Shown one piece after another: positions 1 to 64,000 of a stretch of 64,000 nucleotides of DNA. The DNA lies in assembly GCA_015056175.1 (NCBI GenBank), contig SVGT01000002.1, positions 62,001 to 126,000 of the forward strand, given 5' to 3'. The position numbers and the translations under genes were made by a program. This stretch comes from Clostridiales bacterium (GTDB lineage Bacteria; Bacillota; Clostridia; Christensenellales; Aristaeellaceae). The notes below the pieces were generated by a model. That model was not told the origin of the DNA and made no database searches. It saw only the letters and a list, made by a program, of their open reading frames with translations. Each line of letters begins with the position of its first letter. Position 1 is the first letter of the stretch.

Positions 1-2294
1 TGTTTTTTGAGATACGCCGTCTGCAGCGATACCACCGCGTAGCAGGCCGCGTGGGGCTTGTTGAAGGCGTAGCTGGCAAAGGCGGTCATTTCGTCAAAGA
101 TCTGCTCGGCGGCTGCCTGCGAAACGCCGTTTTTGACGGCGCCGGGCACGCCCATTTCCTCGGAGCCGAAGATGAACACCTCCCGCTCTCTGGCCATCAC
201 ATCCTTTTTCTTTTTGGCCATGGCACGGCGCACCAGGTCGCTGCGGCCCATGGAGTAGCCCGCCAGATCGCGGACGATCTGCATCACCTGCTCCTGATAC
301 ACCATGCAGCCGTAGGTCACGTCCAGAATGGGCGCAAGTTGCGGCGTCACATAACGGATGGTTTCGGGCTGCTGCTTGCCCCTGATGTACCGGGGAATGC
401 TTTCCATGGGGCCCGGGCGGTAAAGGGAAATGGCGGCGATGATATCTTCAAAGGTGCGGGGCTTCATGTTGGTGAGGAAGGTTCGCATGCCGCCGCCTTC
501 CAGCTGGAACACGCCGTCCGTATCCCCGTTGCAGATCATGTCGAACACGTCCGGATCGTCCATGGGGATATCTTCCGGCTGCATGTCGATGCCCCGCAGG
601 CGCATCATATCCAGCGTATCGCGGATGACGGTCAGCGTGCGCAGACCCAGAAAGTCCATCTTCAGCAAGCCCAGATCGCCGATGATGCCCATGGGGTACT
701 GGGTGGTGACCACGTCGTCGTTTTTCTGCAGCGGCACAAAATGGGTGGCGGGTTCGCCGGTGATGAGCACGCCGGCTGCGTGGGTGCTGGCGTGGCGGGG
801 CATGCCCTCCAGCGTCAGCGCCGTATCGATGAGCTTATGGATGCGCTCATCGCTTTCGTACATGTTTTTCAGTTCGGGGTTCAGCTTCATGGCCTTTTCC
901 AGGGTCATATCCAGCGCCATGGGGATGGCCTTGCTCACCTGATCCCCTTCCTGATAGGAAAAGCCCAGCACGCGGGCCACGTCCCGCACCACGCCGCGCG
1001 CCGCCATGGTGCCGAAGGTGATGATCTGGCACACGTGATCGTGACCGTACTTGCGGGTCACGTAATCGATCACTTCCTGCCGGCGCTCGTAGCAAAAGTC
1101 CATGTCGATATCCGGCATGCTGACGCGCTCGGGGTTGAGGAAGCGCTCAAAGAGCAGGTTATACTTGATGGGATCCAGCATGGTGATATTGAGGCAATAG
1201 GCCACAATGCTGCCTGCGCCGCTGCCGCGGCCCGGGCCCACCATGATGCCGTTGTCCTTGGCGAACTTGACAAAATCCCACACGATGAGAAAATAATCGT
1301 CAAAGCCCATGCTGTGGATGACGGAAAGCTCGTAATTGAGGCGGTCGACAGCCACCTGATCGTCGGCGGCGTAGCGGGTGCGAAAGCCCTCCTCGCACAG
1401 ACGGCGGATCATGTGCTCGGCGTCGATATCCTCTTTGGGCACGTCAAAATGGGGCAGGTGGCGGCTTTCAAAGTCAAAGTCCACCTTGCAGCGCATGGCG
1501 ATCTCCTGCGTCCGTTCGATGGCGTCGGGCAGGTCTGGGAACAGGGCGCGCATTTCACTTTCGCTCTTTACGTAGAGCTCCCGCGTTTCCATGCGCATGC
1601 GGCCCTCTTCCTCCAGGGTCTTGCCGGTCTGGATGCACATGAGCACTTCCTGGGCGTCGGCGTCCTTTTGCTGCTCGTAGTGGCAGTCGTTGGTGGCAAC
1701 CAGCGGGATGCCCGTTTTGCGGCTCAATTCCACCAGACGGGGCAGCACGGTTTTTTCCTCCGCGATGCCGTGATCCATGATCTCGATATAGAAATGATCC
1801 TCGCCAAAGAGATCCCGCATGCGCAAGACGTAATCCTCGGCGTCCCTGTAGCGGCCGTCCAGCAGCATTTTAGGCAGGTCGCCGGAGAGGCAGGCGGTCA
1901 GGCAGATGAGCCCCTCGTGATGCTCCGCCAGCAGCTTATAATCGATGCGGGGGCGGTAGTAAAAGCCCTCGGTGAAGCCCATGGAGTTTAGGTACATCAG
2001 GTTGCGGTAGCCCGTTTCGTTTTCGCACAGCAAGATCAGATGGCTGTACTCGCGGCTCATCACCCGCTTATCGTGCATGTCCGGGCACAGGTACATTTCG
2101 CAGCCGATGACGGGGTGGATGCCTTCCTTTTTGCAGGCACGGTAAAAATCCACCGCGCCGTACAAGACGCCGTGGTCGGTCACCGCACAGGCCGTCTGGC
2201 CCAGTTCCTTCAGCCGCTTGGGCAGGGATTTGATGCGGCACGCGCCGTCCAACAGGGAATATTCCGTATGCAAATGCAGATGCGCAAACGCCAT
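1..2294 (-). CDS. dnaE: DNA polymerase III subunit alpha (DnaE), 3'-truncated by window edge
   Basis: This is the replicative DNA polymerase III alpha subunit; it extends DNA at the fork. The ORF track misses it because the frame runs off the left edge, so only about 764 N-terminal codons are present. The protein begins MAFAHLHLHTEYSLLDG, the HxH start of the PHP domain. It continues into the family C polymerase palm, with the acidic motif PDIDMDFCYERR and the GPGRGSGAGS loop. Later it reads AISLYRPGPMESIP and FNKPHAACYA, all typical of DnaE. The ATG at 2294 is preceded by GGGAGG, and a TTGCGC-N17-TATAAT promoter lies just upstream. The gene is transcribed away from the rest of the window. 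Confidence 0.96.
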   Translation of the reverse strand, partial: MAFAHLHLHTEYSLLDGACRIKSLPKRLKELGQTACAVTDHGVLYGAVDFYRACKKEGIHPVIGCEMYLCPDMHDKRVMSREYSHLILLCENETGYRNLMYLNSMGFTEGFYYRPRIDYKLLAEHHEGLICLTACLSGDLPKMLLDGRYRDAEDYVLRMRDLFGEDHFYIEIMDHGIAEEKTVLPRLVELSRKTGIPLVATNDCHYEQQKDADAQEVLMCIQTGKTLEEEGRMRMETRELYVKSESEMRALFPDLPDAIERTQEIAMRCKVDFDFESRHLPHFDVPKEDIDAEHMIRRLCEEGFRTRYAADDQVAVDRLNYELSVIHSMGFDDYFLIVWDFVKFAKDNGIMVGPGRGSGAGSIVAYCLNITMLDPIKYNLLFERFLNPERVSMPDIDMDFCYERRQEVIDYVTRKYGHDHVCQIITFGTMAARGVVRDVARVLGFSYQEGDQVSKAIPMALDMTLEKAMKLNPELKNMYESDERIHKLIDTALTLEGMPRHASTHAAGVLITGEPATHFVPLQKNDDVVTTQYPMGIIGDLGLLKMDFLGLRTLTVIRDTLDMMRLRGIDMQPEDIPMDDPDVFDMICNGDTDGVFQLEGGGMRTFLTNMKPRTFEDIIAAISLYRPGPMESIPRYIRGKQQPETIRYVTPQLAPILDVTYGCMVYQEQVMQIVRDLAGYSMGRSDLVRRAMAKKKKDVMAREREVFIFGSEEMGVPGAVKNGVSQAAAEQIFDEMTAFASYAFNKPHAACYAVVSLQTAYLKK

Positions 2295-2328
2295 GCTGTA
2301 CCTCCCATGGGCATAAATTGCTATTTAC

Positions 2329-2357
2329 ATTATAATAGGTTTTCTTTTTTCGCGCAA
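2329..2357 (-). promoter_or_regulatory. Sigma-A type promoter of dnaE
   Basis: On the minus strand a TTGCGC -35 (2352-2357) and a TATAAT -10 (2329-2334) are separated by exactly 17 bp. They lie about 35 bp upstream of the dnaE start codon. Confidence 0.75.
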
Positions 2358-2362
2358 TGCTA

Positions 2363-2392
2363 TTTTCAAAGGAGCGTATATCGTGCTATAAT
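2363..2392 (+). promoter_or_regulatory. Candidate promoter of the TVP38/EamA/DnaD/DnaC operon
   Basis: TTTTCA (2363-2368), an 18-bp spacer and TATAAT (2387-2392) form a plausible plus-strand promoter divergent from the dnaE promoter. The next plus-strand gene starts 640 bp downstream, beyond repeat element copy 1. The operon promoter may therefore be separated from its first gene by the element. The -35 is weak. Confidence 0.4.
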
Positions 2393-2484
2393 AACGTGAG
2401 TTTGTATGCACATGCGCACCGGAGCGGCGGACGTTCTTCTGCCGATCCTGCGGGCAAGGATGTAGGCGAAGACGAGGGACGAAG

Positions 2485-3013
2485 GTGGAACCTTCTTCAG
2501 GTTCCACACCTCCGAACCAGGAGACCAGTCTCCTGGACCTCCCTTATCGACAGGCTTGACTGATGCCATTTCGCCGTCCCGCGACAGGCTGCAACGCCAG
2601 GCATCGATACGGCGATCCGCCGGGCCAGGGCGCGCTTTGCGCGTCTGGCCTCCTTCATCAACCAAGGCAGGGAGCAAATTCATTTGCTCCTGCTCTTGGT
2701 GATGAAGTTCCCGTTTTTCTCCGTGTGCGGAGAAAAACAGCGGATCGCGCAAACTTGTCCTAACTAACCCATTGGCTTTTCCCAAACAAATCGGCATGTA
2801 AACCCCCGCCCTACGCGGCTTTCAGCCGCCATGCGTTCCGAAGGAACGTGCTTCATGTGCCGCATGGCACGCTTCATTCCTTCATTGTTCATTTCGTTTC
2901 CCCTAAATTGTCCCATTGGGAAACAACTGATTCGATAAAACCTGTTTGTCCAATACTGCGGGTGCAGGGTACTCAGTACCCTGCCTCGGGGCGTGGGGGC
3001 GAGCAGCCCCCAC
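2485..3013 (+). mobile_element. Composite palindromic element, copy 1
   Basis: Left arm 2485-2540 carries the hairpins GTGGAACC..GGTTCCAC and CAGGAGACcaGTCTCCTG. The cloverleaf core is at 2612-2748. The right arm at about 2895-3013 is inverted relative to the left; it contains cccattgggaaaca, then AGGGTACTcAGTACCCT and GTGGGGGCgagcaGCCCCCAC. The linker between core and right arm holds a GCGTTCCGAAGGAACG-type repeat (2816-2880). The right arm ends directly at the Shine-Dalgarno sequence of the next gene. No ORF inside looks real. Confidence 0.75.
2612..2748 (+). repeat. Cloverleaf repeat core, copy 1
   Basis: The outer stem GCGATCCG/CGGATCGC encloses three hairpins. The first is GGCCAG..GCGC/GCGC..CTGGCC, the second is CTTCATCA..TGATGAAG capped by GGAGCAAAT/ATTTGCTCC, and the third is TTTTCTCCG/CGGAGAAAA. 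Compared with other copies the base pairs change in a compensatory way. Confidence 0.85.
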
Positions 3014-3027
3014 ACAAAGGAGTCAAT

Positions 3028-3762
3028 ATGAAAGAACCCATCGCAGCGCGCAAGCGTCGCAAGGCGTTTACCATCGTATCCGTCACGGTGGTTTGCGTGC
3101 TGCTGTTCCTGCTCAGCTATTTTGTGCTCTGGCCCATGGTGCAGGATTTCCGGGACCCGGAATACTTCCGCATGCAGATTGCGGATAAAGGGTTTGTGGG
3201 AAAGCTGACCATGATCGGCCTGTTTATGCTGCAGATCTTTTTTGCCTTTCTGCCCGGCGAGGTGTTTGAGGTAGGCGCGGGCTACGCGTTTGGCGGGCTG
3301 GAGGGGAGCATTTTGTGCATCATCGGCACCACGCTGTCCAGCACGGTGATCTTCCTCCTGGTCAAGCGCTTTGGCGTCAAAATGGTCACGCTGTTTTTCG
3401 AGCGCCACCACATTGACGAATGGTCGTTCATGAAAAACAGCAAAAAGCGCAATCTGCTCACCTTCATGCTGTTTCTGATCCCCGGCACGCCCAAGGATCT
3501 GTTGACCTACTTCATCGGCCTGACGCCCATGAAGCTGCACACCTTTCTGCTTCTGACGCTGCCGGCCAGGCTCCCTTCGCTCCTTTCCTCCACACTGACA
3601 GGCGGCATGCTGGGCAGCGAAGAATACCTGTTTGCTACTATCGTGTACGGCATAACGGCCGTCCTCACCGTGATCTGCGTGATCTGGTACCGCAAGGAAT
3701 CCCGCAGACAACAGCTGGAAGACGCACAAGAAACCAAAGGAGAACCCCCTGCTCATGAATGA
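3028..3762 (+). CDS. TVP38/TMEM64 family (VTT domain) membrane protein
   Basis: This is a predicted polytopic membrane protein of 244 residues in the TVP38/TMEM64 branch of the DedA-like superfamily, whose members are linked to lipid scrambling or transport. The precise substrate here is unknown. It has an N-terminal transmembrane helix (about 13-35). The VTT core follows, with the glycine-rich segment GAGYAFGGLEG and then VKRFG and LIPGTPKDLLTYFIGLT, which match the re-entrant-loop motifs of the family. The track ORF begins at 2848, but the ATG at 3028 has AAAGGAG at a good distance. The stop overlaps the next gene by 8 bp, so the two are probably translated together. Confidence 0.85.
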   Translation: MKEPIAARKRRKAFTIVSVTVVCVLLFLLSYFVLWPMVQDFRDPEYFRMQIADKGFVGKLTMIGLFMLQIFFAFLPGEVFEVGAGYAFGGLEGSILCIIGTTLSSTVIFLLVKRFGVKMVTLFFERHHIDEWSFMKNSKKRNLLTFMLFLIPGTPKDLLTYFIGLTPMKLHTFLLLTLPARLPSLLSSTLTGGMLGSEEYLFATIVYGITAVLTVICVIWYRKESRRQQLEDAQETKGEPPAHE

Positions 3763-4660
3763 CCGGCAAAAAACCCTGCGCGCCTGCGGCGCACTGCTGC
3801 TCACCGCCATCATCTGGGGCGTGGCCTTTTCCGCACAGCAGAAAATGTCCGAGCATCTGGGTCCCTTCACCTGCAACGCGCTGCGCTTCATCGTCGCCAC
3901 AATGGCCATGCTGCCCTTCATGCACAGGGAAAACAAACGGCATAAAACGCCCGTCAATAAAACGGACGCAGGCGCAGGCGCGCTGGTAGGCGCGATATTG
4001 TTCCTGGCGGCATTTTGCCAGCAGGCGGGCGTGAAGGAGGCAGGCGCGGGCAAGGCCGGGTTCGTCACGGCGCTGTACGTGGTGCTGGTGCCGCTCCTCG
4101 GCGCGCTGCTGTTCCGGCAAAAAACCCGCCTTTCCACCTGGCTGGCGCTGGTCATCGCCCTGCCCGGGCTGTACCTTTTGTGCATCCCCCTGGGAGAGCG
4201 CTTTGCGATTGCCACCGCCGATCTGTGGCTGATCATCGGCGCGGTGATGTGGGCGTTCCATATCCTGTGCACCGATCGCTTCGCCCATCGCACCACGGCG
4301 CTGAAATTGTGCGTGATCCAGTTTGCCGTATCAGGCGTATTGAACCTGATCTGCGCCATGATCTTTGAAGATATTTCCCTGCACAGCGTGTATCTGGCGC
4401 TTTTGCCCATCTTGTACTGCGGCATTTTCAGCAACGGCGTCGGCTACTACCTGCAGACGGTAGGCCAGATGCATGCCAAGCCTGCCCATGCCGCGCTGAT
4501 CTTGAGCCTGGAAAGCGTGTTCAGCGTACTGGGCGGCGCGGTGCTACTGGGTGAAAGGATGAGCGTGCAGGGCTACATCGGCTGCGCGCTGATGCTGCTG
4601 GCCGTGCTGCTTTCCCAGTTTGGCATGCTGAAACAATCCGGAGGTGACGTGCATGTTTGA
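3755..4660 (+). CDS. EamA/DMT family transporter
   Basis: This is a predicted drug/metabolite-type exporter of 301 residues with about ten transmembrane helices in two EamA repeats. The first repeat starts ALLLTAIIWGVAFSAQQ and includes the family-typical ALRFIVATMAMLP. The second includes AHAALILSLESVFSVLGGAVLLGE, the usual E-containing motif of EamA proteins. The substrate cannot be read from the sequence. The gene overlaps the upstream VTT gene by 8 bp, and its 3' end overlaps the start region of the DnaD-like gene, so all four genes to 7059 look like one transcript. Confidence 0.9.
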   Translation: MNDRQKTLRACGALLLTAIIWGVAFSAQQKMSEHLGPFTCNALRFIVATMAMLPFMHRENKRHKTPVNKTDAGAGALVGAILFLAAFCQQAGVKEAGAGKAGFVTALYVVLVPLLGALLFRQKTRLSTWLALVIALPGLYLLCIPLGERFAIATADLWLIIGAVMWAFHILCTDRFAHRTTALKLCVIQFAVSGVLNLICAMIFEDISLHSVYLALLPILYCGIFSNGVGYYLQTVGQMHAKPAHAALILSLESVFSVLGGAVLLGERMSVQGYIGCALMLLAVLLSQFGMLKQSGGDVHV

Positions 4661-6104
4661 TCTTGATCCCAGCGCCCGCGATTACGGCGTGACGGTGGTG
4701 GAAAACCTGTTCATCCGGGAATATCTGCCCGCCGCCAAGGGCGATTATGTAAAGGTATACCTGTGGGGGCTCCATAAATGCCAGCACCCGGAGGAAAATT
4801 ACGGCACCCGGGAAATGGCCGCCGAGCTGGAAATGACGCTGCCCCAGGTGCAAAGCGCGCTGCGCTACTGGGAGCGTCGGGGGCTGGTCACCTGCGTATC
4901 TCAGGAGCCGGAGGTGTACATGTTCCACTCCCCCATGCAGCGCAAAACCACAACCGGCCTCATGAACACCCAGGACAGCGAGTTTGCCGTGTTCGCGGAA
5001 AGCGTATACACCATTCTTGCAGACAAGCGCAAGGTATCGCCCAACGATATCTCCCGCATGTGGGAATGGGTGCAGGACATCGGCCTTCCGCCGGAAGCGG
5101 TGCTGATGCTCATCAGCCATACGGTAAACGCCCCCGTCGCCCATTTTTCCATGAAGCGGATGGAGGGCATGGCCCTGCTGATGAAGGAAAACAAGGTGCA
5201 GACGGTGGAGGATGCGGAAATGTTCCTGCGCAACGAGATGAGCGTGCACAAGGGCGTGCAGGAATTGCTCCGTCACCTTGGCAAGCGCAGCCGCTTCCCC
5301 AGCGAGGACGAAATGGCTTTGTACCGCAAATGGCGGTTTGAATGGCAGTTTGACCAGGAGGCGCTGCTGAGTGCCTGCCGGGAAACAGTCAAGGGCGAAC
5401 CCACCTTTGCCTACCTGGACGGTATTCTCAAGGGCATCCGCGCCCGCAGCGAGAGCCGCACGGGCGGCGCGGTGGACGCCTTCCTGCAGGAGGAAAGCGA
5501 TGAAGGCGCGAAGGCGCAGGAAGTGATGGATGCGCTGGGCATGCGCGCAAGCCGCGTGCAGGCGGTGAACTTCTACCGCCAGTGGCGCAGGCATATGCCC
5601 CATGACGTGGTGCTGTGCGCCGCCTCGCTGTGCCACAGGACGCGGGATAAGGCCGCCAATATGGAGGATCTGCTTTCCAAATGGCAGGACATGGGCATGG
5701 ACACCATGGACAAGGTGCAGCCCTATGTGGACAGGCTCAACCGCCTGAACGCCGCGCTGCGCAAGGTGTTTGAGGCGCTGGGCTACCGCAGCGCCATTGC
5801 CGAAAGCGACCGTCTCCTTTACGAAAAATGGGAAAGCATGGGCTTTGACGAGGCGCTGATCCTGGAGGGCGCTGCCATCGCCCACGGCGCGGAGGGCAAC
5901 AAGCTGCGCTACATGGACGCCCTGATGGAAAACTGGCACCGGGACGGTGTGCGCGATCTCGCCACTGCCCGCAGCCACAAGACCCCCGACCGCGGCCGCA
6001 AGCCCAACAACGCCCAGAACTACACCCAGCGACAGTACACCGAGCAGGACCTGGCCTTTGACGATCTGGCTCTGCTCCGTGAAGCGGAGGAACGCAATGG
6101 ATAA
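4653..6104 (+). CDS. DnaD domain protein (primosome/helicase loading)
   Basis: This is a 483-residue primosomal protein of the DnaD/DnaB2 family, expected to act at origins or restart sites to help load the replicative helicase. The N-terminal winged helix (about 15-90) contains NYGTREMAAELEMTLPQVQSALRYWERRGLV. The C-terminal half carries about three DnaD-type helical repeats with the YRKW, YRQW and YEKW pattern (about 215, 305 and 390). It ends in a short tail with YTQRQYTEQDL, which also occurs at the end of the protein at 45125. The track places the start at a GTG (4644), but GGAGG is 8 bp before the ATG at 4653. The stop overlaps the DnaC-like gene by 8 bp. Confidence 0.88.
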   Translation: MFDLDPSARDYGVTVVENLFIREYLPAAKGDYVKVYLWGLHKCQHPEENYGTREMAAELEMTLPQVQSALRYWERRGLVTCVSQEPEVYMFHSPMQRKTTTGLMNTQDSEFAVFAESVYTILADKRKVSPNDISRMWEWVQDIGLPPEAVLMLISHTVNAPVAHFSMKRMEGMALLMKENKVQTVEDAEMFLRNEMSVHKGVQELLRHLGKRSRFPSEDEMALYRKWRFEWQFDQEALLSACRETVKGEPTFAYLDGILKGIRARSESRTGGAVDAFLQEESDEGAKAQEVMDALGMRASRVQAVNFYRQWRRHMPHDVVLCAASLCHRTRDKAANMEDLLSKWQDMGMDTMDKVQPYVDRLNRLNAALRKVFEALGYRSAIAESDRLLYEKWESMGFDEALILEGAAIAHGAEGNKLRYMDALMENWHRDGVRDLATARSHKTPDRGRKPNNAQNYTQRQYTEQDLAFDDLALLREAEERNG

Positions 6105-7059
6105 GCAGCTTTACGACGCCGTGATGGATACCTACCGCATCCGTCAGGAAAAGAACCGCCGCGTGGAGGAAAGCCGCAAGGCGGAAGTGTTTGCCGCCCA
6201 TCCCGACGTGGAGGAGCTTTGCATCAAGCGCCACGGCATGATCCTGGGCGCGGTGCGCAGCGTGTTCCACGAGGGGAGCACGGATCCGGAAGCCATCATG
6301 AAGGAGTATAACGAAAAGATCCGCAAGCTCCTGGCCGCCTACGGCTATCCGGAGGATTATCTTGCTCCCGTGTACACTTGCCCCCTGTGCGAGGATCGGG
6401 GGCTGGTGGGCGAGCCCATCCGCACGGAATGCGAGTGCTTCCGCAAAACCTACATGCGCATGGCCAGCGAAAAGAGCGATACGGGCGCCTCTGCCCACAC
6501 CTTTGAGCGCTTTGACCTGCATCGCTTCCCGGACGAGCCCTTAAGGGAGCATCCCGCCGTGACCCAGCGCAGCTATATGGCGCTGCTTAAGGACAAGTGC
6601 GAGCATTTTGCCGATCAATACCCCCACGGGGAGATCAAAAACGTGCTGCTCCACGGCGGCAGCGGCCTGGGCAAAACCTACCTGGTGCACTGCATCATGA
6701 ACCGGCAGCATCAGTTGGGCCGCGAGGCGCTGTATGTGACGGCATATCAATTGCTCAACGATCTGCGCAGCGAGTATTTCCGTCCGGGCTCGGTGGACGC
6801 CTCGGTGTACGAGGAGGCGCAGCTTTTGCTCATCGATGATCTGGGCATGGAGCCGCTGTTTGAAAATATCACGGTGGAGAGCATCTTTAATTTGCTCAAC
6901 CAGCGCACCATGAAGGGGCTGGGCACGGTGATCAGCACGAATCTGAGCCGCGTGGAGCTGCAGAAGCGCTACACCGAGCGCTTTACCTCCCGCCTGCTGG
7001 ACGCCCGCACCTCCCTGCTACTGGCCTTCTACGGTCAGGATATCCGGCTGGTGAAGTAA
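6097..7059 (+). CDS. DnaC/DnaI-like AAA+ helicase loader
   Basis: This 320-residue ATPase is related to DnaI/DnaC, which deliver the replicative helicase to single-stranded DNA. An N-terminal region with a cysteine cluster (CPLCEDRGL.. then CECF) resembles the zinc-binding segment of DnaI. The AAA+ domain follows, with Walker A GGSGLGKTYL (about 186), Walker B LLIDDLGMEP and the sensor-1 region VISTNLS. It ends with RFTSRLLDARTSLLLAFYGQDIR. It overlaps the DnaD-like gene (ATGgaTAA), consistent with the two acting as a pair. Translation begins at the ATG preceded by GGAGG. Confidence 0.9.
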   Translation: MDKQLYDAVMDTYRIRQEKNRRVEESRKAEVFAAHPDVEELCIKRHGMILGAVRSVFHEGSTDPEAIMKEYNEKIRKLLAAYGYPEDYLAPVYTCPLCEDRGLVGEPIRTECECFRKTYMRMASEKSDTGASAHTFERFDLHRFPDEPLREHPAVTQRSYMALLKDKCEHFADQYPHGEIKNVLLHGGSGLGKTYLVHCIMNRQHQLGREALYVTAYQLLNDLRSEYFRPGSVDASVYEEAQLLLIDDLGMEPLFENITVESIFNLLNQRTMKGLGTVISTNLSRVELQKRYTERFTSRLLDARTSLLLAFYGQDIRLVK

Positions 7060-7080
7060 AAACAACAAAAAAGAGCCCCA

Positions 7081-7118
7081 AACGGAGACGCTTCGTAAAG
7101 AAGCAGTCTCCGTTTTTC
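7081..7118 (+). terminator. Intrinsic terminator after the DnaC-like gene
   Basis: AACGGAGAC pairs with GTCTCCGTT around a GCTTC/GAAGC inner stem, followed by TTTTTCT. It lies 20 bp after the stop codon. Confidence 0.85.
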
Positions 7119-7362
7119 TATGAAACAAAAAACACTTTCAGCGTTTGAAAGTGTCATAGTGGGTTGCATACGTTGAGAAAGGTAAAGTGATATTGCAAAC
7201 GATTCGTTTGCAGTGGTATTTTTGCCTGGCAGCAAAAGTGATATTGAAACCTACGGTTTCAGTGATATTATATTCGCCATTCACGATCCGAAGGATCATA
7301 TCACGGTGAGCAGCATCCTATCACTGCGAAGCAATATCACTCGCCGTAAGGCGAATATAACT

Positions 7363-7391
7363 GAGGCACACTTCGTCAGGAAGTGTGCCTC
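7363..7391. terminator. Strong hairpin, probable convergent terminator
   Basis: GAGGCACACTTC pairs with GAAGTGTGCCTC and is followed by GGGCTCTTTTTC on the plus strand. It lies between two converging genes, so it may stop transcription from either side. Confidence 0.5.
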
Positions 7392-7408
7392 AAAGGGCTC
7401 TTTTTCTT

Positions 7409-8206
7409 TTACAGCAAATTGTTCAGCAGCAGCTGGAAGCGCAGCTTTTCCCGATCCACGGGGATGGGCAGGGCGCGGAGAAAATCGTCCGGATCGTACC
7501 CCGGGTACACCTTGCCCGTAAACCAGCCGCCGAAATTGCCCTTCAGACTGCGGTAGCAGTCCGCAATATCGCAGCAGCGGTCGGCCATGGCGGCGTCGCC
7601 CAGATCAATGAAGCCGGTCAAATGACCCTCCTCCATCAGCACATTAGGCAGGCAGTAATCGCCGTGGGACATGACCGGATCAAAGGCGGGTACATGGCTT
7701 TCCAGATAATCCAGCAGCGCCCGGGGCGACTGAAACTGCTCGTCCCCAAAGGCGTCCTGATAGAATTCCTCAATGAGATCATGTTCCACCCGGTAGCGGG
7801 CCAGGCGCAGATCATCCTCGATGGTGCGCACGCGGGGGCAGTGGGAGGCGTCCACCTGCCAGAAAAGCTGCAAGCCCTCCGTAAGCAACCGGTGCAATTC
7901 CTCCGGGCGCTCCATCTGCTTGGGATCGCAGCCCATATGGCCCTTCATGCGGCTCATCAGCAGGTAGCTTTTGCCCTTTTCCTCGCAGCTTGCGATCACT
8001 TTGGGCACAGGCAGCTTTCCTTCCAGCCAGCGCAGCGTATCCACCCGCTTTTGCCAGTCTATACGCACGTCCTCGATTTTCAGCACCCGATCCTCATAGA
8101 TCAGCACCGAGCCTGTGGACATGCCAATCTCATCCCGGGCATAATCCATCCCCTGCACATGGGGAAGGATGGCGCTTGGCAGCTGCAGAGGCATACCCTT
8201 CTTCAT
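7409..8206 (-). CDS. APH(3')-like phosphotransferase
   Basis: This 265-residue small-molecule kinase is related to aminoglycoside 3'-phosphotransferases and is full length for that family. The catalytic loop reads SHGDYCLPNVL (about 180-190), matching the HGDxCLPN signature of APH(3'). The metal-binding segment GFIDLGDAAMADRCCDIA follows. The N-lobe has VLKIE and a G-loop-like STGSVLIYED. The natural substrate is unknown and resistance is not implied by homology alone. Its start overlaps the mntP stop (ATGA), so it is probably the second gene of the manganese-controlled transcript. Confidence 0.82.
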   Translation of the reverse strand: MKKGMPLQLPSAILPHVQGMDYARDEIGMSTGSVLIYEDRVLKIEDVRIDWQKRVDTLRWLEGKLPVPKVIASCEEKGKSYLLMSRMKGHMGCDPKQMERPEELHRLLTEGLQLFWQVDASHCPRVRTIEDDLRLARYRVEHDLIEEFYQDAFGDEQFQSPRALLDYLESHVPAFDPVMSHGDYCLPNVLMEEGHLTGFIDLGDAAMADRCCDIADCYRSLKGNFGGWFTGKVYPGYDPDDFLRALPIPVDREKLRFQLLLNNLL

Positions 8207-8772
8207 CCCAGCACCCCCAGGTGCTCAAGCAAAATCTTCAGCCCCAGCAAAATCAAAATCACGCCGCCGGCCAATTCCGCCTTGCTCTTGTATTTGGCGC
8301 CGAACACGCTGCCCAGCTTGACCCCCAGGCCGCTGAGCAAGAATGTGACCACGCCGATAAACACCACGCTCACCCAGATATTGGCGCTGACCATGGCCAG
8401 GGAAATGCCCACGGCCAGGGCATCGATGGAGGTGGCGATGGCCATCACCAGCATGGTCTTAAAGCCCAGGGCGTTATCGCAGTCCTCGCACGCCTCTTCG
8501 CCCGAAAGCGCCTCGCGGATCATGTTGCCGCCGATCAGCGCCAGCAGGCCAAACGCCACCCAGTGGTCAAAGGCGCGGATGCTGTCTGCAAACATGCTGC
8601 CCAGGAAGTACCCGATCAGGGGCATCAGGGCCTGAAAGCCGCCAAACCATGCGCCCACAACGGCCATATGGCGCACCCTGATCTTCTTCAGCGCCAGTCC
8701 CTTGCAGATGCTCACCGCAAAGGCGTCCATGGACAGGCCCACGGCCAGCACAGCCAGTTCCAGAATTCCCAT
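8203..8772 (-). CDS. mntP: Manganese efflux pump MntP
   Basis: This 189-residue inner-membrane Mn2+ exporter has about six helices in two related halves. The halves contain GLSMDAFAVSICKGLALKK and ATSIDALAVGISLAMV, the acidic DA.AV motifs typical of MntP. The ATG at 8772 has AGGGGAG upstream. A yybP-ykoY manganese riboswitch with an intrinsic terminator lies directly in front. The expected logic is that high Mn2+ favours read-through and export. The downstream APH-like kinase is translationally coupled. Confidence 0.95.
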   Translation of the reverse strand: MGILELAVLAVGLSMDAFAVSICKGLALKKIRVRHMAVVGAWFGGFQALMPLIGYFLGSMFADSIRAFDHWVAFGLLALIGGNMIREALSGEEACEDCDNALGFKTMLVMAIATSIDALAVGISLAMVSANIWVSVVFIGVVTFLLSGLGVKLGSVFGAKYKSKAELAGGVILILLGLKILLEHLGVLG

Positions 8773-8795
8773 ATTCTGTATCTCCCCTCTTACGC

Positions 8796-8852
8796 AAAAA
8801 ACGAGACCACGGCAAACAGCGGAAGCATGTTCCGGGTCTGCCGTGAGTCTCG
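8796..8852 (-). terminator. Riboswitch expression-platform terminator
   Basis: On the minus strand CGAGACtCACGGCA pairs with TGCCGTGGTCTCG (one bulge) and is followed by TTTTTT. The 5' arm is shared with the manganese aptamer. Confidence 0.85.
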
Positions 8853-8935
8853 CTGTTTGATACGCAGCCGGATGCGCATGCGCATCAGCATGTCGACTGC
8901 GTCACGGTGCACGCACCGTCAGCTACTCCCCCACA
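8796..8935 (-). ncRNA. yybP-ykoY (manganese) riboswitch
   Basis: On the minus strand the leader begins GGGGGAGTAGC, the hallmark of this aptamer class. It continues with the GTGACGCAGTCGACAT segment and then the GCGAGACTC segment, the two halves that form the metal site in known members. It sits in front of mntP, a standard partner of this riboswitch. The 3' part of the aptamer, CGAGACTCACGGCA, is also the 5' arm of a terminator, so switching by transcription termination is likely. Exact aptamer ends are estimates. Confidence 0.87.
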
Positions 8936-8960
8936 GGAAAGTATGCTTTGTTTCTTGTTT

Positions 8961-9341
8961 TTACGCCAGCTGCTCGCCGTCGTTCTCCACGGTCACTTCT
9001 TCCACGCCGCGGATGGCCCAGCGGGCAAACACCATTTCGGTGCGGGCAGCGCCCACAGCCAGGGTGATGGTATCATCCTTGATGCCCATGATGGTGCCGT
9101 AGATGCCGCCGATGGTGGTCACGCGGTCGCCGGGCTTGAGGGCGTCCAGCATTGCCTTGACCTGCTTATCCTTCTTGCGCTGGGGACGGATGAGCATAAA
9201 GTAGAACACGGCGATCATCATCACGATCATCACGCCGTAGGAGATCAGCGTAGCAACGGGGTTTGCTTCCATAGCAGCGTCAGCAGCGGGAGCGGTTTCG
9301 GCCATGGCGGAGGCCATGCCGGCGAGCCAGTTCATCGTCAT
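8961..9341 (-). CDS. yajC: Preprotein translocase subunit YajC
   Basis: This 126-residue accessory membrane protein of the Sec translocase has one transmembrane helix (about 33-53), followed immediately by the family motif MLIRPQRKKDKQ. The conserved domain LKPGDRVTTIGGIYGTIMGIKDD then follows. An alanine-rich N-terminal stretch precedes the helix. The start at 9341 has AGGCAGGA upstream; an in-frame ATG two codons later is also possible. It is a single-gene transcript here, with its own strong promoter and no secDF beside it in the window. Confidence 0.93.
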   Translation of the reverse strand: MTMNWLAGMASAMAETAPAADAAMEANPVATLISYGVMIVMMIAVFYFMLIRPQRKKDKQVKAMLDALKPGDRVTTIGGIYGTIMGIKDDTITLAVGAARTEMVFARWAIRGVEEVTVENDGEQLA

Positions 9342-9382
9342 TGTTTTGGTCCTGCCTTTCAGAAGTTGGTTTCATCTTTTCT

Positions 9383-9411
9383 ATTATACCGAATAAATGG
9401 CAAACTGTAAA
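9383..9411 (-). promoter_or_regulatory. Sigma-A promoter of yajC
   Basis: The minus strand has TTTACA (9406-9411), a 17-bp spacer and TATAAT (9383-9388), a near-consensus promoter 42 bp upstream of the start codon. Confidence 0.85.
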
Positions 9412-9456
9412 GACCAACATCCGGGCAATTTTGTGACACGTGAACAAAAATGCACT

Positions 9457-9774
9457 TTACACGGCCATGGCGCACAGCTTATAACCGAAGCGGTATACCG
9501 TTTCGATGCAGCCAAAGCCCAGCTTTCTTCTCAGCCTCTGGATGTGTACATCCACCGTGCGCGTTTCCCCCATGCACTGGTAGCCCCAGGCGTCCCGGAG
9601 CAATTGCTCCCGGCTGACGGGCGTATCCACATGCTGGGCCAGTTCCTGCAAAAGGTAAAATTCCTGCTGGGTCAGGGCGCATTCCTCGCCGTTTATCAGA
9701 GCGCGATTGTTCTTTTCGTCAATGGTCAGTGTCTGCACTGCATGGTTCTGATCGATCGTAAGCAGCGTACTCAT
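9457..9774 (-). CDS. Stand-alone OmpR/PhoB-type winged-helix DNA-binding protein
   Basis: This protein of about 105 residues consists almost entirely of a response-regulator C-terminal DNA-binding domain. ECALTQQEFYLLQELAQHVDTPVSREQLLRDAWG and the recognition helix TRTVDVHIQRLRRKLG are classic for the family. There is no receiver domain, so phosphorylation control is not expected. The track ORF starts at 9930, but the upstream part has no domain. Two ATGs, 9780 and 9774, follow GGTGAGGTG; I prefer 9774 for spacing. No sensor kinase lies nearby, and the target is unknown. Confidence 0.8.
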   Translation of the reverse strand: MSTLLTIDQNHAVQTLTIDEKNNRALINGEECALTQQEFYLLQELAQHVDTPVSREQLLRDAWGYQCMGETRTVDVHIQRLRRKLGFGCIETVYRFGYKLCAMAV

Positions 9775-9953
9775 TTGCATCACCTCACCTATAAGACGCA
9801 TGAAACCCCCGTTTTGTTCCCGGTATTTAAAAATTTCGTCATAAAATTTTGAAAAATTGCCCGTCCGCGGTGGGTGAAAACGCATATCCTGCCCTGTCCG
9901 GGTGCATAATATGAAAACAAACACCGCCACTTGCGGAAGGAGTTCAGGAGCAA

Positions 9954-10706
9954 ATGGAACAGTTGACCCGAAGAAACGGCTGGCAGGAAGCGGAAACCGC
10001 TCTTTTGTGGCAGGAGATCGAAAAGGCCGCGGTGACAGGCGAAACGCTGCGCAGCGTATTTGACCGCATGGGCGAAAAGCTGGAGCGCAAGCCCAACAGC
10101 GTGCGGAATTATTATTACATGCAATTGCGCTCCCGGGAGGGCGCCGCCATGCGCCGCGCCGCGCCCTTTGAAACCTTCTCCCGGGAGGAGATCAACGCCC
10201 TTTTACGGGAGGTGCTCACCGCCCAGGGCCGGGGCGAATCGGTGCGCAGCTGCGTGATGCGTCTTTCCCGGGGCGATCAAAAGCGCATGCTGCGGTTGCA
10301 GAACAAGTACCGCAGCGTGCTGAGCAAGCGGCCTGAGTGGGTCAGCGAGATCGCAGAAGAGCTGACGCGGGAGGGCATTCCCTGCATGATGCCCCAGGCG
10401 CAGCAGACGCTGCCCCCATTGCGGCAGCCGGACGTGCAGGATGCAGACGCGCAGGCGCTGTACCGGGCGGTGGAAAACCTTCTCCGCCGGGCGCAGGAAA
10501 GCGATCCCCGGGGCGATCGCGCCCGGGCGCAAAGGGACGTATGCCTGATGCAATTGGAGGAATTGCAGCAGGCGTCGGGCGAATTGGTGCAGATCTGCAA
10601 GGAAGTGTGCGCGGAGAGAAGCGAGATGGGCGCAGACAGCGTCGACCGCATGACAAACTGCCTCTCCCGGGTAGAAAATCTGCTGCACGGCCTGCCCGTT
10701 GCGTAA
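9954..10706 (+). CDS. Myb/SANT-like helix-turn-helix protein
   Basis: This 250-residue putative DNA-binding protein has an N-terminal Myb-like region (about 9-60) with WQEAETALLWQEIEKAA and RKPNSVRNYYYMQLR. That arrangement is also seen in RsfA-like sporulation regulators. A second basic segment (FSREEINALLREVL..) follows, and the C-terminal half is a predicted helical, partly coiled-coil region. I do not recognise an established function. GGAAGGAG and AGGAG precede the ATG. The promoter of the next gene lies inside its last codons, so the two may be partly uncoupled. Confidence 0.65.
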   Translation: MEQLTRRNGWQEAETALLWQEIEKAAVTGETLRSVFDRMGEKLERKPNSVRNYYYMQLRSREGAAMRRAAPFETFSREEINALLREVLTAQGRGESVRSCVMRLSRGDQKRMLRLQNKYRSVLSKRPEWVSEIAEELTREGIPCMMPQAQQTLPPLRQPDVQDADAQALYRAVENLLRRAQESDPRGDRARAQRDVCLMQLEELQQASGELVQICKEVCAERSEMGADSVDRMTNCLSRVENLLHGLPVA

Positions 10707-10727
10707 AAAATCCGGCTGTGCTATAAT
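10699..10727 (+). promoter_or_regulatory. Promoter of the double NUDIX gene
   Basis: TTGCGT (10699-10704), a 17-bp spacer and TATAAT (10722-10727) overlap the end of the Myb-like gene. They lie 28 bp before the next start codon. Confidence 0.75.
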
Positions 10728-10755
10728 GCTTCCACCACACAAAAGGAGCCGGCAT

Positions 10756-11667
10756 ATGAAAGTTCATGTTTACCCCGTGGGGCAGATCCCACGTGAGCAG
10801 CTGATTTTTTCCGTGATCGTTCCGCGCATGGGCGCCCAGTGGCTGCTATGCCGGCACAAAGAGCGCCTGACATGGGAATTGCCCGGCGGGCACATTGAGC
10901 CCGGCGAAACGCCGGATGACGCCGCCGTTCGCGAATTGTACGAGGAAACGGGCGCCACGGGCGGCATGACCCGCATCTGCGATTACGGCGTGGAGCGGGA
11001 AGACGGCGTCCGCTGCGGCGCGCTGTTCCTGTGCGACGTATCGTCCCGCGATCCGCTGCCGGATATCAGCGAGATGGCGGAAGCGCAGCTGTTTTCCCAT
11101 CTGCCCGAAAACCTCACCTATCCCCTCATCCAGACGGCCCTGTTCAATCATGTACAGGGATATCTGAACACCATCACCGCGCCGGACGAGATCTGGGACG
11201 TGCTGGACGAAAACAAGCAGCCCGTGGGCCGCACCCATCGGCGGGGCGATCCCATGCAAAGCGGCGATTATCACCTGGTTGTGGACGTATGGATGCGCCG
11301 CAGCGACGGGCGGTATCTGCTCACCCGGCGCGCGCCCACAAAAGGCTATGCCCTCATGTGGGAGAGCACCGGCGGCTCGGCAGCCGCAGGAGAAGACAGC
11401 CTGACGGCGGCACTCCGCGAAGCGCAGGAGGAGGCCGGCATGGTGCTGGATGCCGCAAAAGGGCGTCTGGTGCACAGCTACCGCGGCCGGGATCACTTTA
11501 AGGACGTATGGGTGTTCGAGCACGAGGCGGAGCTGGAGGACGTCACTCTGCAGGAGGGCGAAATCGTGGACTGCCGCCTGGCGACAGCGGAGGAGATATG
11601 GCAGCTGTACCACGACAGGGAACTGGTGCCGTATACCTATCTGGACGTGCTGTTCGCGGAACCCTGA
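10756..11667 (+). CDS. Tandem NUDIX hydrolase (two fused domains)
   Basis: This 303-residue protein contains two complete NUDIX domains. Box 1 is GHIEPGETPDDAAVRELYEE followed by TGA (about 37-59). Box 2 is GSAAAGEDSLTAALREAQEE followed by AGM (about 207-229). Both fit GX5EX7REUXEEXGU, so both should bind metal and hydrolyse nucleoside-diphosphate-linked substrates. The second half, beginning EIWDVLDENKQPVGRTHRRGD, resembles the isopentenyl-diphosphate isomerase-like NUDIX group. Substrates are unknown. The track start at 10699 is replaced by the ATG at 10756, which has AAAGGAG 7 bp upstream. Its stop codon lies inside the first hairpin of repeat element copy 2. Confidence 0.88.
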   Translation: MKVHVYPVGQIPREQLIFSVIVPRMGAQWLLCRHKERLTWELPGGHIEPGETPDDAAVRELYEETGATGGMTRICDYGVEREDGVRCGALFLCDVSSRDPLPDISEMAEAQLFSHLPENLTYPLIQTALFNHVQGYLNTITAPDEIWDVLDENKQPVGRTHRRGDPMQSGDYHLVVDVWMRRSDGRYLLTRRAPTKGYALMWESTGGSAAAGEDSLTAALREAQEEAGMVLDAAKGRLVHSYRGRDHFKDVWVFEHEAELEDVTLQEGEIVDCRLATAEEIWQLYHDRELVPYTYLDVLFAEP

Positions 11668-11810
11668 TCAGGTTCTTCTTGGGGCTTACTCAGCCCCAAA
11701 CCCTGAGGCAGGGTACTGAGTACCCTGCACCCGCAGTGTTGGTCATAGGGTATGGGTAAACGATGGGATTTCCCAATGCAGCAGGTATGAATCAAGTCGA
11801 CTTGGGTGCA

Positions 11811-11936
11811 GGCCGATCCGACGGCGCAGAGCGCCTTCTTCATCATACCAAGGCAGGGAGCGAATAAATTCGCTCCTGCTCTTGGTTGATGAAGTCCCGG
11901 TTTTTCTCCGTTTACGGAGAAAAACACGGATCGGCC
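11811..11936 (+). repeat. Cloverleaf repeat core, copy 2
   Basis: The outer stem GGCCGATCCG/CGGATCGGCC is 10 bp and perfect. The inner hairpins are GGCGCagaGCGCC, CTTCATC..GATGAAG capped by GGAGCGAAT/ATTCGCTCC, and TTTTTCTCCG/CGGAGAAAAA. Confidence 0.88.
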
Positions 11937-12013
11937 TGTGCATGTTGCTGACGAAAAAAACGAAATGGACAATCCACAATACTGCGGCGGGAACAAGAAA
12001 GCGCCCTACGATG

Positions 12014-12058
12014 AAAAAACTCCGTCCCTCAACGCCAAACACGTCACGGGACGGAGTT
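12014..12058 (-). terminator. Intrinsic terminator downstream of metQ
   Basis: On the minus strand ACTCCGTCCC pairs with GGGACGGAGT, followed by TTTTTTC. It lies 120 bp after the metQ stop, beyond the right arm of the repeat element. Confidence 0.75.
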
Positions 12059-12177
12059 ATTTATTGACTTCTTTGCCCCATCGGGAAGTAGTTGGACATT
12101 TCATCCACCTGTGTCCGACACGGCGGGTCAAGGGTGCTCAGCACCCTTGTAGGGGTCCAGGGGGCAACGCCCCATGG

Positions 12178-12996
12178 TTACTTGGAAGCAGGGGTGAAGG
12201 TGGGCACGAAGCCGCGTTCCACGATCAGGTCATACACCTTCTGGGTGTAGACGCATTCCTGCAGCGCCTTGACGAAATCGGAGTTTTCGTTCTCGGGCTT
12301 GACGGCGAACAGGTTCACGTAAGCGGCGGCAGCCTGGCTGTCGGCGGGCTCGGCGAAGATGCCGTCCACAGAGGGGTTCAGGTTGGCCAGAGCGGCGTTG
12401 TTGCCGTTGATGACGGCGTAGGCCACGTCAGCGCGCAGGCCGGGGATCTGCTCGGCGTTGGCTTCGATGATCTCCAGGCTGTACACGTTATCCACGATGT
12501 CTTCCTTGGTGACGATGGAATCCAGGGTAGTGCCTTCGGGCAGGGTGATCAGGCCGGCGTCCTGCAGCAGCAGCAGCGCGCGGGTCATGTTGGTGGGATC
12601 GTTGGGGATGGCCACCTTATCGCCGTCGGCAGCAGCTTCCAGGGTGTCCTTGGTGCCCTTGTAGATGGCCAGGGGCTCAAAGTGAGTGGGAACCACGCCC
12701 ACCAGCTTTTCCTTATCGGAAGCGGTCTCGTTGTAGCCGGCCAGATAGGGCACATGCTGGAAGAAGTTGGCAATGGCGTCGCCGCCGGCCACAGCGGGGT
12801 TCTCGGTGACGTAGTCGGTGACCACGGTGATCTCCAGATCAAAGCCCTTGGCCTTCATGTCATCCTTGATCAGCTCCAGGATTTCGGCATGGGGGCTGGG
12901 CGTGGCGATGAGCGCGGTCTTCTTGGGCGCGGCGCAGCCGGCAAACAGGGACGCGGTGAGTACCAGAACCAGGATCAGAGCAAGATACTTTTTCAT
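12178..12996 (-). CDS. metQ: MetQ-type methionine/sulfur amino-acid binding lipoprotein
   Basis: This 272-residue solute-binding lipoprotein belongs to the NlpA/MetQ family and captures D/L-methionine or a related compound outside the cell. It has a lipoprotein signal with lipobox LFAGC (Cys at about 20). The mature part contains DYVTENPAVAGGDAIANFFQHVPYL and KVAIPNDPTNMTRALLLLQ, both standard for MetQ. The ATG at 12996 has AAAGGAG 8 bp upstream; the track start is six codons too early. It is the last gene of metN-metI-metQ. Confidence 0.92.
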   Translation of the reverse strand: MKKYLALILVLVLTASLFAGCAAPKKTALIATPSPHAEILELIKDDMKAKGFDLEITVVTDYVTENPAVAGGDAIANFFQHVPYLAGYNETASDKEKLVGVVPTHFEPLAIYKGTKDTLEAAADGDKVAIPNDPTNMTRALLLLQDAGLITLPEGTTLDSIVTKEDIVDNVYSLEIIEANAEQIPGLRADVAYAVINGNNAALANLNPSVDGIFAEPADSQAAAAYVNLFAVKPENENSDFVKALQECVYTQKVYDLIVERGFVPTFTPASK

Positions 12997-13032
12997 GGGA
13001 TATCTCCTTTCAATCATAGACCTTTCAGTATA

Positions 13033-13695
13033 TCAACGGATGCGGTGATCCATGCGGCGGGTAAGCTTGGTGCCGCTTACGGTGATCACCTGCACCAGAA
13101 TGACCAGAACAATGGAGGCAACGTACATAATATCGTACTTGCGCAGGTTAAGACCCTTGATGATGGCCAGCGAGCCCAGACCGCCGCCGCCTGCGGTGGA
13201 CGCCATGGCGGTGTAGGCAAGGATCGTGGTCACGCAGATGGCCGCGCCGTTGATCAGGCTTGGCATGGCCTCGGGGATCAATACCTTGTAGACGATCTGC
13301 CAGGTGGTGCTGCCCATGGACTGTGCGGCCTCAATGATGCCGCGATCCACGTCGATCAGGCTGCTTTCCACCATGCGCGCTACGTAGGGGAAGGCGCTGA
13401 TCACCAGCGGGAAGATGACCGATTTGGTGCCGATGGCCGTACCCATCACCACGCGGGTGACCGGGAACAGCATGGCCAGCAGAATCACAAAGGGGATGGA
13501 GCGGAGGAGGTTTACCACCGCGCCCAATACCGTGTTAAAGGTGGGCACGGGCTTGATGCCGTCCTTCCTTGTGATAACCAGCAAGACGCCCAGAGGCAAG
13601 CCCAGCACGTAGGCGATCAGGCTTGCGGGGATGGTCATGTACAGCGTTTCCAGGAAGGCCACCCACACCAGATTGAAAATTTCAGCAGCGTTCAC
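13033..13695 (-). CDS. metI: MetI-type ABC transporter permease
   Basis: This 220-residue inner-membrane permease has about five transmembrane helices. The cytoplasmic EAA-like loop, AAQSMGSTTWQIVYKVLIPEAMPSL, couples it to the ATPase. The segment VVNLLRSIPFVILLAM is characteristic of MetI. It starts with GTG, overlapping the metN stop (GTGA), which suggests translational coupling. It works with MetN and MetQ to import methionine or related sulfur amino acids. Confidence 0.93.
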   Translation of the reverse strand: MNAAEIFNLVWVAFLETLYMTIPASLIAYVLGLPLGVLLVITRKDGIKPVPTFNTVLGAVVNLLRSIPFVILLAMLFPVTRVVMGTAIGTKSVIFPLVISAFPYVARMVESSLIDVDRGIIEAAQSMGSTTWQIVYKVLIPEAMPSLINGAAICVTTILAYTAMASTAGGGGLGSLAIIKGLNLRKYDIMYVASIVLVILVQVITVSGTKLTRRMDHRIR

Positions 13696-14726
13696 TGGGG
13701 GTACACCTCCTTCACCGTCAGCCCCTGGCCCTCCAGGTACTTTGTCACCTTTTTGCGGTCCTCCAGATCATCCGGCATTTCAATGAGCATCTGTCCGTAG
13801 CTCTTTTCGCCGATGCGCTTGATATCCGCGCTGAGGATGTTCACATCCGCGCCGCTTTCGCGGATCATGGAGGCGATGATGGGCTTTTGCGCGTTGGAGC
13901 CGTCAAACACGATGCGCAGCGCAGGCACATGCAGCATTTCTTCCCTGGGCGTTTCCTGATCGGCAATGATGCCAAACAGGCGCTTGCCGGCGGCGGAGCG
14001 GGTATGGACGAACACCTCGTCCACCGTGCCCTCTTCGGCGATCTTGCCGCCGTCCAGAATGGCCACGCGGGTGCACACCTGACGGATGACCGCCATTTCG
14101 TGGGTGATGATGACCACCGTGATGCCCAGGCGCTTGTTGATATCCTGCAAAAGAGCCAGGATGCTCTGGGTGGTCATGGGATCCAGCGCGGAGGTGGCTT
14201 CATCGCACAGCAGCACTTCCGGGTTGCTGGCCAAAGCCCTTGCGATGGCCACGCGCTGCTTCTGGCCGCCGGAAAGCTGGGCAGGATAGGCGTCCTCCTT
14301 GGCTTCCAGACCCACGATCTTAAGCAATTCCTTGACCCGCTGATTGGCCTTTGCCTTCGGCACGCCTGCGATCTCCAGGGGGTAGCGCACGTTGCGCCCC
14401 ACGGTTTTCTGCATCTGCAGATTGAACTGCTGGAAGATCATGCTCACCTTGCGGCGCATCATGTTCAGCTGCTTTTCGTTCATGGTCAGCACGTCCTGAC
14501 CGTCGATCAGGATGCGGCCGTCGGTGGGCGTTTCCAGGCGGTTCATGCAGCGGATCAGCGTGCTTTTGCCCGCGCCCGACATGCCGATGATGCCGTAGAT
14601 CTCGCCCTTGCGGATCTTGAGGGAAATATCGTCCAGCGCGGCAAACTCGCCGCCGGTGGAAAGGGGAAACACCTTGCGCAGACCCTGTACCTCGATCTGC
14701 ACAGGGGCGCTTGCTTCAACGGGCAT
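13692..14726 (-). CDS. metN: MetN-type ABC transporter ATP-binding protein
   Basis: This 344-residue ATPase energises the MetNIQ importer. It has Walker A GMSGAGKST (about 48), a Q-loop FQQFNL, signature LSGGQKQR, Walker B VLLCDEATSALDP and an H-loop ITHEM. A C-terminal NIL domain (about 265-344) normally senses internal methionine and inhibits transport. An ATG at 14726 sits 8 bp after AAGGAG; the GTG chosen in the track (14732) would be too close to it. The gene follows a leader peptide and terminator (14793-14918). Confidence 0.93.
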   Translation of the reverse strand: MPVEASAPVQIEVQGLRKVFPLSTGGEFAALDDISLKIRKGEIYGIIGMSGAGKSTLIRCMNRLETPTDGRILIDGQDVLTMNEKQLNMMRRKVSMIFQQFNLQMQKTVGRNVRYPLEIAGVPKAKANQRVKELLKIVGLEAKEDAYPAQLSGGQKQRVAIARALASNPEVLLCDEATSALDPMTTQSILALLQDINKRLGITVVIITHEMAVIRQVCTRVAILDGGKIAEEGTVDEVFVHTRSAAGKRLFGIIADQETPREEMLHVPALRIVFDGSNAQKPIIASMIRESGADVNILSADIKRIGEKSYGQMLIEMPDDLEDRKKVTKYLEGQGLTVKEVYPQ

Positions 14727-14792
14727 GGTCACATCTCCTTCGGAAGCGCCGTGCGCTTCACTTTCAACGCTGCCAATATGCGCTTATCACAG

Positions 14793-14822
14793 AAAAAACC
14801 GCTCCGCGCGATTGCGAAGCGG
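14793..14822 (-). terminator. Attenuator terminator before metN
   Basis: On the minus strand CCGCTTCGC pairs with GCGGAGCGG (one T-G pair) around AATC, followed by TTTTTT. It lies between the Cys-rich leader peptide and metN, so read-through must be regulated or partial. Confidence 0.82.
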
Positions 14823-14843
14823 CCTTGATAACACAAGCGAATG

Positions 14844-14918
14844 TCAGGCGGCGCAACACAAACAGCACGAGAGGACGCTCGCGCACATGGACATTCGCAT
14901 AGCAAAGCGGGTATACAT
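14844..14918 (-). CDS. Cys/Met-rich leader peptide of the metNIQ operon
   Basis: This 24-codon ORF is too short for the ORF track. It starts ATG TAT ACC with GGGAGG 7 bp upstream and lies downstream of a strong promoter. The peptide has five Cys codons, four of them close together in SCCLCCAA, and four Met codons, then a TGA stop. It is followed within 30 bp by an intrinsic terminator and then metN. The arrangement is that of a leader-peptide attenuator: ribosome stalling at Cys codons when charged tRNA-Cys is scarce would favour antitermination. No expression evidence is available. Confidence 0.72.
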   Translation of the reverse strand: MYTRFAMRMSMCASVLSCCLCCAA

Positions 14919-14958
14919 GGGCAAGCCTCCCTTCAGCGTGTCGCCGTTTGATAGGGGC

Positions 14959-14988
14959 ATTATAGCAAATGCGTATATACCCTGTCAA
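14959..14988 (-). promoter_or_regulatory. Sigma-A promoter of the metNIQ leader
   Basis: The minus strand has consensus TTGACA (14983-14988), an 18-bp spacer and consensus TATAAT (14959-14964), 40 bp before the leader-peptide start codon. Confidence 0.88.
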
Positions 14989-15034
14989 CGGCAAAATTGC
15001 ATTTTGGTTGTATTTTAGACATTTCCTGCCAATT

Positions 15035-16222
15035 TCACCGCATGCCCAGCTGGCCAAGGGGCGTAATCTGGGCGGCGGTACGGCTGCGGGTCACGTTGAG
15101 CACCAGACCCAGACCGATGATATTGGTGAGCAGATTGGTGCCGCCGTAAGAAAGGAAGGGCAAGGGGATGCCGGTAATGGGCATCAGACCCAGGCACATG
15201 CTCATGTTCTGGAAAATGTGGAAAAACAGCATGGCCATCACGCCGATGATGATCAGCTTGCCAAACTTATCCTGGGTAAACCGGGCCAGATACAGCATGC
15301 GGAACACGATGAACATGTACACCGCCATGACGGCCATGATGCCGGTAAAGCCAAAGCCCTCGCCGATGGTGGCCAGGATAAAGTCGGTAGAGTGCTCGGG
15401 CACGTTGCCAAGCTGGGTGTGGGTGCCCAGGCGGAAAAGCCCAAGGCCTGTCATCTGGCCGCTTCCTATGGCCACAGCCGCGCCCAGCGCCTGATAGCCG
15501 CTGCTCTGGCTGTAGGATTCGGGGTCGATAAAGGCCAGGATGCGGGCCAGGCGGTAGTCCGTGGAGCCGGAGATCAGCGCAAAGGCGATGAGCCCAACGG
15601 CTGCCAGCGCCACCGCGCCGATCATGCCAAAGATGATGCGCAGATCCACGCCCGCAAAAAAGATCATAGCGATGAACACCACGCCCACCACGATGACCGA
15701 GCCCGTTTCACCCTGCAAAAGCACCAGCACGGCGGGAATGCCCATGCTCATGCACACGCGGAAAAAATCCTTCGGCGTGCCCATGGGCTTTTGCGTGCGG
15801 GACAGCTGGCGCGCCAGGATCAAAATGACGGAGATCTTGGCAAACTCGCAGGGCTGAAAGGCACGTCCGAAGGGGCCCTGCAGCCAGGCGTTGATGCCGT
15901 TGACGGTGCTGGCCAGCGCCAGCGTCAAAACCAGGAGCCCCAGCACGCCGTAGTAGATCAGGTCGCCGATGCGGCCCCGGTACAGCTCCATGGGGATCGA
16001 GACCACCACGATGAGCACGATGGGCGAAAGCAGGGTAAAAATGCTCTGCATCAGCCCTGAACGGCTGTCCAGAATATAGCTGAGCAGCGAGCGATCGGTG
16101 CCCAGATCCGGATCCATCATGGCGCTTGAAATACAGATGATGCCAAACACGGTCAGCGCATACACCGCAATGACCAGCGGCCAGTCAAAATGGGCGCGGC
16201 TGCGGCGGCTTACTTCCTGCAT
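15035..16222 (-). CDS. rodA: RodA-type SEDS peptidoglycan polymerase
   Basis: This 395-residue integral membrane glycosyltransferase of the SEDS family polymerises glycan strands for side-wall growth together with a class B PBP. It has about ten transmembrane helices. Family motifs include FQPCEFAKISVIL, the large-loop segment VPEHSTDFILATIGEGFG and GIPLPFLSYGGTNLL. RodA is preferred over FtsW/SpoVE because of the PBP2 and mre neighbours. GGAGG precedes the ATG. It is the last gene of the cluster, 18 bp after minD. I see no terminator between it and the metNIQ promoter. Confidence 0.9.
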   Translation of the reverse strand: MQEVSRRSRAHFDWPLVIAVYALTVFGIICISSAMMDPDLGTDRSLLSYILDSRSGLMQSIFTLLSPIVLIVVVSIPMELYRGRIGDLIYYGVLGLLVLTLALASTVNGINAWLQGPFGRAFQPCEFAKISVILILARQLSRTQKPMGTPKDFFRVCMSMGIPAVLVLLQGETGSVIVVGVVFIAMIFFAGVDLRIIFGMIGAVALAAVGLIAFALISGSTDYRLARILAFIDPESYSQSSGYQALGAAVAIGSGQMTGLGLFRLGTHTQLGNVPEHSTDFILATIGEGFGFTGIMAVMAVYMFIVFRMLYLARFTQDKFGKLIIIGVMAMLFFHIFQNMSMCLGLMPITGIPLPFLSYGGTNLLTNIIGLGLVLNVTRSRTAAQITPLGQLGMR

Positions 16223-16240
16223 ACATGCCTCCTTGCAAAA

Positions 16241-17026
16241 TCACACGAGGGAACGGAGGAAAAAACGTCTTACGGGGCTGAGCTTTTCATCCGGCACGGG
16301 CACCTGATCTCCCATCAGGCGGGAGGCGATGCGGTCAAAGGCCATTTTCACCTGCTTGTCGCCGCACTGATAGGCCGTCTGATGCCGGAGCAGACCCCGG
16401 TACACATGCTCGCTTTCCGGCACCGCCCCAAGCAGGGGCAGATCCAGCGCCATGGCAAGCTGCCGGGGAGACTGCATTTCGCCCCTGCGCACCATGTTTT
16501 TATCCCAGCGGTTGACGATCAAATGGGGATGGAGGATCTCATGCTCCGCCATCACCTGACAGGTGCGCTCGGCGTCGCGCAGCGCCACGTCGTCCGGGGT
16601 GGTGACCAGGATATACTCCTCCACGCTGCCAAAGTTCACCTTCAGGCTCCTGCCGACGCCCGCCGGGCAGTCCAGCAGCACGATATCAAAGGTGCGCCCC
16701 AGGGACGCCGCGATCTTCTGCACGTCCTTGGGGCGAATCTCTGCCGCCCGCATGATCTGGGAGGCGGAAAGCAGGAACAGACTCCCCCACCCCTGCACGG
16801 GATACAGCGCCTCCTGCAGCATGCAGCGCTTTTCGCACACGTCCTGAAAATCGTAGATCACTTTATCCTGCAAGCCCAGCATCAGGTCCTGACAGCGCAA
16901 GCCCGTATCGCAGTCCACAATGACCACACGCAGGCCCCGGGAGGCCAGCGCCTGACCCAGGGATGCTGCGACGGAGCTTTTGCCCACGCCGCCCTTGCCC
17001 GATGCAATGAGAAAGCTTCTGCTCAT
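16241..17026 (-). CDS. minD: MinD-like septum-site ATPase
   Basis: This 261-residue deviant-Walker ATPase of the MinD/ParA group helps place the division site or polar proteins. The N-terminal motif is SGKGGVGKSS (about 9-18), followed by VVIVDCDTGLRCQDLMLGL and FDIVLLDCPAGVG. The C-terminus SPVRRFFLRSLV could form the usual amphipathic membrane-binding helix. In many Firmicutes minCD follows mreBCD; here minC is not adjacent and minE is absent, with PBP2 between mreD and minD. GAGGAG precedes the ATG. Confidence 0.88.
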   Translation of the reverse strand: MSRSFLIASGKGGVGKSSVAASLGQALASRGLRVVIVDCDTGLRCQDLMLGLQDKVIYDFQDVCEKRCMLQEALYPVQGWGSLFLLSASQIMRAAEIRPKDVQKIAASLGRTFDIVLLDCPAGVGRSLKVNFGSVEEYILVTTPDDVALRDAERTCQVMAEHEILHPHLIVNRWDKNMVRRGEMQSPRQLAMALDLPLLGAVPESEHVYRGLLRHQTAYQCGDKQVKMAFDRIASRLMGDQVPVPDEKLSPVRRFFLRSLV

Positions 17027-17085
17027 GTTTTTCTCCTCAGGATCCTGGCAGATCCTTCCACTTGTTTCTATTTATATAGCTTTTT

Positions 17086-19680
17086 TTACGGAGCCAGCTG
17101 GTTGCCCGCGGGCAGTTCCAGATTCTCCACCACTTTGTTGGTTTCATCCAGATACCAGCCCACAAAGTCGCGCACGGCGCGGGTGGCCTGGGCGCCTGCA
17201 TAGCCGTGGGGCACGCAGGATACCACCGCGATCTTGGGATCCTCCTGGGGGGCGAGGCAGACGAACCATGCGTTGTTTTCCAGATCGATCTTCACGCCGC
17301 CTTCGGTGACCTGGGAGGTTCCCGTCTTACCCATGATCCACACGTCGGCGTCATACTTCCAGTCGCGGAAGTAGCGGGTAGCGGTACCGCTTTCGTCAAC
17401 CACGCCTCGCATGCCTTCCTGGATCTTGGGCAGGTACTGGATGGAATCCTCCAGCGTGCCGAACAGCGAGGGCGCGTACTGGGTGAGCACCTCGCCCTCG
17501 GGGGAGATGATGGAATCGATGATGTTCACGTTCCACACATTGCCCTCGGCAAGCGCGCCTACGTACCTTACCACCGCCATGGGCGTCAGCAGCGTAATGG
17601 ACTGGCCGATGGCCATCTGGATTTCCTGCGATCCGCCCCACTTGATGTTGTTCAGCGCGACCCACAGGTTGCTCATCAGCGCCGCCTTCATGACCATATC
17701 GCGGGTCATGTTCAGCTCGCTCATCAGGATAGGCCTTGCGTTTGCCACCCAGTCGTCAGAGTTGCTCTCGATGGCCATGTCCATCAGCAGCTTGATGGTC
17801 TTATCCAGTCGCGCCGTATCGTACTCGATGCCGTAGCCCGCGCCGAACTCGCTGATCAGCTTTTTGATGGAGTTGGCGACGATGGTGGGCAGCAGCGTGA
17901 CCTGCTCGTCCAGCGGCACGGTGGGATCGTACATATTCTGCTGGTTGCCCACGATGGAGCGGCCCTCCTGGGGCAACTGGATGCCCGTTTTGCTGGTCAG
18001 GCCGATCTGGGCGGCGTACTTGTACAAAAGCTGCTGCTCGCTCAGGCCGTCCGCGCCCGTGCCGTAGAGCATGGAGCCCAGGGTATAGAAGAAGTAGTTG
18101 CAGGAGTTGGAAAGTCCCTCCACAATGGTCTGGTCCTGATGGCTCTGGGGGTAATTGGTCCAGCACTTGGGGGCGTCCTCTTCGTTCTTGGTATAGGCCA
18201 TAAAGCGGCCGCCGTCGGAAATTTTGGTGGAGGTGGTAAAGCCGGTGACCTCGTGGTTGGTCAGCGCCGCAAGGCCGGTGACCATCTTGAAAATGGAGCC
18301 GGGCTCGTAGCGGCCCTGGATGGCCAGATGGCTGGTCAGATTGCGGGTGTCCGTGTTCACTTCCTGCGCCGCCTTGCCGCCTGCGATCATGGCGTTCAGA
18401 TCGTAGCTTGGGTACTGGGCGGAGGCCAGCAGATCGCCGTTATCCACGTCCATCACCAGCAGCATGCCGGTTTCCGCCAGCTTGATGGGGTACTTTTCCC
18501 AGTTGCGGTAGTCGATGGATTCGCGGTTCTGCTCCAGCCATTCGCCGTTTGTCATTTTCAGCTCCTGCTCATCGCGGATGGCGTTTACGTTATCGGCGAT
18601 GGCGCGCTCGGCGGCCTGCTGGTAGTTGACGTCAATGGTGAGCTTGACATTATTGCCGTCGGAGGGCTCCTGATAGCTCAGTTCTCTTGTGATCTTGCCG
18701 GTATTATCCTTTTCCACCACGCGGCTGCCCTGGCGCTCGGAAATGCAGGCGGTGAGCCAGCTTTCCATGCTTTCCTCCACGCCCGCCTGGCCGATATGGT
18801 CGCTTAAGGCATAGCCCTGGGGCTTCAGATCGCTGAGGAAGTATTCATAGTTCTGGATGGCGCCGGTATAGCCGATGATGGAGGCGGCCAGCGACCCGTG
18901 GGGGTACACGCGCTTTTCGCCCACCTGCACGCCCATGCCCCGCAGCGCCATGCTGCGGCCCTCGATCTCGCTGACGGCGGCAAAGGGCACGTCGGTGGCG
19001 ATGACGATGGGCAGGGAGTTGAACAGGTTTTCCTGCATTTTATTGTAGACGGCGATGACCTTGAGGGTGGTATCCCGATCCAGATTGCGCTCCACCGGGG
19101 CGATCACCTTGCCCTCGGCATCGGTATATTCCACCAGGTAGTAGCGCTCGCACATCTTAAGATAAATGCTTTCCGCATCCGGGTATTTTTCCGTGTTGGT
19201 GATGTAGTTGTTCTTGCGGTAGAGCGTTTCGCGGGCGGCGGTGGCGCTTTCGCTGATGCCGGAGCCGAAGTTCATCTCCCACAGACCCGTTTCCTCGTTG
19301 AACTGCAGCGGCGTGGTGGCGTTGATGCTCACACCGTAGCTCTCCAGAATATCGATGGTGTCCAGAATGGAACGGGTAAAGGCGCGGTAATCGCTTTCGG
19401 TGTTTTCCGAGTTGGTGCGCTGGAAGGTGACGTTATAGATCATTTCCGACCGCGCCAGGATGACGCTGTTGCGGTCGGTGATCATGCCGCGCAGACCTTT
19501 TACCGAAATGGTCTTTACGCCGGACACGCCGGCCTCATCCGCATACTCCTGCCCCTTGCTGACCTGCAGGTCGTAGGCGCCGTAGCCGATATAGGCAAAG
19601 CAAAGCAGCGCCGCCACGATGAAAAACAGGTAACGGCCGTTTTCGCTGTATCTCTTTTTTCTGCGTTCAGTACGTTTCAA
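17086..19680 (-). CDS. mrdA: Penicillin-binding protein 2 (class B transpeptidase)
   Basis: This 864-residue class B PBP cross-links peptidoglycan during elongation in partnership with RodA. It has one N-terminal transmembrane helix (about 17-37), a dimerisation/pedestal region starting LRGMITDRN and a transpeptidase domain. The domain carries SIFK (about 462; GRYEPGSIFKMVTG), SCN within LSNSCNYFF (about 526) and KTG in MGKTGTSQ (about 784). The wide gap between the second and third motifs and the overall length exceed many PBP2s. Translation starts at TTG, overlapping the mreD stop (TTGA), with GGAGG 8 bp upstream. Confidence 0.93.
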   Translation of the reverse strand: MKRTERRKKRYSENGRYLFFIVAALLCFAYIGYGAYDLQVSKGQEYADEAGVSGVKTISVKGLRGMITDRNSVILARSEMIYNVTFQRTNSENTESDYRAFTRSILDTIDILESYGVSINATTPLQFNEETGLWEMNFGSGISESATAARETLYRKNNYITNTEKYPDAESIYLKMCERYYLVEYTDAEGKVIAPVERNLDRDTTLKVIAVYNKMQENLFNSLPIVIATDVPFAAVSEIEGRSMALRGMGVQVGEKRVYPHGSLAASIIGYTGAIQNYEYFLSDLKPQGYALSDHIGQAGVEESMESWLTACISERQGSRVVEKDNTGKITRELSYQEPSDGNNVKLTIDVNYQQAAERAIADNVNAIRDEQELKMTNGEWLEQNRESIDYRNWEKYPIKLAETGMLLVMDVDNGDLLASAQYPSYDLNAMIAGGKAAQEVNTDTRNLTSHLAIQGRYEPGSIFKMVTGLAALTNHEVTGFTTSTKISDGGRFMAYTKNEEDAPKCWTNYPQSHQDQTIVEGLSNSCNYFFYTLGSMLYGTGADGLSEQQLLYKYAAQIGLTSKTGIQLPQEGRSIVGNQQNMYDPTVPLDEQVTLLPTIVANSIKKLISEFGAGYGIEYDTARLDKTIKLLMDMAIESNSDDWVANARPILMSELNMTRDMVMKAALMSNLWVALNNIKWGGSQEIQMAIGQSITLLTPMAVVRYVGALAEGNVWNVNIIDSIISPEGEVLTQYAPSLFGTLEDSIQYLPKIQEGMRGVVDESGTATRYFRDWKYDADVWIMGKTGTSQVTEGGVKIDLENNAWFVCLAPQEDPKIAVVSCVPHGYAGAQATRAVRDFVGWYLDETNKVVENLELPAGNQLAP

Positions 19681-20261
19681 TACAGGTCACCTCCACGCAT
19701 GACGGCTTCCTCCCGCCTGTACATCCCAAGGAACGCGCGCAGCGGCGTCATGAGCAGCACCGCCAGCCCTGCGGAATACAAAACGCCCAGCAGCGCACGG
19801 CCGATGTGGCCAAAGGTGATCGCGTTGCCGCTCAGGTACACATACGTCAAGTGCACCGCGTTCATGGAAAAGCACATGCACACCGCGCCCAGCACGATGC
19901 GCACAAGCGCCGGCAAGTCGCCCTGCCTGCGCTCGGGGTGCAGCGATTCCTTGCGCTCGCGACGGCGGTCGGACATGTCTGCAAACACATACGACCAGGC
20001 AAACGTCAAAATGGTATAGCACAGCAAATACAGCCCGCTCACCGAGGACAGCATGCACTCCAGCAGCATGCCGATGATGGCGGCCGCGCAAAAGGCGCTC
20101 TTCATCCCGCAGGACACGATCACAATGGCCAGATATGCCCACAGAATGTTCCCCGTCACGCCGAAAAGGGAAAAGTAATCCATCACGCAGACCTGGATCA
20201 GGTAAAACAGCACTGCGCCCGGAATGACCAGTATGAACTTTCTCAGGGTGGATACTCTCAA
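19677..20261 (-). CDS. mreD: Rod shape-determining membrane protein MreD
   Basis: This 194-residue polytopic membrane protein of the elongasome has about five to six helices, with little conservation beyond the family pattern. Its identity rests on position between mreC and PBP2, its length and hydrophobicity. The track ORF starts inside the upstream repeat; the likely start is a TTG at 20261 in GAGAAAGGATAAAGCATTG. Repeat element copy 3 ends immediately upstream of that ribosome site, so mreD is separated from mreC by about 620 bp instead of the usual few bases. Confidence 0.82.
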   Translation of the reverse strand: MRVSTLRKFILVIPGAVLFYLIQVCVMDYFSLFGVTGNILWAYLAIVIVSCGMKSAFCAAAIIGMLLECMLSSVSGLYLLCYTILTFAWSYVFADMSDRRRERKESLHPERRQGDLPALVRIVLGAVCMCFSMNAVHLTYVYLSGNAITFGHIGRALLGVLYSAGLAVLLMTPLRAFLGMYRREEAVMRGGDLY

Positions 20262-20279
20262 TGCTTTATCCTTTCTCTT

Positions 20280-20803
20280 TGTGGAACCCTCTTCGGGTTC
20301 CACACCTCCGAACAAGGGGCATGATGCCCCTTGACCCGCATTAGTGGTCGGAGAGGAAGTGCTTAGATGATGCGGTTTCCCACTGACAGGTTATGAGCTA
20401 CGGCGATTGTCGGACAGGCCGATCCGGCGGCGCGGAGCGCCTTCTTCATCATACCAAGGCAGGGAGCGAATACATTCGCTCCTGCTCTTGGTTGATGAAG
20501 TCCCGGTTTTTCTCCGTTTACGGAGAAAAACACGGATCGGCCTGTGCATGTTGCCGACAAAAAGATGGAATTGACAATCCTCAGTCACTTCGTGACAGCT
20601 CCTTTGCCAAAGGAGCCTTTGTTGGAAATGCTTGGCTTGTGGACGATGGATACGGGCTGCGGCATGTTACGGCGGCGGGAGCAAGCCCCCGCCCTACATT
20701 GATCATGGGGAAGATGTTTGCTGTGCAGCGTACCTGTGTCCCATACGGCGGGTGCAGGGTACTCAGTACCCTGCCGCAGGTGTGGGGGCGCGCAGCCCCC
20801 ACG
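20280..20803 (+). mobile_element. Composite palindromic element, copy 3 (splits mreC from mreD)
   Basis: The left arm (20280-20352) has GTGGAACCCtcttcGGGTTCCAC and AAGGGGCAtgaTGCCCCTT. The core is at 20417-20542 and the right arm (about 20705-20803) has AGGGTACTcAGTACCCT and GTGGGGGCgcgcaGCCCCCAC. The core-to-right-arm linker contains a GTCAC/GTGAC plus GCTCCTTTgccAAAGGAGC repeat (about 20576-20622) and a gcgggagcaagcccccgc repeat. The gap 20262-20882 contains no gene. Confidence 0.78.
20417..20542 (+). repeat. Cloverleaf repeat core, copy 3
   Basis: The outer stem GGCCGATCCG/CGGATCGGCC is perfect. The inner hairpins are GGCGCggaGCGCC, CTTCATC..GATGAAG capped by GGAGCGAAT/ATTCGCTCC, and TTTTTCTCCG/CGGAGAAAAA. 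Confidence 0.88.
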
Positions 20804-20849
20804 AAGGCAGCACTCCTCCGCTTCGTCCCATAGCACGACCTGTCCATGT

Positions 20850-20871
20850 CGCCCAAATCCTGATTTGGGCG
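20850..20871 (-). terminator. 3' hairpin after mreC
   Basis: CGCCCAAATC pairs with GATTTGGGCG 12 bp after the mreC stop. The same hairpin follows the lyase gene (49156) and the binding-protein gene (61527). There is no T-run here, so it may be a weak terminator or a stability hairpin. Confidence 0.5.
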
Positions 20872-20882
20872 AAAGCGGAGCG

Positions 20883-22448
20883 TTATTCCTCCTCCACCGT
20901 CAGACTGCCCGGATCAAAGGTGGGCGTAGGCTCGGGGGTGGGGGTAGGCGTAGCGGTCGGCTCCGCGGTGGGCGTGCCGCCCAGGTTGTCCGGCGCCTGG
21001 TAGACCAGGTTTTCGGGCTGCTGGGTGGCGTTGGGATCGGGGGTCGCCGTTTCCTCCGGAACCTGGGTAGGCGCGGGGGTCTCGGTGGGCGCGGGCGATT
21101 CGGTGGCGCCCTCATCCGGCGCCTGGGTGGCAAAGCCGCTGTCGCTGCCTACCTGGAAGGTAGGCTGGGGACGGGCGCTCACCAGCGGCTCCAGCGTGGC
21201 GCTGACGCCGGTATCCCGTTCCTGGGCGCTTTCGGCATAGGCGGGCTGATAGCGGTAGACCACCACATACTCCAGATGCTGGAAGTCCACCAGCGGCTCC
21301 ACCACGATGTAGCTCTTGTTTTCATCCATGCCGCGGGTGCTCTCGCGCACCGTGCCGATGGGAATGCCCTTGGGGAATTCCATGCCCACGCCCGAAGTGA
21401 CCACAATATCGCCGGGGCGGGGCAGGCTGTTTTCGGGGAGATAATACATGCGGCAGCGGGCCTGACCGTCAATGCCCAAGGTGCCCTTCACGGCGCCCTG
21501 GTCGCGGGTGGACTGGATCATGCCAAACACGGTGGCGTCGCTGTCGATAATACAACGCACCGAGCAGGTGGTTTCTTCCACGTCATAGGTGTAGCCCACC
21601 AGACCGCCGGCGAACACCACGGCCATATAATCCTTCACGCCGTGCTTGCTTCCCACATTGATGGTCAGCACGGAAAAATAATTGCCCGTGTCATGGCCGA
21701 TCACGTTTGCCGCCAGGGGGTTTAGGTCCGTATTGCGGTTGATCTCGTCCATCAGGTCGTACATATCGTTGATCTGACGCTTGTATTCCTCGGCCATGGC
21801 GGCCTCGCTGGCCAGATCGTCCAGCTTGATGAGCAACTGCTCGTATTCATACTCGATATTGCCCCGCACCTTCAGCGTGCGCAGGTACCCGGCCACGGAC
21901 TCAGTAAGCCCGGAAAACGCCTGCTGCACCGGGGTGATCACGGAGGTGATCACGGTTTTAGGCGTCTGCAGGATGGGCCAATCCACAAAATTGCTGATGA
22001 CCATCACGGCGGCGCACACAAACAGTACCGCCACGATGCCAAAGCCGGCCATGCGGCGGGCGAAGGACTTTTTCTCCTGCGGGCTGGCGGCGCTGCGCTT
22101 GCGCTCTTCCTTTTTCTTTTCCTTGCGGATGCGTTCTTCCTCGCGGCGCTTCTGGGCGCGGCGGGGCGTTTCCCTGTCGCGGCGCAACTGCTCCTGCTGC
22201 TTTTCCTCGTCCGTTTCCACAAAGCGGCGGCCGGAATGGGTGCTGTTGTCCCCCTGACGGGCGGCGCGGCGCCATTCGGCTTCGTCCTGATCCTCCAGGG
22301 CCTGATAGCGGTTCTTCACCTGACGGGACACGCGGGGCGCATCCTCATCCCAGGCGGGAGACACGCGGGTATAGCCGTTTTCATCCTGCGCGGGGGCGTC
22401 CTTTTCGCCCTCGGGCGGGGTGGTAAACAGCCTGTCGTCATCGTACAT
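20883..22448 (-). CDS. mreC: Rod shape-determining protein MreC, extended at both ends
   Basis: This elongasome scaffold links MreB inside to PBP2/RodA outside. At 521 residues it is much longer than the usual 280-350. Residues 1-130 form a highly charged cytoplasmic extension (KRREEERIRKEKKKEERKRS). One transmembrane helix (about 135-155) follows, then a coiled coil and the beta-rich MreC core with NVGSKHGVKDYMAVVFAGGLVG and GDIVVTSGVGMEFPKGIPIG. The C-terminal 100 residues are a Pro/Thr-rich low-complexity tail. AAAGGAG precedes the ATG. The tail suggests an extracellular spacer, an inference only. Confidence 0.93.
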   Translation of the reverse strand: MYDDDRLFTTPPEGEKDAPAQDENGYTRVSPAWDEDAPRVSRQVKNRYQALEDQDEAEWRRAARQGDNSTHSGRRFVETDEEKQQEQLRRDRETPRRAQKRREEERIRKEKKKEERKRSAASPQEKKSFARRMAGFGIVAVLFVCAAVMVISNFVDWPILQTPKTVITSVITPVQQAFSGLTESVAGYLRTLKVRGNIEYEYEQLLIKLDDLASEAAMAEEYKRQINDMYDLMDEINRNTDLNPLAANVIGHDTGNYFSVLTINVGSKHGVKDYMAVVFAGGLVGYTYDVEETTCSVRCIIDSDATVFGMIQSTRDQGAVKGTLGIDGQARCRMYYLPENSLPRPGDIVVTSGVGMEFPKGIPIGTVRESTRGMDENKSYIVVEPLVDFQHLEYVVVYRYQPAYAESAQERDTGVSATLEPLVSARPQPTFQVGSDSGFATQAPDEGATESPAPTETPAPTQVPEETATPDPNATQQPENLVYQAPDNLGGTPTAEPTATPTPTPEPTPTFDPGSLTVEEE

Positions 22449-22466
22449 GGCGTAAAGCTCCTTTTA

Positions 22467-23510
22467 TCATTCGTCGGCGTCGTCGCGCAGGAAGCTGCTC
22501 TTGCCGATGCGGGAAAGCTGATCAAAATGCTCGCACAATTCGCCCACGCCCCTGCCTGCGCAGGATGCGGCGTCGCGGGCGCACTGCACGCGGATGCCCA
22601 GGGCGCTGGCGATGTACTGGTCAAGGCCAAACAGCTGGCTTGCGCCGCCGGTGAGATAAATGCCCGAGCGCATCACGTCGCCCGCCAGTTCCGGAGGCGT
22701 ATGCTCCAGCACGCTCTTGATGGCGGACAGGATCTGGCTGCAGGGGGTTTTTAGCGCCTCGTACACCTTATCCGATCCGATGGCCGCCGTGCGGGGCAGA
22801 TTGGTGACCATATCGCGGCCGCGCACCAGGGCATCCCGGTACTCGCTGACGGGCAGGGCGCTGCCCAGGTTCAGTTTCACTTCCTCCGCGGTGCGGTCGC
22901 CGATGAGCATGTTATATTCACGCTTGATGTAGGCGGCCACGCTTTCGTCCATTTTGATGCCGCCCATGCGGATGGACTTGGCCACCACCACGCCGCCCAG
23001 GGAAATGACCGCCACCTCCGTGGTGCCGCCGCCGATATCCACCACCATGGAGCCGGTGGGCTGGAACACGGGCAGACCGCAGCCCATGGCCGCGGCAAAG
23101 GGCTTTTCCACCAGGTGCAGATGGCTGGGGCGCACGCCTGCGTACAGCGCCGCCTGACGCACCGCGCGGCGCTCGATGGCCGTGATGCGGCAGGGCACGG
23201 TGATGATGGCGCGGGGCTTGACCAGACGGCTCATGCCGATGGCCTTGCGCACAAAATACTGCAGCATATACTTGGTCATATCAAAATCGCGGATCATGCC
23301 TTCGCTCAGGGGGCGCACGGCCACCACATCGTCCGCGGTGCGGCCCAGCAGCGACAGCGCTTCATCGCCGATGGCGCGCACGGCGCGTCTGCCGCCCCGC
23401 TCCATGACCAGCACCGTAGGTTCGTCAATCACCACGCCTTTTTTGCGCACGTACACAAGCGTTTTGCTTGTGCCCATATCAATCCCGATATCCGGGGCAA
23501 TGATCGCCAT
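22467..23510 (-). CDS. mreB: Rod shape-determining actin homologue MreB
   Basis: This 347-residue bacterial actin forms membrane-associated filaments that orient side-wall synthesis. Nucleotide-binding motifs are DIGIDMGTSKTLVY (phosphate 1), VVDIGGGTTEVAVISLGG (phosphate 2) and GIYLTGGASQLFGLD (adenosine). ERRAVRQAALYAGV and EKPFAAAMGCGLPV also match the family. It lies second in the cluster, after maf and 18 bp before mreC. The AAAGAGG ribosome site is rather far from the ATG. Confidence 0.96.
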   Translation of the reverse strand: MAIIAPDIGIDMGTSKTLVYVRKKGVVIDEPTVLVMERGGRRAVRAIGDEALSLLGRTADDVVAVRPLSEGMIRDFDMTKYMLQYFVRKAIGMSRLVKPRAIITVPCRITAIERRAVRQAALYAGVRPSHLHLVEKPFAAAMGCGLPVFQPTGSMVVDIGGGTTEVAVISLGGVVVAKSIRMGGIKMDESVAAYIKREYNMLIGDRTAEEVKLNLGSALPVSEYRDALVRGRDMVTNLPRTAAIGSDKVYEALKTPCSQILSAIKSVLEHTPPELAGDVMRSGIYLTGGASQLFGLDQYIASALGIRVQCARDAASCAGRGVGELCEHFDQLSRIGKSSFLRDDADE

Positions 23511-23563
23511 ATATCATCCATCCTCTTTGTAAAAAGTAGGTCGCGTGTAAACTAGGAAAAAAA

Positions 23564-24127
23564 TCAGAAGATCAGGGAATAGGGCATGAGCATATCGCGG
23601 ACGGTGGCCATGGGCAAACCGATGACGCAGGAATAGCTGCCCTCAATGCGGCGCACAAACATGCCGCCCACGCCCTGCAAAGCGTAGGAGCCTGCCTTGT
23701 CCATGGGCTCATTGGTATCCACATACTGCCGGATGGTTTCGTCCGTCAGCGGATCAAAGAGCACTTTTGCCACGTCCACGCGCACGTCCTCGCCCAGAGG
23801 GCCGATGACGCACACGCCGGTGTATACCTCGTGCCATTTGCCCTGCATGGATTTGAGCATGCGCACGGCGTCCTCTTTGTCCCGGGGCTTGCCAAGCACC
23901 GTTTGTTCATCGGGAAGGTACACCAGCGTATCGGCGGACAACACCACGTGATCGGGGCAATGCGCCGCCACCGCCCGTCCCTTCCTGCGGGCGTTTTCCC
24001 GCACCAGTTCATCCGGCGCGCCATCTGCCAGCTCGTCCGCATCCGACACCTTGATCTCAAAGGGAATGCCGGTATATCCCATCAACTCCCGCCGCCGGGG
24101 CGAGGAGGAAGCCAGGTACAGTTTCAA
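23564..24127 (-). CDS. maf: Maf-like nucleoside triphosphate pyrophosphatase
   Basis: This 187-residue housecleaning pyrophosphatase hydrolyses non-canonical nucleoside triphosphates and is classically placed beside mreB. It starts LKLYLASSSPRRRELM, which matches the Maf active site S(S)PRR. The acidic residues follow in VLSADTLVYL and GKPRDKEDAVRML. The likely start is the TTG at 24127, 9 bp after AAGGAG; the track start adds 20 residues with no homology. It is the first gene of the cell-shape cluster. Confidence 0.9.
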   Translation of the reverse strand: MKLYLASSSPRRRELMGYTGIPFEIKVSDADELADGAPDELVRENARRKGRAVAAHCPDHVVLSADTLVYLPDEQTVLGKPRDKEDAVRMLKSMQGKWHEVYTGVCVIGPLGEDVRVDVAKVLFDPLTDETIRQYVDTNEPMDKAGSYALQGVGGMFVRRIEGSYSCVIGLPMATVRDMLMPYSLIF

Positions 24128-24192
24128 TGCTTTAATCTCCTTCGTGCGCAAATCGGACACGCCAAAAAGGCGCCTCTCTCCACGCATACACC

Positions 24193-24221
24193 ATTATAGC
24201 ACACAAGCGCCGTGTTCGTAC
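24193..24221 (-). promoter_or_regulatory. Candidate promoter of the maf-mre cluster
   Basis: A minus-strand TATAAT (24193-24198) lies about 65 bp upstream of the maf start. The best -35 is poor (TGTACG or GTACGA), so assignment is tentative. Confidence 0.45.
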
Positions 24222-24229
24222 AGGTTTTT

Positions 24230-25366
24230 TTCGGTTATATATTGTAGACATATTTCCATGCCGACCGGTTTTTTGTGGTTTTCGGCCGGGAAAACCCACC
24301 AGGCGATACAGCAAGACGGAAATGTTTACAATGATTACGGCGCGGAGCCGCGCCGGGCAGCGGCTGCGCCGAATGAAGCCGCGGCAAAGCCGCTAATGAA
24401 TAATGAAGCGTGCCTGCGGCACATGATGCACGTTCCTTCGGAACGCATGATGATTGGTTACCCACTGTAGGGCGGGGGCTTGCATGCCGCAGTGACTTGA
24501 TGATACAACGAACTTCGATCCTTTGCGAAACAAACCTCGCCAAAAGGCCCCCTTGTGAAAGGGGGCTCCCGTGGAACGGGTGGGGGATTGTGAAATTGAC
24601 TTAAATCGACAATCCCACCACCGCAAGCGGTCCCCCTCCCTTTGACAAGGGAGGCTGAACCCCGTCCCTCGACAGGAGGCAATGCGCAGACGGGGGGTAA
24701 TCGGGCGCGCAGCCGCGCCTACCCATGTCGACCAACTTGACTTATCCCATTTCCCCGTCCCCCGACATGTCACAGCCAGTATTCATCGCCCACACAACAA
24801 ACACACTCAACCAAAAGGCCCCTTAGGCAAAGGGGCTCCCGCGTAGCGGGTGGGGATTGTCTCGAACAGCAAAACAAGCATGTAACTTAGGACAATCCTC
24901 AGTCACTACGTGACAGCTCCTTTGCCAAAGGAGCCTTTGATGTAGTATGGTGATTGTGTAATCGATGTTTGTGGATGGGTAATGGGGCTTGCCCCCGCCC
25001 TACCGCAGCAGGCAAACCGCAATGTGTTCCGCAGGAACACGCTTCATGTGCCGCAGGCACGCTTCATTCTTCATTCTTCATTCTTCATTCTTCATTCGGC
25101 GCAGCCGCCGCCCCCGCCCTACCACAGCAGGCAAACTGCAATGTGTTCCGCAGGAACACGCTTCATTCTTCATTCTTCATTCTTCATTCTTCATTCTTCA
25201 TTCGGCGGAGCCACCGCCCCTTCCCCATACTGAAACAAAAAACGTCCCGGGGCTGCTGCGCCCGGGACGGAAAAATACAGCAAAAAATGGTGAAGTAAAA
25301 CAATCACAGAACGAGACGAATCAAAAAGGGAAAAGAACATCCGCTGCCCACGGGCAAAGGCAATGC
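24230..25366. repeat. Repeat-packed intergenic region between maf and pcp
   Basis: This interval of more than 1 kb has no gene. It contains an inverted GCGTTCCGAAGGAACG/GTGCCGCAGGCAC unit (about 24345-24480) and hairpin pairs of the type CCGCTACGCGG plus CCCCCTTTcacAAGGGGG (about 24535-24660 and 24810-24945). A ccccgtcccccgacatg half-terminator is at about 24763. Two further GTTCCGCAGGAAC units (25018-25110 and 25139-25210) end in tandem CATTCTT heptamers. Small ORFs here are repetitive and not credible. Confidence 0.75.
25072..25203 (+). repeat. Two CATTCTT heptamer tandem arrays
   Basis: Perfect tandem copies of the 7-mer cattctt occupy about 25072-25098 and 25161-25203. Each is the tail of a GTTCCGCAGGAAC/GCCGCAGGC repeat unit. 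Copy number differs between the two, as expected for replication slippage. Confidence 0.8.
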
Positions 25367-25954
25367 TTACAGGCAGGCGAGCATGGCTTCCAGCGCCTTT
25401 GTGATCTCCTCCAGCGGCAGGGAGGGAATGGGCTTCTCCTGCGTCTGCTCGGGGATCATGGGCACGTGGATAAAGCCGCATTTGGCAGGGATCTTGCGCA
25501 GTTTGGCGTAGCACAGCGCGGTGTACATAACGCAGTTGCACACGTACGCCCCGGCGGACAGGCTGCGCTGGGCGGGCACGCCCGCCTGCTTTGCGGCCTC
25601 CACCATCTCATTGACCGGCAGCGTGGAAAACAGTGCGTTTTCGCCGCCGATCGCGATCTTGGCATCCTCCATGCTGACGCCGTCCGCATCCGTGCCGCTC
25701 ATCAGGTTAATGGCCACCAGCTCCGGGGTAACGGCCTTGCGGCCCGCCGCCTGACCCACGGACACCACATAATCGGGCTGGATCTCGTCCATCAACCCGG
25801 CAAGCTGTTTCGCCGCGCCGTAGAAGCTGACGGGCAGTTCGCGCTTTACGATCTCAAGCCCGGGGATATCGGGCAGCTGACTGACCGCCAGCCAGGAGGG
25901 GTTGACGTTTTCTCCGCCAAAGGGAGCAAAACCGGTGAGCAAAACTTTTTTCAT
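25367..25954 (-). CDS. pcp: Pyroglutamyl-peptidase I
   Basis: This 195-residue cysteine peptidase removes N-terminal pyroglutamate from peptides. It starts KKVLLTGFAPFGGENVNPSW, typical of the family. The catalytic triad can be placed as Glu in VTPELVAIN (about 80), Cys in GAYVCNCVMY (about 140) and His in GFIHVPMIP. The ATG at 25954 is preferred over the TTG at 25960 used by the track, given GGAG upstream. It begins 7 bp after the ABC transporter stop, so it is cotranscribed with it. Confidence 0.93.
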   Translation of the reverse strand: MKKVLLTGFAPFGGENVNPSWLAVSQLPDIPGLEIVKRELPVSFYGAAKQLAGLMDEIQPDYVVSVGQAAGRKAVTPELVAINLMSGTDADGVSMEDAKIAIGGENALFSTLPVNEMVEAAKQAGVPAQRSLSAGAYVCNCVMYTALCYAKLRKIPAKCGFIHVPMIPEQTQEKPIPSLPLEEITKALEAMLACL

Positions 25955-25961
25955 GTACAAA

Positions 25962-28601
25962 TCACTCCGTTCTCAGTGCCACCACAGGATCCTTGCCTGC
26001 GGCTACGCGGGAGGGGATGAGCCCGGCCACGGCGGTCAGCAGCATGCTGATTGCAACCAGCACCATGCCTGCGCCTGCGGGCAGCGCTGCGATGGTCACA
26101 ATGCCCGTCAAGTCGTAGATGATCACGTTGATCAGGATATTGCAAAGGAGCGTTACGCCGATGCCGATCATGCCGGCGGCAAACCCCACGATCAGCGTTT
26201 CCGCATTGAACACGCGGCTCACGTCCCGCTTGCTGGCGCCCATGGCGCGGAGGATGCCGATCTCCTTGGTGCGCTCCAGCACGGAAATGTAGGTGATGAT
26301 GCCGATCATGATGGAGGATACCACCAGGGAAATAGCCACAAAGGCGATGAGCACGTAGCTGATGGCGTTGATGATGGTGGTGACGGACTTCATCATCAGC
26401 CCCACGTAATCGGTGTAGCGGATGGCGTTGTCATCCCCCACCTGTTCGTTGTAGGCGCTGATCTTGTCCGTCAGAAGCTCCTTGCTGTCAAAATCCTTGG
26501 GATAGATGCGGATGGCGGCGGGGCGGTCAAGGTCGCTGACGCCAAAGGCGGACAGATTGCCGCTCAGCGTGTTTTCAGACGCCTTAGGCAGCAGATCCGG
26601 CATATACTGCGAGATGAGCGCCACCGTTTCCTCCGGCGTTTTGCCCGCCATGAAGGCGGCATATTCCGGGGGCATCTGGCTAAGATCCATGGAGGCCAGC
26701 ACCGCTTCCGCGTCCATCTCCTCTCCGCTTTCAAAGAGAAGACCGGTGAGCACGTCCCTGTCGGGATCGTTTTTCTGCATTGTGACGATATAGCTGTTAT
26801 TCACCGCGTCCACCGCATATTCCTGCAAGGAGGACAAATATCCGATGCCGCCGGATGCGCCGGCGGAGGTAGCCACCGCATCCTCCCGGGGACGGATGAT
26901 GCCCACCACCCGAAGGGGCAGCGCGGAAGCGATCTTTTCCTCCAAGGCCGCCTGATCCGCCCGGATATCCAGGTAGGTGCCTCCCTCCTGCTCCGCGTAA
27001 TAATCCGTGGGCAAAAGCAGACGGAAGCTGAGGTTCATGATCTCGTCAAAGGTGTATTCGCTTTCCGTCACCTCGATCTTCTGCCCGGTCATCACGCTGC
27101 GGGTGAGGGCGGCAATTTCATTTTGGTCGCGCAGACCCAGCGCGTACAGGCTGTAATCGCTGATCTCCATGTTTTCGGTGACGATGACCACCAATTCGTC
27201 ATAGTTTTCCGGCATGCGGCCGGTGACCACCTCAAACTGCTGGTCAAGGAGTTCTTCATTATCCAGCAGTTCTTCAAACACGTCCAGCTGCATCATGGGG
27301 CTTTGCTGCGCCATGGGGTTTTCGGTGAGCATGCTCATCATGCCGCCCGCGCCGTCCACAAGGCCGCTGTTTTGCAGCACAAGGCTGGGGTTCACCTGCA
27401 CGGCGGGCGCGTTTTCCTGTGTGCGGTAGATGTACAAGGTGGTATCGTAATCGTACTGAATATCGCTGACCAGATCACGAACGCCGTTTGCCTCATCCTC
27501 GATATAATCCTTGAAATCGTGGAGATTGTTGCGGGTGACGGCGCCCGTCATGGTATTGAGCATGCGGCTCATCACCGCGCCGGAGTAGATTTTTCCATCC
27601 TCCCGCTCCCGCTGCGCCTTTGCGGCCTCCTCCATCATGGTGGCCATCATGCCGCTCATATCCGCCGTTTCCTCGGTGATCTCCAAGGGGTAAGAGCTTA
27701 AGGTATCCTCCTGCACCCGGTCGATATAGTTTTTGACGCCGGAGGAGATGCTCAGGATCAGCGCGATGCCGATGATGCCGATGGAGCCCGCAAAGGCGGT
27801 GAGCAGCGTGCGGCCCTTCTTGGTGAGCAGGTTGTTGAAGGACAGCGACAGGGCGGTGAAAAAGCTCATGGAGGGATGGCGGCGCTTTTTGAGATCCTTT
27901 TCCTCGTGAAGCAATTCTTCCTCGCTGCAGGGGTTGCTGTCGCTTTGCACCCTGCCGTCCAGAAGGCGGATGATGCGGCTGGCATACGCGTCCGCCAGAT
28001 CCGGGTTATGGGTGACCATGATCACCAGACGATCCTTTGCGATTTCTTTCAGCAGATCCATCACCTGCAGGCTGGTTTCGCTGTCCAGGGCGCCGGTGGG
28101 TTCGTCGGCCAGCAAAATCTCCGGGTCGTTCACCAGCGCACGGGCGATGGCCACGCGCTGCATCTGCCCGCCGGACATCTGGTTGGGCTTTTTGCGCAAC
28201 TGATCGCCAAGGCCCACCTTGACAAGCGCTTCCTTTGCCCGCCGCCTGCGCTCGCTGCGCTTGACGCCCGAGAGCGTCAGCGCCAGCTCCACATTGGCAA
28301 GCACCGTCTGATGAGGGATCAGGTTATAGCTCTGGAACACAAAGCCCACCTTATGGTTGCGGTAGGTATCCCAGTCCCGGGCGGAAAACTCCTTTGTGGA
28401 GCGGCCGGAGATCACCAGATCCCCGTCCGTATAGCGGTCCAGACCGCCGATGATGTTGAGCAGCGTGGTTTTTCCGCAGCCCGAGGGGCCCAGCACCGCC
28501 ACAAATTCGTTTTTGCGGAACACCGTGCTCACGCCCCGCAGCGCTTCCACCTTCTGGCTGCCGGCGCCGTATACCTTGGTCACGTTTTTCAGATTCAGCA
28601 T
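25962..28601 (-). CDS. Fused ABC ATPase-FtsX-type permease (MacB-like)
   Basis: This 879-residue single-chain half transporter belongs to the MacB/LolCDE superfamily. The N-terminal ATPase (about 1-230) has Walker A GPSGCGKTTL, signature LSGGQMQR and Walker B ILLADEPTGALD. A first transmembrane helix follows at about 275, then a large extracytoplasmic region. The C-terminal FtsX domain has three helices, with ISVLERTKEIGILRAMGASKRDV. Such proteins usually export peptides or act in envelope stress rather than import nutrients; the substrate is unknown. AAGGAG precedes the ATG at 28601. The first nine residues of the track ORF are not needed. Confidence 0.9.
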   Translation of the reverse strand: MLNLKNVTKVYGAGSQKVEALRGVSTVFRKNEFVAVLGPSGCGKTTLLNIIGGLDRYTDGDLVISGRSTKEFSARDWDTYRNHKVGFVFQSYNLIPHQTVLANVELALTLSGVKRSERRRRAKEALVKVGLGDQLRKKPNQMSGGQMQRVAIARALVNDPEILLADEPTGALDSETSLQVMDLLKEIAKDRLVIMVTHNPDLADAYASRIIRLLDGRVQSDSNPCSEEELLHEEKDLKKRRHPSMSFFTALSLSFNNLLTKKGRTLLTAFAGSIGIIGIALILSISSGVKNYIDRVQEDTLSSYPLEITEETADMSGMMATMMEEAAKAQREREDGKIYSGAVMSRMLNTMTGAVTRNNLHDFKDYIEDEANGVRDLVSDIQYDYDTTLYIYRTQENAPAVQVNPSLVLQNSGLVDGAGGMMSMLTENPMAQQSPMMQLDVFEELLDNEELLDQQFEVVTGRMPENYDELVVIVTENMEISDYSLYALGLRDQNEIAALTRSVMTGQKIEVTESEYTFDEIMNLSFRLLLPTDYYAEQEGGTYLDIRADQAALEEKIASALPLRVVGIIRPREDAVATSAGASGGIGYLSSLQEYAVDAVNNSYIVTMQKNDPDRDVLTGLLFESGEEMDAEAVLASMDLSQMPPEYAAFMAGKTPEETVALISQYMPDLLPKASENTLSGNLSAFGVSDLDRPAAIRIYPKDFDSKELLTDKISAYNEQVGDDNAIRYTDYVGLMMKSVTTIINAISYVLIAFVAISLVVSSIMIGIITYISVLERTKEIGILRAMGASKRDVSRVFNAETLIVGFAAGMIGIGVTLLCNILINVIIYDLTGIVTIAALPAGAGMVLVAISMLLTAVAGLIPSRVAAGKDPVVALRTE

Positions 28602-28759
28602 ACCTTTTCTCCTTGCCAATCCAAACAAAAGTTAAACAAAAAAGTGCAATTCTGTCACGTATATCATCATATCACAAAACCGGAAAAAATAAACAGGAAA
28701 AGGGGGCGCAAAATGTGTCATCCTCATGTCAGCGCATATCTCCCCTGCCGTTTTTACCC

Positions 28760-28788
28760 TTTACAACGGGCGCGGGATGTGGTATACT
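28760..28788 (+). promoter_or_regulatory. Promoter of cggR-pgk-tpiA
   Basis: TTTACA (28760-28765), a 17-bp spacer and TATACT (28783-28788) lie about 70 bp before the cggR start. Confidence 0.82.
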
Positions 28789-28794
28789 ATTATG

Positions 28795-28834
28795 CGGGAC
28801 ATATTCGTCCCGGCGGGGCGTGCATCGTCCCCGC
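28795..28834 (+). promoter_or_regulatory. Putative CggR operator
   Basis: Immediately after the -10 box, CGGGAC-N6-GTCC (28795-28810) is followed 19 bp later by CGGGGC-N6-CGTCC (28814-28830). The B. subtilis CggR operator consists of two direct CGGGAC-N6-TGTC-type repeats. The position over the start site suggests autorepression relieved by fructose-1,6-bisphosphate. Confidence 0.6.
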
Positions 28835-28857
28835 AGGATCAAAGGAGATGAACGGCA

Positions 28858-29892
28858 TTGCAGGACGGCCAGCTTCTTTCACTGATGAAGTGCCTGGCGC
28901 CCCAGGAAGTGGAGCAGATCGGCCGCCATGCCCAGGTGCTGACGGGCATTGACAACATGCAGCCCGTGGGCCGCAGGGCGCTGGCAAGCCGCCTGCGTCT
29001 GCCCGAAAGGGAAGTGCGCACCATTGCCGCAAACCTCCGCGATCAGGGACTGCTCACATTGGACGCAGCCGGCATGCAATTGACCGGCAAGGCGCTTCAG
29101 GTGCTGCCCGGCGCCAGGGATTTGAGCCGCGCGCTCTTTGGTTTGCATGATCTTGAGGAGCAGCTTTCCAAATCCCTTCACATCCCCCACGTGGTGGTGG
29201 TGGCAGGCGATGCGGATGAGGACGCGCAGGTGCTGCGCGAAGTGGGCCGCGCCTGTGCGCACCGGGTGCGCCAGCTGATCGCAGGCGGCATGACGGTGTC
29301 CATCGCAGGCGGCAGCACCATGATGGAAACGGCCCGGGGCATGCAGTTTGCATCCCTGCCGGACGTAACGGTGGTTCCCTCCCGCGGCGGCATGGGCACC
29401 AATGTGGAAACTCAGGCCAACACCATCGCAAGCGAGCTGGCCCGAAGGCTGGGCGCCAGGTGCAAGGCCATCTACGTGCCAGATTCTTTGGATTCCACCC
29501 AGCTTGCGGAGATGCTGCGTCTCCCCGAAGTAAAGGACGCCGTATCGTACCTGAAAAACGCCAAAGTGGTGATCCACGGCATCGGCCGCGCGGACGAAAT
29601 GGCCCTGAAGCGCGATCTGCCCGCAAGCGCGGTGCAATTGATCCGCGAAAGCGGCGCCATGGGCGAAGCCTTCGGTGAGTTCTTTGACGAGATGGGCAGA
29701 ACCGTCTATCAGGTCAACACCGTGGGAAGTGGCCTTTCCACAAGCGACGGGAGCTTCCTCATCGCAGCGGCGGCAGGCAGCCGCAAGGCCAAAGCCATCA
29801 TCGCATCCACCCGCCACGAGCCTCACGATTCCCTCATCACCGACGAGGGCGCGGCAAGCAGGATGCTCAGCCTCCTCAAAGAGGCGCCGTAA
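28858..29892 (+). CDS. cggR: CggR-type SorC-family glycolytic repressor
   Basis: This 344-residue repressor has an N-terminal helix-turn-helix (about 30-65: GRRALASRLRLPEREVRTIAANL) and a C-terminal SorC sugar-phosphate-binding domain (about 85-340). The latter contains TVSIAGGSTMMETARG and VVPSRGGMG. The position before pgk and tpiA points to CggR, which senses fructose-1,6-bisphosphate. The gapA gene usually found next to it is absent here. The start is TTG (28858) with AAAGGAG 10 bp upstream; no ATG or GTG fits as well. Confidence 0.88.
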   Translation: MQDGQLLSLMKCLAPQEVEQIGRHAQVLTGIDNMQPVGRRALASRLRLPEREVRTIAANLRDQGLLTLDAAGMQLTGKALQVLPGARDLSRALFGLHDLEEQLSKSLHIPHVVVVAGDADEDAQVLREVGRACAHRVRQLIAGGMTVSIAGGSTMMETARGMQFASLPDVTVVPSRGGMGTNVETQANTIASELARRLGARCKAIYVPDSLDSTQLAEMLRLPEVKDAVSYLKNAKVVIHGIGRADEMALKRDLPASAVQLIRESGAMGEAFGEFFDEMGRTVYQVNTVGSGLSTSDGSFLIAAAAGSRKAKAIIASTRHEPHDSLITDEGAASRMLSLLKEAP

Positions 29893-29964
29893 CACGTTTC
29901 CACGGGGCGTCGCCCCTGGATATAAAAAACTCATCATACCGAACACGAGTAAGGAGAATCCGTC

Positions 29965-31266
<1,302 letters not shown>

Positions 31267-31316
31267 CGCATCGTAAACGATGCTTCCGAAAAAATGAAAA
31301 CTCATTTTTTCGGGGT

Positions 31317-31447
31317 ACAGATTTTCCTGTGACCCACGGTCACGGCCGGAAAATCTGAGCGGAATGAAAATCCTGTCCGGCGGGCAAGCTCGCCTCCCCG
31401 GATTTTCTCCTCGCGGCGTACATGCCGCCGCTGCGGATTGTTGTTTT
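31317..31447 (+). repeat. Multi-hairpin repeat D, copy 1 (between pgk and tpiA)
   Basis: CAGATTTTC..GTGACC/GGTCAC..GAAAATCTG is followed by agcggaatgaaaatcc. Then come GGCGGGC/GCTCGCC, ggattttctcctcg, GGCG..CGCC and ctgcggattgttgtt. A second copy at 49184-49315 keeps the frame sequences but has different hairpin arms (AATCGT/ACGATT and ACCGGC/GCCGGT). The 284-bp pgk-tpiA gap holds nothing else except a short GAAAAAATGAaaacTCATTTTTTC hairpin at about 31288-31312. Confidence 0.75.
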
Positions 31448-31550
31448 ACGCACCGCAGCCACACCGTCTTTTGACAATCATCTCAAGTCCGGGGCTGAAA
31501 AACGCCCCGGATATTTTCCGTCAATAAGCTTTCAAAGGAGAATACCTGCT

Positions 31551-32295
<745 letters not shown>

Positions 32296-32297
<2 letters not shown>

Positions 32298-32482
32298 GGG
32301 AAGGGGCGCTGCCCCCTCCACCCCTGCACGGGGAACTGAGTCCCCCGTGACCCCCGCATTTTCGACCATCTTGAATCGAAAAGTCACCCCGTCCCCCGAC
32401 ATGCTTGGTGTTGAGGGACGGGGTTTTTCTTTGGGGCTATCCGCCCCAAACCCTGACAAGGGGCATGATGCCCCTTGTGGGG
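32296..32482. repeat. Arm-type hairpins flanking the tpiA terminator
   Basis: Two hairpin pairs related to the arms of the composite element lie here without a cloverleaf core. They are GGGGCgctGCCCC with CACGGGGAactgagTCCCCCGTG (32305-32352), and GGGGCtatccGCCCC with AAGGGGCAtgaTGCCCCTT (32434-32480). The remaining bases to 32533 hold a AAGGGGTgaaACCCCTT hairpin and no gene. Confidence 0.65.
32387..32430 (+). terminator. Intrinsic terminator of cggR-pgk-tpiA
   Basis: ACCCCGTCCC pairs with GGGACGGGGT, followed by TTTTCTTT. The 5' arm continues as CCGACATG, a sequence shared with other terminators in the window. Confidence 0.85.
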
Positions 32483-32533
32483 TGAAGGGGTGAAACCCCT
32501 TCAAAAGCCCCCCGTAAACGTTCCCATCGCGAC

Positions 32534-32564
32534 AAAAAAGGACTCCCTTTCGGGAGTCCTTTTC
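32534..32564. terminator. Bidirectional terminator between tpiA and the alpha-xylosidase gene
   Basis: AAAAAAGGACTCCC pairs with GGGAGTCCTTTT around TTTC. It lies 7 bp after the stop of the minus-strand gene and has T-runs on both strands. Confidence 0.9.
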
Positions 32565-32570
32565 GTTTGC

Positions 32571-34883
32571 TTACATATCGCAGGTCACGGTATCGGAAAG
32601 GCCGGTCAGCAGCAGGCCTTCGGGGGTATCCTGCGCTGCGGCGCCGATCAGGTTGTTGACCGCATGCACGTTGACGAGCAGCACCCTTGCACCCTCGTGC
32701 GCGCCGGAGAGCGTCACGGTCACATGCCCCTTCGCATTCTTTGCACGGGCGGTAAAGGCCACGTCGCCCCTGTTGGTGCGCACGGCGCAGCAGGCTTCAT
32801 CCTTCAGCGCATAGATGCGCAGGGTGACGTTCTTTTCGTAATCGTACACGGCCTGCGTATCGCTCTCGCCCATGGGCAGAATGGTGTTTTCCCGCACGAA
32901 CAGCGGCAGGCTCATAAAATCATAGCTGTCACGCCGCCAGCCCATGCCCTCCACTGCTTCGCCGGAGAGCAGATGCGTCCACGTGCCGCGGGGCAGGTAA
33001 TGATCGCACACATTGTCCTTGCGCATGACGGGCGCCACCAGCAGGCTTTCGCCCAGCATGTACTGCCTGTCCAGATCCTCCGCGCCCAGATCGCCGGGGA
33101 ATTCCAGCGCCATGGCGCGCATCATGGGCACGCCCGTTTCATGGGCGATGGCGGCCTGGCCGTAGATGTAGGGCATGAGCCTGGCCTTGAGTTTGGCAAA
33201 ATGCCGGCACACGTCCACCGCCTCATCGCCAAACAGCCACGGCACGCGGTAAGAATTGCTGCCGTGCAGACGGCTGTGGCTGGACAAAAGCCCAAACGCC
33301 AGCCAGCGGTTGTACACGTCCGGATTGGCCGTGCCCTCAAAGCCGCCCATATCGTGGCTCCAGTAGCCAAAGCCGGACAGGCTCAGGCTCAGGCCTGCGC
33401 GCAAGGATTCCGCCATGCTGGGATAGGTGCTGTTGCAGTCGCCGCCCCAGTGCACGGGGAATTTCTGCCCGCCAACCGTGGCGCTGCGGGCAAACAGGCA
33501 GGCTTCCTCTTCGCCCCGCTCCTCGCAGATGGCGTCGTACACGCACTTATTGTACAGGTAGGTGTAGAAGTTATGCATGCGCACGGGGTCGCTGCCGTCA
33601 AAGTATTTCACGTCCGTGGGGATACGCTCGCCAAAGTCGGTCTTGAAGCAGTCCACGCCCTGACGCATCAGCGTTTTGAGCTTGTTTTTATACCATTCCG
33701 CCGCATCCGGGTTGGTAAAGTCGATGACGGCGCAGCCGGCCTGCCACAGATCCCACTGCCACACATCGCCGTTTTCGCGGTTGAGCAGATACCCCTTGTC
33801 CATGGCCTCCTTGAACACCGGGCTCTTCTGGCCCAGGTACGGGTTGATCCACACGCATACCTTGAGCCCCTTGTCATGGATGCGCTTCAGCAGCCCCTCC
33901 ACGTCCGGGAACATATCCTTGTCCCATTCAAAGGAGCACCACTCGTTTTCCTTCATCCAGAAGCAGTCAAAGTGGAACACGGACAGGGGGATATGGCGCT
34001 CCTGCATGCCGTCGATAAAGCTCATGACGGTGTTTTCATCGTAAGACGTGGTGAAGGAGGAGGAGAGCCACAGGCCAAACGTCCAGGCCGGGGGCAGCGC
34101 GGGACGGCCGCTGAGGGCGGTGTAATGCTCCAGCACGCCCTTCATATCGCCGCCGCCGATGACCATAAAATCCATCTTGTGTCCGGGCACGGAGAACTGC
34201 ACCTTGGTGACGGCCTCGGAGCACACCTCAAAGCTGACGGGGCCTGCATCGTTCACCAGCACGCCGTAGCCGCGGTTGGTCACATAGAAGGGGATGTTTT
34301 TGTAGGCGATCTCGCTGGCGGTGCCGCCGTCCTCGTTCCAGATATCCACCACCTGGCCGTTTTTGACAAAGGCGGTAAAGCGCTCGCCCAGGCCGTACAC
34401 CTTTTCGCCCACGTCCACTTCCAACTGGCCGCGCATGAAGGGGCCCTCGTCCGTCTTCATGTAGCTCAGCTGGGGCGCGCCGTAATGATCGCCCACGGCG
34501 GTCAGATACTGCCCCTTCCAGTAGTATTTGAAGGATGCGGGGCGGTAGGTGACCACCAGCGCAAGATCGCCCGATGCGATGGTGATCCTGTCCGCCTCCC
34601 GGGTCACTTCCATGGGCAGGTCGGAAAGATTCAGATCAAATTCGGGCATCTTCTGCCGGGAACCGATAAAATGCGCCGCCTGCAGGCGCAAAATGCCCTC
34701 CTGGGGCGCGGTGACGTCCAGTTCAAAGGACGGGCCGTCCAGCCCGCGATAATCCTCGCCGTAGCTGACGCCGTACAGGTGCACGCTGCGCTTATCGCCG
34801 CTCACCTTCACCTGACGGATCTGCTTGCAGTGGTACGCCGTTACGCCGGGCTTGAGTACCCAGTAGCCAACATTGAATTTCAT
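32571..34883 (-). CDS. yicI: GH31 alpha-xylosidase (YicI-like)
   Basis: This 770-residue GH31 enzyme is expected to release alpha-xylosyl residues, for example isoprimeverose from xyloglucan. The nucleophile region is CFKTDFGERIPTDV with Asp416, and the acid/base region is HWGGDC with Asp482. Both motif and numbering equal those described for E. coli YicI. GYWSHDMGGFEGTA and SSHSRLHGSNSYRVPW also match that subgroup. There is no signal peptide, so it should act in the cytoplasm. The ATG at 34883 has AAGGAG upstream and a near-consensus promoter. Specificity is inferred from subgroup motifs. Confidence 0.9.
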   Translation of the reverse strand: MKFNVGYWVLKPGVTAYHCKQIRQVKVSGDKRSVHLYGVSYGEDYRGLDGPSFELDVTAPQEGILRLQAAHFIGSRQKMPEFDLNLSDLPMEVTREADRITIASGDLALVVTYRPASFKYYWKGQYLTAVGDHYGAPQLSYMKTDEGPFMRGQLEVDVGEKVYGLGERFTAFVKNGQVVDIWNEDGGTASEIAYKNIPFYVTNRGYGVLVNDAGPVSFEVCSEAVTKVQFSVPGHKMDFMVIGGGDMKGVLEHYTALSGRPALPPAWTFGLWLSSSFTTSYDENTVMSFIDGMQERHIPLSVFHFDCFWMKENEWCSFEWDKDMFPDVEGLLKRIHDKGLKVCVWINPYLGQKSPVFKEAMDKGYLLNRENGDVWQWDLWQAGCAVIDFTNPDAAEWYKNKLKTLMRQGVDCFKTDFGERIPTDVKYFDGSDPVRMHNFYTYLYNKCVYDAICEERGEEEACLFARSATVGGQKFPVHWGGDCNSTYPSMAESLRAGLSLSLSGFGYWSHDMGGFEGTANPDVYNRWLAFGLLSSHSRLHGSNSYRVPWLFGDEAVDVCRHFAKLKARLMPYIYGQAAIAHETGVPMMRAMALEFPGDLGAEDLDRQYMLGESLLVAPVMRKDNVCDHYLPRGTWTHLLSGEAVEGMGWRRDSYDFMSLPLFVRENTILPMGESDTQAVYDYEKNVTLRIYALKDEACCAVRTNRGDVAFTARAKNAKGHVTVTLSGAHEGARVLLVNVHAVNNLIGAAAQDTPEGLLLTGLSDTVTCDM

Positions 34884-34920
34884 ATGTGTTCTCCTTCTGC
34901 AAGGATTTTTATCTGGGTTT

Positions 34921-34949
34921 ATTATAGGTAATTTTCGCCTGTTGGTCAA
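34921..34949 (-). promoter_or_regulatory. Sigma-A promoter of the alpha-xylosidase gene
   Basis: The minus strand has TTGACC (34944-34949), a 17-bp spacer and TATAAT (34921-34926). Composite element copy 4 starts 2 bp upstream of the -35 box. Confidence 0.85.
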
Positions 34950-34950
34950 G

Positions 34951-35485
34951 TATGGGGCTATCCGCCCTTCGTGGAACCCTGTTCGGGTTCCACACCTCCG
35001 AACAAGGGGCCTGAGGCCCCTTGACCCGCAGTATTGGTCTGACTTGTGTTATCGATTAAGTTGTTTCCCAATGCGACAACCGCGTAGGGCACTTTCTTGC
35101 TCCCGCCGTTTTTGGGTTTGGGAAAAATCCTGTTACTTTAGTATCGCCCGATCCGCCCGGCCAGCCTGCGCTTTGCGCGGCTGCGCCTTCTTCATCATAC
35201 CAAGGCAGGGAGCGAATACATTCGCTCCTGCTCTTGGTTGATGAAGTCCCGGTTTTTCTCCGCATACGGAGAAAAACAGCGGATCGGTCTATGCATGCTG
35301 CCGACTGATGAATGAAATCATCAATCCCCCACCGCTACGCGGAGCCCCCTTTAACAAGGGAGCCTTTGGATACGCTTCATGGGGAGGATGTTTGCTATGC
35401 GGCGCACCTATGTCCCACACAGCGAGGTCCAGGAGGGTCACCCTCCTGGTCAGGGCGTGGGGCGGACAGCCCCACAAAGACAGCC
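34951..35485 (+). mobile_element. Composite palindromic element, copy 4
   Basis: The left arm (34951-35095) has GTGGAACCCtgttcGGGTTCCAC, AAGGGGCCtgaGGCCCCTT and the tail attggtct..tatcgattaagttgtttcccaatg. The core is at 35146-35289 and the right arm (about 35375-35485) has CAGGAGGGtcaCCCTCCTG and TGGGGCggacaGCCCCA. A CCGCTACGCGG plus CCCCCTTTaacAAGGG repeat (about 35328-35370) lies in the linker. The gap 34884-35537 contains no gene. Confidence 0.78.
35146..35289 (+). repeat. Cloverleaf repeat core, copy 4
   Basis: The outer stem CCGATCCG/CGGATCGG encloses a first hairpin with GCGCtttGCGC and CAGC/GCTG. The second is CTTCATC..GATGAAG capped by GGAGCGAAT/ATTCGCTCC, and the third is TTTTTCTCCGcataCGGAGAAAAA. 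It has the longest first hairpin of the six copies. Confidence 0.85.
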
Positions 35486-35488
35486 CCA

Positions 35489-35529
35489 CAAAAAAACCGT
35501 CACCTGACACGCAGCATGCCAGATGACGG
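35489..35529 (-). terminator. Intrinsic terminator of the CBM9/radical SAM operon
   Basis: On the minus strand CCGTCATCTG pairs with CAGGTGACGG, followed by TTTTTTTGTGG. It lies 9 bp after the radical SAM stop. Confidence 0.88.
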
Positions 35530-35537
35530 GGTCACTT

Positions 35538-36662
35538 TTATAATACGATATCGCCGGGATTATACCCATAGGGCAGCGGTTCTTCGTCCACGAAGGGGAA
35601 GGAATCGTCCATCAGCACGGGGAGGAAGGCCTCATAGGGCATCCGGACAAACTCGCAGCCGTAGCCACTCTGGCCAAACGCGCCCTTTTCCTGCGCCTGC
35701 AGGTGCAGATTGCGGGCAAACTTGGTGCGGTTGGAGCAGTCGTGCACGCAGACGGGCCAGTTTTCCTCGGCGGCCTGCTTCATGAAGCGCAGCGTCAGAT
35801 CCCGGCTCCAGATGGGCGATACATAGCCCAGGCGGCTGATGTACAGGTTTTCGCCCGCATAATTGCCGATGTTGTTGTCGTTGAGGTGCAGTTCGGCGCA
35901 GTTGATAAAGTCCAGCCCGGCAGCCAGGATGCTGTCCTTCTTTTCCATGAATTTTTCAAAAAATTCCGGGGTCATGGGCGTTTCGATGCCCACGCGGGGG
36001 ATGTACTTTTTCGCCGTCGCCATGCTGGCGATCACCTTATCGGCGCAGTTCGACGCGCCCAGGTTAAAGCGCAGTTCATCCAGCCCCGCTTCGCCCAAAG
36101 CTTTCAGATTTTCCTCCGTGCACAATGTGCCGTTGGTATACAGATGCTGGTGCACGCCCGCGTCATGGAACTTTTTCACCACGCCGTAGTATTTTTCGAT
36201 CTCCATGAAGGGCTCAAGATACACATACGCAATGCCGGTGGGCTTCTTCTGCACCTGCAGGAGCAGATCGATATCCTCTTCATAGAAGCGGCTGCCGCCG
36301 ATCTCCCACAGCCCTTCGCCGATGGGCGGCTGCATGTCCATTTCGCCAAAGTCGTAGCAGAAGCGGCAGTTCAGGTTGCATTTATTGGTTTTGCGCACGG
36401 CACTTAAGCCGGTGCCAAGCAGACAGCTTTTGCAGCCCAGGGGGAAGTTTTCATCCCGGCCCACATAATAGGTGCGCCCCTGCAGGCACTTAAGGCCGGG
36501 GATCTCCTGCATCATTTTTTCCCGCCGCGCGTTCACCGCACGCTCGATCTGGTAGAACGCGGCGTAGGCGATCTCCTGCTGATTGGGCAGGAGCGTTTCA
36601 TCCTCGGGCAATTCCGCAAAAAAGCGGAACCACATCAGCGCATCTTTCTTGGAAATTTTCAT
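35538..36662 (-). CDS. Radical SAM protein of unknown substrate
   Basis: This 374-residue protein has the radical SAM cluster motif CNLNCRFCYDF (CX3CX2C, about 93-100). A CKSC pair just before it, and CVHDCSN with a final Cys (YGCEF) in the C-terminal part, suggest an additional metal site. The barrel continues with YLEPFMEIEKYYGVV and LRFNLGASN. An N-terminal helical segment of about 60 residues precedes it. The reaction is unknown; it does not show the features of an anaerobic sulfatase-maturating enzyme that I can confirm. AAGGAGT precedes the ATG. It follows the CBM9-like gene by 15 bp. Confidence 0.8.
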   Translation of the reverse strand: MKISKKDALMWFRFFAELPEDETLLPNQQEIAYAAFYQIERAVNARREKMMQEIPGLKCLQGRTYYVGRDENFPLGCKSCLLGTGLSAVRKTNKCNLNCRFCYDFGEMDMQPPIGEGLWEIGGSRFYEEDIDLLLQVQKKPTGIAYVYLEPFMEIEKYYGVVKKFHDAGVHQHLYTNGTLCTEENLKALGEAGLDELRFNLGASNCADKVIASMATAKKYIPRVGIETPMTPEFFEKFMEKKDSILAAGLDFINCAELHLNDNNIGNYAGENLYISRLGYVSPIWSRDLTLRFMKQAAEENWPVCVHDCSNRTKFARNLHLQAQEKGAFGQSGYGCEFVRMPYEAFLPVLMDDSFPFVDEEPLPYGYNPGDIVL

Positions 36663-36677
36663 GGAAACATGTACTCC

Positions 36678-37268
36678 TTATTCTTCAATGACAAGCTGGC
36701 CAAACTCGTGGGGGCAGTGGAAATCCAGCCGGCTTACGGGCGCCCAGGCCGCCCAGTGGGGCGCGGAGCCGTCCTCAATGCACTTGTAGAAATTGCCCGT
36801 CATTTTGTGCCCGGGCGCAAAATGACAATCGCACCCGTAGAGCGCTTCCAGCGTGGAAAGGGGCATCAGCACGGTATAGGTCCAGTATTCGTCCGTCTTC
36901 TGCACTTCCGCCACGGGATGAGGAAGACCCAGATCGGTGAGGAACACGCGCTCGTGCCTGCCGGGGCCAAAGGCGCAGTGCACCACGCCCAGCGAGTTGA
37001 CCTCCAGATTGAAATAGCCCTTGCCCGTTTCCGGCTGGCAATCGATGAACGCTTCCAGGCAGCTGTCGCAGCAGACGGCACCGTTCATCTCTGTGCGGAT
37101 GGCGTAGGGATCCTTTTCAAAGCAGGTGAGGGTGATCTTGAGACCCTCGTCCTTCACATAGCTCACCTGCGCCTGGGCACGGGGGCCGATGACGCCCTCC
37201 TTACGGAAGTTGCCGATGGGGGCAATATTGCCCTCCCTGTTCACGTTGACGATGTATTTGCTTTCCAT
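36678..37268 (-). CDS. CBM9-like/DOMON-type carbohydrate-binding protein
   Basis: This 196-residue beta-sandwich protein resembles the carbohydrate-binding family 9-like proteins. Family-typical features are the start NREGNIAPIGNFRKEGVI, the central LEVNSLGVVHCAFGPGR and the C-terminal GNFYKCIEDGSAPHWAAWAPV followed by DFHCPHEFGQLVIEE. It has no signal peptide and several cysteines (AVCCDSC), so a cytoplasmic role is likely; the ligand is unknown. The start at 37268 has AAAGGAG upstream. The track's extra N-terminal residues come from the hairpin arm of repeat copy 5. Confidence 0.78.
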   Translation of the reverse strand: MESKYIVNVNREGNIAPIGNFRKEGVIGPRAQAQVSYVKDEGLKITLTCFEKDPYAIRTEMNGAVCCDSCLEAFIDCQPETGKGYFNLEVNSLGVVHCAFGPGRHERVFLTDLGLPHPVAEVQKTDEYWTYTVLMPLSTLEALYGCDCHFAPGHKMTGNFYKCIEDGSAPHWAAWAPVSRLDFHCPHEFGQLVIEE

Positions 37269-37287
37269 ATTGCTGCTCCTTTCTTTG

Positions 37288-37872
37288 TGGGGGCTGCTCG
37301 CCTTCGTGGAACCCTCTTCGGGTTCTTTGTGGGGGCTACTCGCCCACCACACCCCTCGGCAGGGGGATGATCCCCCTGCACCCACAGTAGTGGTCGGAGG
37401 AGTCCGCTTAGATGATGCGGTTTCCCACTGACAGATTAAGGGAACCAGTCGACTTGGGTGCAGGCCGATCCGGCGGCGCGGAGCGCCTTCTTCTTCTGAT
37501 AAAGGACGGGCGAGAAAACTCGTTTTCTCCCCGCCTTTACAGAAGAAGTCCCGGTTTTTCTCCGTTTACGGAGAAAAACACGGATCGGCCTGTGCATGTT
37601 GCCGACAAAAAAACGGAATGAACAATCCCTCCGGCGCTCCGCGCCACCTCCCTTTCACAAGGGAGGCTTAGGCTGGGTGAACAGCTTGGGCAATCGAGGT
37701 TTGTATTTGCAACATGTCGCAGGACGGGGTCATTGTCCAAGTCAACATTGTTGATATGGGAAGCAGGAGTGGGAGGTTGCCTGAAAAAGTGTCCAACATT
37801 GTCCACCATGGTGGGTGCAGGGAGATCATCTCCCTGCCTCAGGGTGTGGGGCTGAGCAAGCCCCACATAAAC
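37288..37872 (+). mobile_element. Composite palindromic element, copy 5
   Basis: The left arm (37288-37435) has GGAACCCtcttcGGGTTC, GGGGGCtactcGCCC, AGGGGGAtgaTCCCCCT and ggtttcccactgac. The core is at 37463-37590. The right arm (about 37750-37872) has atatgggaag, AGGGAGATcATCTCCCT and TGGGGCtgagcaaGCCCCA. The linker holds a GGCGctccGCGCC plus CTCCCTTTcacAAGGGAG repeat (37628-37668) and a cgcaggacgggg fragment. The 730-bp interval 37269-37999 has no gene. Confidence 0.78.
37463..37590 (+). repeat. Cloverleaf repeat core, copy 5
   Basis: The outer stem GGCCGATCCG/CGGATCGGCC is perfect. The second hairpin is re-paired as CTTCTTCTG/CAGAAGAAG, with cap GGCGAGAAAA..TTTTCTCcCCGCC. The other hairpins are as in copies 2 and 3. 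Confidence 0.88.
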
Positions 37873-37941
37873 GCCCCACATATCTCCGCCATATCCCCTT
37901 CATTATACCTTCCCTCCGCCCCCTTCGTCAACCGGAAACCC

Positions 37942-37970
37942 TTGCATCGCCGCGGGGTTTGCCTTATAAT
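37942..37970 (+). promoter_or_regulatory. Promoter of the PHP/SH3/uridine kinase genes
   Basis: TTGCAT (37942-37947), a 17-bp spacer and TATAAT (37965-37970) lie 30 bp before the PHP start codon. Confidence 0.82.
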
Positions 37971-37999
37971 GGAAGCAATAAAGATTGGAGGCGTTTTGT

Positions 38000-38806
38000 A
38001 TGCGCTTTGTTATCGATCACGATCTGCATATGCATTCCCAGTTGTCGGACTGCTCCTCCGACCCTTTGCAGACCCCTCAGGCGCTGCTTGAATACGCAGA
38101 GGAAAATAACCTAAGCACCCTGTGCCTCACCGATCATTACTGGGACAGCCTGGTGCCCGGCGCGTCCTGGTGGTACCAGCCCCAGAACTATGATCACATC
38201 GCCAAATCCCTGCCGCTGCCCCGGAGCAGCAAGGTGCGCTTCCTCTTTGGCTGCGAAACGGATATGGATAAATTCGGCACGATCGGCGTGCCCAAAGAGC
38301 GGTTTGACGATTTTGATTTCATCATCGTGCCCCTGAGCCATCTGCACATGGACACTTTCACCCACGATCTGCCCCATGACGACGTGCCCGCCCGCGCCCG
38401 GCACCTGATGAAGCGCATGGAGCAGTTCCTGGCCGCCGACCTGCCCTTTGGCAAGGTGGGCATCGCCCACTTCACCTGCAGCCTGATCATGTACGATGAA
38501 AAAAGGTACCTTCAGGTGCTGGACATGATCCCGGACGAAGCCTACGCCCACTTTTTCAAGGCGTGCGCCGAAAAAGGCTGCGGCATTGAATTGAACATGG
38601 AGCTCAAGGAACTGAAGGATGAACAGATCCTCCCCACCATCCTCCGCCCCTACAGGATCGCAAAAGCCCAGGGCTGCAAGTTCTATCTTGGCAGCGATAC
38701 CCACCACCCCCGGGACAGCGAAAGGGCCATGGAGCGCTTCAACCTGATGGTGGATCTGCTGGAGCTCACCGAAGACGATAAGTTCCGTTTGCCCAACGAA
38801 CAATAA
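38000..38806 (+). CDS. PHP-domain phosphoesterase
   Basis: This 268-residue metal-dependent phosphoesterase is of the histidinol-phosphatase/PHP type. Metal ligands are visible in HDLHMHSQLSD, LCLTDHYWD, the central PLSHLHMD and GIAHFTC, and the final GSDTHHPRD. The substrate is unknown; no histidine-synthesis genes are near. The ATG at 38000 has GGAGG 8 bp upstream, so the five extra codons in the track are not used. The SH3 protein gene follows after 12 bp. Confidence 0.85.
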   Translation: MRFVIDHDLHMHSQLSDCSSDPLQTPQALLEYAEENNLSTLCLTDHYWDSLVPGASWWYQPQNYDHIAKSLPLPRSSKVRFLFGCETDMDKFGTIGVPKERFDDFDFIIVPLSHLHMDTFTHDLPHDDVPARARHLMKRMEQFLAADLPFGKVGIAHFTCSLIMYDEKRYLQVLDMIPDEAYAHFFKACAEKGCGIELNMELKELKDEQILPTILRPYRIAKAQGCKFYLGSDTHHPRDSERAMERFNLMVDLLELTEDDKFRLPNEQ

Positions 38807-38818
38807 GGAGAAAGCTTT

Positions 38819-39349
38819 ATGTCCGAACAGATGAAGGTCAAGGTCACCGCGGCGGCCCTCAACATCCGCGAAGCGCCCGGCGGCGAAATCCTCCGGGAAG
38901 CGCCCGGAAACGCCGTGCTCACCGTGCTGGACTGGGACAGCAACGGCACCTGGGCCAGGGTACAGTTTGAAAACACCCAGGGCTATGCCATGAAGGATTA
39001 CCTCCAGCCCGTCACCGAGGACGAGATCAACGATCTGGCGCTGGAAGAAAAGCAAAAGCGCAACGAGGAAAAGGAAAAGCAGGAAAGCGGCATGTTTGCC
39101 AACATCGGCGAAAAGATCAAGTCCGTCACGGTGTTCTTCTGCGTGGTGGGCGTCATTGTGTCCGTGCTGCTGGGCGTCATTCTGATGATGGGCGGCACGG
39201 TGCTTGCCGGGCTGCTCACCGCCGTGCTGGGCGCACTCGGCAGTTATCTTGGCTCCATGGTGATGTACGGCCTGGGCGAATTGATCACCGAAAGCAAGCG
39301 CCAGCGCGCCGTGCAGGAGGAGATCCTCAAAGCGCTGCGCAGCAAATGA
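38819..39349 (+). CDS. SH3-domain membrane protein
   Basis: This 176-residue protein has an N-terminal bacterial SH3 domain (about 5-65; AALNIREAPGGEIL and WARVQFENTQGYAMKDYL). A charged coiled-coil linker (EEKQKRNEEKEKQ) and two hydrophobic helices (about 103-125 and 128-150) follow, then a basic tail. Since no signal peptide precedes the SH3 domain, its side of the membrane is uncertain. The function is unknown; bacterial SH3 domains often bind cell-wall peptides. It lies between the PHP gene and the uridine kinase gene. Confidence 0.7.
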   Translation: MSEQMKVKVTAAALNIREAPGGEILREAPGNAVLTVLDWDSNGTWARVQFENTQGYAMKDYLQPVTEDEINDLALEEKQKRNEEKEKQESGMFANIGEKIKSVTVFFCVVGVIVSVLLGVILMMGGTVLAGLLTAVLGALGSYLGSMVMYGLGELITESKRQRAVQEEILKALRSK

Positions 39350-39431
39350 TCTGGCCGAAAGGCGAGCGCAAAAGCGATTGCAAAAGCCATTGCAAAAAAG
39401 AGAAAAAAGAGATTCGAGAGGTACACACAGC

Positions 39432-40037
39432 ATGATCTTCATCGGCATCTGCGGCGCCAGCGGCTCGGGCAAGAGCACGCTGGCACAGGAACTGACCCGG
39501 GATCTTGGCACGCGGTGCGTGGTGCTGCAGCAGGACTGCTATTACCTGGACCAGAGCCACCGCCCCTTTGAGGAGCGGGTGAAAATCAACTGGGACGAGC
39601 CCGCCATTTTTGACCACGATCTGCTCTATCAGGACATCTGCGACCTGATGGACGGCAAAAGCATCGTGCGCAGGGGGTACGATTACACCCGCCACGCCAG
39701 GCACGATACCGACGATGTGATAAGCCCTGCGGACGTGCTGGTATTGGAGGGCATCCACTGCTTTTACGACAAACGGCTGCTGGACAAAATGTTCCTGCGA
39801 TTGTATATCTCCGTGGAGCCGGACATCTGCCTGCTTCGCCGCATCCAAAGGGATATCAATGAGCGGGGCCGCGCCATCGACAATATTTCCGAGCAGTATC
39901 TTTCCACCGTCAAGCCCATGTACGATCAGTACATCCGCAATTATGTGAAGGATGCGGACGTGGTGGTCATGCGGGGCGGCAAGAACGCCCGCATTGTGGA
40001 TATTTTGAGCGGGTACCTGAAAAGTCAGCTTCCGTAA
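39432..40037 (+). CDS. udk: Uridine kinase family protein
   Basis: This 201-residue P-loop kinase of the uridine/cytidine kinase family has Walker A GASGSGKST (about 7-15) and LQQDCYYLDQS. The substrate segment NWDEPAIFDHDLL and the lid RRIQRDINERGR follow. These support pyrimidine-nucleoside salvage, although paralogues with other substrates exist. The ATG at 39432 follows GAGAGG at a somewhat long spacing; the track start 18 codons earlier adds a basic stretch without homology. Confidence 0.85.
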   Translation: MIFIGICGASGSGKSTLAQELTRDLGTRCVVLQQDCYYLDQSHRPFEERVKINWDEPAIFDHDLLYQDICDLMDGKSIVRRGYDYTRHARHDTDDVISPADVLVLEGIHCFYDKRLLDKMFLRLYISVEPDICLLRRIQRDINERGRAIDNISEQYLSTVKPMYDQYIRNYVKDADVVVMRGGKNARIVDILSGYLKSQLP

Positions 40038-40043
40038 GCCTTG

Positions 40044-40072
40044 AAAAGCGCGTATGCAAACGCGCTTTTTTT
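40044..40072 (+). terminator. Intrinsic terminator after uridine kinase
   Basis: AAAAGCGCG pairs with CGCGCTTTT around TATGCAAA, ending in TTTTTTT. Confidence 0.9.
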
Positions 40073-40084
40073 AACGCCGCACGC

Positions 40085-40113
40085 TTTACAGCCCAATAAA
40101 AGCATGCTATAAT
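40085..40113 (+). promoter_or_regulatory. Promoter of the FAD oxidoreductase operon
   Basis: TTTACA (40085-40090), a 17-bp spacer and TATAAT (40108-40113). Confidence 0.85.
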
Positions 40114-40140
40114 CTTTACATATATTGTATGTGTCCGTTC

Positions 40141-40209
40141 CATAGCCTTTTCCGTTTTCTGCAGGCGTTTTTTGCATGCCGTTTTGCAGGATACACGGAG
40201 AAGGCTATG
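40141..40209 (+). promoter_or_regulatory. Long 5'-UTR hairpin
   Basis: CATAGCCTTTTCCGT pairs with ACGGAGAAGGCTATG (15 bp, one G-T pair), enclosing a smaller GCA/TGC stem. It lies between the promoter and the ribosome site and has no T-run, so it is not a standard terminator. Confidence 0.6.
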
Positions 40210-40228
40210 AAACGCAAAGAGAGGTGCT

Positions 40229-41590
40229 ATGATGGATTTTGTCCGTTTTGACAAGGAGATCCCCCTCAATCGGGAGTACGAGGTGATCGTCATCGGCGGC
40301 GGCCCGGCAGGGTGCGCGGCGGCGGCGGCCTCTGCCCGCCACGGCGCCAAAACGCTGCTCATTGAAAGCAGCTGCTCCCTGGGCGGCATGGGCACCATCG
40401 GGCTGCTGCCCGCCTGGTGTCCCTTCTCCGATGAGGAAAAGATCATCTACCGCTCCATTGCCCAGGAGGTGTTTGAAAACACCAAGGCGCAGATGCCCCA
40501 CATCGCCCCCGACGCCACCCACTGGGTGCCCATCGATACCGAGGTATTAAAAAGGGTGTATGACGAGCTGGTATCTGCTTCCGGCGCGGACGTACTCTTT
40601 GATACCACCGTGTGCGCGGCAAAGACGGAAAACGGCGCGGTACAATACGTGACGGTGGCCAATCAGGCCGGCCTTACCGCCTACGAAGCCAAGGTGTACA
40701 TCGACTGCACCGGCGATGCGGATCTGGTGGTGCAATCGGGCGGCGAATGTGACTACGGCGATGAAAACGGCGAGGTGCAGCCCTCCTCCATCTGCTTTGT
40801 GATGACCAATGTGGATGAGTACTGGTACCGCCACGGCCTGCCCCTGCACGACTGGAACTTGCCCGAAAGCCCCATCTACAAAATGCTGGGCAACCCCAAA
40901 TATCCCCTCATCAACGATTATCACGCCTGCCTCCATCTGGTGGCCCCCCGCACGGTGGGCTTCAACGCCGCCCACATCTGGGACGTGGACGCCCGAGACC
41001 CCATGAGCGTCAGCCGCAGCATGATGGTGGGCAGGCAGCAGGCGCATCAGTACGCCCAGGCGCTGCAGGAGTTTATGCCCCAGGCCTTCGGCGCGTCCCA
41101 CCTTGCCGCCACCGGTCAGGTGATGGGCATCCGCGAATCCCGCCGCATCCGGGGCGATTACACCCTGGTGCTGGACGATTATCTGGCCCGCCGCACCTTC
41201 CCGGACGAGATCGCCCGCAGCTGCTATTTTGTGGATATCCACAATACCAAGGCCCAGCGCGACCAGATGCAAGAGGACGTGGAAAAGGGCGATATCAGTG
41301 AGGAAAAGGTGCTGGAACGCGACCTGCGCTACAAAAAGGGCGAATCCCACGGCATCCCCTACCGCTGCCTCCTGCCCAAGGGCCTTACCAACGTGCTGGT
41401 GGCCGGCAAAACCATCTCCGCCGATCATGTGATGCAGGCCTGCATCCGGGTGATGCCCGTGTGCCTGGTCACCGGTCAGGCGGCGGGCACGGCGGCCTTT
41501 ATGGCGGCAAGAGGCGATGTATCCCCCCGGGAGCTTAACGTGCAGGCGCTTCGGAAAACATTGCGCGACGACGGCGCATGGTTTGAATAA
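40229..41590 (+). CDS. FAD-dependent oxidoreductase (FAD_oxidored type)
   Basis: This 453-residue flavoprotein has an N-terminal Rossmann dinucleotide motif (VIVIGGGPAGCAAAAASARHG, about 20-40) and LLIESSCSLGGMGT. The second FAD contact is YIDCTGDADLV, and a C-terminal GKTISADHVMQACIRVMPVCLVTGQAAGTAA follows. The FAD_oxidored group is frequent in carbohydrate-use loci; the substrate is unknown. Translation may start at 40229 or, with better spacing from AGAGG, at 40232. It is the first gene of a four-gene transcript ending at 44369. Confidence 0.85.
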   Translation: MMDFVRFDKEIPLNREYEVIVIGGGPAGCAAAAASARHGAKTLLIESSCSLGGMGTIGLLPAWCPFSDEEKIIYRSIAQEVFENTKAQMPHIAPDATHWVPIDTEVLKRVYDELVSASGADVLFDTTVCAAKTENGAVQYVTVANQAGLTAYEAKVYIDCTGDADLVVQSGGECDYGDENGEVQPSSICFVMTNVDEYWYRHGLPLHDWNLPESPIYKMLGNPKYPLINDYHACLHLVAPRTVGFNAAHIWDVDARDPMSVSRSMMVGRQQAHQYAQALQEFMPQAFGASHLAATGQVMGIRESRRIRGDYTLVLDDYLARRTFPDEIARSCYFVDIHNTKAQRDQMQEDVEKGDISEEKVLERDLRYKKGESHGIPYRCLLPKGLTNVLVAGKTISADHVMQACIRVMPVCLVTGQAAGTAAFMAARGDVSPRELNVQALRKTLRDDGAWFE

Positions 41591-41631
41591 CACAAAAAAT
41601 GGAGTTTTGGATACAAGGAGGAACACATTTT

Positions 41632-42630
41632 ATGGAACGCGTTGTGATCATCGGCGGTACCGGCAACATCTCCACCAGCATTTCCCGTCTGCTGGTCGAA
41701 AAGGGCTATGACGTGACCTGCTTCAACCGGGGCGTGACCAAGCTGGAACAGCTGCCCGACTGCGTGCACACCCTCGTGGGCGACCGCTGGGACAGGCCCG
41801 CCTTTGAAAAGGTGATGCAGGAACAAAAGTTTGACTACGCCATCGACATGCTCTGCTTTGACGAGCAGGACGCCCTCAGCGACATCCGCGCCTTCCGGGG
41901 CGTGAAGCAGCTGATCTACACCTCCACCACCTGCGTGTTCGGCGTGGATTACGATTACCTGCCCGTGGACGAAGACCACGAAAAGCGCCCCTTCACCGTG
42001 TACGGCAAGAACAAGAGCATTGCGGAGGACGTGTTCCTGAAGGCCTACAAGGAAGAAGGTTTCCCCATCACCGTTCTGCGCCCCTCCTCCACCTACGGCA
42101 ACCAGAGCGGCATGGTGGGCAATGTGGGCGAAACCAATCTGTGGATCGACCGTATCCGCAAGGGCAAGCCCGTCATGCTCTGTGGCAGCGGCAACAACGT
42201 GCACCAATTGCTCCATGTGGATGATGCGGCGCTTGGTTACGTGGGCGCCCTGGGCAAGAGCCACTGCATCGGCCAGTGCTACAACCTGGTGGGCAAGGGC
42301 TGCTTTACCTGGCGCGATTACTACAAGACCGCCATGAAGGTGCTGGGCAAGGAAGCGCCCATGGTGTGCGTGCCTCTGGACGCGCTGGAAGCGCTTGGCT
42401 ACGAGGGCCGCGGCTTTACCACGGATATTTTCGGCTACAACACCATTTACTCCCACGAAAAGGTGTACCGCGATATTCCCGAATTCCGTCCTAAGGTATC
42501 CCTGGAAGATGGCATGCGCGGCGTGATCGCCTTTGCGGATGCGCACGGCACGGTGCCCAACTGCGAAGATTATCCCCTGGACGACAAGGTATGCGCCTAC
42601 ATGCAGAACATCGTGTCCCTCAAGGACTAA
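41632..42630 (+). CDS. NAD-dependent epimerase/dehydratase
   Basis: This 332-residue extended short-chain dehydrogenase has the N-terminal NAD motif VIIGGTGNIS (about 5-14), later TSTTCVFG and the catalytic-type YGKNKSIAED (YxxxK). VLRPSSTYGNQSG and a C-terminal sugar-binding part follow. It resembles nucleoside-diphosphate-sugar epimerase/dehydratases, but the substrate cannot be read. The ATG at 41632 has AAGGAGG 10 bp upstream; the track start overlaps the upstream spacer. Confidence 0.85.
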   Translation: MERVVIIGGTGNISTSISRLLVEKGYDVTCFNRGVTKLEQLPDCVHTLVGDRWDRPAFEKVMQEQKFDYAIDMLCFDEQDALSDIRAFRGVKQLIYTSTTCVFGVDYDYLPVDEDHEKRPFTVYGKNKSIAEDVFLKAYKEEGFPITVLRPSSTYGNQSGMVGNVGETNLWIDRIRKGKPVMLCGSGNNVHQLLHVDDAALGYVGALGKSHCIGQCYNLVGKGCFTWRDYYKTAMKVLGKEAPMVCVPLDALEALGYEGRGFTTDIFGYNTIYSHEKVYRDIPEFRPKVSLEDGMRGVIAFADAHGTVPNCEDYPLDDKVCAYMQNIVSLKD

Positions 42631-42663
42631 CGTCCTGCCAATTACATGAAAGAGGATACTGCC

Positions 42664-43641
42664 ATGGCCTTTAATTACAGCCTGATGCGGGGCTTCAACT
42701 ACCAGCCCTCCTATGCATCCTCAAGCTATGAAGCCTGGCGCTGGTTTGATGAAGACGTATTCCGGCGGGAGCTGGGCTTTGGCAAAAAGCACTTCCCCCG
42801 CATCAACACCGTCCGCCTGTGGCTCTCCTACGACGCCTATCTCCGGGACCGGGAAGGCTTCCTGGATCATTTTGAAAAGGCGCTTGAGATCTGCGACGAA
42901 TTGGGTCTCCGGGTGATCGCCTGCCTGTTCAACCGCTGGCACAACCATTTTTGCGATAACGGCGGCATTTTTATGGAAAAGCTGTTCCCCGCAACGGAAA
43001 TGTACGATCCCAACTTTTACAAGCCCTTCCTCAGGGACGTATGCCTGCCCCACCGGGAGGACACACGCATCCTGATCTGGGACTTGTGCAACGAGCCCTT
43101 CTCCTTTGACTGCGATTACACGGAGGTTCCTTCCCTGATGGACGCGCTGAACGACTGGCTGAAGAGCATGAGCGCGTACCTTGGGGAGCTTTCCGTCACG
43201 CAGGATATCGGCGTATCCCTCCACGGCTCGCTGAACCCCTTGCTCATGGAAATGGTGGAGCCCTACAGCACCGTGCTCATGGTGCACCCCTATCTGCAGC
43301 GCATCCCCAATGAAAAAGCGTACCGCAGGTTCTGCCAACAGGTGATCGACCATCTGGATACGCAAAAGGCCTTTGCCAATGCCGTTCACAAGCCCCTCAT
43401 CGTCACCGAATGCTGCTGGGGCTCCATCGACGACGAGGTATTTGCGGAAAACATCCGCGCCACGCTGACGGAGTACGTGAAGCGCGGTATCGGCTTTGTG
43501 GCCCACGCGCTGATGGAAAGCGACGTGGCCGATCTGCACGCACCCACCGGCCCCATCAAGCAGGACATGGGCCAGTTCAACTTCCTGGACAAAGAGGGCC
43601 ACATCCGCCCCGGGCTTCAGGTTTTCAACGATTTTTGCTGA
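42664..43641 (+). CDS. Cellulase-like (GH5-type) TIM-barrel glycosidase
   Basis: This 325-residue predicted glycoside hydrolase belongs to the GH-A clan. The acid/base glutamate can be placed at E144 in LIWDLCNEPFS, the NEP motif. The nucleophile is probably E249 in PLIVTECCWG. HPYLQRI and FNRWHNHFCDNGGIF fit the barrel loops. It has no signal peptide, so it would act inside the cell on small glycosides. The ATG at 42664 has GAGG 8 bp upstream. The next gene is a shortened paralogue. Confidence 0.78.
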   Translation: MAFNYSLMRGFNYQPSYASSSYEAWRWFDEDVFRRELGFGKKHFPRINTVRLWLSYDAYLRDREGFLDHFEKALEICDELGLRVIACLFNRWHNHFCDNGGIFMEKLFPATEMYDPNFYKPFLRDVCLPHREDTRILIWDLCNEPFSFDCDYTEVPSLMDALNDWLKSMSAYLGELSVTQDIGVSLHGSLNPLLMEMVEPYSTVLMVHPYLQRIPNEKAYRRFCQQVIDHLDTQKAFANAVHKPLIVTECCWGSIDDEVFAENIRATLTEYVKRGIGFVAHALMESDVADLHAPTGPIKQDMGQFNFLDKEGHIRPGLQVFNDFC

Positions 43642-43652
43642 AGGAGGCTGCC

Positions 43653-44369
43653 ATGACTACCGAAAAGATCATCGCCGTGGACTATCCCCTTCAGCAGGAT
43701 CTGATGCTGATGGATTTCTGGCGCAGACAGACCCTGCAGGATTTTGAAAACACCCTTTCCCGCGTCCGCAGCGCCTGCAAAGAGGCAAACGCCCTGCGCG
43801 TGATGCACGATTTCCATGCCTGGCAGCGCAGCCCCCGGGAGTATGTGCGTGCCTGGGAGGGCATGCTCGCAGCCTGCGAAAAGCAGGGCTTCCGTGCGAT
43901 CCCCTGCCTGTTCAACCGCTGGCACGACAAGACTTGGGACGTGGGCGGCATATACCTTGAGCAATTGATCCCCGACCTGAGCTGGGCCTATCAGGAAGGC
44001 TTTTACCAGCGCTTCCTGGAGGACGTGATGCTGCCCTATGCGGACGACACACGCATCCTTTTGTGGGACGCGTGCAACAAGCCCCTGGGCGTGTACCCCA
44101 CGCAGCAGGACGATCCCCTCATGGCCCGCTTCTATGAGCTCAGGTGGCTGCGCGACATGTATTGCTACGCCAAGAAGTGCCGCATTTCCCAGCCCATCGG
44201 CCTGAGCATCCGGGAGGATTACGATGCGGAGACCCTTTCCGCGCTCAGCCGCTGCTGCGACCTTTACCTCCTCTCCCCCTACCTGCTCCGCCCGGACAAA
44301 ACCGCGGCCGTCATGCAGTGCCGGGCGGAAGGCAAGCCCATCCGGTACGTGCACGAGGTCAATGCCTAA
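43653..44369 (+). CDS. Catalytically degenerate paralogue of the cellulase-like protein
   Basis: This 238-residue protein is clearly related to its upstream neighbour: CLFNRWHDKTWDVGGIYLEQLIP matches CLFNRWHNHFCDNGGIFMEKLFP. The acid/base motif has changed from DLCNEP to DACNKP, replacing the catalytic Glu with Lys143. The protein stops before the region that holds the nucleophile. It should therefore be inactive as a retaining glycosidase, but the frame is intact and AAGGAGG precedes the ATG, so it is a real gene. A binding, regulatory or partner role is possible. Confidence 0.75.
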   Translation: MTTEKIIAVDYPLQQDLMLMDFWRRQTLQDFENTLSRVRSACKEANALRVMHDFHAWQRSPREYVRAWEGMLAACEKQGFRAIPCLFNRWHDKTWDVGGIYLEQLIPDLSWAYQEGFYQRFLEDVMLPYADDTRILLWDACNKPLGVYPTQQDDPLMARFYELRWLRDMYCYAKKCRISQPIGLSIREDYDAETLSALSRCCDLYLLSPYLLRPDKTAAVMQCRAEGKPIRYVHEVNA

Positions 44370-44389
44370 ACATAACACACAACAAAAAA

Positions 44390-44414
44390 GTCCCGGCACA
44401 CGCCGGGGCTTTTT
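44390..44414 (+). terminator. Intrinsic terminator of the FAD/epimerase/glycosidase operon
   Basis: TCCCGGC pairs with GCCGGGG around ACAC, followed by CTTTTTGC. It lies 20 bp after the last stop. Confidence 0.88.
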
Positions 44415-44453
44415 GCTTTGGTTGAAGAGTAAGCAGTGAAGAGCATAAAAGAA

Positions 44454-44482
44454 AAGACAAGCTTCTGTCGAAACTTGTCTTA
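44454..44482. terminator. AAGACAAG/CTTGTCTT hairpin
   Basis: AAGACAAG pairs with CTTGTCTT with the loop cttctgtcgaaa. The same loop and nearly the same arms recur at 44673, where the hairpin ends tRNA-Ser. It may be a duplicated terminator. Confidence 0.55.
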
Positions 44483-44587
44483 TTCTGTCTGTAGGCTGCA
44501 AAAAGATTCTTTGGCCGTTTCTTCGTATGAATTTGAACTCATACATAAAATTGTAAATCATCCGCGAAGCGAATGCCGTTACTTCTT

Positions 44588-44668
44588 CACTATTCACTAT
44601 TCACTATTCACTATTACTTATTACCTAATCGACAAGTTTCGAGAGAAGAGTGAATAGTGAAGAGTGAA
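44588..44668. repeat. TTCACTA heptamer array with inverted partner
   Basis: Tandem cactatt heptamers (44588-44615) are followed 35 bp later by gtgaatagtgaagagtgaa (about 44650-44668), which is complementary to them. The 340-bp gap between the operon terminator and tRNA-Ser otherwise holds only the two hairpins. Confidence 0.65.
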
Positions 44669-44672
44669 AAAG

Positions 44673-44710
44673 TAAAATCGACAAGCTTCTGTCGAAACTT
44701 GTCGATTTTT
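44673..44710 (-). terminator. Terminator of tRNA-Ser
   Basis: AAAATCGACAAG pairs with CTTGTCGATTTT directly after the CCA end on the minus strand. Confidence 0.8.
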
Positions 44711-44801
44711 GGCGGAGAAGGAGAGATTCGAACTCTCGAACGCTTTTACACGTTACACGATTTCCAGTCGTGCGCCCTCGACCAAGCTAGGCGACTTCTC
44801 C
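44710..44801 (-). tRNA. tRNA-Ser (anticodon GGA)
   Basis: This 92-nt tRNA includes an encoded CCA. The acceptor stem is GGAGAAG/CTTCTCC. The anticodon arm ACGACTGGAAATCGT presents GGA. A long variable arm typical of serine tRNAs and the T-arm GAGAGTTCGAATCTCTC are present. Confidence 0.96.
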
Positions 44802-44888
44802 ATCTTCAGTTGTGCCGCGGCATCTGCATGCAGTGCCTTGGCTGCGACGCCTCCGCACGGGTCAGGCACGGGATTGTCAACGCAAGAG

Positions 44889-44917
44889 AGTATAGCACGT
44901 TCCGCCGTATTCGTCAA
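44889..44917 (-). promoter_or_regulatory. Promoter of tRNA-Ser
   Basis: The minus strand has TTGACG (44912-44917), a 17-bp spacer and TATACT (44889-44894), about 90 bp upstream of the tRNA. Confidence 0.78.
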
Positions 44918-45018
44918 GCGTTTTTTTCAAAAATATGCAAATTCGCATGCCCCGTCCAGCCGATTTGCGTTTTTTGCACAGGGTTTGACCGATTAAGTCC
45001 AAAAAGATGTCAGTCTGC

Positions 45019-45047
45019 TTGACAAAAAATATGGTATACTGTATGTG
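45019..45047 (+). promoter_or_regulatory. Candidate promoter of the replication-type gene at 45125
   Basis: Consensus TTGACA (45019-45024) is followed after 17 bp by TATGTG. A better -10 (TATACT) is only 10 bp away, so the -10 choice is uncertain. Confidence 0.45.
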
Positions 45048-45048
45048 G

Positions 45049-45106
45049 GTCATCCGTGGGGATGGCTTTTTTCGTATCTGCACGCGCTCCCCCGGGGGCG
45101 CTTTTT
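45049..45106 (+). terminator. Two consecutive hairpin-T-run structures in the leader of the 45125 gene
   Basis: GTCATCC/GGATGGC followed by TTTTTT (45049-45072) and GCGCTCC/GGGGCGC followed by TTTTT (45084-45106) lie between the promoter and the AAGGAGG site. Both look like intrinsic terminators placed before the gene. Confidence 0.65.
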
Positions 45107-45124
45107 GATTGGAAGGAGGTTTGT

Positions 45125-45949
45125 ATGAAGCACAAGGAGCGCAGCGGGTTTCTCACCTATCATGACGACGCCATGGTGGCCATGCGGTGCCTGAGCGACG
45201 CGCAATTGGGGCAATTGTACCGGGCGCTGTTCACGGCGTCGGTTGGAGAAAAAGTGGCCGACGATACGCTGGACAGCATCGTGCTGCCCATGTTTCTGCT
45301 CATGCGCAACAAGATCGACCGGGACGCGCAGAAGTATGAGGAGATTTGCGAAAAAAGGCGGAGCAGCGCCTCATCCCGCTTCCATAAGTCGGCTGATGAC
45401 AAAAGCACCCTGCAAGTGCATGCAAATGCAGAGAACTGCATGCAAGAAGTGCCAACCAAAACCGTAACCGAAAGGGAAACCGAAACTGTACCCGTAACCG
45501 AAAGGGAAAGGGAAAGCGTAACCGAAAGGGAAACTGAATGCGCATCCTGCGCGGACAGGGAGGACGCCCCCGCGACAGGTGAAACGGCGTCCGGGGATGC
45601 TTTCCCGTCTGCACGGGAGGACGCGTTCACGCCGCCCACCCTGCAGGAGGTGCAGCAGCAGGCGCTGGTGCTGGGCAGCGTGCCATCCGGCGAGCAGTTT
45701 TATCACTACTACGCCGCCCGGGGCTGGAAGATGGGCGCCGGGCGTATGCATGACTGGCCATCCGCGCTGCGCTACTGGGTGACCAAAGACCTCCGGCGGG
45801 AAAAACCGGGCGCGCCCCCGCGCGCACCCCGTCAGGTCAGCGCCCAGATGTACACCCAGCGGCAGTACACCGAGCAGGATCTGGACGCCGATTCCATGCA
45901 GCTGTTCAAGGAGGCGGAAATGCTGCAGCGGACAGCGGGAGCGAGATAG
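45125..45949 (+). CDS. Phage-like replication protein with DUF6291-type N-terminus
   Basis: This 274-residue protein has an N-terminal domain (about 8-85: GFLTYHDDAMVAMRCLSDAQLGQLYRALF), as in the DUF6291-type phage replication proteins. A hydrophilic linker of repeated TERETE-like units (about 115-150) follows, then a C-terminal region with EQFYHYYAARGWKMG and the tail YTQRQYTEQDL. The tail matches the end of the DnaD-like protein at 4653, suggesting a shared helicase or loader contact. No phage structural genes are nearby. AAGGAGG precedes the ATG at 45125; the track start lies in the leader. Confidence 0.7.
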   Translation: MKHKERSGFLTYHDDAMVAMRCLSDAQLGQLYRALFTASVGEKVADDTLDSIVLPMFLLMRNKIDRDAQKYEEICEKRRSSASSRFHKSADDKSTLQVHANAENCMQEVPTKTVTERETETVPVTERERESVTERETECASCADREDAPATGETASGDAFPSAREDAFTPPTLQEVQQQALVLGSVPSGEQFYHYYAARGWKMGAGRMHDWPSALRYWVTKDLRREKPGAPPRAPRQVSAQMYTQRQYTEQDLDADSMQLFKEAEMLQRTAGAR

Positions 45950-46683
45950 CGCCCTACAGGAAACTCCGTTCCGAAACATGTGGCAACTACAAACTTCGAT
46001 CACCCACAAAACACCCCCAACCAAAAAGCCCCCTTGTGAAAGGGTGACGGAGCCGAAGCGCGCCCAGTGGGCGATGCAGCGAGGCGGAGGAATCAACCGA
46101 AACGAGCAATGCGCCGGCAGGCGCAGGGCGACGATTGAGGTTGCGGATCGCTCCGCGTAGCGGTGGGGGATTGCATCACGGAAGGTTGTTGACAATCCCT
46201 CCGGCGCTCCGCGCCACCTCCCTTTAACAAGGGAGGCTTTGTCGGGTGTGTTTGGTGATGGATCGATGATTGTTATTGTAGCATGTCGGGGGACGGAGCG
46301 ACGGAACAAGTCAAGTGTATCGACATTGCCCGGCGGCGGGAGCAAGCCCCCGCCCTACAGCAGTTGACAAACTGCCATGCGTTCCGAAGGAACGCGCTTC
46401 ATGTGCCGCAGGCACGCTTCATTCCTTCATTAGCGGCTTTGCCGCGCCTTCATTCGGCGCAGCCGTAGCCCCCGCCCTACAGTGGATAACAAACTGTCAT
46501 GCGTTCCGAAGGAACGCGCTTCATGTGCCGCAGGCACGCTTCATTCCTTCATTTTTCATTCGGCGCTGCCGCTGCCCCCGCCCTACAGCAGTTGACAAAC
46601 TGCCATGCGTTCCGAAGGAACGCGCTTCATGTGCCGCAGGCACGCTTCATTTCTTCATTCTTCATTCGGCACTGCCGCTGCCC
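45950..46683. repeat. Repeat-packed region including a long F-type unit and three tandem E-type units
   Basis: There is no gene here. A long F-type unit spans 46029-46174 (AAGGGTGACGGAGCCGAAGCG.. to CCGCGTAGCGG). A short unit GGCGctccGCGCC plus CTCCCTTTaacAAGGGAG lies at 46200-46235, and a tgtcgggggacgg half-terminator at about 46283. Three tandem E-type units follow at 46347, 46468 and 46575, each beginning cccccgccctacag and containing GCGTTCCgaaGGAACGC and GTGCCgcaGGCAC. Confidence 0.78.
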
Positions 46684-47571
46684 TCATCTGCCAAACTCAT
46701 TCTCCATCACGTACCGGATGAAGGTGTCCAGCGCCCGGCTCATCCACTTGCTGCGGTGGAAAATCAGCTGCTGCCAGATATCCGCCTGCACGTCGCACAC
46801 GTCCAGGTAGCACAGCTTGCCCGCCTCCACGCCCCGGCGGGTGATGAAATCCGGCAGGTAGGATATGGCGCTGCCGCCCTCCAGCAGATGGGTGATCACG
46901 TCCGTGCGGCCCACCTCCAATACGGGCTGCACCTCGTAGTTCATCTGCGCCAGCCTTTCCTCCAGCACGCGGCGGTAGCCCATACCCCTTTCCGTCAGGA
47001 TGAAGGGCATCTGCGCAATATCCCGGAAGGCAAGCTGCTTTCCCCGAAGGGGCGATCCCGCACCCGTGACAAAGTGCACGCTCATCCGCGCCTCCTTGGC
47101 GATACTCAGGTCGCTGCGGTACACATGGCTGTCCAGCGTCATCATCACGTCCGCCTCGTTGTGAGTCACCATGCGCATCATGTCCTCGGTGTTGGCGGTG
47201 GAAAATTTCAGCGTGATGCCGGGGTAGCGGCGGTAAAAATCCGCGTAATTGTCCAGCAGCATGCACTCGCACACGCTGTCCGGGGTGACGATGTGCACAT
47301 GCCCCGTCACGTCGCCGCCCGCGCTGAGCGTTTCGTGAAATTCGTCGGTGAGGCGCAGCACCTTCTGAGCGTAGAGCAAAAGCTCCTCCCCCTTCTGCGT
47401 CAGCGTCAGCCGGTGGCCGATGCGCTCAAACAGCATGCAGCCCAATTCCGTTTCCAATTGCTTGATCTGAAAGGACACCGTGCTCTGGCTGTAGCTCAGC
47501 GCCTGGGCCGCCCGCGTCATGCTGCCCGCCTCCGCCGCCTGCACAAAGGTGGTCAGGTTCCGGATCTCCAT
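46684..47571 (-). CDS. LysR-family transcriptional regulator
   Basis: This 295-residue regulator has a typical N-terminal winged helix-turn-helix (about 2-60: LTTFVQAAEAGSMTRAAQALSYSQSTVSFQIKQLE) and a periplasmic-binding-like effector domain (about 88-290). It is divergent from the tyrosine phenol-lyase-like gene, 122 bp apart, and so probably controls it in response to the substrate amino acid. The ATG at 47571 follows AGGAGG; the track begins one codon earlier at GTG. Confidence 0.9.
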   Translation of the reverse strand: MEIRNLTTFVQAAEAGSMTRAAQALSYSQSTVSFQIKQLETELGCMLFERIGHRLTLTQKGEELLLYAQKVLRLTDEFHETLSAGGDVTGHVHIVTPDSVCECMLLDNYADFYRRYPGITLKFSTANTEDMMRMVTHNEADVMMTLDSHVYRSDLSIAKEARMSVHFVTGAGSPLRGKQLAFRDIAQMPFILTERGMGYRRVLEERLAQMNYEVQPVLEVGRTDVITHLLEGGSAISYLPDFITRRGVEAGKLCYLDVCDVQADIWQQLIFHRSKWMSRALDTFIRYVMENEFGR

Positions 47572-47587
47572 CACAGCCTCCTGTTCT

Positions 47588-47602
47588 ATCGATAATTTCG
47601 AT
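47588..47602. promoter_or_regulatory. Candidate LysR operator and ATCGAT motifs
   Basis: ATCGATAATTTCGAT is an inverted repeat of the T-N11-A kind bound by LysR proteins. Two more ATCGAT motifs occur at about 47628 and 47690, the latter overlapping the lyase start codon. Confidence 0.55.
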
Positions 47603-47620
47603 GGTTGTGATCAAAAACAT

Positions 47621-47648
47621 TTGCTTTATCGATGGCCGCGTTTATTAT
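47621..47648 (+). promoter_or_regulatory. Candidate promoter of the lyase gene
   Basis: TTGCTT (47621-47626), a 16-bp spacer and TATTAT (47643-47648). An ATCGAT motif lies in the spacer. Alternative -10 boxes overlap (TATACT at 47648). Confidence 0.45.
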
Positions 47649-47692
47649 ATACTATTCCTGCAAATGTGACAATCACCAAGGAGTGTTTATCG

Positions 47693-49141
47693 ATGCCTGA
47701 GATCAAGTTTTATGCCCGCAAAGCCGTCCCTGTTGAAATGCACAAGGTGAAGATCGTGCAGAAACTGTCCCTGCTGCCCGCCCGGGAGCGCCTGCAGCGC
47801 ATGTATGAAGCCGGGTTCAACACCTTCGGGCTGCACAACAGCGATATTTTTATGGATATGCTCACGGATTCGGGCGTAAACGCCATGAGCGACAACATGC
47901 AGTCCGCCATGCTCCGCGCCGACGACGCCTACGCCGGCAGCGAGACCTTTTACCGCATGCGGGACAAGCTGGAAGAGATTTTCGGCATTCCCCATCTTTT
48001 GCCCGCCCATCAAGGCCGTGCCTGCGAGCACATTATCGCCCAGCATTTTGTAAAAAGCGGCAACTGCGTCATCATGAACTACCACTTCACCACCTCCAAG
48101 GCCCATGTGACCCGCCTGGGCGGTCATGTGGAGGAGCTGATCTGCGACGAGGGCCTGATCACCAAGTCCCAGAACCCCTTCAAGGGCAATATCGACCTTG
48201 ACAAGGTGCGCGCCTGCGTGGAAAAGGAGGGCGCTTCCAACATCGCCTATCTGCGCATCGAGGCCGGCACCAATTTGATCGGCGGCCAGCCCATCTCCTA
48301 TGCCAACATGAAGGCCGCGACCGAGCTTGCCAAGGAATACGGCATCCTCACCGTGCTGGACGCTTCCCTTTTGCAGGACAACCTGTACTTCATCAAGACC
48401 CGCGAGGACGCGATGCAGGATAAATCCATCCGCGAAATCACCCGCATGATCGCAGATCTGTTCGACATCGTATACTTCTCCGGCCGCAAGTTCGGCTTTG
48501 GCCGCGGCGGCGGCATCCTGATCCGGGACGAAAAGATCTTCCACGATATGGAGGATCTGATCCCCATGTTTGAAGGCTTCCTGACCTACGGCGGCATGTC
48601 GGTCAAGGAAATGGAGGCCATGATCGTGGGCTTTGACGAGACCATGGACATGGACGTGATCTCCCAGGCGCCCCAGTTTATCCGCCACTGCGTGAACGCC
48701 CTGGACGAAATGGGCGTGCCGGTGATCACCCCCGCAGGCGGTCTGGGCGCCCATCTCAATGCCCGCGAGATCCTCTCCCACGTGCCCGCGGAGGAATATC
48801 CCGCAGGCGCACTGGTTGCAGCGCTGTACCTGTGCGGCGGCATCCGCGGCATGGAACGGGGCACCATGTCCGAGGAGCGCAACCCCGATGGCAGCGAGCG
48901 CATCGCCTCCGTGGAAATGGTGCGTCTGGCCTTCCCCCGCCGCGTGTTCACCCTGGGCCAGACGGAGTTCGTCATCGACCGCGTCAAGTGGCTGTACGAC
49001 CACCGCCACCTGGTGGGCGGCCTCAAGTTCACCCACGAGCCCAAAACCATGCGCTTCTTTACCGGCAAGCTCACCCCCACCTCCGACTGGCCCGAAAAGC
49101 TGGTGGAGGCCTATATCGCGGACTTTGGCGAGGAGGGCTAA
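47693..49141 (+). CDS. Tyrosine phenol-lyase/tryptophanase family PLP enzyme
   Basis: This 482-residue PLP-dependent beta-eliminating lyase is expected to split an aromatic amino acid into pyruvate, ammonia and phenol or indole. Fold motifs include DMLTDSGVNAMSDNMQ, GRACEHIIAQ and the PLP lysine K266 in YFSGRKFGFG. Two residues that separate the subfamilies are of the tyrosine phenol-lyase type: Arg389 in GMERG, and Phe in TMRFFTGKL where tryptophanases have His. The loop after the PLP lysine (FGFGRGGG) differs from both families, so specificity is open. The ATG at 47693 has AAGGAG upstream; the track's 58 extra residues come from the intergenic region. Confidence 0.85.
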   Translation: MPEIKFYARKAVPVEMHKVKIVQKLSLLPARERLQRMYEAGFNTFGLHNSDIFMDMLTDSGVNAMSDNMQSAMLRADDAYAGSETFYRMRDKLEEIFGIPHLLPAHQGRACEHIIAQHFVKSGNCVIMNYHFTTSKAHVTRLGGHVEELICDEGLITKSQNPFKGNIDLDKVRACVEKEGASNIAYLRIEAGTNLIGGQPISYANMKAATELAKEYGILTVLDASLLQDNLYFIKTREDAMQDKSIREITRMIADLFDIVYFSGRKFGFGRGGGILIRDEKIFHDMEDLIPMFEGFLTYGGMSVKEMEAMIVGFDETMDMDVISQAPQFIRHCVNALDEMGVPVITPAGGLGAHLNAREILSHVPAEEYPAGALVAALYLCGGIRGMERGTMSEERNPDGSERIASVEMVRLAFPRRVFTLGQTEFVIDRVKWLYDHRHLVGGLKFTHEPKTMRFFTGKLTPTSDWPEKLVEAYIADFGEEG

Positions 49142-50012
49142 AACGCCCTCCTCTTCGCCCAAATCAGGATTTGGGCGACATAGGCAGATTTTCTTGTGAC
49201 CTTCGGTCACGGGCAGAAAATCTGAGCGGAATGAAAAATCCCTCCCAAATCGTAAACGATTTTCCGTGATTTTTCTCCTCGAACCGGCAAAGCCGGTCCT
49301 GCGGATTTGTTGTTCCCTCGTTCCTTCAGAACGCATGACAGTTTGTTGACCACTGTAGGGCGGGGGCTTGCTCCCGCCGCCGGGCGGCGCAACGCGCCGA
49401 ATGAAGGAATGAAAAATGAAGCGTGCCTGCGGCACATGAAGCACGTTCCTTCGGAACGCATGATGATTGGTTACCCACTGTAGGGCGGGGACTTGCATGC
49501 CGCAGTAACTTGATGATACAACGAGCTTCGATCCTTTGCGAAGCATACCCGCCAAAAGGCCCCCTTGTGAAAGGGGGCTCCGCGTAGCGGTGGGGGATTG
49601 TTCATTGACTCGCATCTGCAATCCCACCACCGCAAGCGGTCCCCCTCCCTTTGACAAGGGAGGCATTATGAAGCACGTTCCTTCGGAACGCATAATGATT
49701 GGTTACCCACTGTAGGGCGGGGGCTTGCTCCCGCCGCCGGGCAATATCGACCGGCTTGACTTGTACAATCCCTCCGGCGCTCCGCGCCACCTCCCTTTCA
49801 CAAGGGAGGCTTAACCCCGTCCCCCAACGTGTTGCAATAACAATCATCGATCAATCGCAAACACCTCCAACCAAAAGGCCCCCTTGTGAAAGGGGGCTCC
49901 GCGTAGCGGTGGGGGATTGCCATTTGACTAATGCATCCCCCGCCCCCCAACCCGACCTTATCTCCCTCCTTATAAGGCCCCGGCGAGCGATCGTCGGGGT
50001 TCTTTCTTTGCG
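49142..50012. repeat. Repeat-packed region after the lyase gene
   Basis: There is no gene here. Contents include a CGCCCAAATC/GATTTGGGCG hairpin (49156-49177), repeat D copy 2 (49184-49315) and E-type units at about 49318-49490 and 49670-49740. F-type hairpin pairs lie at about 49558-49662, 49768-49808 and 49878-49920, with a ccccgtcccccaac fragment at 49814. ORFs in this stretch are made of these repeats. Confidence 0.75.
49184..49315 (+). repeat. Multi-hairpin repeat D, copy 2
   Basis: CAGATTTTC..GTGACC/GGTCAC..GAAAATCTGAGCGGAATGAAAA, then AATCGT/ACGATT, TTTTTCTCCTCG, ACCGGC/GCCGGT and CTGCGGATTTGTTGTT. It shares the frame of copy 1 at 31317 with different hairpin arms. Confidence 0.75.
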
Positions 50013-50042
50013 CTTGCATTGCGCTGTCAATGCAAGTATAAT
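50013..50042 (+). promoter_or_regulatory. Promoter of the metallophosphoesterase gene with an operator in its spacer
   Basis: TTGCAT (50014-50019), a 17-bp spacer and TATAAT (50037-50042). A perfect inverted repeat, CTTGCATTG-cgctgt-CAATGCAAG (50013-50036), covers the -35 and the whole spacer, the position of a repressor operator. Confidence 0.78.
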
Positions 50043-50070
50043 GAAAATACCCTGACATACGGAGGCGTAT

Positions 50071-51222
50071 ATGTACAGCATGATCCTGGGTGCGGCGATC
50101 CTTGCCCTGGCAGCGCTCTTTATCCTGCTCTGCTTCTTTTTTCATGGTTCCATCCGCCGCGCACACATAGCCTTTTTCCGTCCCGAATTTTTCCCCCGGG
50201 GCGCAGCATCCATCGCCGTCATCGGCAAATCGCCCCTGTGGCAAAAGCTGCTTTGGTGGCTGTTTGCCGCGGTGCTCTCCCTGCTTTCCCTGAACGTGTT
50301 CCATCTGAGCGGCATTTTCCTTTTGCATCTGGCGGCTGTCGGCGCGCTTTTGCACCTTATCTATCTCCTGTGCAAAAGCTTCCTTCCCGCATTTCTTCGG
50401 CGCATCCATTTTTCGGGCGTTTTGCCCCTGCTCCTTGCGGTGCTGGTGATGATGCTTGGCTATGCAAACCTCCACCACGTGACCCCCACCCATTACACCC
50501 TGCACACGGATAAGCCCCTGCGGGAGGGCGGCGTGCGCCTTGTGGCCATTTCCGACGTGCACTACGGCGTATCCCTGAGCGATGATGATATGCAGCGCGT
50601 CTGCGACGAGATCGGCGCCCTTTCCCCCGACGTGGTGCTGCTGCTTGGCGATCTGGTGGATAACGATACGCCCCGCGAGCGCATCCCCACGCTTTTTTCC
50701 ATGCTGGGTTCCATCGACGCCAAGGACGGCGTGTACTTTATCTTTGGCAATCACGACCGCCCCTACGCTCAGATCAAAAGCGATTTTGACGGCGATACCC
50801 TGCTTGCCGCCATCCGGGACGCCGGCGTCACCCTCTTGCAGGACGATACGGCGCTCCTTGGCGATGACGTGCTGCTCATCGGCCGGGAGGACGCTTCCCG
50901 CCCCCGCATGACGGCCTCCCAACTGTGTGAACATGCAGATCTGACCCGCTACACCGTCATGCTGGATCACCAGCCCACGGATTATGCGGGCGTGCGGGGC
51001 ACGGGGGTGGATCTGCTGCTCTCCGGCCATACCCACGGCGGGCAGCTTTTCCCGCTGGGGCTGTTCATGAAGCTGTTCCGTATCAACGATCATGTGTACG
51101 GGTACACGGATATCGATGCCCATACCGCCGCCATCGTATCCTCCGGCTTTGCGGGCTGGCGCTTCCCCCTGAAGACGGGCGCCCCCGCCGAATACCTGGT
51201 CATCGATATCCTTCCCCGCTGA
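50071..51222 (+). CDS. Membrane-anchored metallophosphoesterase
   Basis: This 383-residue protein has about four N-terminal transmembrane helices (about 3-25, 60-80, 83-105 and 115-138) and a calcineurin-like phosphoesterase domain (about 155-383). Metal-site motifs are ISDVHYG, LLLGDLVDND, IFGNHDRP, MLDHQP and LSGHTHGGQ. Related YkuE/YaeI-type enzymes hydrolyse phospholipid derivatives outside the cell, but the substrate here is not known. GGAGG precedes the ATG. The sulfatase gene follows after 19 bp. Confidence 0.88.
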   Translation: MYSMILGAAILALAALFILLCFFFHGSIRRAHIAFFRPEFFPRGAASIAVIGKSPLWQKLLWWLFAAVLSLLSLNVFHLSGIFLLHLAAVGALLHLIYLLCKSFLPAFLRRIHFSGVLPLLLAVLVMMLGYANLHHVTPTHYTLHTDKPLREGGVRLVAISDVHYGVSLSDDDMQRVCDEIGALSPDVVLLLGDLVDNDTPRERIPTLFSMLGSIDAKDGVYFIFGNHDRPYAQIKSDFDGDTLLAAIRDAGVTLLQDDTALLGDDVLLIGREDASRPRMTASQLCEHADLTRYTVMLDHQPTDYAGVRGTGVDLLLSGHTHGGQLFPLGLFMKLFRINDHVYGYTDIDAHTAAIVSSGFAGWRFPLKTGAPAEYLVIDILPR

Positions 51223-51241
51223 CAAAAAGGAGGCTGCACCC

Positions 51242-52669
51242 ATGCCCGAAACGAGACCCAACATCGTCCTCATCACCGCCGATCAGTTCCGGGGCGACTG
51301 CCTGTCCTTCCTGGGCCACCCGGACGTAAAGACCCCCTATCTGGATACCCTGGCCGCCCAGGGCGCTTACTTTACCAACATGTACTCTGCCTGCCCCAGC
51401 TGCATTCCCGCCCGCGCCGCGCTGATGACGGGCATGAGCCAGACGAAAAACGGCCGCACCGGGTATCAGGACGGCGTAAACTGGGATTATGCGCATACGC
51501 TGGCGGGCGAGCTTGCAAAGGCGGGCTACTACACCCAGTGCGTGGGCAAAATGCACGTGCATCCCCCGCGCCGCATGCTGGGCTTCCATCATATCGAATT
51601 GCACGACGGCTACCTGCACTACTACCGCCGGGAGGATACCCCCGCGCCTCAGTACCAGCCGCTGATGGACGATTATATCTGCTGGCTCAAGCAGCAGCTG
51701 GGCGCGGATCGGGATATTACCGATGCAGGCCTGGAGTGCAATTCCTTCCTTGCCCGCCCCTGGCCCTACGAGGAACGGTACCATCCCACCAACTGGGTCA
51801 CCGACCGGGCGCTGGATTTCCTCCGCCGCAGGGACAGGGACATGCCCTTCTTCCTCAACGTAAGCTATGTGCGCCCCCATCCGCCGCTGGACGCGCCCCA
51901 GTGCTATTTTGATATGTACCGCGATGCGCCCCTTGCCCCGCCCCTCGTTGGCGACTGGGACGACCGCGACGCGCAGCTGCGGGACGGCCGCATCATCGAC
52001 AGCATGACCGGCTCCCTCGACCCGGCTTTGACCCGTCAGGCGCAGATCGGCTATTACGCCTGCATCACCCATCTGGATCACCAGATCGGCCGTCTGGTGC
52101 GGGAGCTGCCGCAGAACACGGTGGTCATCTTCACCTCCGACCACGGCGAAATGCTGATGGATCACTGCCTGTTCCGAAAGTCCCTGCCCTACCGGGGCAG
52201 TGCGCTGCTGCCCCTGATCGTGTGGGGCACGCATCTGCGCGGAAGACATAAGCGCCTGGCGGAGCTTCGGGATATCCTGCCCACGCTGTGCGCCCTGGCA
52301 GGCCTGCCCCACCCCGATTTTTCCGACGGCGAAAACCTGCTGGACGGCGCAGAAGGCCGCAGCTTCCTCCACGGCGAGCATGCCTACGGCGATCACTCCA
52401 ACCACTTTATTGTGACAAAATCCGACAAATACATCTGGTTTTCCCAGACAGGCCGGGAGCAGTATTTTGATCTTGTGCAGGATCCCCTTGAAACCCATAA
52501 CGCCATCCATGACGCGCAGCATCAAAGCCGCATCGATGAACTGCGCGGCTTCCTGATCCGCGAACTGCAAAACCGCCCCGAAGGGTATGTGCGGGACGGA
52601 CGGCTGGTCGCAGGCCAAACGCCCCTTGCCGTGCAGCCCGCGCCTGAGGCTGTCCGCCCCAACCCCTGA
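51242..52669 (+). CDS. Sulfatase family protein (Cys-type)
   Basis: This 475-residue member of the type I sulfatase family starts RPNIVLITADQFRGD. It carries the modification motif CIPARAALMTG with Cys54, to be converted to formylglycine, and GKMHVH and SDHGEMLMDH for metal binding. There is no signal peptide, so it probably acts on imported sulfated sugars in the cytoplasm. Cys-type enzymes need a maturation enzyme, which I cannot identify in the window. Some alkaline-phosphatase-superfamily relatives cleave phosphate esters, so the substrate is uncertain. AAGGAGG precedes the ATG. Confidence 0.87.
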   Translation: MPETRPNIVLITADQFRGDCLSFLGHPDVKTPYLDTLAAQGAYFTNMYSACPSCIPARAALMTGMSQTKNGRTGYQDGVNWDYAHTLAGELAKAGYYTQCVGKMHVHPPRRMLGFHHIELHDGYLHYYRREDTPAPQYQPLMDDYICWLKQQLGADRDITDAGLECNSFLARPWPYEERYHPTNWVTDRALDFLRRRDRDMPFFLNVSYVRPHPPLDAPQCYFDMYRDAPLAPPLVGDWDDRDAQLRDGRIIDSMTGSLDPALTRQAQIGYYACITHLDHQIGRLVRELPQNTVVIFTSDHGEMLMDHCLFRKSLPYRGSALLPLIVWGTHLRGRHKRLAELRDILPTLCALAGLPHPDFSDGENLLDGAEGRSFLHGEHAYGDHSNHFIVTKSDKYIWFSQTGREQYFDLVQDPLETHNAIHDAQHQSRIDELRGFLIRELQNRPEGYVRDGRLVAGQTPLAVQPAPEAVRPNP

Positions 52670-52736
52670 GCGGGGGGATGCGTTCCGCAAGCAGCGTCCC
52701 CTGCGCAAAAAACCTTTCTTTTTTTCATTTTTCCTC

Positions 52737-52765
52737 TTGCCAAACCCCGCCCCCATGTGTATAAT
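52737..52765 (+). promoter_or_regulatory. Promoter of rpsF-ssb-rpsR
   Basis: TTGCCA (52737-52742), a 17-bp spacer and TATAAT (52760-52765). Confidence 0.82.
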
Positions 52766-52772
52766 ATGATAT

Positions 52773-52810
52773 TGGCACATCCTTGCGCCGTGCAAGAGCG
52801 TACGGTGCCA
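52773..52810 (+). ncRNA. Candidate S6:S18-binding rpsF leader
   Basis: TGGCAC pairs with GTGCCA and encloses CTTGC..GCAAG with an internal CCG. S6:S18-responsive leaders before rpsF have a stem with a conserved CCG bulge. The match is by eye only. Confidence 0.45.
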
Positions 52811-52835
52811 TAAGTCCATGAGGAGGTGAAAAGAC

Positions 52836-53219
52836 ATGAACAAGTATGAACTGGTGTACATCATCGACACCGCTGTGGAAGAGGAAGCCCGCAAGGCGCT
52901 GGTTGAAAAGTTCAACGCCCTCATCACCGAAAACGGCGGCGAGATCGAAAAGGTGGAAGAGTGGGGCAAGCGCCGTCTGGCCTATGCCATCAACTACAAG
53001 ACCGAAGGTTACTACGTGCTGGTCAACTTCTCCGCGGCGGCCGAACTGCCCCTGGAGCTGGAACGTAACCTGAAGATCACCGAATCCATCATCCGTTACC
53101 AGACCATCCGCGTGCTGGAACGCAAGGTTGGCATCAAGCCCCGTGCTCCCCGCGTCATGGCCGCTCCCGTTCAGGCTGCCGAGGAAGCTCCCGAAGCCGC
53201 CAATACCGACGCTGAATAA
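52836..53219 (+). CDS. rpsF: 30S ribosomal protein S6
   Basis: This 127-residue ribosomal protein pairs with S18 on the 30S platform. It starts MNKYELVYIIDTAVEEEARK and contains the conserved GKRRLAYAINYKTEGYYVLVNF and ITESIIRYQTIRVL. The C-terminal 30 residues are an Ala/Pro/Glu-rich tail longer than in many species. AGGAGG precedes the ATG. It heads the standard rpsF-ssb-rpsR operon. Confidence 0.97.
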   Translation: MNKYELVYIIDTAVEEEARKALVEKFNALITENGGEIEKVEEWGKRRLAYAINYKTEGYYVLVNFSAAAELPLELERNLKITESIIRYQTIRVLERKVGIKPRAPRVMAAPVQAAEEAPEAANTDAE

Positions 53220-53234
53220 GCCAGAGGTACGTCA

Positions 53235-53660
53235 ATGAACAAGCTTTTTATCATCGGCAATCTCACCCGCGATCCCGAACTGCGCACCACGTCCACCGGA
53301 CTTACCGTGTGCTCCTTCACGGTCGCCGTGAACCGCCGCCGTTCCTCCCAGGACGGCCAGCCCGAAGCGGATTTCTTCCGCGTTACGGCGTGGCGTCAGC
53401 TGGGCGAAACGTGCGCCAAGTATCTGTCCAAGGGCCGCAAGGTCTCCGTGGTGGGCTCCGTGTCCGTCAGCACCTATACCGGTAACGACGGCCAGACCCG
53501 CGCTTCCCTGGAAGTGACCGCGGACGATATCGAATTCCTCACCCCCCGCACCGAAGCAGGCGAAAGCGTGCCTCAGTACTCCGCTCCCGCCGCCGCGCCC
53601 CGCGCGTCTGCGCCTCAGGGCGGCTATGTGCAGGTGGACGAGGAAGAGCTTCCCTTCTAA
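53235..53660 (+). CDS. ssb: Single-stranded DNA-binding protein
   Basis: This 141-residue OB-fold protein coats single-stranded DNA during replication and repair. The OB fold contains NKLFIIGNLTRDPELRTTSTG and FRVTAWRQLGETCAKYLSKGRKV. The short variable linker is Ala/Pro-rich and the acidic tail ends VDEEELPF, the site that recruits partner proteins. It lies 15 bp after rpsF. Confidence 0.97.
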   Translation: MNKLFIIGNLTRDPELRTTSTGLTVCSFTVAVNRRRSSQDGQPEADFFRVTAWRQLGETCAKYLSKGRKVSVVGSVSVSTYTGNDGQTRASLEVTADDIEFLTPRTEAGESVPQYSAPAAAPRASAPQGGYVQVDEEELPF

Positions 53661-53821
53661 CTCGATACTGCCGATTTTCCTCCGCGCTTTCCGCGCGGAC
53701 CCTTCAAGGGGGCTGAATAAAAGGGGGTCGCATGAGAATTGCGGCATGATCCCCGCTCCCCCGCTTATGAGGAGCGCCCATCGCGCCATCCTCCACATTT
53801 CCGAGAAGGAGGTTATGCAAA

Positions 53822-54076
53822 ATGTCTGAAGATCGTGGCGAAAAGCGTCCGCGTCCCCGTGGCCGCAAGCCCCGTCGCAAGGTGTGCGATTTCTGCGTCA
53901 GCAAGATCGAATACATCGACTATAAGGATGTCAACCGTCTGCGTCGTTACATCAACGAACGCGGCAAGATCCTGCCCCGCCGCATGACCGGCAACTGCGC
54001 CAAGCATCAGCGTCAGCTGGGCGAGGCCATCAAGCGCGCACGTGCCATCGCGCTGCTGCCCTACACTGTGGACTAA
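53822..54076 (+). CDS. rpsR: 30S ribosomal protein S18 (cysteine-containing type)
   Basis: This 84-residue protein starts with a basic Arg/Pro-rich tail and has the S18 core [24 protein letters not shown]. It keeps the cysteines KVCDFC and NCAKH, the zinc-binding form of S18. AGGAGG precedes the ATG. The 160-bp gap after ssb is longer than usual and contains a CCGCGC/GCGCGG hairpin but no gene. Confidence 0.96.
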
Positions 54077-54086
54077 GCAGTATCAC

Positions 54087-54117
54087 AAGAGCTCTTCCAA
54101 TCGGAAGAGCTCTTTTC
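54087..54117 (+). terminator. Intrinsic terminator of rpsF-ssb-rpsR
   Basis: AAGAGCTCTTCC pairs with GGAAGAGCTCTT around AATC, followed by TTC and a T-rich stretch. Confidence 0.9.
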
Positions 54118-55134
54118 ATTTCCCTCCAACCAGGCGGGCGCGGAGGCGCGCCTACCCGTGTCGACGAACTCGATTTGTGAAATCACCCCGTCCCGCGACA
54201 TGCCGCAGCCAGCAACCATCGCCCACACAACAAACACATGCGACAAAGGCTCCTTTGGCAAAGGAGCTCCCGCGCAGCGGGTGAGGATTGTCATCCTCGG
54301 GCGCGGAGGCGCGCCTACCCATGTCGACCGGCTTGGCTTGCATCATCTCCCCGTCCCCCGGGCGCGAGCCGCGCCAACCCATGTCGACGAACTCGACTTG
54401 TGAAATCACCCCGTCCCCCGACATGCTGCTTATGTAGGGCGGGGGCTTGCTCCCGCCGGACGCGGAGCAACTTAACAGCACACCAAACTTCGATCACCCA
54501 ACAAACACACCCAACCAAAAGGCTCCTTTGGCAAAGGAGCTCCCGCGCAGCGGGTGAGGATTGTCATCCCCCGGGCGCGAGCCGCGCCAACCCGTGTCGG
54601 CCAACTTGACTTGTGCAATCCCACCACCGCAAGCGGTCCGATCCGCAACCTCAATCGTCGCCCTGCGCCTACCGGCGCATTGCTCGTTTCGGTTGATTCC
54701 TCCGCCTCGCTTCATCCGCCACCGGCGGCGCTTCGGCTCCGTCACCTTTCACAAGGGAGGCTTAATCCCATCCCCCAACATGTTTCCTATCGCCGGACAG
54801 GGTTTTCCTGTAGGGCGGGGGCTTGCATGCCACAGTAACTTAATGGCACAACAAACTGCGATCAATCATCAAACAAGCCCACCCAAAAGGCCCCCTTGTG
54901 AAAGGGGGCTCCGCGTAGCGGTGGGGGATTGCTCTTTCGTCGGTTGGCAAATCGATGATTGTAGCAGCATCATGCTGCATCGGCGGGAGTAAACCCCCGC
55001 CCTACAGCGGCTTACAGCCGCCATGCGTTCCGCAGGAACGCGCTTCATGTGCCGCAGGCACGCTTCATTCCTTCATTCTTCATTCGGCGCAGCCGCTGCA
55101 TCGGCGGGAGTAAACCCCCGCCCTACGTTGAAAA
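54118..55134. repeat. Repeat-packed region between rpsR and the LysM gene
   Basis: There is no gene in this 1-kb stretch. It contains several ccccgtcccccgacatg fragments (about 54185, 54350 and 54412) alternating with gggcgcggaggcgcgcc hairpins. F-type GCTCCTTTgccAAAGGAGC units lie at 54245-54290 and 54518-54562, and a long F-type unit at 54617-54761. A short F-type unit lies at about 54885-54932, and E-type units at about 54430-54470 and 54980-55115. Confidence 0.75.
54617..54761. repeat. Long F-type unit, copy 2
   Basis: It shares about 95 bp (gatccgcaacctcaatcg..ccgcctcgct) with the inverted unit at 46029-46174. The internal hairpin is CCGCCaccGGCGG here and CGCCCactGGGCG there. Confidence 0.75.
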
Positions 55135-55176
55135 GAAAAACCCCGTCCCGGACAACAAACATGTCGGGGGACGGGG
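55135..55176 (-). terminator. Intrinsic terminator of the LysM gene
   Basis: On the minus strand CCCCGTCCC pairs with GGGACGGGG, followed by TTTTTC. It includes the shared CCCCCGACATG segment. Confidence 0.78.
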
Positions 55177-55249
55177 AAATGATACAGGTCAAGCTGGTCG
55201 ACATGGGGAGGCGCGGCTCGCGCCTTCATTCGGCGCAGCCGCTCCGCCG

Positions 55250-55843
55250 TTACCGCGTTCTGGGCAGGCGGATGGTTATGCCGTTGGCAAAATCGCCGGG
55301 CGCCAGGCAGGGGTTGGCCCGCAAAAGCGCCGCCACCGGCACCCGCAGCGCCATGGCCACCGTTTCCAGCGTGTCATCCTGCTTGAGGGTGTAGGTTTCC
55401 GGCACGGGGCAGGGCACGTTCTCTTCCGGGATGCACAGCACGTCGCCCGCCTTGATGGTGTTCAGGTCGGTGGTGGGGTTGGCGTTTTGCAGCGTGTAGA
55501 AGGACAGGCCGTACTTGAGCTGCAGCTCCTCCGCCGTCTGATCCAACTGCACCACGGTGCGGCGGTTGGCAGGACAGGCGTCGTCCTCTGCGGGCAGGGA
55601 GGGCGTGGGCAGATCGTCCGGGGTGTTCTCCGGGGGTTCGGCGGGCTTTCCGTCCCCGGCGGGACGGTTTACGTCATGATGCGGCACGCACAGGCGGTCG
55701 CCTACCGTCAGCCGGGAGGGCGGCACGTTGGGATTGGCGGCCAGCAGCGCAGCAAGATCCACCTGCAGCGCCTGGGCGATGGAAAAATAGCTGTCCCCCC
55801 TGCGGACGGTGTAGATGTAGGCGCAATTGCTTTGATCAGCCAT
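55250..55843 (-). CDS. LysM-repeat protein
   Basis: This 197-residue protein contains three LysM-like repeats. The first (about 10-55) is YTVRRGDSYFSIAQALQVDLAALLAANP, the second (about 95-137) is degenerate, and the third (about 148-195) is YTLKQDDTLETVAMALRVPVAALLRANP. A Pro/Asp-rich linker separates the first two. LysM units bind peptidoglycan or chitin. There is no signal peptide, so export is uncertain; many spore-coat LysM proteins also lack one. Eight cysteines are notable. Confidence 0.82.
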   Translation of the reverse strand: MADQSNCAYIYTVRRGDSYFSIAQALQVDLAALLAANPNVPPSRLTVGDRLCVPHHDVNRPAGDGKPAEPPENTPDDLPTPSLPAEDDACPANRRTVVQLDQTAEELQLKYGLSFYTLQNANPTTDLNTIKAGDVLCIPEENVPCPVPETYTLKQDDTLETVAMALRVPVAALLRANPCLAPGDFANGITIRLPRTR

Positions 55844-55931
55844 GTGACATATCCCCTTTCACGGTATTCACAGCCATTGTATGCACCGGGGCACGCGGCG
55901 GTGACAAGCGGGGCGATTGTGGGACGATTGT

Positions 55932-56021
55932 GGGGCTGTTGTGGGGGCTGCTCGCCCCAAAACACCCTGCCTCAGGGTTTGGGGCTGAGTAAGCCCCAAG
56001 AAGAACCCGAACAGGGTTCCA
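55932..56021 (+). repeat. Solo arm of the composite element
   Basis: GGGGGCtgctcGCCCC, ACCCTGcctCAGGGT, TGGGGCtgagtaaGCCCCA and GAACCCgaacaGGGTTC form the hairpin series of an element arm without a cloverleaf core. It ends 8 bp before the -35 box of the polA promoter. The rest of the 255-bp gap shows nothing. Confidence 0.65.
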
Positions 56022-56028
56022 CGAACCG

Positions 56029-56058
56029 TTGTACATTTTCGCCGGGCTGTGCTATAAT
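56029..56058 (+). promoter_or_regulatory. Promoter of polA-coaE-slt-SBP
   Basis: TTGTAC (56029-56034), an 18-bp spacer and TATAAT (56053-56058), 40 bp before the polA start. Confidence 0.78.
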
Positions 56059-56098
56059 ATACGGTAGATCAATATGCTATTTTCAGGGGGATCTTGCC

Positions 56099-58651
56099 AT
56101 GCGCGATCTGTTTCTCTGTGTGGACGGCAACAGCCTGATGCACCGTGCCTTTCACGCCCTGCCGCTGATGGATGCGGACGGGGTGTACACCAATGCGGTG
56201 CACGGGTTTCTGGCCATGCTGCTGAAGGTTTTCAAGGAATATTCGCCCCGCTATGCGGCGGTGGCGTTTGATCTGCCTGCGCCCACCTTCCGCCATAAGG
56301 CGTACGATGGGTATAAGGCGGGCCGCAAGTCCACGCCGGATGAACTGCGCAGCCAGTTCCCTTTGATCCGGGAGATCCTCGCCGCCATGCACGTGGGCGT
56401 TTTGACGGCGGAGGGCTTTGAGGCGGACGATATTCTGGGCACGGTGGCCAAAAAGTGCCAGGGCTCGGACAGCCTGCGCGCCATGCTGCTCACCGGCGAT
56501 AAGGACGCATTGCAATTGGTGGACGACGAGGTGCAATTGCTCTTCACCCGCAAGGGCATCAGCGAAACCACGCTGTTCACCCCGCCCATGGTGAAGGAAA
56601 TGTACGGCATTTCCCCCCGCCAGGTCACCGACTGGAAGGGCCTGATGGGCGACAGCAGCGATAATATCCCCGGCGTGCCGGGCGTGGGCGAAAAGACGGC
56701 CGTCAAGCTGCTCTGCGAATACGGCACGCTGGAAAACGTGCTGGAAAACGCCGACCGCATCAAGGGCAAGCTTGGCGAAAAGATCCGCCAGAACCGGGAT
56801 CAGGCCTTGTTCTCCAAGGATCTTGCCACCATCCGCCCCAACGCGCCCATCCCGTGGAACGTGGCCGATTACGAACTGAACAAACTCTCCCAGGGCATCC
56901 CCCTGCTGCGCAAGTACCAATTGGGGCAGATCCTCCAGCGGCTGACCCAGCTGCTGGGCGATGAGGCGATGACCGCCCCCGCGGAGGCGGAAGCGCCCGC
57001 AGAACAATTGCCCGCCCGGGAGATCGCAGATATCGACGCCCTTTGCGCCTTCCTTGGCGCTATCGAACAGGACGCGCCCATCGCCCTGCACATGGGCGAA
57101 AATACCCTGTCCCTGTGCACGGACAACGCCTTTGCGTGCCTTACCTTCCGGCAGGATCTTCTGTCTCCCGGCCTGGATATGGAAGAAACGCTGCCCCATC
57201 TCCGTTCTATGATGGAGCGCCATCCCCTCATCGTGCATGACGGCAAGCGGCTCATGCATATCCTCCGGGGCTTTGGTATTTCGCCGCCCAACATCCTGTT
57301 TGATACCATGCTGGGCGCCTATCTTTTGAACCCCCAGGAAAAAAGCTACTCCCTGTCCGCCTTTGAAAGCGAGGACGCCCAGGGCGTGCGAAAACTGTAT
57401 GTGCGCCAAAGCAAGGCCATCCGGGAAAGCGGCATGGAAAATCTGTACCGCGAGGTGGAATTGCCCCTTTCCTACGTGCTCTTTGATATGGAGGTGGAGG
57501 GCTTCCGCACGGACGCGGACGTGCTCAAAAGCCTGGGCGCTCAGTGGAAGCAAAAGACCGAGACCCTCCAGCAGGAGATCTACGATCTGTGCGGCACGCG
57601 CTTTAACATCAACAGCCCCAAGCAATTGGGTCAGGTGCTGTTTGAAACGCTTGCCCTGCCCCACGGCAAAAAGACCAAGTCCGGCTACTCCACCGATGCG
57701 GATACGCTGGAAAGCATCCGCGACGCCCACCCCGTGGTGGACAAGGTGCTGGAGTACCGTCAGGTGGTCAAGCTCTCCTCCACCTATGTGGACGCGCTGC
57801 TGAGCAAAATGGATGCAAACGGCCGCATCCACTCCTTTTTTGACCAGACCGGCACGGCCACGGGGCGCATTTCCTCCTCCGAGCCCAATCTGCAGAACAT
57901 CCCCGTGCGCACCGAGATGGGCAGGGAGATTAGGCGCGCCTTTATCCCCAGGGAGGGCTGGCTGCTCTTTGACGCGGACTACAGCCAGATCGAACTGCGC
58001 ATCCTGGCCCACCTTTCCGGCGACGCCGCCATGATGGACGCCTTCCTCCGCGATCAGGACGTGCACACCCGCACGGCAAGCGAGGTGTTTGAGGTGCCCA
58101 TGGAAGATGTGACAAGCGATATGCGCCGCAGCGCAAAGGCGGTCAATTTCGGTCTGGTGTACGGCATCAGCCAGTTCGGTTTGGCCAAAAACATCGGCAT
58201 TTCCCGCAGGGAGGCGGCGGACTTCATCAGCCGCTATTTTGCCCGCTACCCCGGCGTGAAGCAGTTTATGGACGACGCCGTCAAAAAGGGCTATGACGAG
58301 GGCTGCGCCCTGACGATCATGGGCAGACGGCGCATGCTGCCGGAACTCCAGAGCAGCAACCAGAATATCCGCTCCTTTGGCGAGCGCGCCGCCATGAACA
58401 CCCCGGTGCAGGGCACGGCGGCGGATATCATTAAATTGTCCATGGTGCGGGTGCACAGGGCGCTGAAGGAGCATCACCTCCGCGCCAAACTGATCCTGCA
58501 GGTGCACGATGAACTGATCATCGAATGCCCCAAGGACGAAATGGAACAGGTGGAACGCCTGCTCATCCACTGCATGGAAAACGCAGTCTCCCTGCGCGTG
58601 CCCCTCAAGGTGGAAGCCAAATCCGGAGAAAGCTGGTACGAAACCAAATGA
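56099..58651 (+). CDS. polA: DNA polymerase I
   Basis: This 850-residue repair and Okazaki-fragment-processing polymerase has an N-terminal 5'-3' exonuclease (about 1-290). It contains VDGNSLMHRAFHALP, TAEGFEADDILGT and WKGLMGDSSDNIPGVPGVGEKTA. The middle 3'-5' exonuclease-like domain (about 305-470) lacks the acidic DxE site, as in many Firmicutes, so proofreading is not expected. Polymerase motifs are DADYSQIELRILAHLSGD (A), RRSAKAVNFGLVYGIS (B) and VHDELIIE (C). The track ORF begins in upstream repeats; the ATG at 56099 has AGGGGG upstream. The stop overlaps coaE. Confidence 0.97.
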   Translation: MRDLFLCVDGNSLMHRAFHALPLMDADGVYTNAVHGFLAMLLKVFKEYSPRYAAVAFDLPAPTFRHKAYDGYKAGRKSTPDELRSQFPLIREILAAMHVGVLTAEGFEADDILGTVAKKCQGSDSLRAMLLTGDKDALQLVDDEVQLLFTRKGISETTLFTPPMVKEMYGISPRQVTDWKGLMGDSSDNIPGVPGVGEKTAVKLLCEYGTLENVLENADRIKGKLGEKIRQNRDQALFSKDLATIRPNAPIPWNVADYELNKLSQGIPLLRKYQLGQILQRLTQLLGDEAMTAPAEAEAPAEQLPAREIADIDALCAFLGAIEQDAPIALHMGENTLSLCTDNAFACLTFRQDLLSPGLDMEETLPHLRSMMERHPLIVHDGKRLMHILRGFGISPPNILFDTMLGAYLLNPQEKSYSLSAFESEDAQGVRKLYVRQSKAIRESGMENLYREVELPLSYVLFDMEVEGFRTDADVLKSLGAQWKQKTETLQQEIYDLCGTRFNINSPKQLGQVLFETLALPHGKKTKSGYSTDADTLESIRDAHPVVDKVLEYRQVVKLSSTYVDALLSKMDANGRIHSFFDQTGTATGRISSSEPNLQNIPVRTEMGREIRRAFIPREGWLLFDADYSQIELRILAHLSGDAAMMDAFLRDQDVHTRTASEVFEVPMEDVTSDMRRSAKAVNFGLVYGISQFGLAKNIGISRREAADFISRYFARYPGVKQFMDDAVKKGYDEGCALTIMGRRRMLPELQSSNQNIRSFGERAAMNTPVQGTAADIIKLSMVRVHRALKEHHLRAKLILQVHDELIIECPKDEMEQVERLLIHCMENAVSLRVPLKVEAKSGESWYETK

Positions 58652-59256
58652 CGGCCTATATCGTGGGCCTGACGGGCGGCATCGCCACAGGCAAAACCAA
58701 TGTGACGGACGCGCTGCGGCAAGCGGGCGCATATGTGGTGGACGCGGACGAAGTATCCCGCGCCCTGACCAAAGATCAGGGCATAGCCCTGCCCCTGATC
58801 CGTAAGCGGTTCGGGGAAAACGTATTCCTTGAGGACGGCAGTCTTGACCGCCGGGCGCTTGGGAAGCTGATCTTTGCAGACAGCGAAAAGCGCAAACAGC
58901 TGGATCAGATTATGCTCCCCCTCATCATCGACGAATGCAAGCGCCTGCTTTCCCTGTCCCCCCTGCCCGTGGCCTTCCTGTCCGCGCCGCTGCTCTACGA
59001 ATGCGGCATGGACAAACTGTGCCGGGAGGTCTGGTGCACCTACGTTCCGCAGGATGAGCAGGTAAAGCGCGTCATGACCCGGGATCAGGCGGATGAAACG
59101 CTGGCCAAACAAAAAATCGAAAGCCAGATGAGCGCCTATCAAAAGGCGCAGATGGCCGATCACGTGATCTACACCGGCCTTTCGCGGCAGGAAAGCGCAA
59201 ACAAAGCGCTGCAATTGTACCGCGAATTGCTTTCCCGCCTGCACATCACCCTGTGA
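58648..59256 (+). CDS. coaE: Dephospho-CoA kinase
   Basis: This 202-residue kinase catalyses the last step of coenzyme A synthesis, phosphorylating dephospho-CoA. It has the P-loop GLTGGIATGKTNV, VDADEVSRAL and the lid/CoA region VAFLSAPLLYECGMD. The ATG overlaps the polA stop (ATGA), the common polA-coaE arrangement in Firmicutes. The transglycosylase gene follows after 14 bp. Confidence 0.95.
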   Translation: MTAYIVGLTGGIATGKTNVTDALRQAGAYVVDADEVSRALTKDQGIALPLIRKRFGENVFLEDGSLDRRALGKLIFADSEKRKQLDQIMLPLIIDECKRLLSLSPLPVAFLSAPLLYECGMDKLCREVWCTYVPQDEQVKRVMTRDQADETLAKQKIESQMSAYQKAQMADHVIYTGLSRQESANKALQLYRELLSRLHITL

Positions 59257-59270
59257 TAAGGAGAAAACCC

Positions 59271-60008
59271 ATGTCCCATCATCTCTCCCCCCAGGTGCAG
59301 CGCTATCAGGCGCCGCCGCCCATGCCCCGCCGCAACCGCCGCGCGGGCAGGCAAAAGCAAAAAAAGGGGCTGCGCATCTGGCAGCTTTGCGTGCTTGCGC
59401 TGCTCTTTTGCGCCGTGGTGTTCACCGCGCTGGATCTGAGGGAAGCCAACCTCAATTTGTCTTTCCTGCGCGCGGAGCGAAAGCGCATCCAGGATGAGTA
59501 CGATGCCCTGGTCTCCCGCCACATAAGCCTCATCAACTATCAGGATTACATCGAGCATTACGCCGCCGTCTACGAACTGAACCCGGCGTTTGTGGCCGCC
59601 ATCATCTACCGGGAAAGCCATTACGATCCCATGGCGGTATCCAATGTGGGCGCCCAGGGGCTGATGCAGCTGATGCCGGACACCGTCACCTGGATGGCGG
59701 ATAAGCTGGATATCCCATCTCCCGACCCTCACGATCCGGAAACCAACATCCGCATGGGCACCCGCTACCTCCATTATTTGAGCAATAAGTTTGACGGGCA
59801 GCCTTTGTATGTGGCCTGCAGCTTCCACGCAGGCGCAGGCAACGTGGAAAGCTGGATCGAGAAGGGGTATTTCAGCGATCCCGAAAACCCCCAGGTGGAC
59901 GAAATTCCCATGGACGACAGTCAGAATTACGCAAGAAAGGTGCTGGAAAGCTATGCGGTCTATCTGCAGCATTATTATCCGTTTGGCGGCGCTCATCCTG
60001 GCGCTTAG
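59271..60008 (+). CDS. Lytic transglycosylase (SLT domain)
   Basis: This 245-residue protein has one N-terminal transmembrane anchor (about 37-58) after a basic, proline-rich cytoplasmic start. Its SLT domain (about 95-235) cleaves peptidoglycan glycan strands. The catalytic Glu is in AAIIYRESHYDPMAVSNVGA, followed by GLMQLMPDT and FHAGAGNVESW. The ATG at 59271 follows GGAG. Its last 56 bp overlap the start of the binding-protein gene in another frame. Confidence 0.9.
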   Translation: MSHHLSPQVQRYQAPPPMPRRNRRAGRQKQKKGLRIWQLCVLALLFCAVVFTALDLREANLNLSFLRAERKRIQDEYDALVSRHISLINYQDYIEHYAAVYELNPAFVAAIIYRESHYDPMAVSNVGAQGLMQLMPDTVTWMADKLDIPSPDPHDPETNIRMGTRYLHYLSNKFDGQPLYVACSFHAGAGNVESWIEKGYFSDPENPQVDEIPMDDSQNYARKVLESYAVYLQHYYPFGGAHPGA

Positions 60009-61512
60009 TCTGTGCATCCCGGCCTTTGCCACCGAGGCGGACGGGGAATTGACGCTGGGCATGCTGTCGGTCAAAACCACCTTTCTCAACCCGCTTCAGG
60101 CACAGGAAAGGGATTTTCAGGCGCTGACGCACCTGATCTACGACAGTCTGGTGGTGCTGGACGATAATTACATGCCCCAGAGCGCCGTGGCGGAAAGCTG
60201 GGTCAAGAGCAACGACGCCAAAAAGTGGACCTTCTACCTGCGGGAGGACGTGACCTTCCATGACGGCACGCCCCTCACCGCCTATGACGTGGAGGCCACC
60301 GTCAACGAGATTTTGCGTCTGGGCGCCGAGGGCAAGGGCCAGTATTCCTCCCTCAAATACATGGTGGATTCGGTGACGGCTACGGACGCCAAGACCCTGA
60401 ACGTGGTGTCCAAGCGCCCCTATTACGGCTTCATCTACGCCATGACCTTCCCCATCCTGCCCAAAGACCAGGTGCAGTCCGCCGATCCCGTGGGCTCGGG
60501 GCCCTACTTTGTCAGCGCCTTTGCGCCGGGGGATTACCTGTACCTTACCGTCAACGACAACTGGTGGCAGGAGCCCAGCGATATCCGGTATCTGAACGTG
60601 GTGTTCACCAACGAGACCCGGTCGCTGGTAGGCCTTTACGAAAACAACGAGGTGGACGCCGCCATCACCCGCAGCGCCTCCGCCGCCCAGTTTTCCCGCG
60701 GCACCTCCAGCGTATCGCTGAGCTACCGCACCCAGCAATTGGAAACGCTGCTCATCAACAACAAGGATTACGCCGGGTATCTTTCCGATCCCAACGTGCG
60801 CCTGGCCATCCGCTACGCGCTGAACATCGATCAGATCGCCCAGAGCGCCTATCAGGACATGGTCATCCGCACGGATACGCCCCTGCCCATGGGCTCCTGG
60901 ATGTATCAGGACGATCCCTCCTTCCGCTACGATCCGGATAAGGCAAGGGAATTGCTTGCCCAGGCCGGCTGGGTGGATATGGATAACGACCCCAACCACA
61001 TCCTCAACAAGGTGATCGACGGCAAGGTGAAAAATCTGCATTTGCGCCTGTACGTGTACGAGGAGCAGAGCAACTCCGTGCGCGTGGAGGCCGCCAACCA
61101 GATCGCCGATATGCTCTTGCAGGTGGGCATCGAGGTGAAGGTGGAAAACATTTCCTTTACCCAGGCCAGCGAAAAGCTGTCCGCCGGCAGCTATGACCTG
61201 TGCCTTGCCGCCTACCAGATGGACGCTGTCCCCGACCCCGGCTTCATGCTGATGAGCGGCAACACCGGCAACTACGCCCGCTACCGCTCCTCCGCCATGG
61301 ACGAGCTCTTTGATGCGCTGCGCAAGGCCTCGGATTTTGACGAGTACGAGCGCCTGCTCCATCAGGTGCAGACCCAGTTTGCCCAGGATTGCCCCTTCAT
61401 CTGCCTGTACTACCGCACCGGCGCCGTGATGACCAGAAAGCTCTTCACCTTCGCCCGGGACGTGCGGGAACCCAACATCCTGCGCGGCATTGAAACCTAT
61501 CAGCGCGACTAA
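59953..61512 (+). CDS. ABC transporter family 5 (peptide/nickel-type) binding protein
   Basis: This 519-residue extracellular solute-binding protein has a signal peptide (about 1-28) with probable cleavage after IPAFA. There is no proper lipobox, so it may be secreted or loosely attached. Family 5 motifs include VAESWVKSNDAKKWTFYLREDVTFHDGTPLTAYDV and NPNVRLAIRYALNIDQI-like DPNVRLAIRYALN. Permease and ATPase genes are not adjacent. The start at 59953 lies inside the end of the transglycosylase gene, a 56-bp overlap longer than usual; the track's upstream codons are shadow sequence. Confidence 0.85.
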   Translation: MRSICSIIIRLAALILALSLCIPAFATEADGELTLGMLSVKTTFLNPLQAQERDFQALTHLIYDSLVVLDDNYMPQSAVAESWVKSNDAKKWTFYLREDVTFHDGTPLTAYDVEATVNEILRLGAEGKGQYSSLKYMVDSVTATDAKTLNVVSKRPYYGFIYAMTFPILPKDQVQSADPVGSGPYFVSAFAPGDYLYLTVNDNWWQEPSDIRYLNVVFTNETRSLVGLYENNEVDAAITRSASAAQFSRGTSSVSLSYRTQQLETLLINNKDYAGYLSDPNVRLAIRYALNIDQIAQSAYQDMVIRTDTPLPMGSWMYQDDPSFRYDPDKARELLAQAGWVDMDNDPNHILNKVIDGKVKNLHLRLYVYEEQSNSVRVEAANQIADMLLQVGIEVKVENISFTQASEKLSAGSYDLCLAAYQMDAVPDPGFMLMSGNTGNYARYRSSAMDELFDALRKASDFDEYERLLHQVQTQFAQDCPFICLYYRTGAVMTRKLFTFARDVREPNILRGIETYQRD

Positions 61513-61526
61513 AGGCGCTCCGCTTT

Positions 61527-61558
61527 CGCCCCAAATCAGGATTTGGGGCGATTTTCTT
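61527..61558 (+). terminator. Intrinsic terminator of polA-coaE-slt-SBP
   Basis: CGCCCCAAATC pairs with GATTTGGGGCG around AG, followed by ATTTTCTTTT. It is related to the hairpins after mreC and the lyase gene. Confidence 0.8.
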
Positions 61559-61636
61559 TTCAACGTAGGGCGGGGGCTTGCTCCCGCCGCCGGGCTGTGC
61601 CCGCCTCCAATGTCGACCAACTCGACCTGCACCCTT

Positions 61637-61682
61637 CCCCCGTCCCCCGACATGCTGCGTGTCGCCGGACGGGGCTTTATTG
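61637..61682 (+). terminator. Second terminator-like hairpin (CCCCGTCC family)
   Basis: CCCCCGTCC pairs with GGACGGGG, followed by CTTTATT. It contains the shared CCCCCGACATG segment. Composite element copy 6 starts directly after it. Confidence 0.7.
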
Positions 61683-62190
61683 TGGGGGCTACGCGCCCCC
61701 ACACCTGCGGCAGGGGAATGATTCCCCTGCACCCGCCGTATCGGACACAGGGATATGAACTGTCCAACTGTTTGCCGATGAAGCAAGAATAACAATAAAA
61801 GCACCCCATCTCGCAACACAACCCCATCCATCGATACGGCGATCCGCCCGGCCAGGGCGCGCTTTGCGCGTCTGGCCTCCTTCATCGATCCAAGCCGTGG
61901 AGAGAATGTATTCTCTCCCGGTCTTGGTCGATGAAGTTCCCGTTTTTTCCGTAAACGGAAAAAACTGCGGATCGCTCAAACATGTCCCAACTAATCCATT
62001 GACTTTTTCAAAACAAAAACGGCGGGAGTAAACCCCCGCCCTACAGCACTTGTCCCATTGGGAAACATCTGCATCGATCAAGCCTGTCTGTCCAATACTG
62101 CAGGTCCAGGAGGCTCAGCCTCCTGGTCGGGGTTTGGGGCAGATCGCCCCAAGAAAAGCCCCAAGAAGAACCCGAACAGGCTTCCACAAA
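61681..62190 (+). mobile_element. Composite palindromic element, copy 6
   Basis: The left arm (61681-61760) has GTGGGGGCtacgcGCCCCCAC and AGGGGAAtgaTTCCCCT. The core is at 61839-61975. The right arm (about 62050-62190) has tgtcccattgggaaaca, CAGGAGGCtcaGCCTCCTG, TTGGGGCagatcGCCCCAA and GAACCCgaacaGGcTTC. The linker has a ggcgggagtaaacccccgcc hairpin. The rest of the gap to 62357 contains a GCGGCctGCCGC hairpin with cattcttcatt repeats and no gene. Confidence 0.78.
61839..61975 (+). repeat. Cloverleaf repeat core, copy 6
   Basis: The outer stem GCGATCCG/CGGATCGC encloses GGCCAG..GCGC/GCGC..CTGGCC. The second hairpin is CTTCATCGA/TTGGTCGATGAAG-type, capped by GGAGAGAAT/ATTCTCTCC, and the third is re-paired as TTTTTTCCG/CGGAAAAAA. 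Confidence 0.87.
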
Positions 62191-62357
62191 CGCGAGGAGC
62201 CCCCGCATAAGCCTCAGGAAAACCCATCATGCCAATCAACATGCATTCCGAAGGCACGCGCTTCATTCTTCATGAGCGGCCTGCCGCGCCTTCATTTTTC
62301 ATTCTTCATTCGGCACGTCCCGTGCCGCTGCTGCATATACTCTCCCGAGGTGGTCGT

Positions 62358-62606
62358 ATGAGTTTATCCGAACTGCGCACCAAAGACGTGATCTCCACCC
62401 ACACGGGGCGGAACCTGGGCAAGGTGATGGATCTGGAGTTTGACCCCTGTACAGGGCGGGTGGAGGCGCTGGTGGTGCCGGGGGAATTTTCCCTTTCCTG
62501 TGCGCTGCGGGGCGAAAAAAGCGGCGTGGTGATCCCCTGGAACGCCATTGAGCGCATCGGTGAGCACGTGATACTGGTCTCCCTCCCCGATGACGCCGCC
62601 CGTTGA
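62358..62606 (+). CDS. YlmC/YmxH family PRC-barrel protein
   Basis: This 82-residue single PRC-barrel protein belongs to the YlmC/YmxH family and is conserved in endospore formers. It reads MSLSELRTKDVISTHTGRNLGKVMDLEFDP and ends VVIPWNAIERIGEHVILV. Members are associated with sporulation, but the molecular role is unclear. The ATG at 62358 follows CGAGGTGG; the track start is within upstream repeats. The nrdR promoter begins 6 bp after its stop. Confidence 0.9.
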   Translation: MSLSELRTKDVISTHTGRNLGKVMDLEFDPCTGRVEALVVPGEFSLSCALRGEKSGVVIPWNAIERIGEHVILVSLPDDAAR

Positions 62607-62612
62607 TGCCGC

Positions 62613-62642
62613 TTTACAAACCGCCCCCATATTTGGTATAAT
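62613..62642 (+). promoter_or_regulatory. Promoter of nrdR
   Basis: TTTACA (62613-62618), an 18-bp spacer and TATAAT (62637-62642), 36 bp before the start codon. Confidence 0.82.
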
Positions 62643-62678
62643 GGGTGTGCTGCAACACCAACCGGGAGGGATTACCCC

Positions 62679-63140
62679 ATGAAATGCCAGTTTTGCAATT
62701 GTACCGAGAGCCGCGTGGTGGACTCCCGTCCCACCGACGACGGCAACTCCATCCGCCGCCGCCGCGAATGTGTGGGCTGCGGCCGCCGCTTTACCACCTA
62801 TGAAAAAATCGAAGCCCAGCAGCTGCTGGTGATCAAGAAGGATCATTCCCGCGAATTGTTTGATCCGCAAAAACTGCGCAGCGGCATCATTGCCGCCTGC
62901 CACAAGCGCCCCGTCTCCGCCGCGCAGATCGAGGGCATCGTGTCCACCGTGGAGCAGATGGCCTGCAACAGCCTGCAGGAGGAGATCACCACCCGCCGGA
63001 TCGGCGAAATGGTGATGGATGAACTGCGCCAGCTGGACGAGGTGGCCTATGTGCGCTTTGCCAGCGTGTACCGCCAGTTTACCGATATCCCCTCCTTCAT
63101 GAGCGAGCTGACGCGCCTGGTCAGCGAGCGGGATAAATAA
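62679..63140 (+). CDS. nrdR: Transcriptional repressor NrdR
   Basis: This 153-residue repressor of ribonucleotide reductase genes senses ATP/dATP. The N-terminal zinc ribbon is MKCQFCNCTESRVVDSR with RECVGCGRRFTTYE. The ATP-cone (about 49-139) starts LLVIKKDHSRELFDPQKLRSGI. GGGAGG precedes the ATG. No ribonucleotide reductase gene is in the window. Confidence 0.97.
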   Translation: MKCQFCNCTESRVVDSRPTDDGNSIRRRRECVGCGRRFTTYEKIEAQQLLVIKKDHSRELFDPQKLRSGIIAACHKRPVSAAQIEGIVSTVEQMACNSLQEEITTRRIGEMVMDELRQLDEVAYVRFASVYRQFTDIPSFMSELTRLVSERDK

Positions 63141-63150
63141 CGCACCCCTT

Positions 63151-63176
63151 GGAGCGCCTGTTTGCGCTCCTTTTTT
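63151..63176 (+). terminator. Intrinsic terminator of nrdR
   Basis: GGAGCG pairs with CGCTCC around CCTGTTTG, followed by TTTTTT. Confidence 0.88.
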
Positions 63177-63202
63177 GTTGGATGCAAAAGGAGGTTTTGC
63201 CT

Positions 63203-63694
63203 ATGTTCCGTTCCATGCGCCGGCCTGCACAGCAACTGACGGATGCGCAGGCACGCGATATTCTGCTCCGCGGCACCTCGGGCGTGCTGGCCCTGTCGGG
63301 CGACGGGGGCTATCCCTACGCCGTGCCCAGGAGCTATGCCGTTATGGATGACCATATTTATTTCCATTCCGCGCCGGAGGGCCACAAGGTGGACGCCGTG
63401 CTGCGGGAAAACAAATGCTCCTTCTGCGTGGTGGGGCAGGACGTGATCATGCCCCTGGAATACACCACCTATTACCAAAGCGTCATCGCCTTTGGCCGCA
63501 TCCGTGTGGTAGAGGAGGGCGAGGAATGGGTACGCGCCATGCGCGCCATTGCGGATAAATACGCCCCCAGCCACCCCACCGGCCCCGAACACGCCATCCA
63601 ATCCTCCCGCGGCCACATGCACATTCTGCGCATGGACGTGGAGCACCTGACGGGCAAGCAAGCGCTGAAACTGACAAACCGCGAAGCAAAATAA
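63203..63694 (+). CDS. Pyridoxamine 5'-phosphate oxidase-like FMN-binding protein
   Basis: This 163-residue split-barrel flavoprotein is of the nitroimidazole-resistance/PNPOx-like group. Segments GTSGVLALSGDGGYPYAVPRSYAVMDDHIYFHSAPEGHKVDAV and YYQSVIAFGRIRVVEE match the FMN-binding barrel. The reaction is unknown; NimA-like proteins share this fold but resistance is not implied. The ATG at 63203 has AGGAGG upstream. A terminator separates it from nrdR. Confidence 0.85.
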   Translation: MFRSMRRPAQQLTDAQARDILLRGTSGVLALSGDGGYPYAVPRSYAVMDDHIYFHSAPEGHKVDAVLRENKCSFCVVGQDVIMPLEYTTYYQSVIAFGRIRVVEEGEEWVRAMRAIADKYAPSHPTGPEHAIQSSRGHMHILRMDVEHLTGKQALKLTNREAK

Positions 63695-63702
63695 GCACGC
63701 AA

Positions 63703-63736
63703 AACGGGCACCCGTTCATCGGATGCCCGTTTTTTT
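63703..63736. terminator. Terminator between converging genes
   Basis: AACGGGCA pairs with TGCCCGTT around CCCGTTCATCGGA, followed by TTTTTTTG on the plus strand. The minus-strand side has only TTTTGCG. Confidence 0.82.
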
Positions 63737-63756
63737 GTTCCGCAGACCGCAGCGCG

Positions 63757-64000
63757 TTATTCCTTTTTGCCTGCGTACTTCCCCAGCGCAATGACCAGCA
63801 CCGGAATCAGCACAATCTGCACCAGAATGCCCGGCACCGCGTTGACCACCGCACCGGCCATAAAAGCGCTGAAACCAAACTTGGCAGCGTCAAAGCCCAT
63901 GCAGGCGAACATGGCCACGCCCCATACCAGACGCCCGATGATCATGGCGCTCAGCAGGGAAACCAATACGCTGATCCTCTTATGGGGCAGCTTGCGGTGC
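63757..64000 (-). CDS. ECF transporter S-component-like membrane protein, 5'-truncated by window edge
   Basis: Only the C-terminal 81 codons are present. They encode two or three hydrophobic helices. The segment HKRISVLVSLLSAMIIGRLVWGVAMF and the final VNAVPGILVQIVLIPVLVIALGKY resemble the C-terminal half of ECF-type vitamin/substrate-binding membrane components. The ligand cannot be inferred. The track shows only part of it from an internal start. Confidence 0.6.
   Translation of the reverse strand, partial: HRKLPHKRISVLVSLLSAMIIGRLVWGVAMFACMGFDAAKFGFSAFMAGAVVNAVPGILVQIVLIPVLVIALGKYAGKKE

Follow-up and report, generated by a model that had tools for sequence, protein, structure and literature searches.

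Several amino acids are known to control genes through leader-peptide attenuators, and the metN-metI-metQ (metNIQ) operon in the 64,000-nt stretch of DNA analysed here (the window) raises the question of whether it is controlled in this way and, if so, which codons of its leader act as the sensor. According to a preliminary description, metN is preceded, in order, by a consensus promoter, an ORF of 24 codons whose ribosome site is good, and an intrinsic terminator; it had proposed that Cys codons switch the operon. The inventory of parts is accurate (Table 1), and the locus is very probably a ribosome-mediated transcription attenuator, with methionine supplying the control codons.

The leader and its operon

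Every part of the leader region, together with metN, metI and metQ (named by Pfam and NCBIfam matches), lies on the minus strand, which had not been specified previously. The sigma-70 promoter is the sole promoter match within 4.5 kb and is separated from the leader ORF by 40 nt; the upstream neighbour, on the same strand, encodes an FtsW/RodA-type protein. The ORF contains five Cys codons, four of them inside SCCLCC, and four Met codons, counting the start, and the fold of the leader has a z-score of -2.5 against chance.

Table 1. Parts of the metNIQ leader and the downstream genes, in window coordinates
Feature	Position	Strand	Details	Evidence or occurrence
Promoter	14959-14988	-	-35 TTGACA 14988-14983; -10 TATAAT 14964-14959; 18-nt spacer with TG	12/12 sigma-70 match; kept in relatives
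Shine-Dalgarno (SD) of leader ORF	14926-14933	-	AAGGGAGG; 7 nt 5' of ATG	
Leader ORF	14844-14918	-	24 codons; MYTRFAMRMSMCASVLSCCLCCAA	Present in 38/46 metN loci
Predicted control codons	14886-14900	-	Met7 14900-14898; Met9 14894-14892; Met11 14888-14886	Stall folding
Cys12 codon	14883-14885	-	Sole Cys codon within antitermination range	Stall folding
Hairpin H1 (predicted anti-antiterminator)	14865-14884	-	Arms 14884-14878 and 14871-14865; in ORF, directly 3' of Met codons	Single-sequence folding; similar hairpin in most relatives
Antiterminator strand (region 2)	14850-14874	-	Overlaps SCCLCC codons 14870-14853	
Terminator stem-loop	14799-14823	-	Apex is partner of region 2	
U-tract	14793-14798	-	U6	
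metN	13692-14726	-	ABC ATPase with NIL domain; ATG 14726, alternative start GTG 14732	TIGR02314, 3e-107 (under its curated cut-off); PF09383
metI	13033-13695	-	Permease	NF008049, E 6e-56
metQ	12178-13017	-	NlpA lipoprotein	PF03180

Searches with Rfam found no riboswitch or T-box at the leader at gathering scores and nothing credible at relaxed thresholds, in agreement with the preliminary description: neither the T-box family RF00230 nor RF00162 or another SAM family matched. The same genome has T-boxes elsewhere (12 matches) and one SAM-I riboswitch, before metK, so that the attenuator at metN would be used despite those devices being at hand.

Two further observations concern the window. The segments GCTTGTGTTATCA, before the terminator, and TGTGATAAGC, after it (14833-14786), are complementary and could lengthen the terminator stem around the U-tract; this complementarity did not turn up in L002, a relative from the same genus. 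A dispersed repeat at 11786-11967 and 20392-20573 (copies 89% identical) recurs about a dozen times or more elsewhere in the genome, at 78-94% identity, and is possibly a small non-autonomous element.

Conservation and alternative pairing

The best matches to the window's MetN, at about 60-90% identity, come from Christensenellales metagenome genomes; those with names include Candidatus Pullichristensenella and Limiplasma. The preliminary description had raised conservation of the small ORF and an alternative antiterminator pairing as points of interest, and both are found. Among 46 non-redundant metN loci (MetN identity at least 57%), the leader stands directly upstream of metN in 38, and all 38 leaders contain internal Met codons. 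In the other eight, the locus begins at a contig end (L009), metA sits between leader and metN (L017/L188), the leader is on the strand opposite to metN (L013/L179), or a leader was not seen upstream of metN (L006, L010, L012, L049 and L054). The order of promoter, SD, ORF and terminator is repeated in the relatives, and 52 of 54 loci have a best promoter score of 10/12 or higher, versus one of 54 when shuffled.

Methionine is the constant element of these leaders, in cores such as AMRMSM, MMMRMSM, CAMRMNMM and MMMRMSMMM, while the other residues vary strongly. In 36 representative leaders, Met accounts for 19.5% of residues, and ATG for 0.4% and 1.3% of codons in the other two frames. The number of Cys codons ranges from one (L004, L008, L015) to nine (L053). 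Two leaders from genus g30 (L037, L039) keep the RNA switch with a single internal Met codon amid many Arg codons, reflecting either decay or altered specificity. The exact pattern ATGATGATGCGNATGNNNATG, which fits one subtype only, was absent from a phylum-wide sample of 399 genomes. Past the terminator, a conserved small hairpin, GGCAGACGTGCC, lies about 20 nt downstream and ahead of metN in L031, L032, L042, L056 and L062, and in L066 a variant of it is built into the terminator.

Across 30 aligned leaders, the 3' arm of H1 together with UUUGUG pairs with the terminator apex. Standard pairs make up 85.5% of the antiterminator cells, against at most 66% in slid registers, and one pair occurs as C-G (16), U-A (8) and G-C (1). 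Cells changed on both sides number 17 versus 9.0 ± 2.1 in shuffles, and covariation is 0.300 versus 0.249 ± 0.013, as high in none of 500 shuffles; the shuffle control ignores kinship, and the slid-register control and the three-type pair carry more weight. Terminator pairing in the same alignment is 88.5%. The distant relatives L021, L027 and L030 have different sequences, yet their terminators, judged by eye, are able to pair upstream. H1 does not align by column, as loop indels shift its arms and make column counts uninformative, and the contrast between cognate and non-cognate duplex energies reaches only p = 0.05; the latter is weak because GC-rich segments pair promiscuously, and register-specific counts were used instead. 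Pairing between GCGAAUGUC in the ORF and GACAUUCGC after its stop was also considered as a general feature and rejected: although perfect in the window, over the 30 leaders it drops to 69% paired and shows no covariation.

The leader combines the features of an attenuator, namely an SD-bearing ORF between promoter and first gene, an intrinsic terminator, an exclusive covarying antiterminator, and Met codons at the predicted stalling position. Sequence comparison establishes the leader, its Met core, the two exclusive structures and the gene context.

Predicted sensor codons

For stall folding, a ribosome was placed at each codon in turn and the RNA that it did not cover was folded. The predicted probability of the terminator on the window leader is 0.97 without a ribosome and 0.98 with one at Met7, falling to 0.23 at Met9 and 0.00 at both Ser10 and Met11, before rising through 0.11 at Cys12 and 0.54 at Ala13 to 0.83-0.99 at Cys18-Cys22. 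Antitermination is thus predicted only with the ribosome around Met9 to Cys12. A kinetic variant, with the polymerase placed just beyond the terminator apex, gave the same range in most leaders, including metQ, metA and metY leaders of unlike sequence; L005, L045 and L052 are among the relatives in which the terminator wins at every codon at equilibrium and the antitermination range appears in the kinetic variant only. Six of 36 leaders have no clear antitermination range. Across the 36 representatives, the mean percentile of Met codons for antiterminator pairing is 0.727, versus a null of 0.500 ± 0.034 and as high in none of 5000 circular shifts, with p-values that are indicative, as the representatives are not fully independent. 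This enrichment is robust for footprints of +9 to +17.

Translation of the leader ORF, stalling on uncharged Met-tRNA and the amount of regulation are inferred. With ample Met-tRNA, the ribosome would clear the Met cluster, reach the last codons of the leader ORF and cover the antiterminator strand, allowing the terminator to form and leaving metNIQ off; with no ribosome, H1 would sequester the same strand, again with termination. When elongator Met-tRNA is short, a ribosome stalled at Met9-Met11 would cover the 5' arm of H1, so that its 3' arm and UUUGUG could pair with the terminator apex, whereupon RNA polymerase would continue into metNIQ and methionine would be imported. A shortage of methionine also slows initiation and lowers the charging of initiator tRNA. 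Since the ribosome-free leader is predicted to terminate, the switch should respond when elongator Met-tRNA is moderately short and fail or reverse when the shortage is severe; on this model, the response may be reversed in extreme starvation, and the initiation problem may be the reason that Met attenuators are rare.

A possible refinement of the methionine-codon attenuator, compatible with it though held only tentatively, is that the Met codons provide the main input and the Cys codons right behind them add a wider sulfur-amino-acid signal. Cys12 falls within the antitermination range, where the window leader reads MSMC, and Cys is present in that range in 13-22 of 30 leaders, depending on the footprint. 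The metQ and metN2 leaders L191, L194 and L196 carry MCMCMC, encoded by AUGUGC repeats, and in this resemble the CMCRRMC of Streptomyces metL (PMC8079986). Against this, Cys codons are not statistically enriched in the range (mean percentile 0.489 in the 36 representatives), RNA pairing may be what keeps the AUGUGC repeats, and several leaders lack Cys near the control Met. The frequency of TGY in frame +1 was dropped as a Cys control, since any ATG with C or T after it biases the count.

The mechanism in the preliminary description, in which uncharged Cys-tRNA stalls ribosomes at SCCLCC and turns metNIQ on, is very unlikely: attenuation by a leader peptide stands, with a conserved leader and a covarying antiterminator, while Cys codons as the sensor do not. 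The idea drew on the five Cys among 24 codons, and finds company in the many relatives whose leaders end LCCAA or LCCVA. There is also precedent in mycobacterial Cys leader ORFs (PMC1262725; Canestrari 2020, by its title, via PMC13236596), likewise short ORFs with a Cys run ahead of sulfur genes. In those, however, the sensor is formed by Cys codons near the stop and there is no conserved terminator hairpin (PMC1262725), whereas most Cys codons of the clostridial leader are outside the sensing range and are not conserved at the sensing position. A stall at SCCLCC would let the terminator win because these codons occupy the antiterminator strand, and among the 48 Cys codons that the leaders carry in the final third of the ORF, none or one lies inside the antitermination range. 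The metY leader is free of Cys, and the three single-Cys leaders point the same way. The segment UUUGUGUUGC near the ORF end, mostly read as Leu-Cys-Cys, is kept in most leaders, even in the genus g6 leaders L004, L033, L034, L035 and L040, where the ORF stop precedes it. Spacing from start codon to control Met is in frame in all leaders, and from control Met to UUUGUG and UUUGUGUUGC it is outside the common frame in six of 30. As the g6 ORFs end earlier and this spacing slips out of frame, UUUGUGUUGC is kept as RNA, and the terminal Cys codons are most plausibly a by-product.

It is equally improbable that the leader is a structured riboswitch binding methionine or SAM directly, with the ORF incidental. 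Strong covarying structure and the conserved segments GCGAAUGUCC and UUUGUGUUGCG would suit an aptamer, but besides the absence of an Rfam match, the SD and start codon are kept, ATG is almost confined to the leader frame, unrelated leader sequences retain Met codons and the same geometry, and the hairpins vary freely, with no single aptamer among them. An arrest peptide, whose nascent chain senses the ligand, would agree with the short leader and its conserved RMS core, but has very little probability given the strong variation of the non-Met residues, which is expected for codon rather than peptide sensing.

Probable regulon, known systems and significance

With a covariance model of the leader, the window genome yields a single site, and 55 of 200 family genomes together yield 58 matches that score 50 bits or more. 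Among the weaker matches, from which those consisting of terminators only were left out, are unlike leaders that stand before metQ-metN operons (L191, L195, L196, L197), before metN2 (L194), before metA (L188; homoserine O-acetyltransferase MetA, NF047918) and, as the Cys-free leader MVSVWSMRMPMRGEMFPAPLRV, before metY (L198; O-acetylhomoserine sulfhydrylase, TIGR01326). All genes behind these leaders (metNIQ, metQ-metN, metN2, metA and metY) serve methionine. In genus g25 (L179 743-884 and L180 614-750), a Met-codon leader and terminator face a DUF218 (YdcF-like) gene, away from metN; either the leader has been inverted or this gene is a new member of the regulon.

The window genome, a 91% complete draft, has no PF04204 match for a MetA-type acyltransferase, its PF01053 matches are weak only, and it contains one S-methyltransferase (PF02574). 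Given the first two results, methionine import should matter, and at 91% completeness the genome fits an organism dependent on imported methionine.

The leader shares with the trp, his, leu and thr attenuators a short ORF with many codons for the regulated amino acid, alternative H1, antiterminator and terminator structures, and the position of the ribosome as the switch. It differs in its Met control codons, in controlling an importer (and, in relatives, metA and metY), in an antiterminator that grips the terminator apex, and in its clostridial host. A counterpart is metL of Streptomyces lividans, a proposed Met leader before metNIQ with a leaderless transcript and no typical intrinsic terminator (PMC8079986); its predicted peptide (...ARCMCRRMCAF) likewise places Met beside Cys. 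The clostridial leader, unlike metL, which was proposed without comparative testing, has an SD, a terminator, covariation and occurrence in many genera. A survey of attenuators in Actinobacteria found no Met attenuators (PMC1262725), and a literature search for methionine-codon leader attenuators found only the Streptomyces proposal, within a largely open-access literature, so that absence is not proof. Firmicutes His leader peptides (PMC2965389) similarly put an ordinary leader peptide in place of a T-box, though for histidine and other genes. Some other Clostridia have a T-box (L073, L080, L083) or SAM-I (L075) before metN; these leaders share the gene and the logic of reading through on shortage, and differ in that the RNA binds tRNA or SAM directly.

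Taken across Christensenellales, a so far undescribed family of Met-codon attenuators probably controls metNIQ, metQNI, metA and metY, replacing T-box and S-box, even though initiation on its own leader needs charged Met-tRNA. Methionine is an awkward attenuator signal, as its lack also hampers initiation. If the reading is right, methionine joins the attenuator signals through a covarying family in Clostridia equipped with T-boxes and SAM-I as well, the way in which a common, barely tractable gut order regulates methionine uptake would be explained, and how a Met-codon attenuator handles falling initiation would become directly testable.
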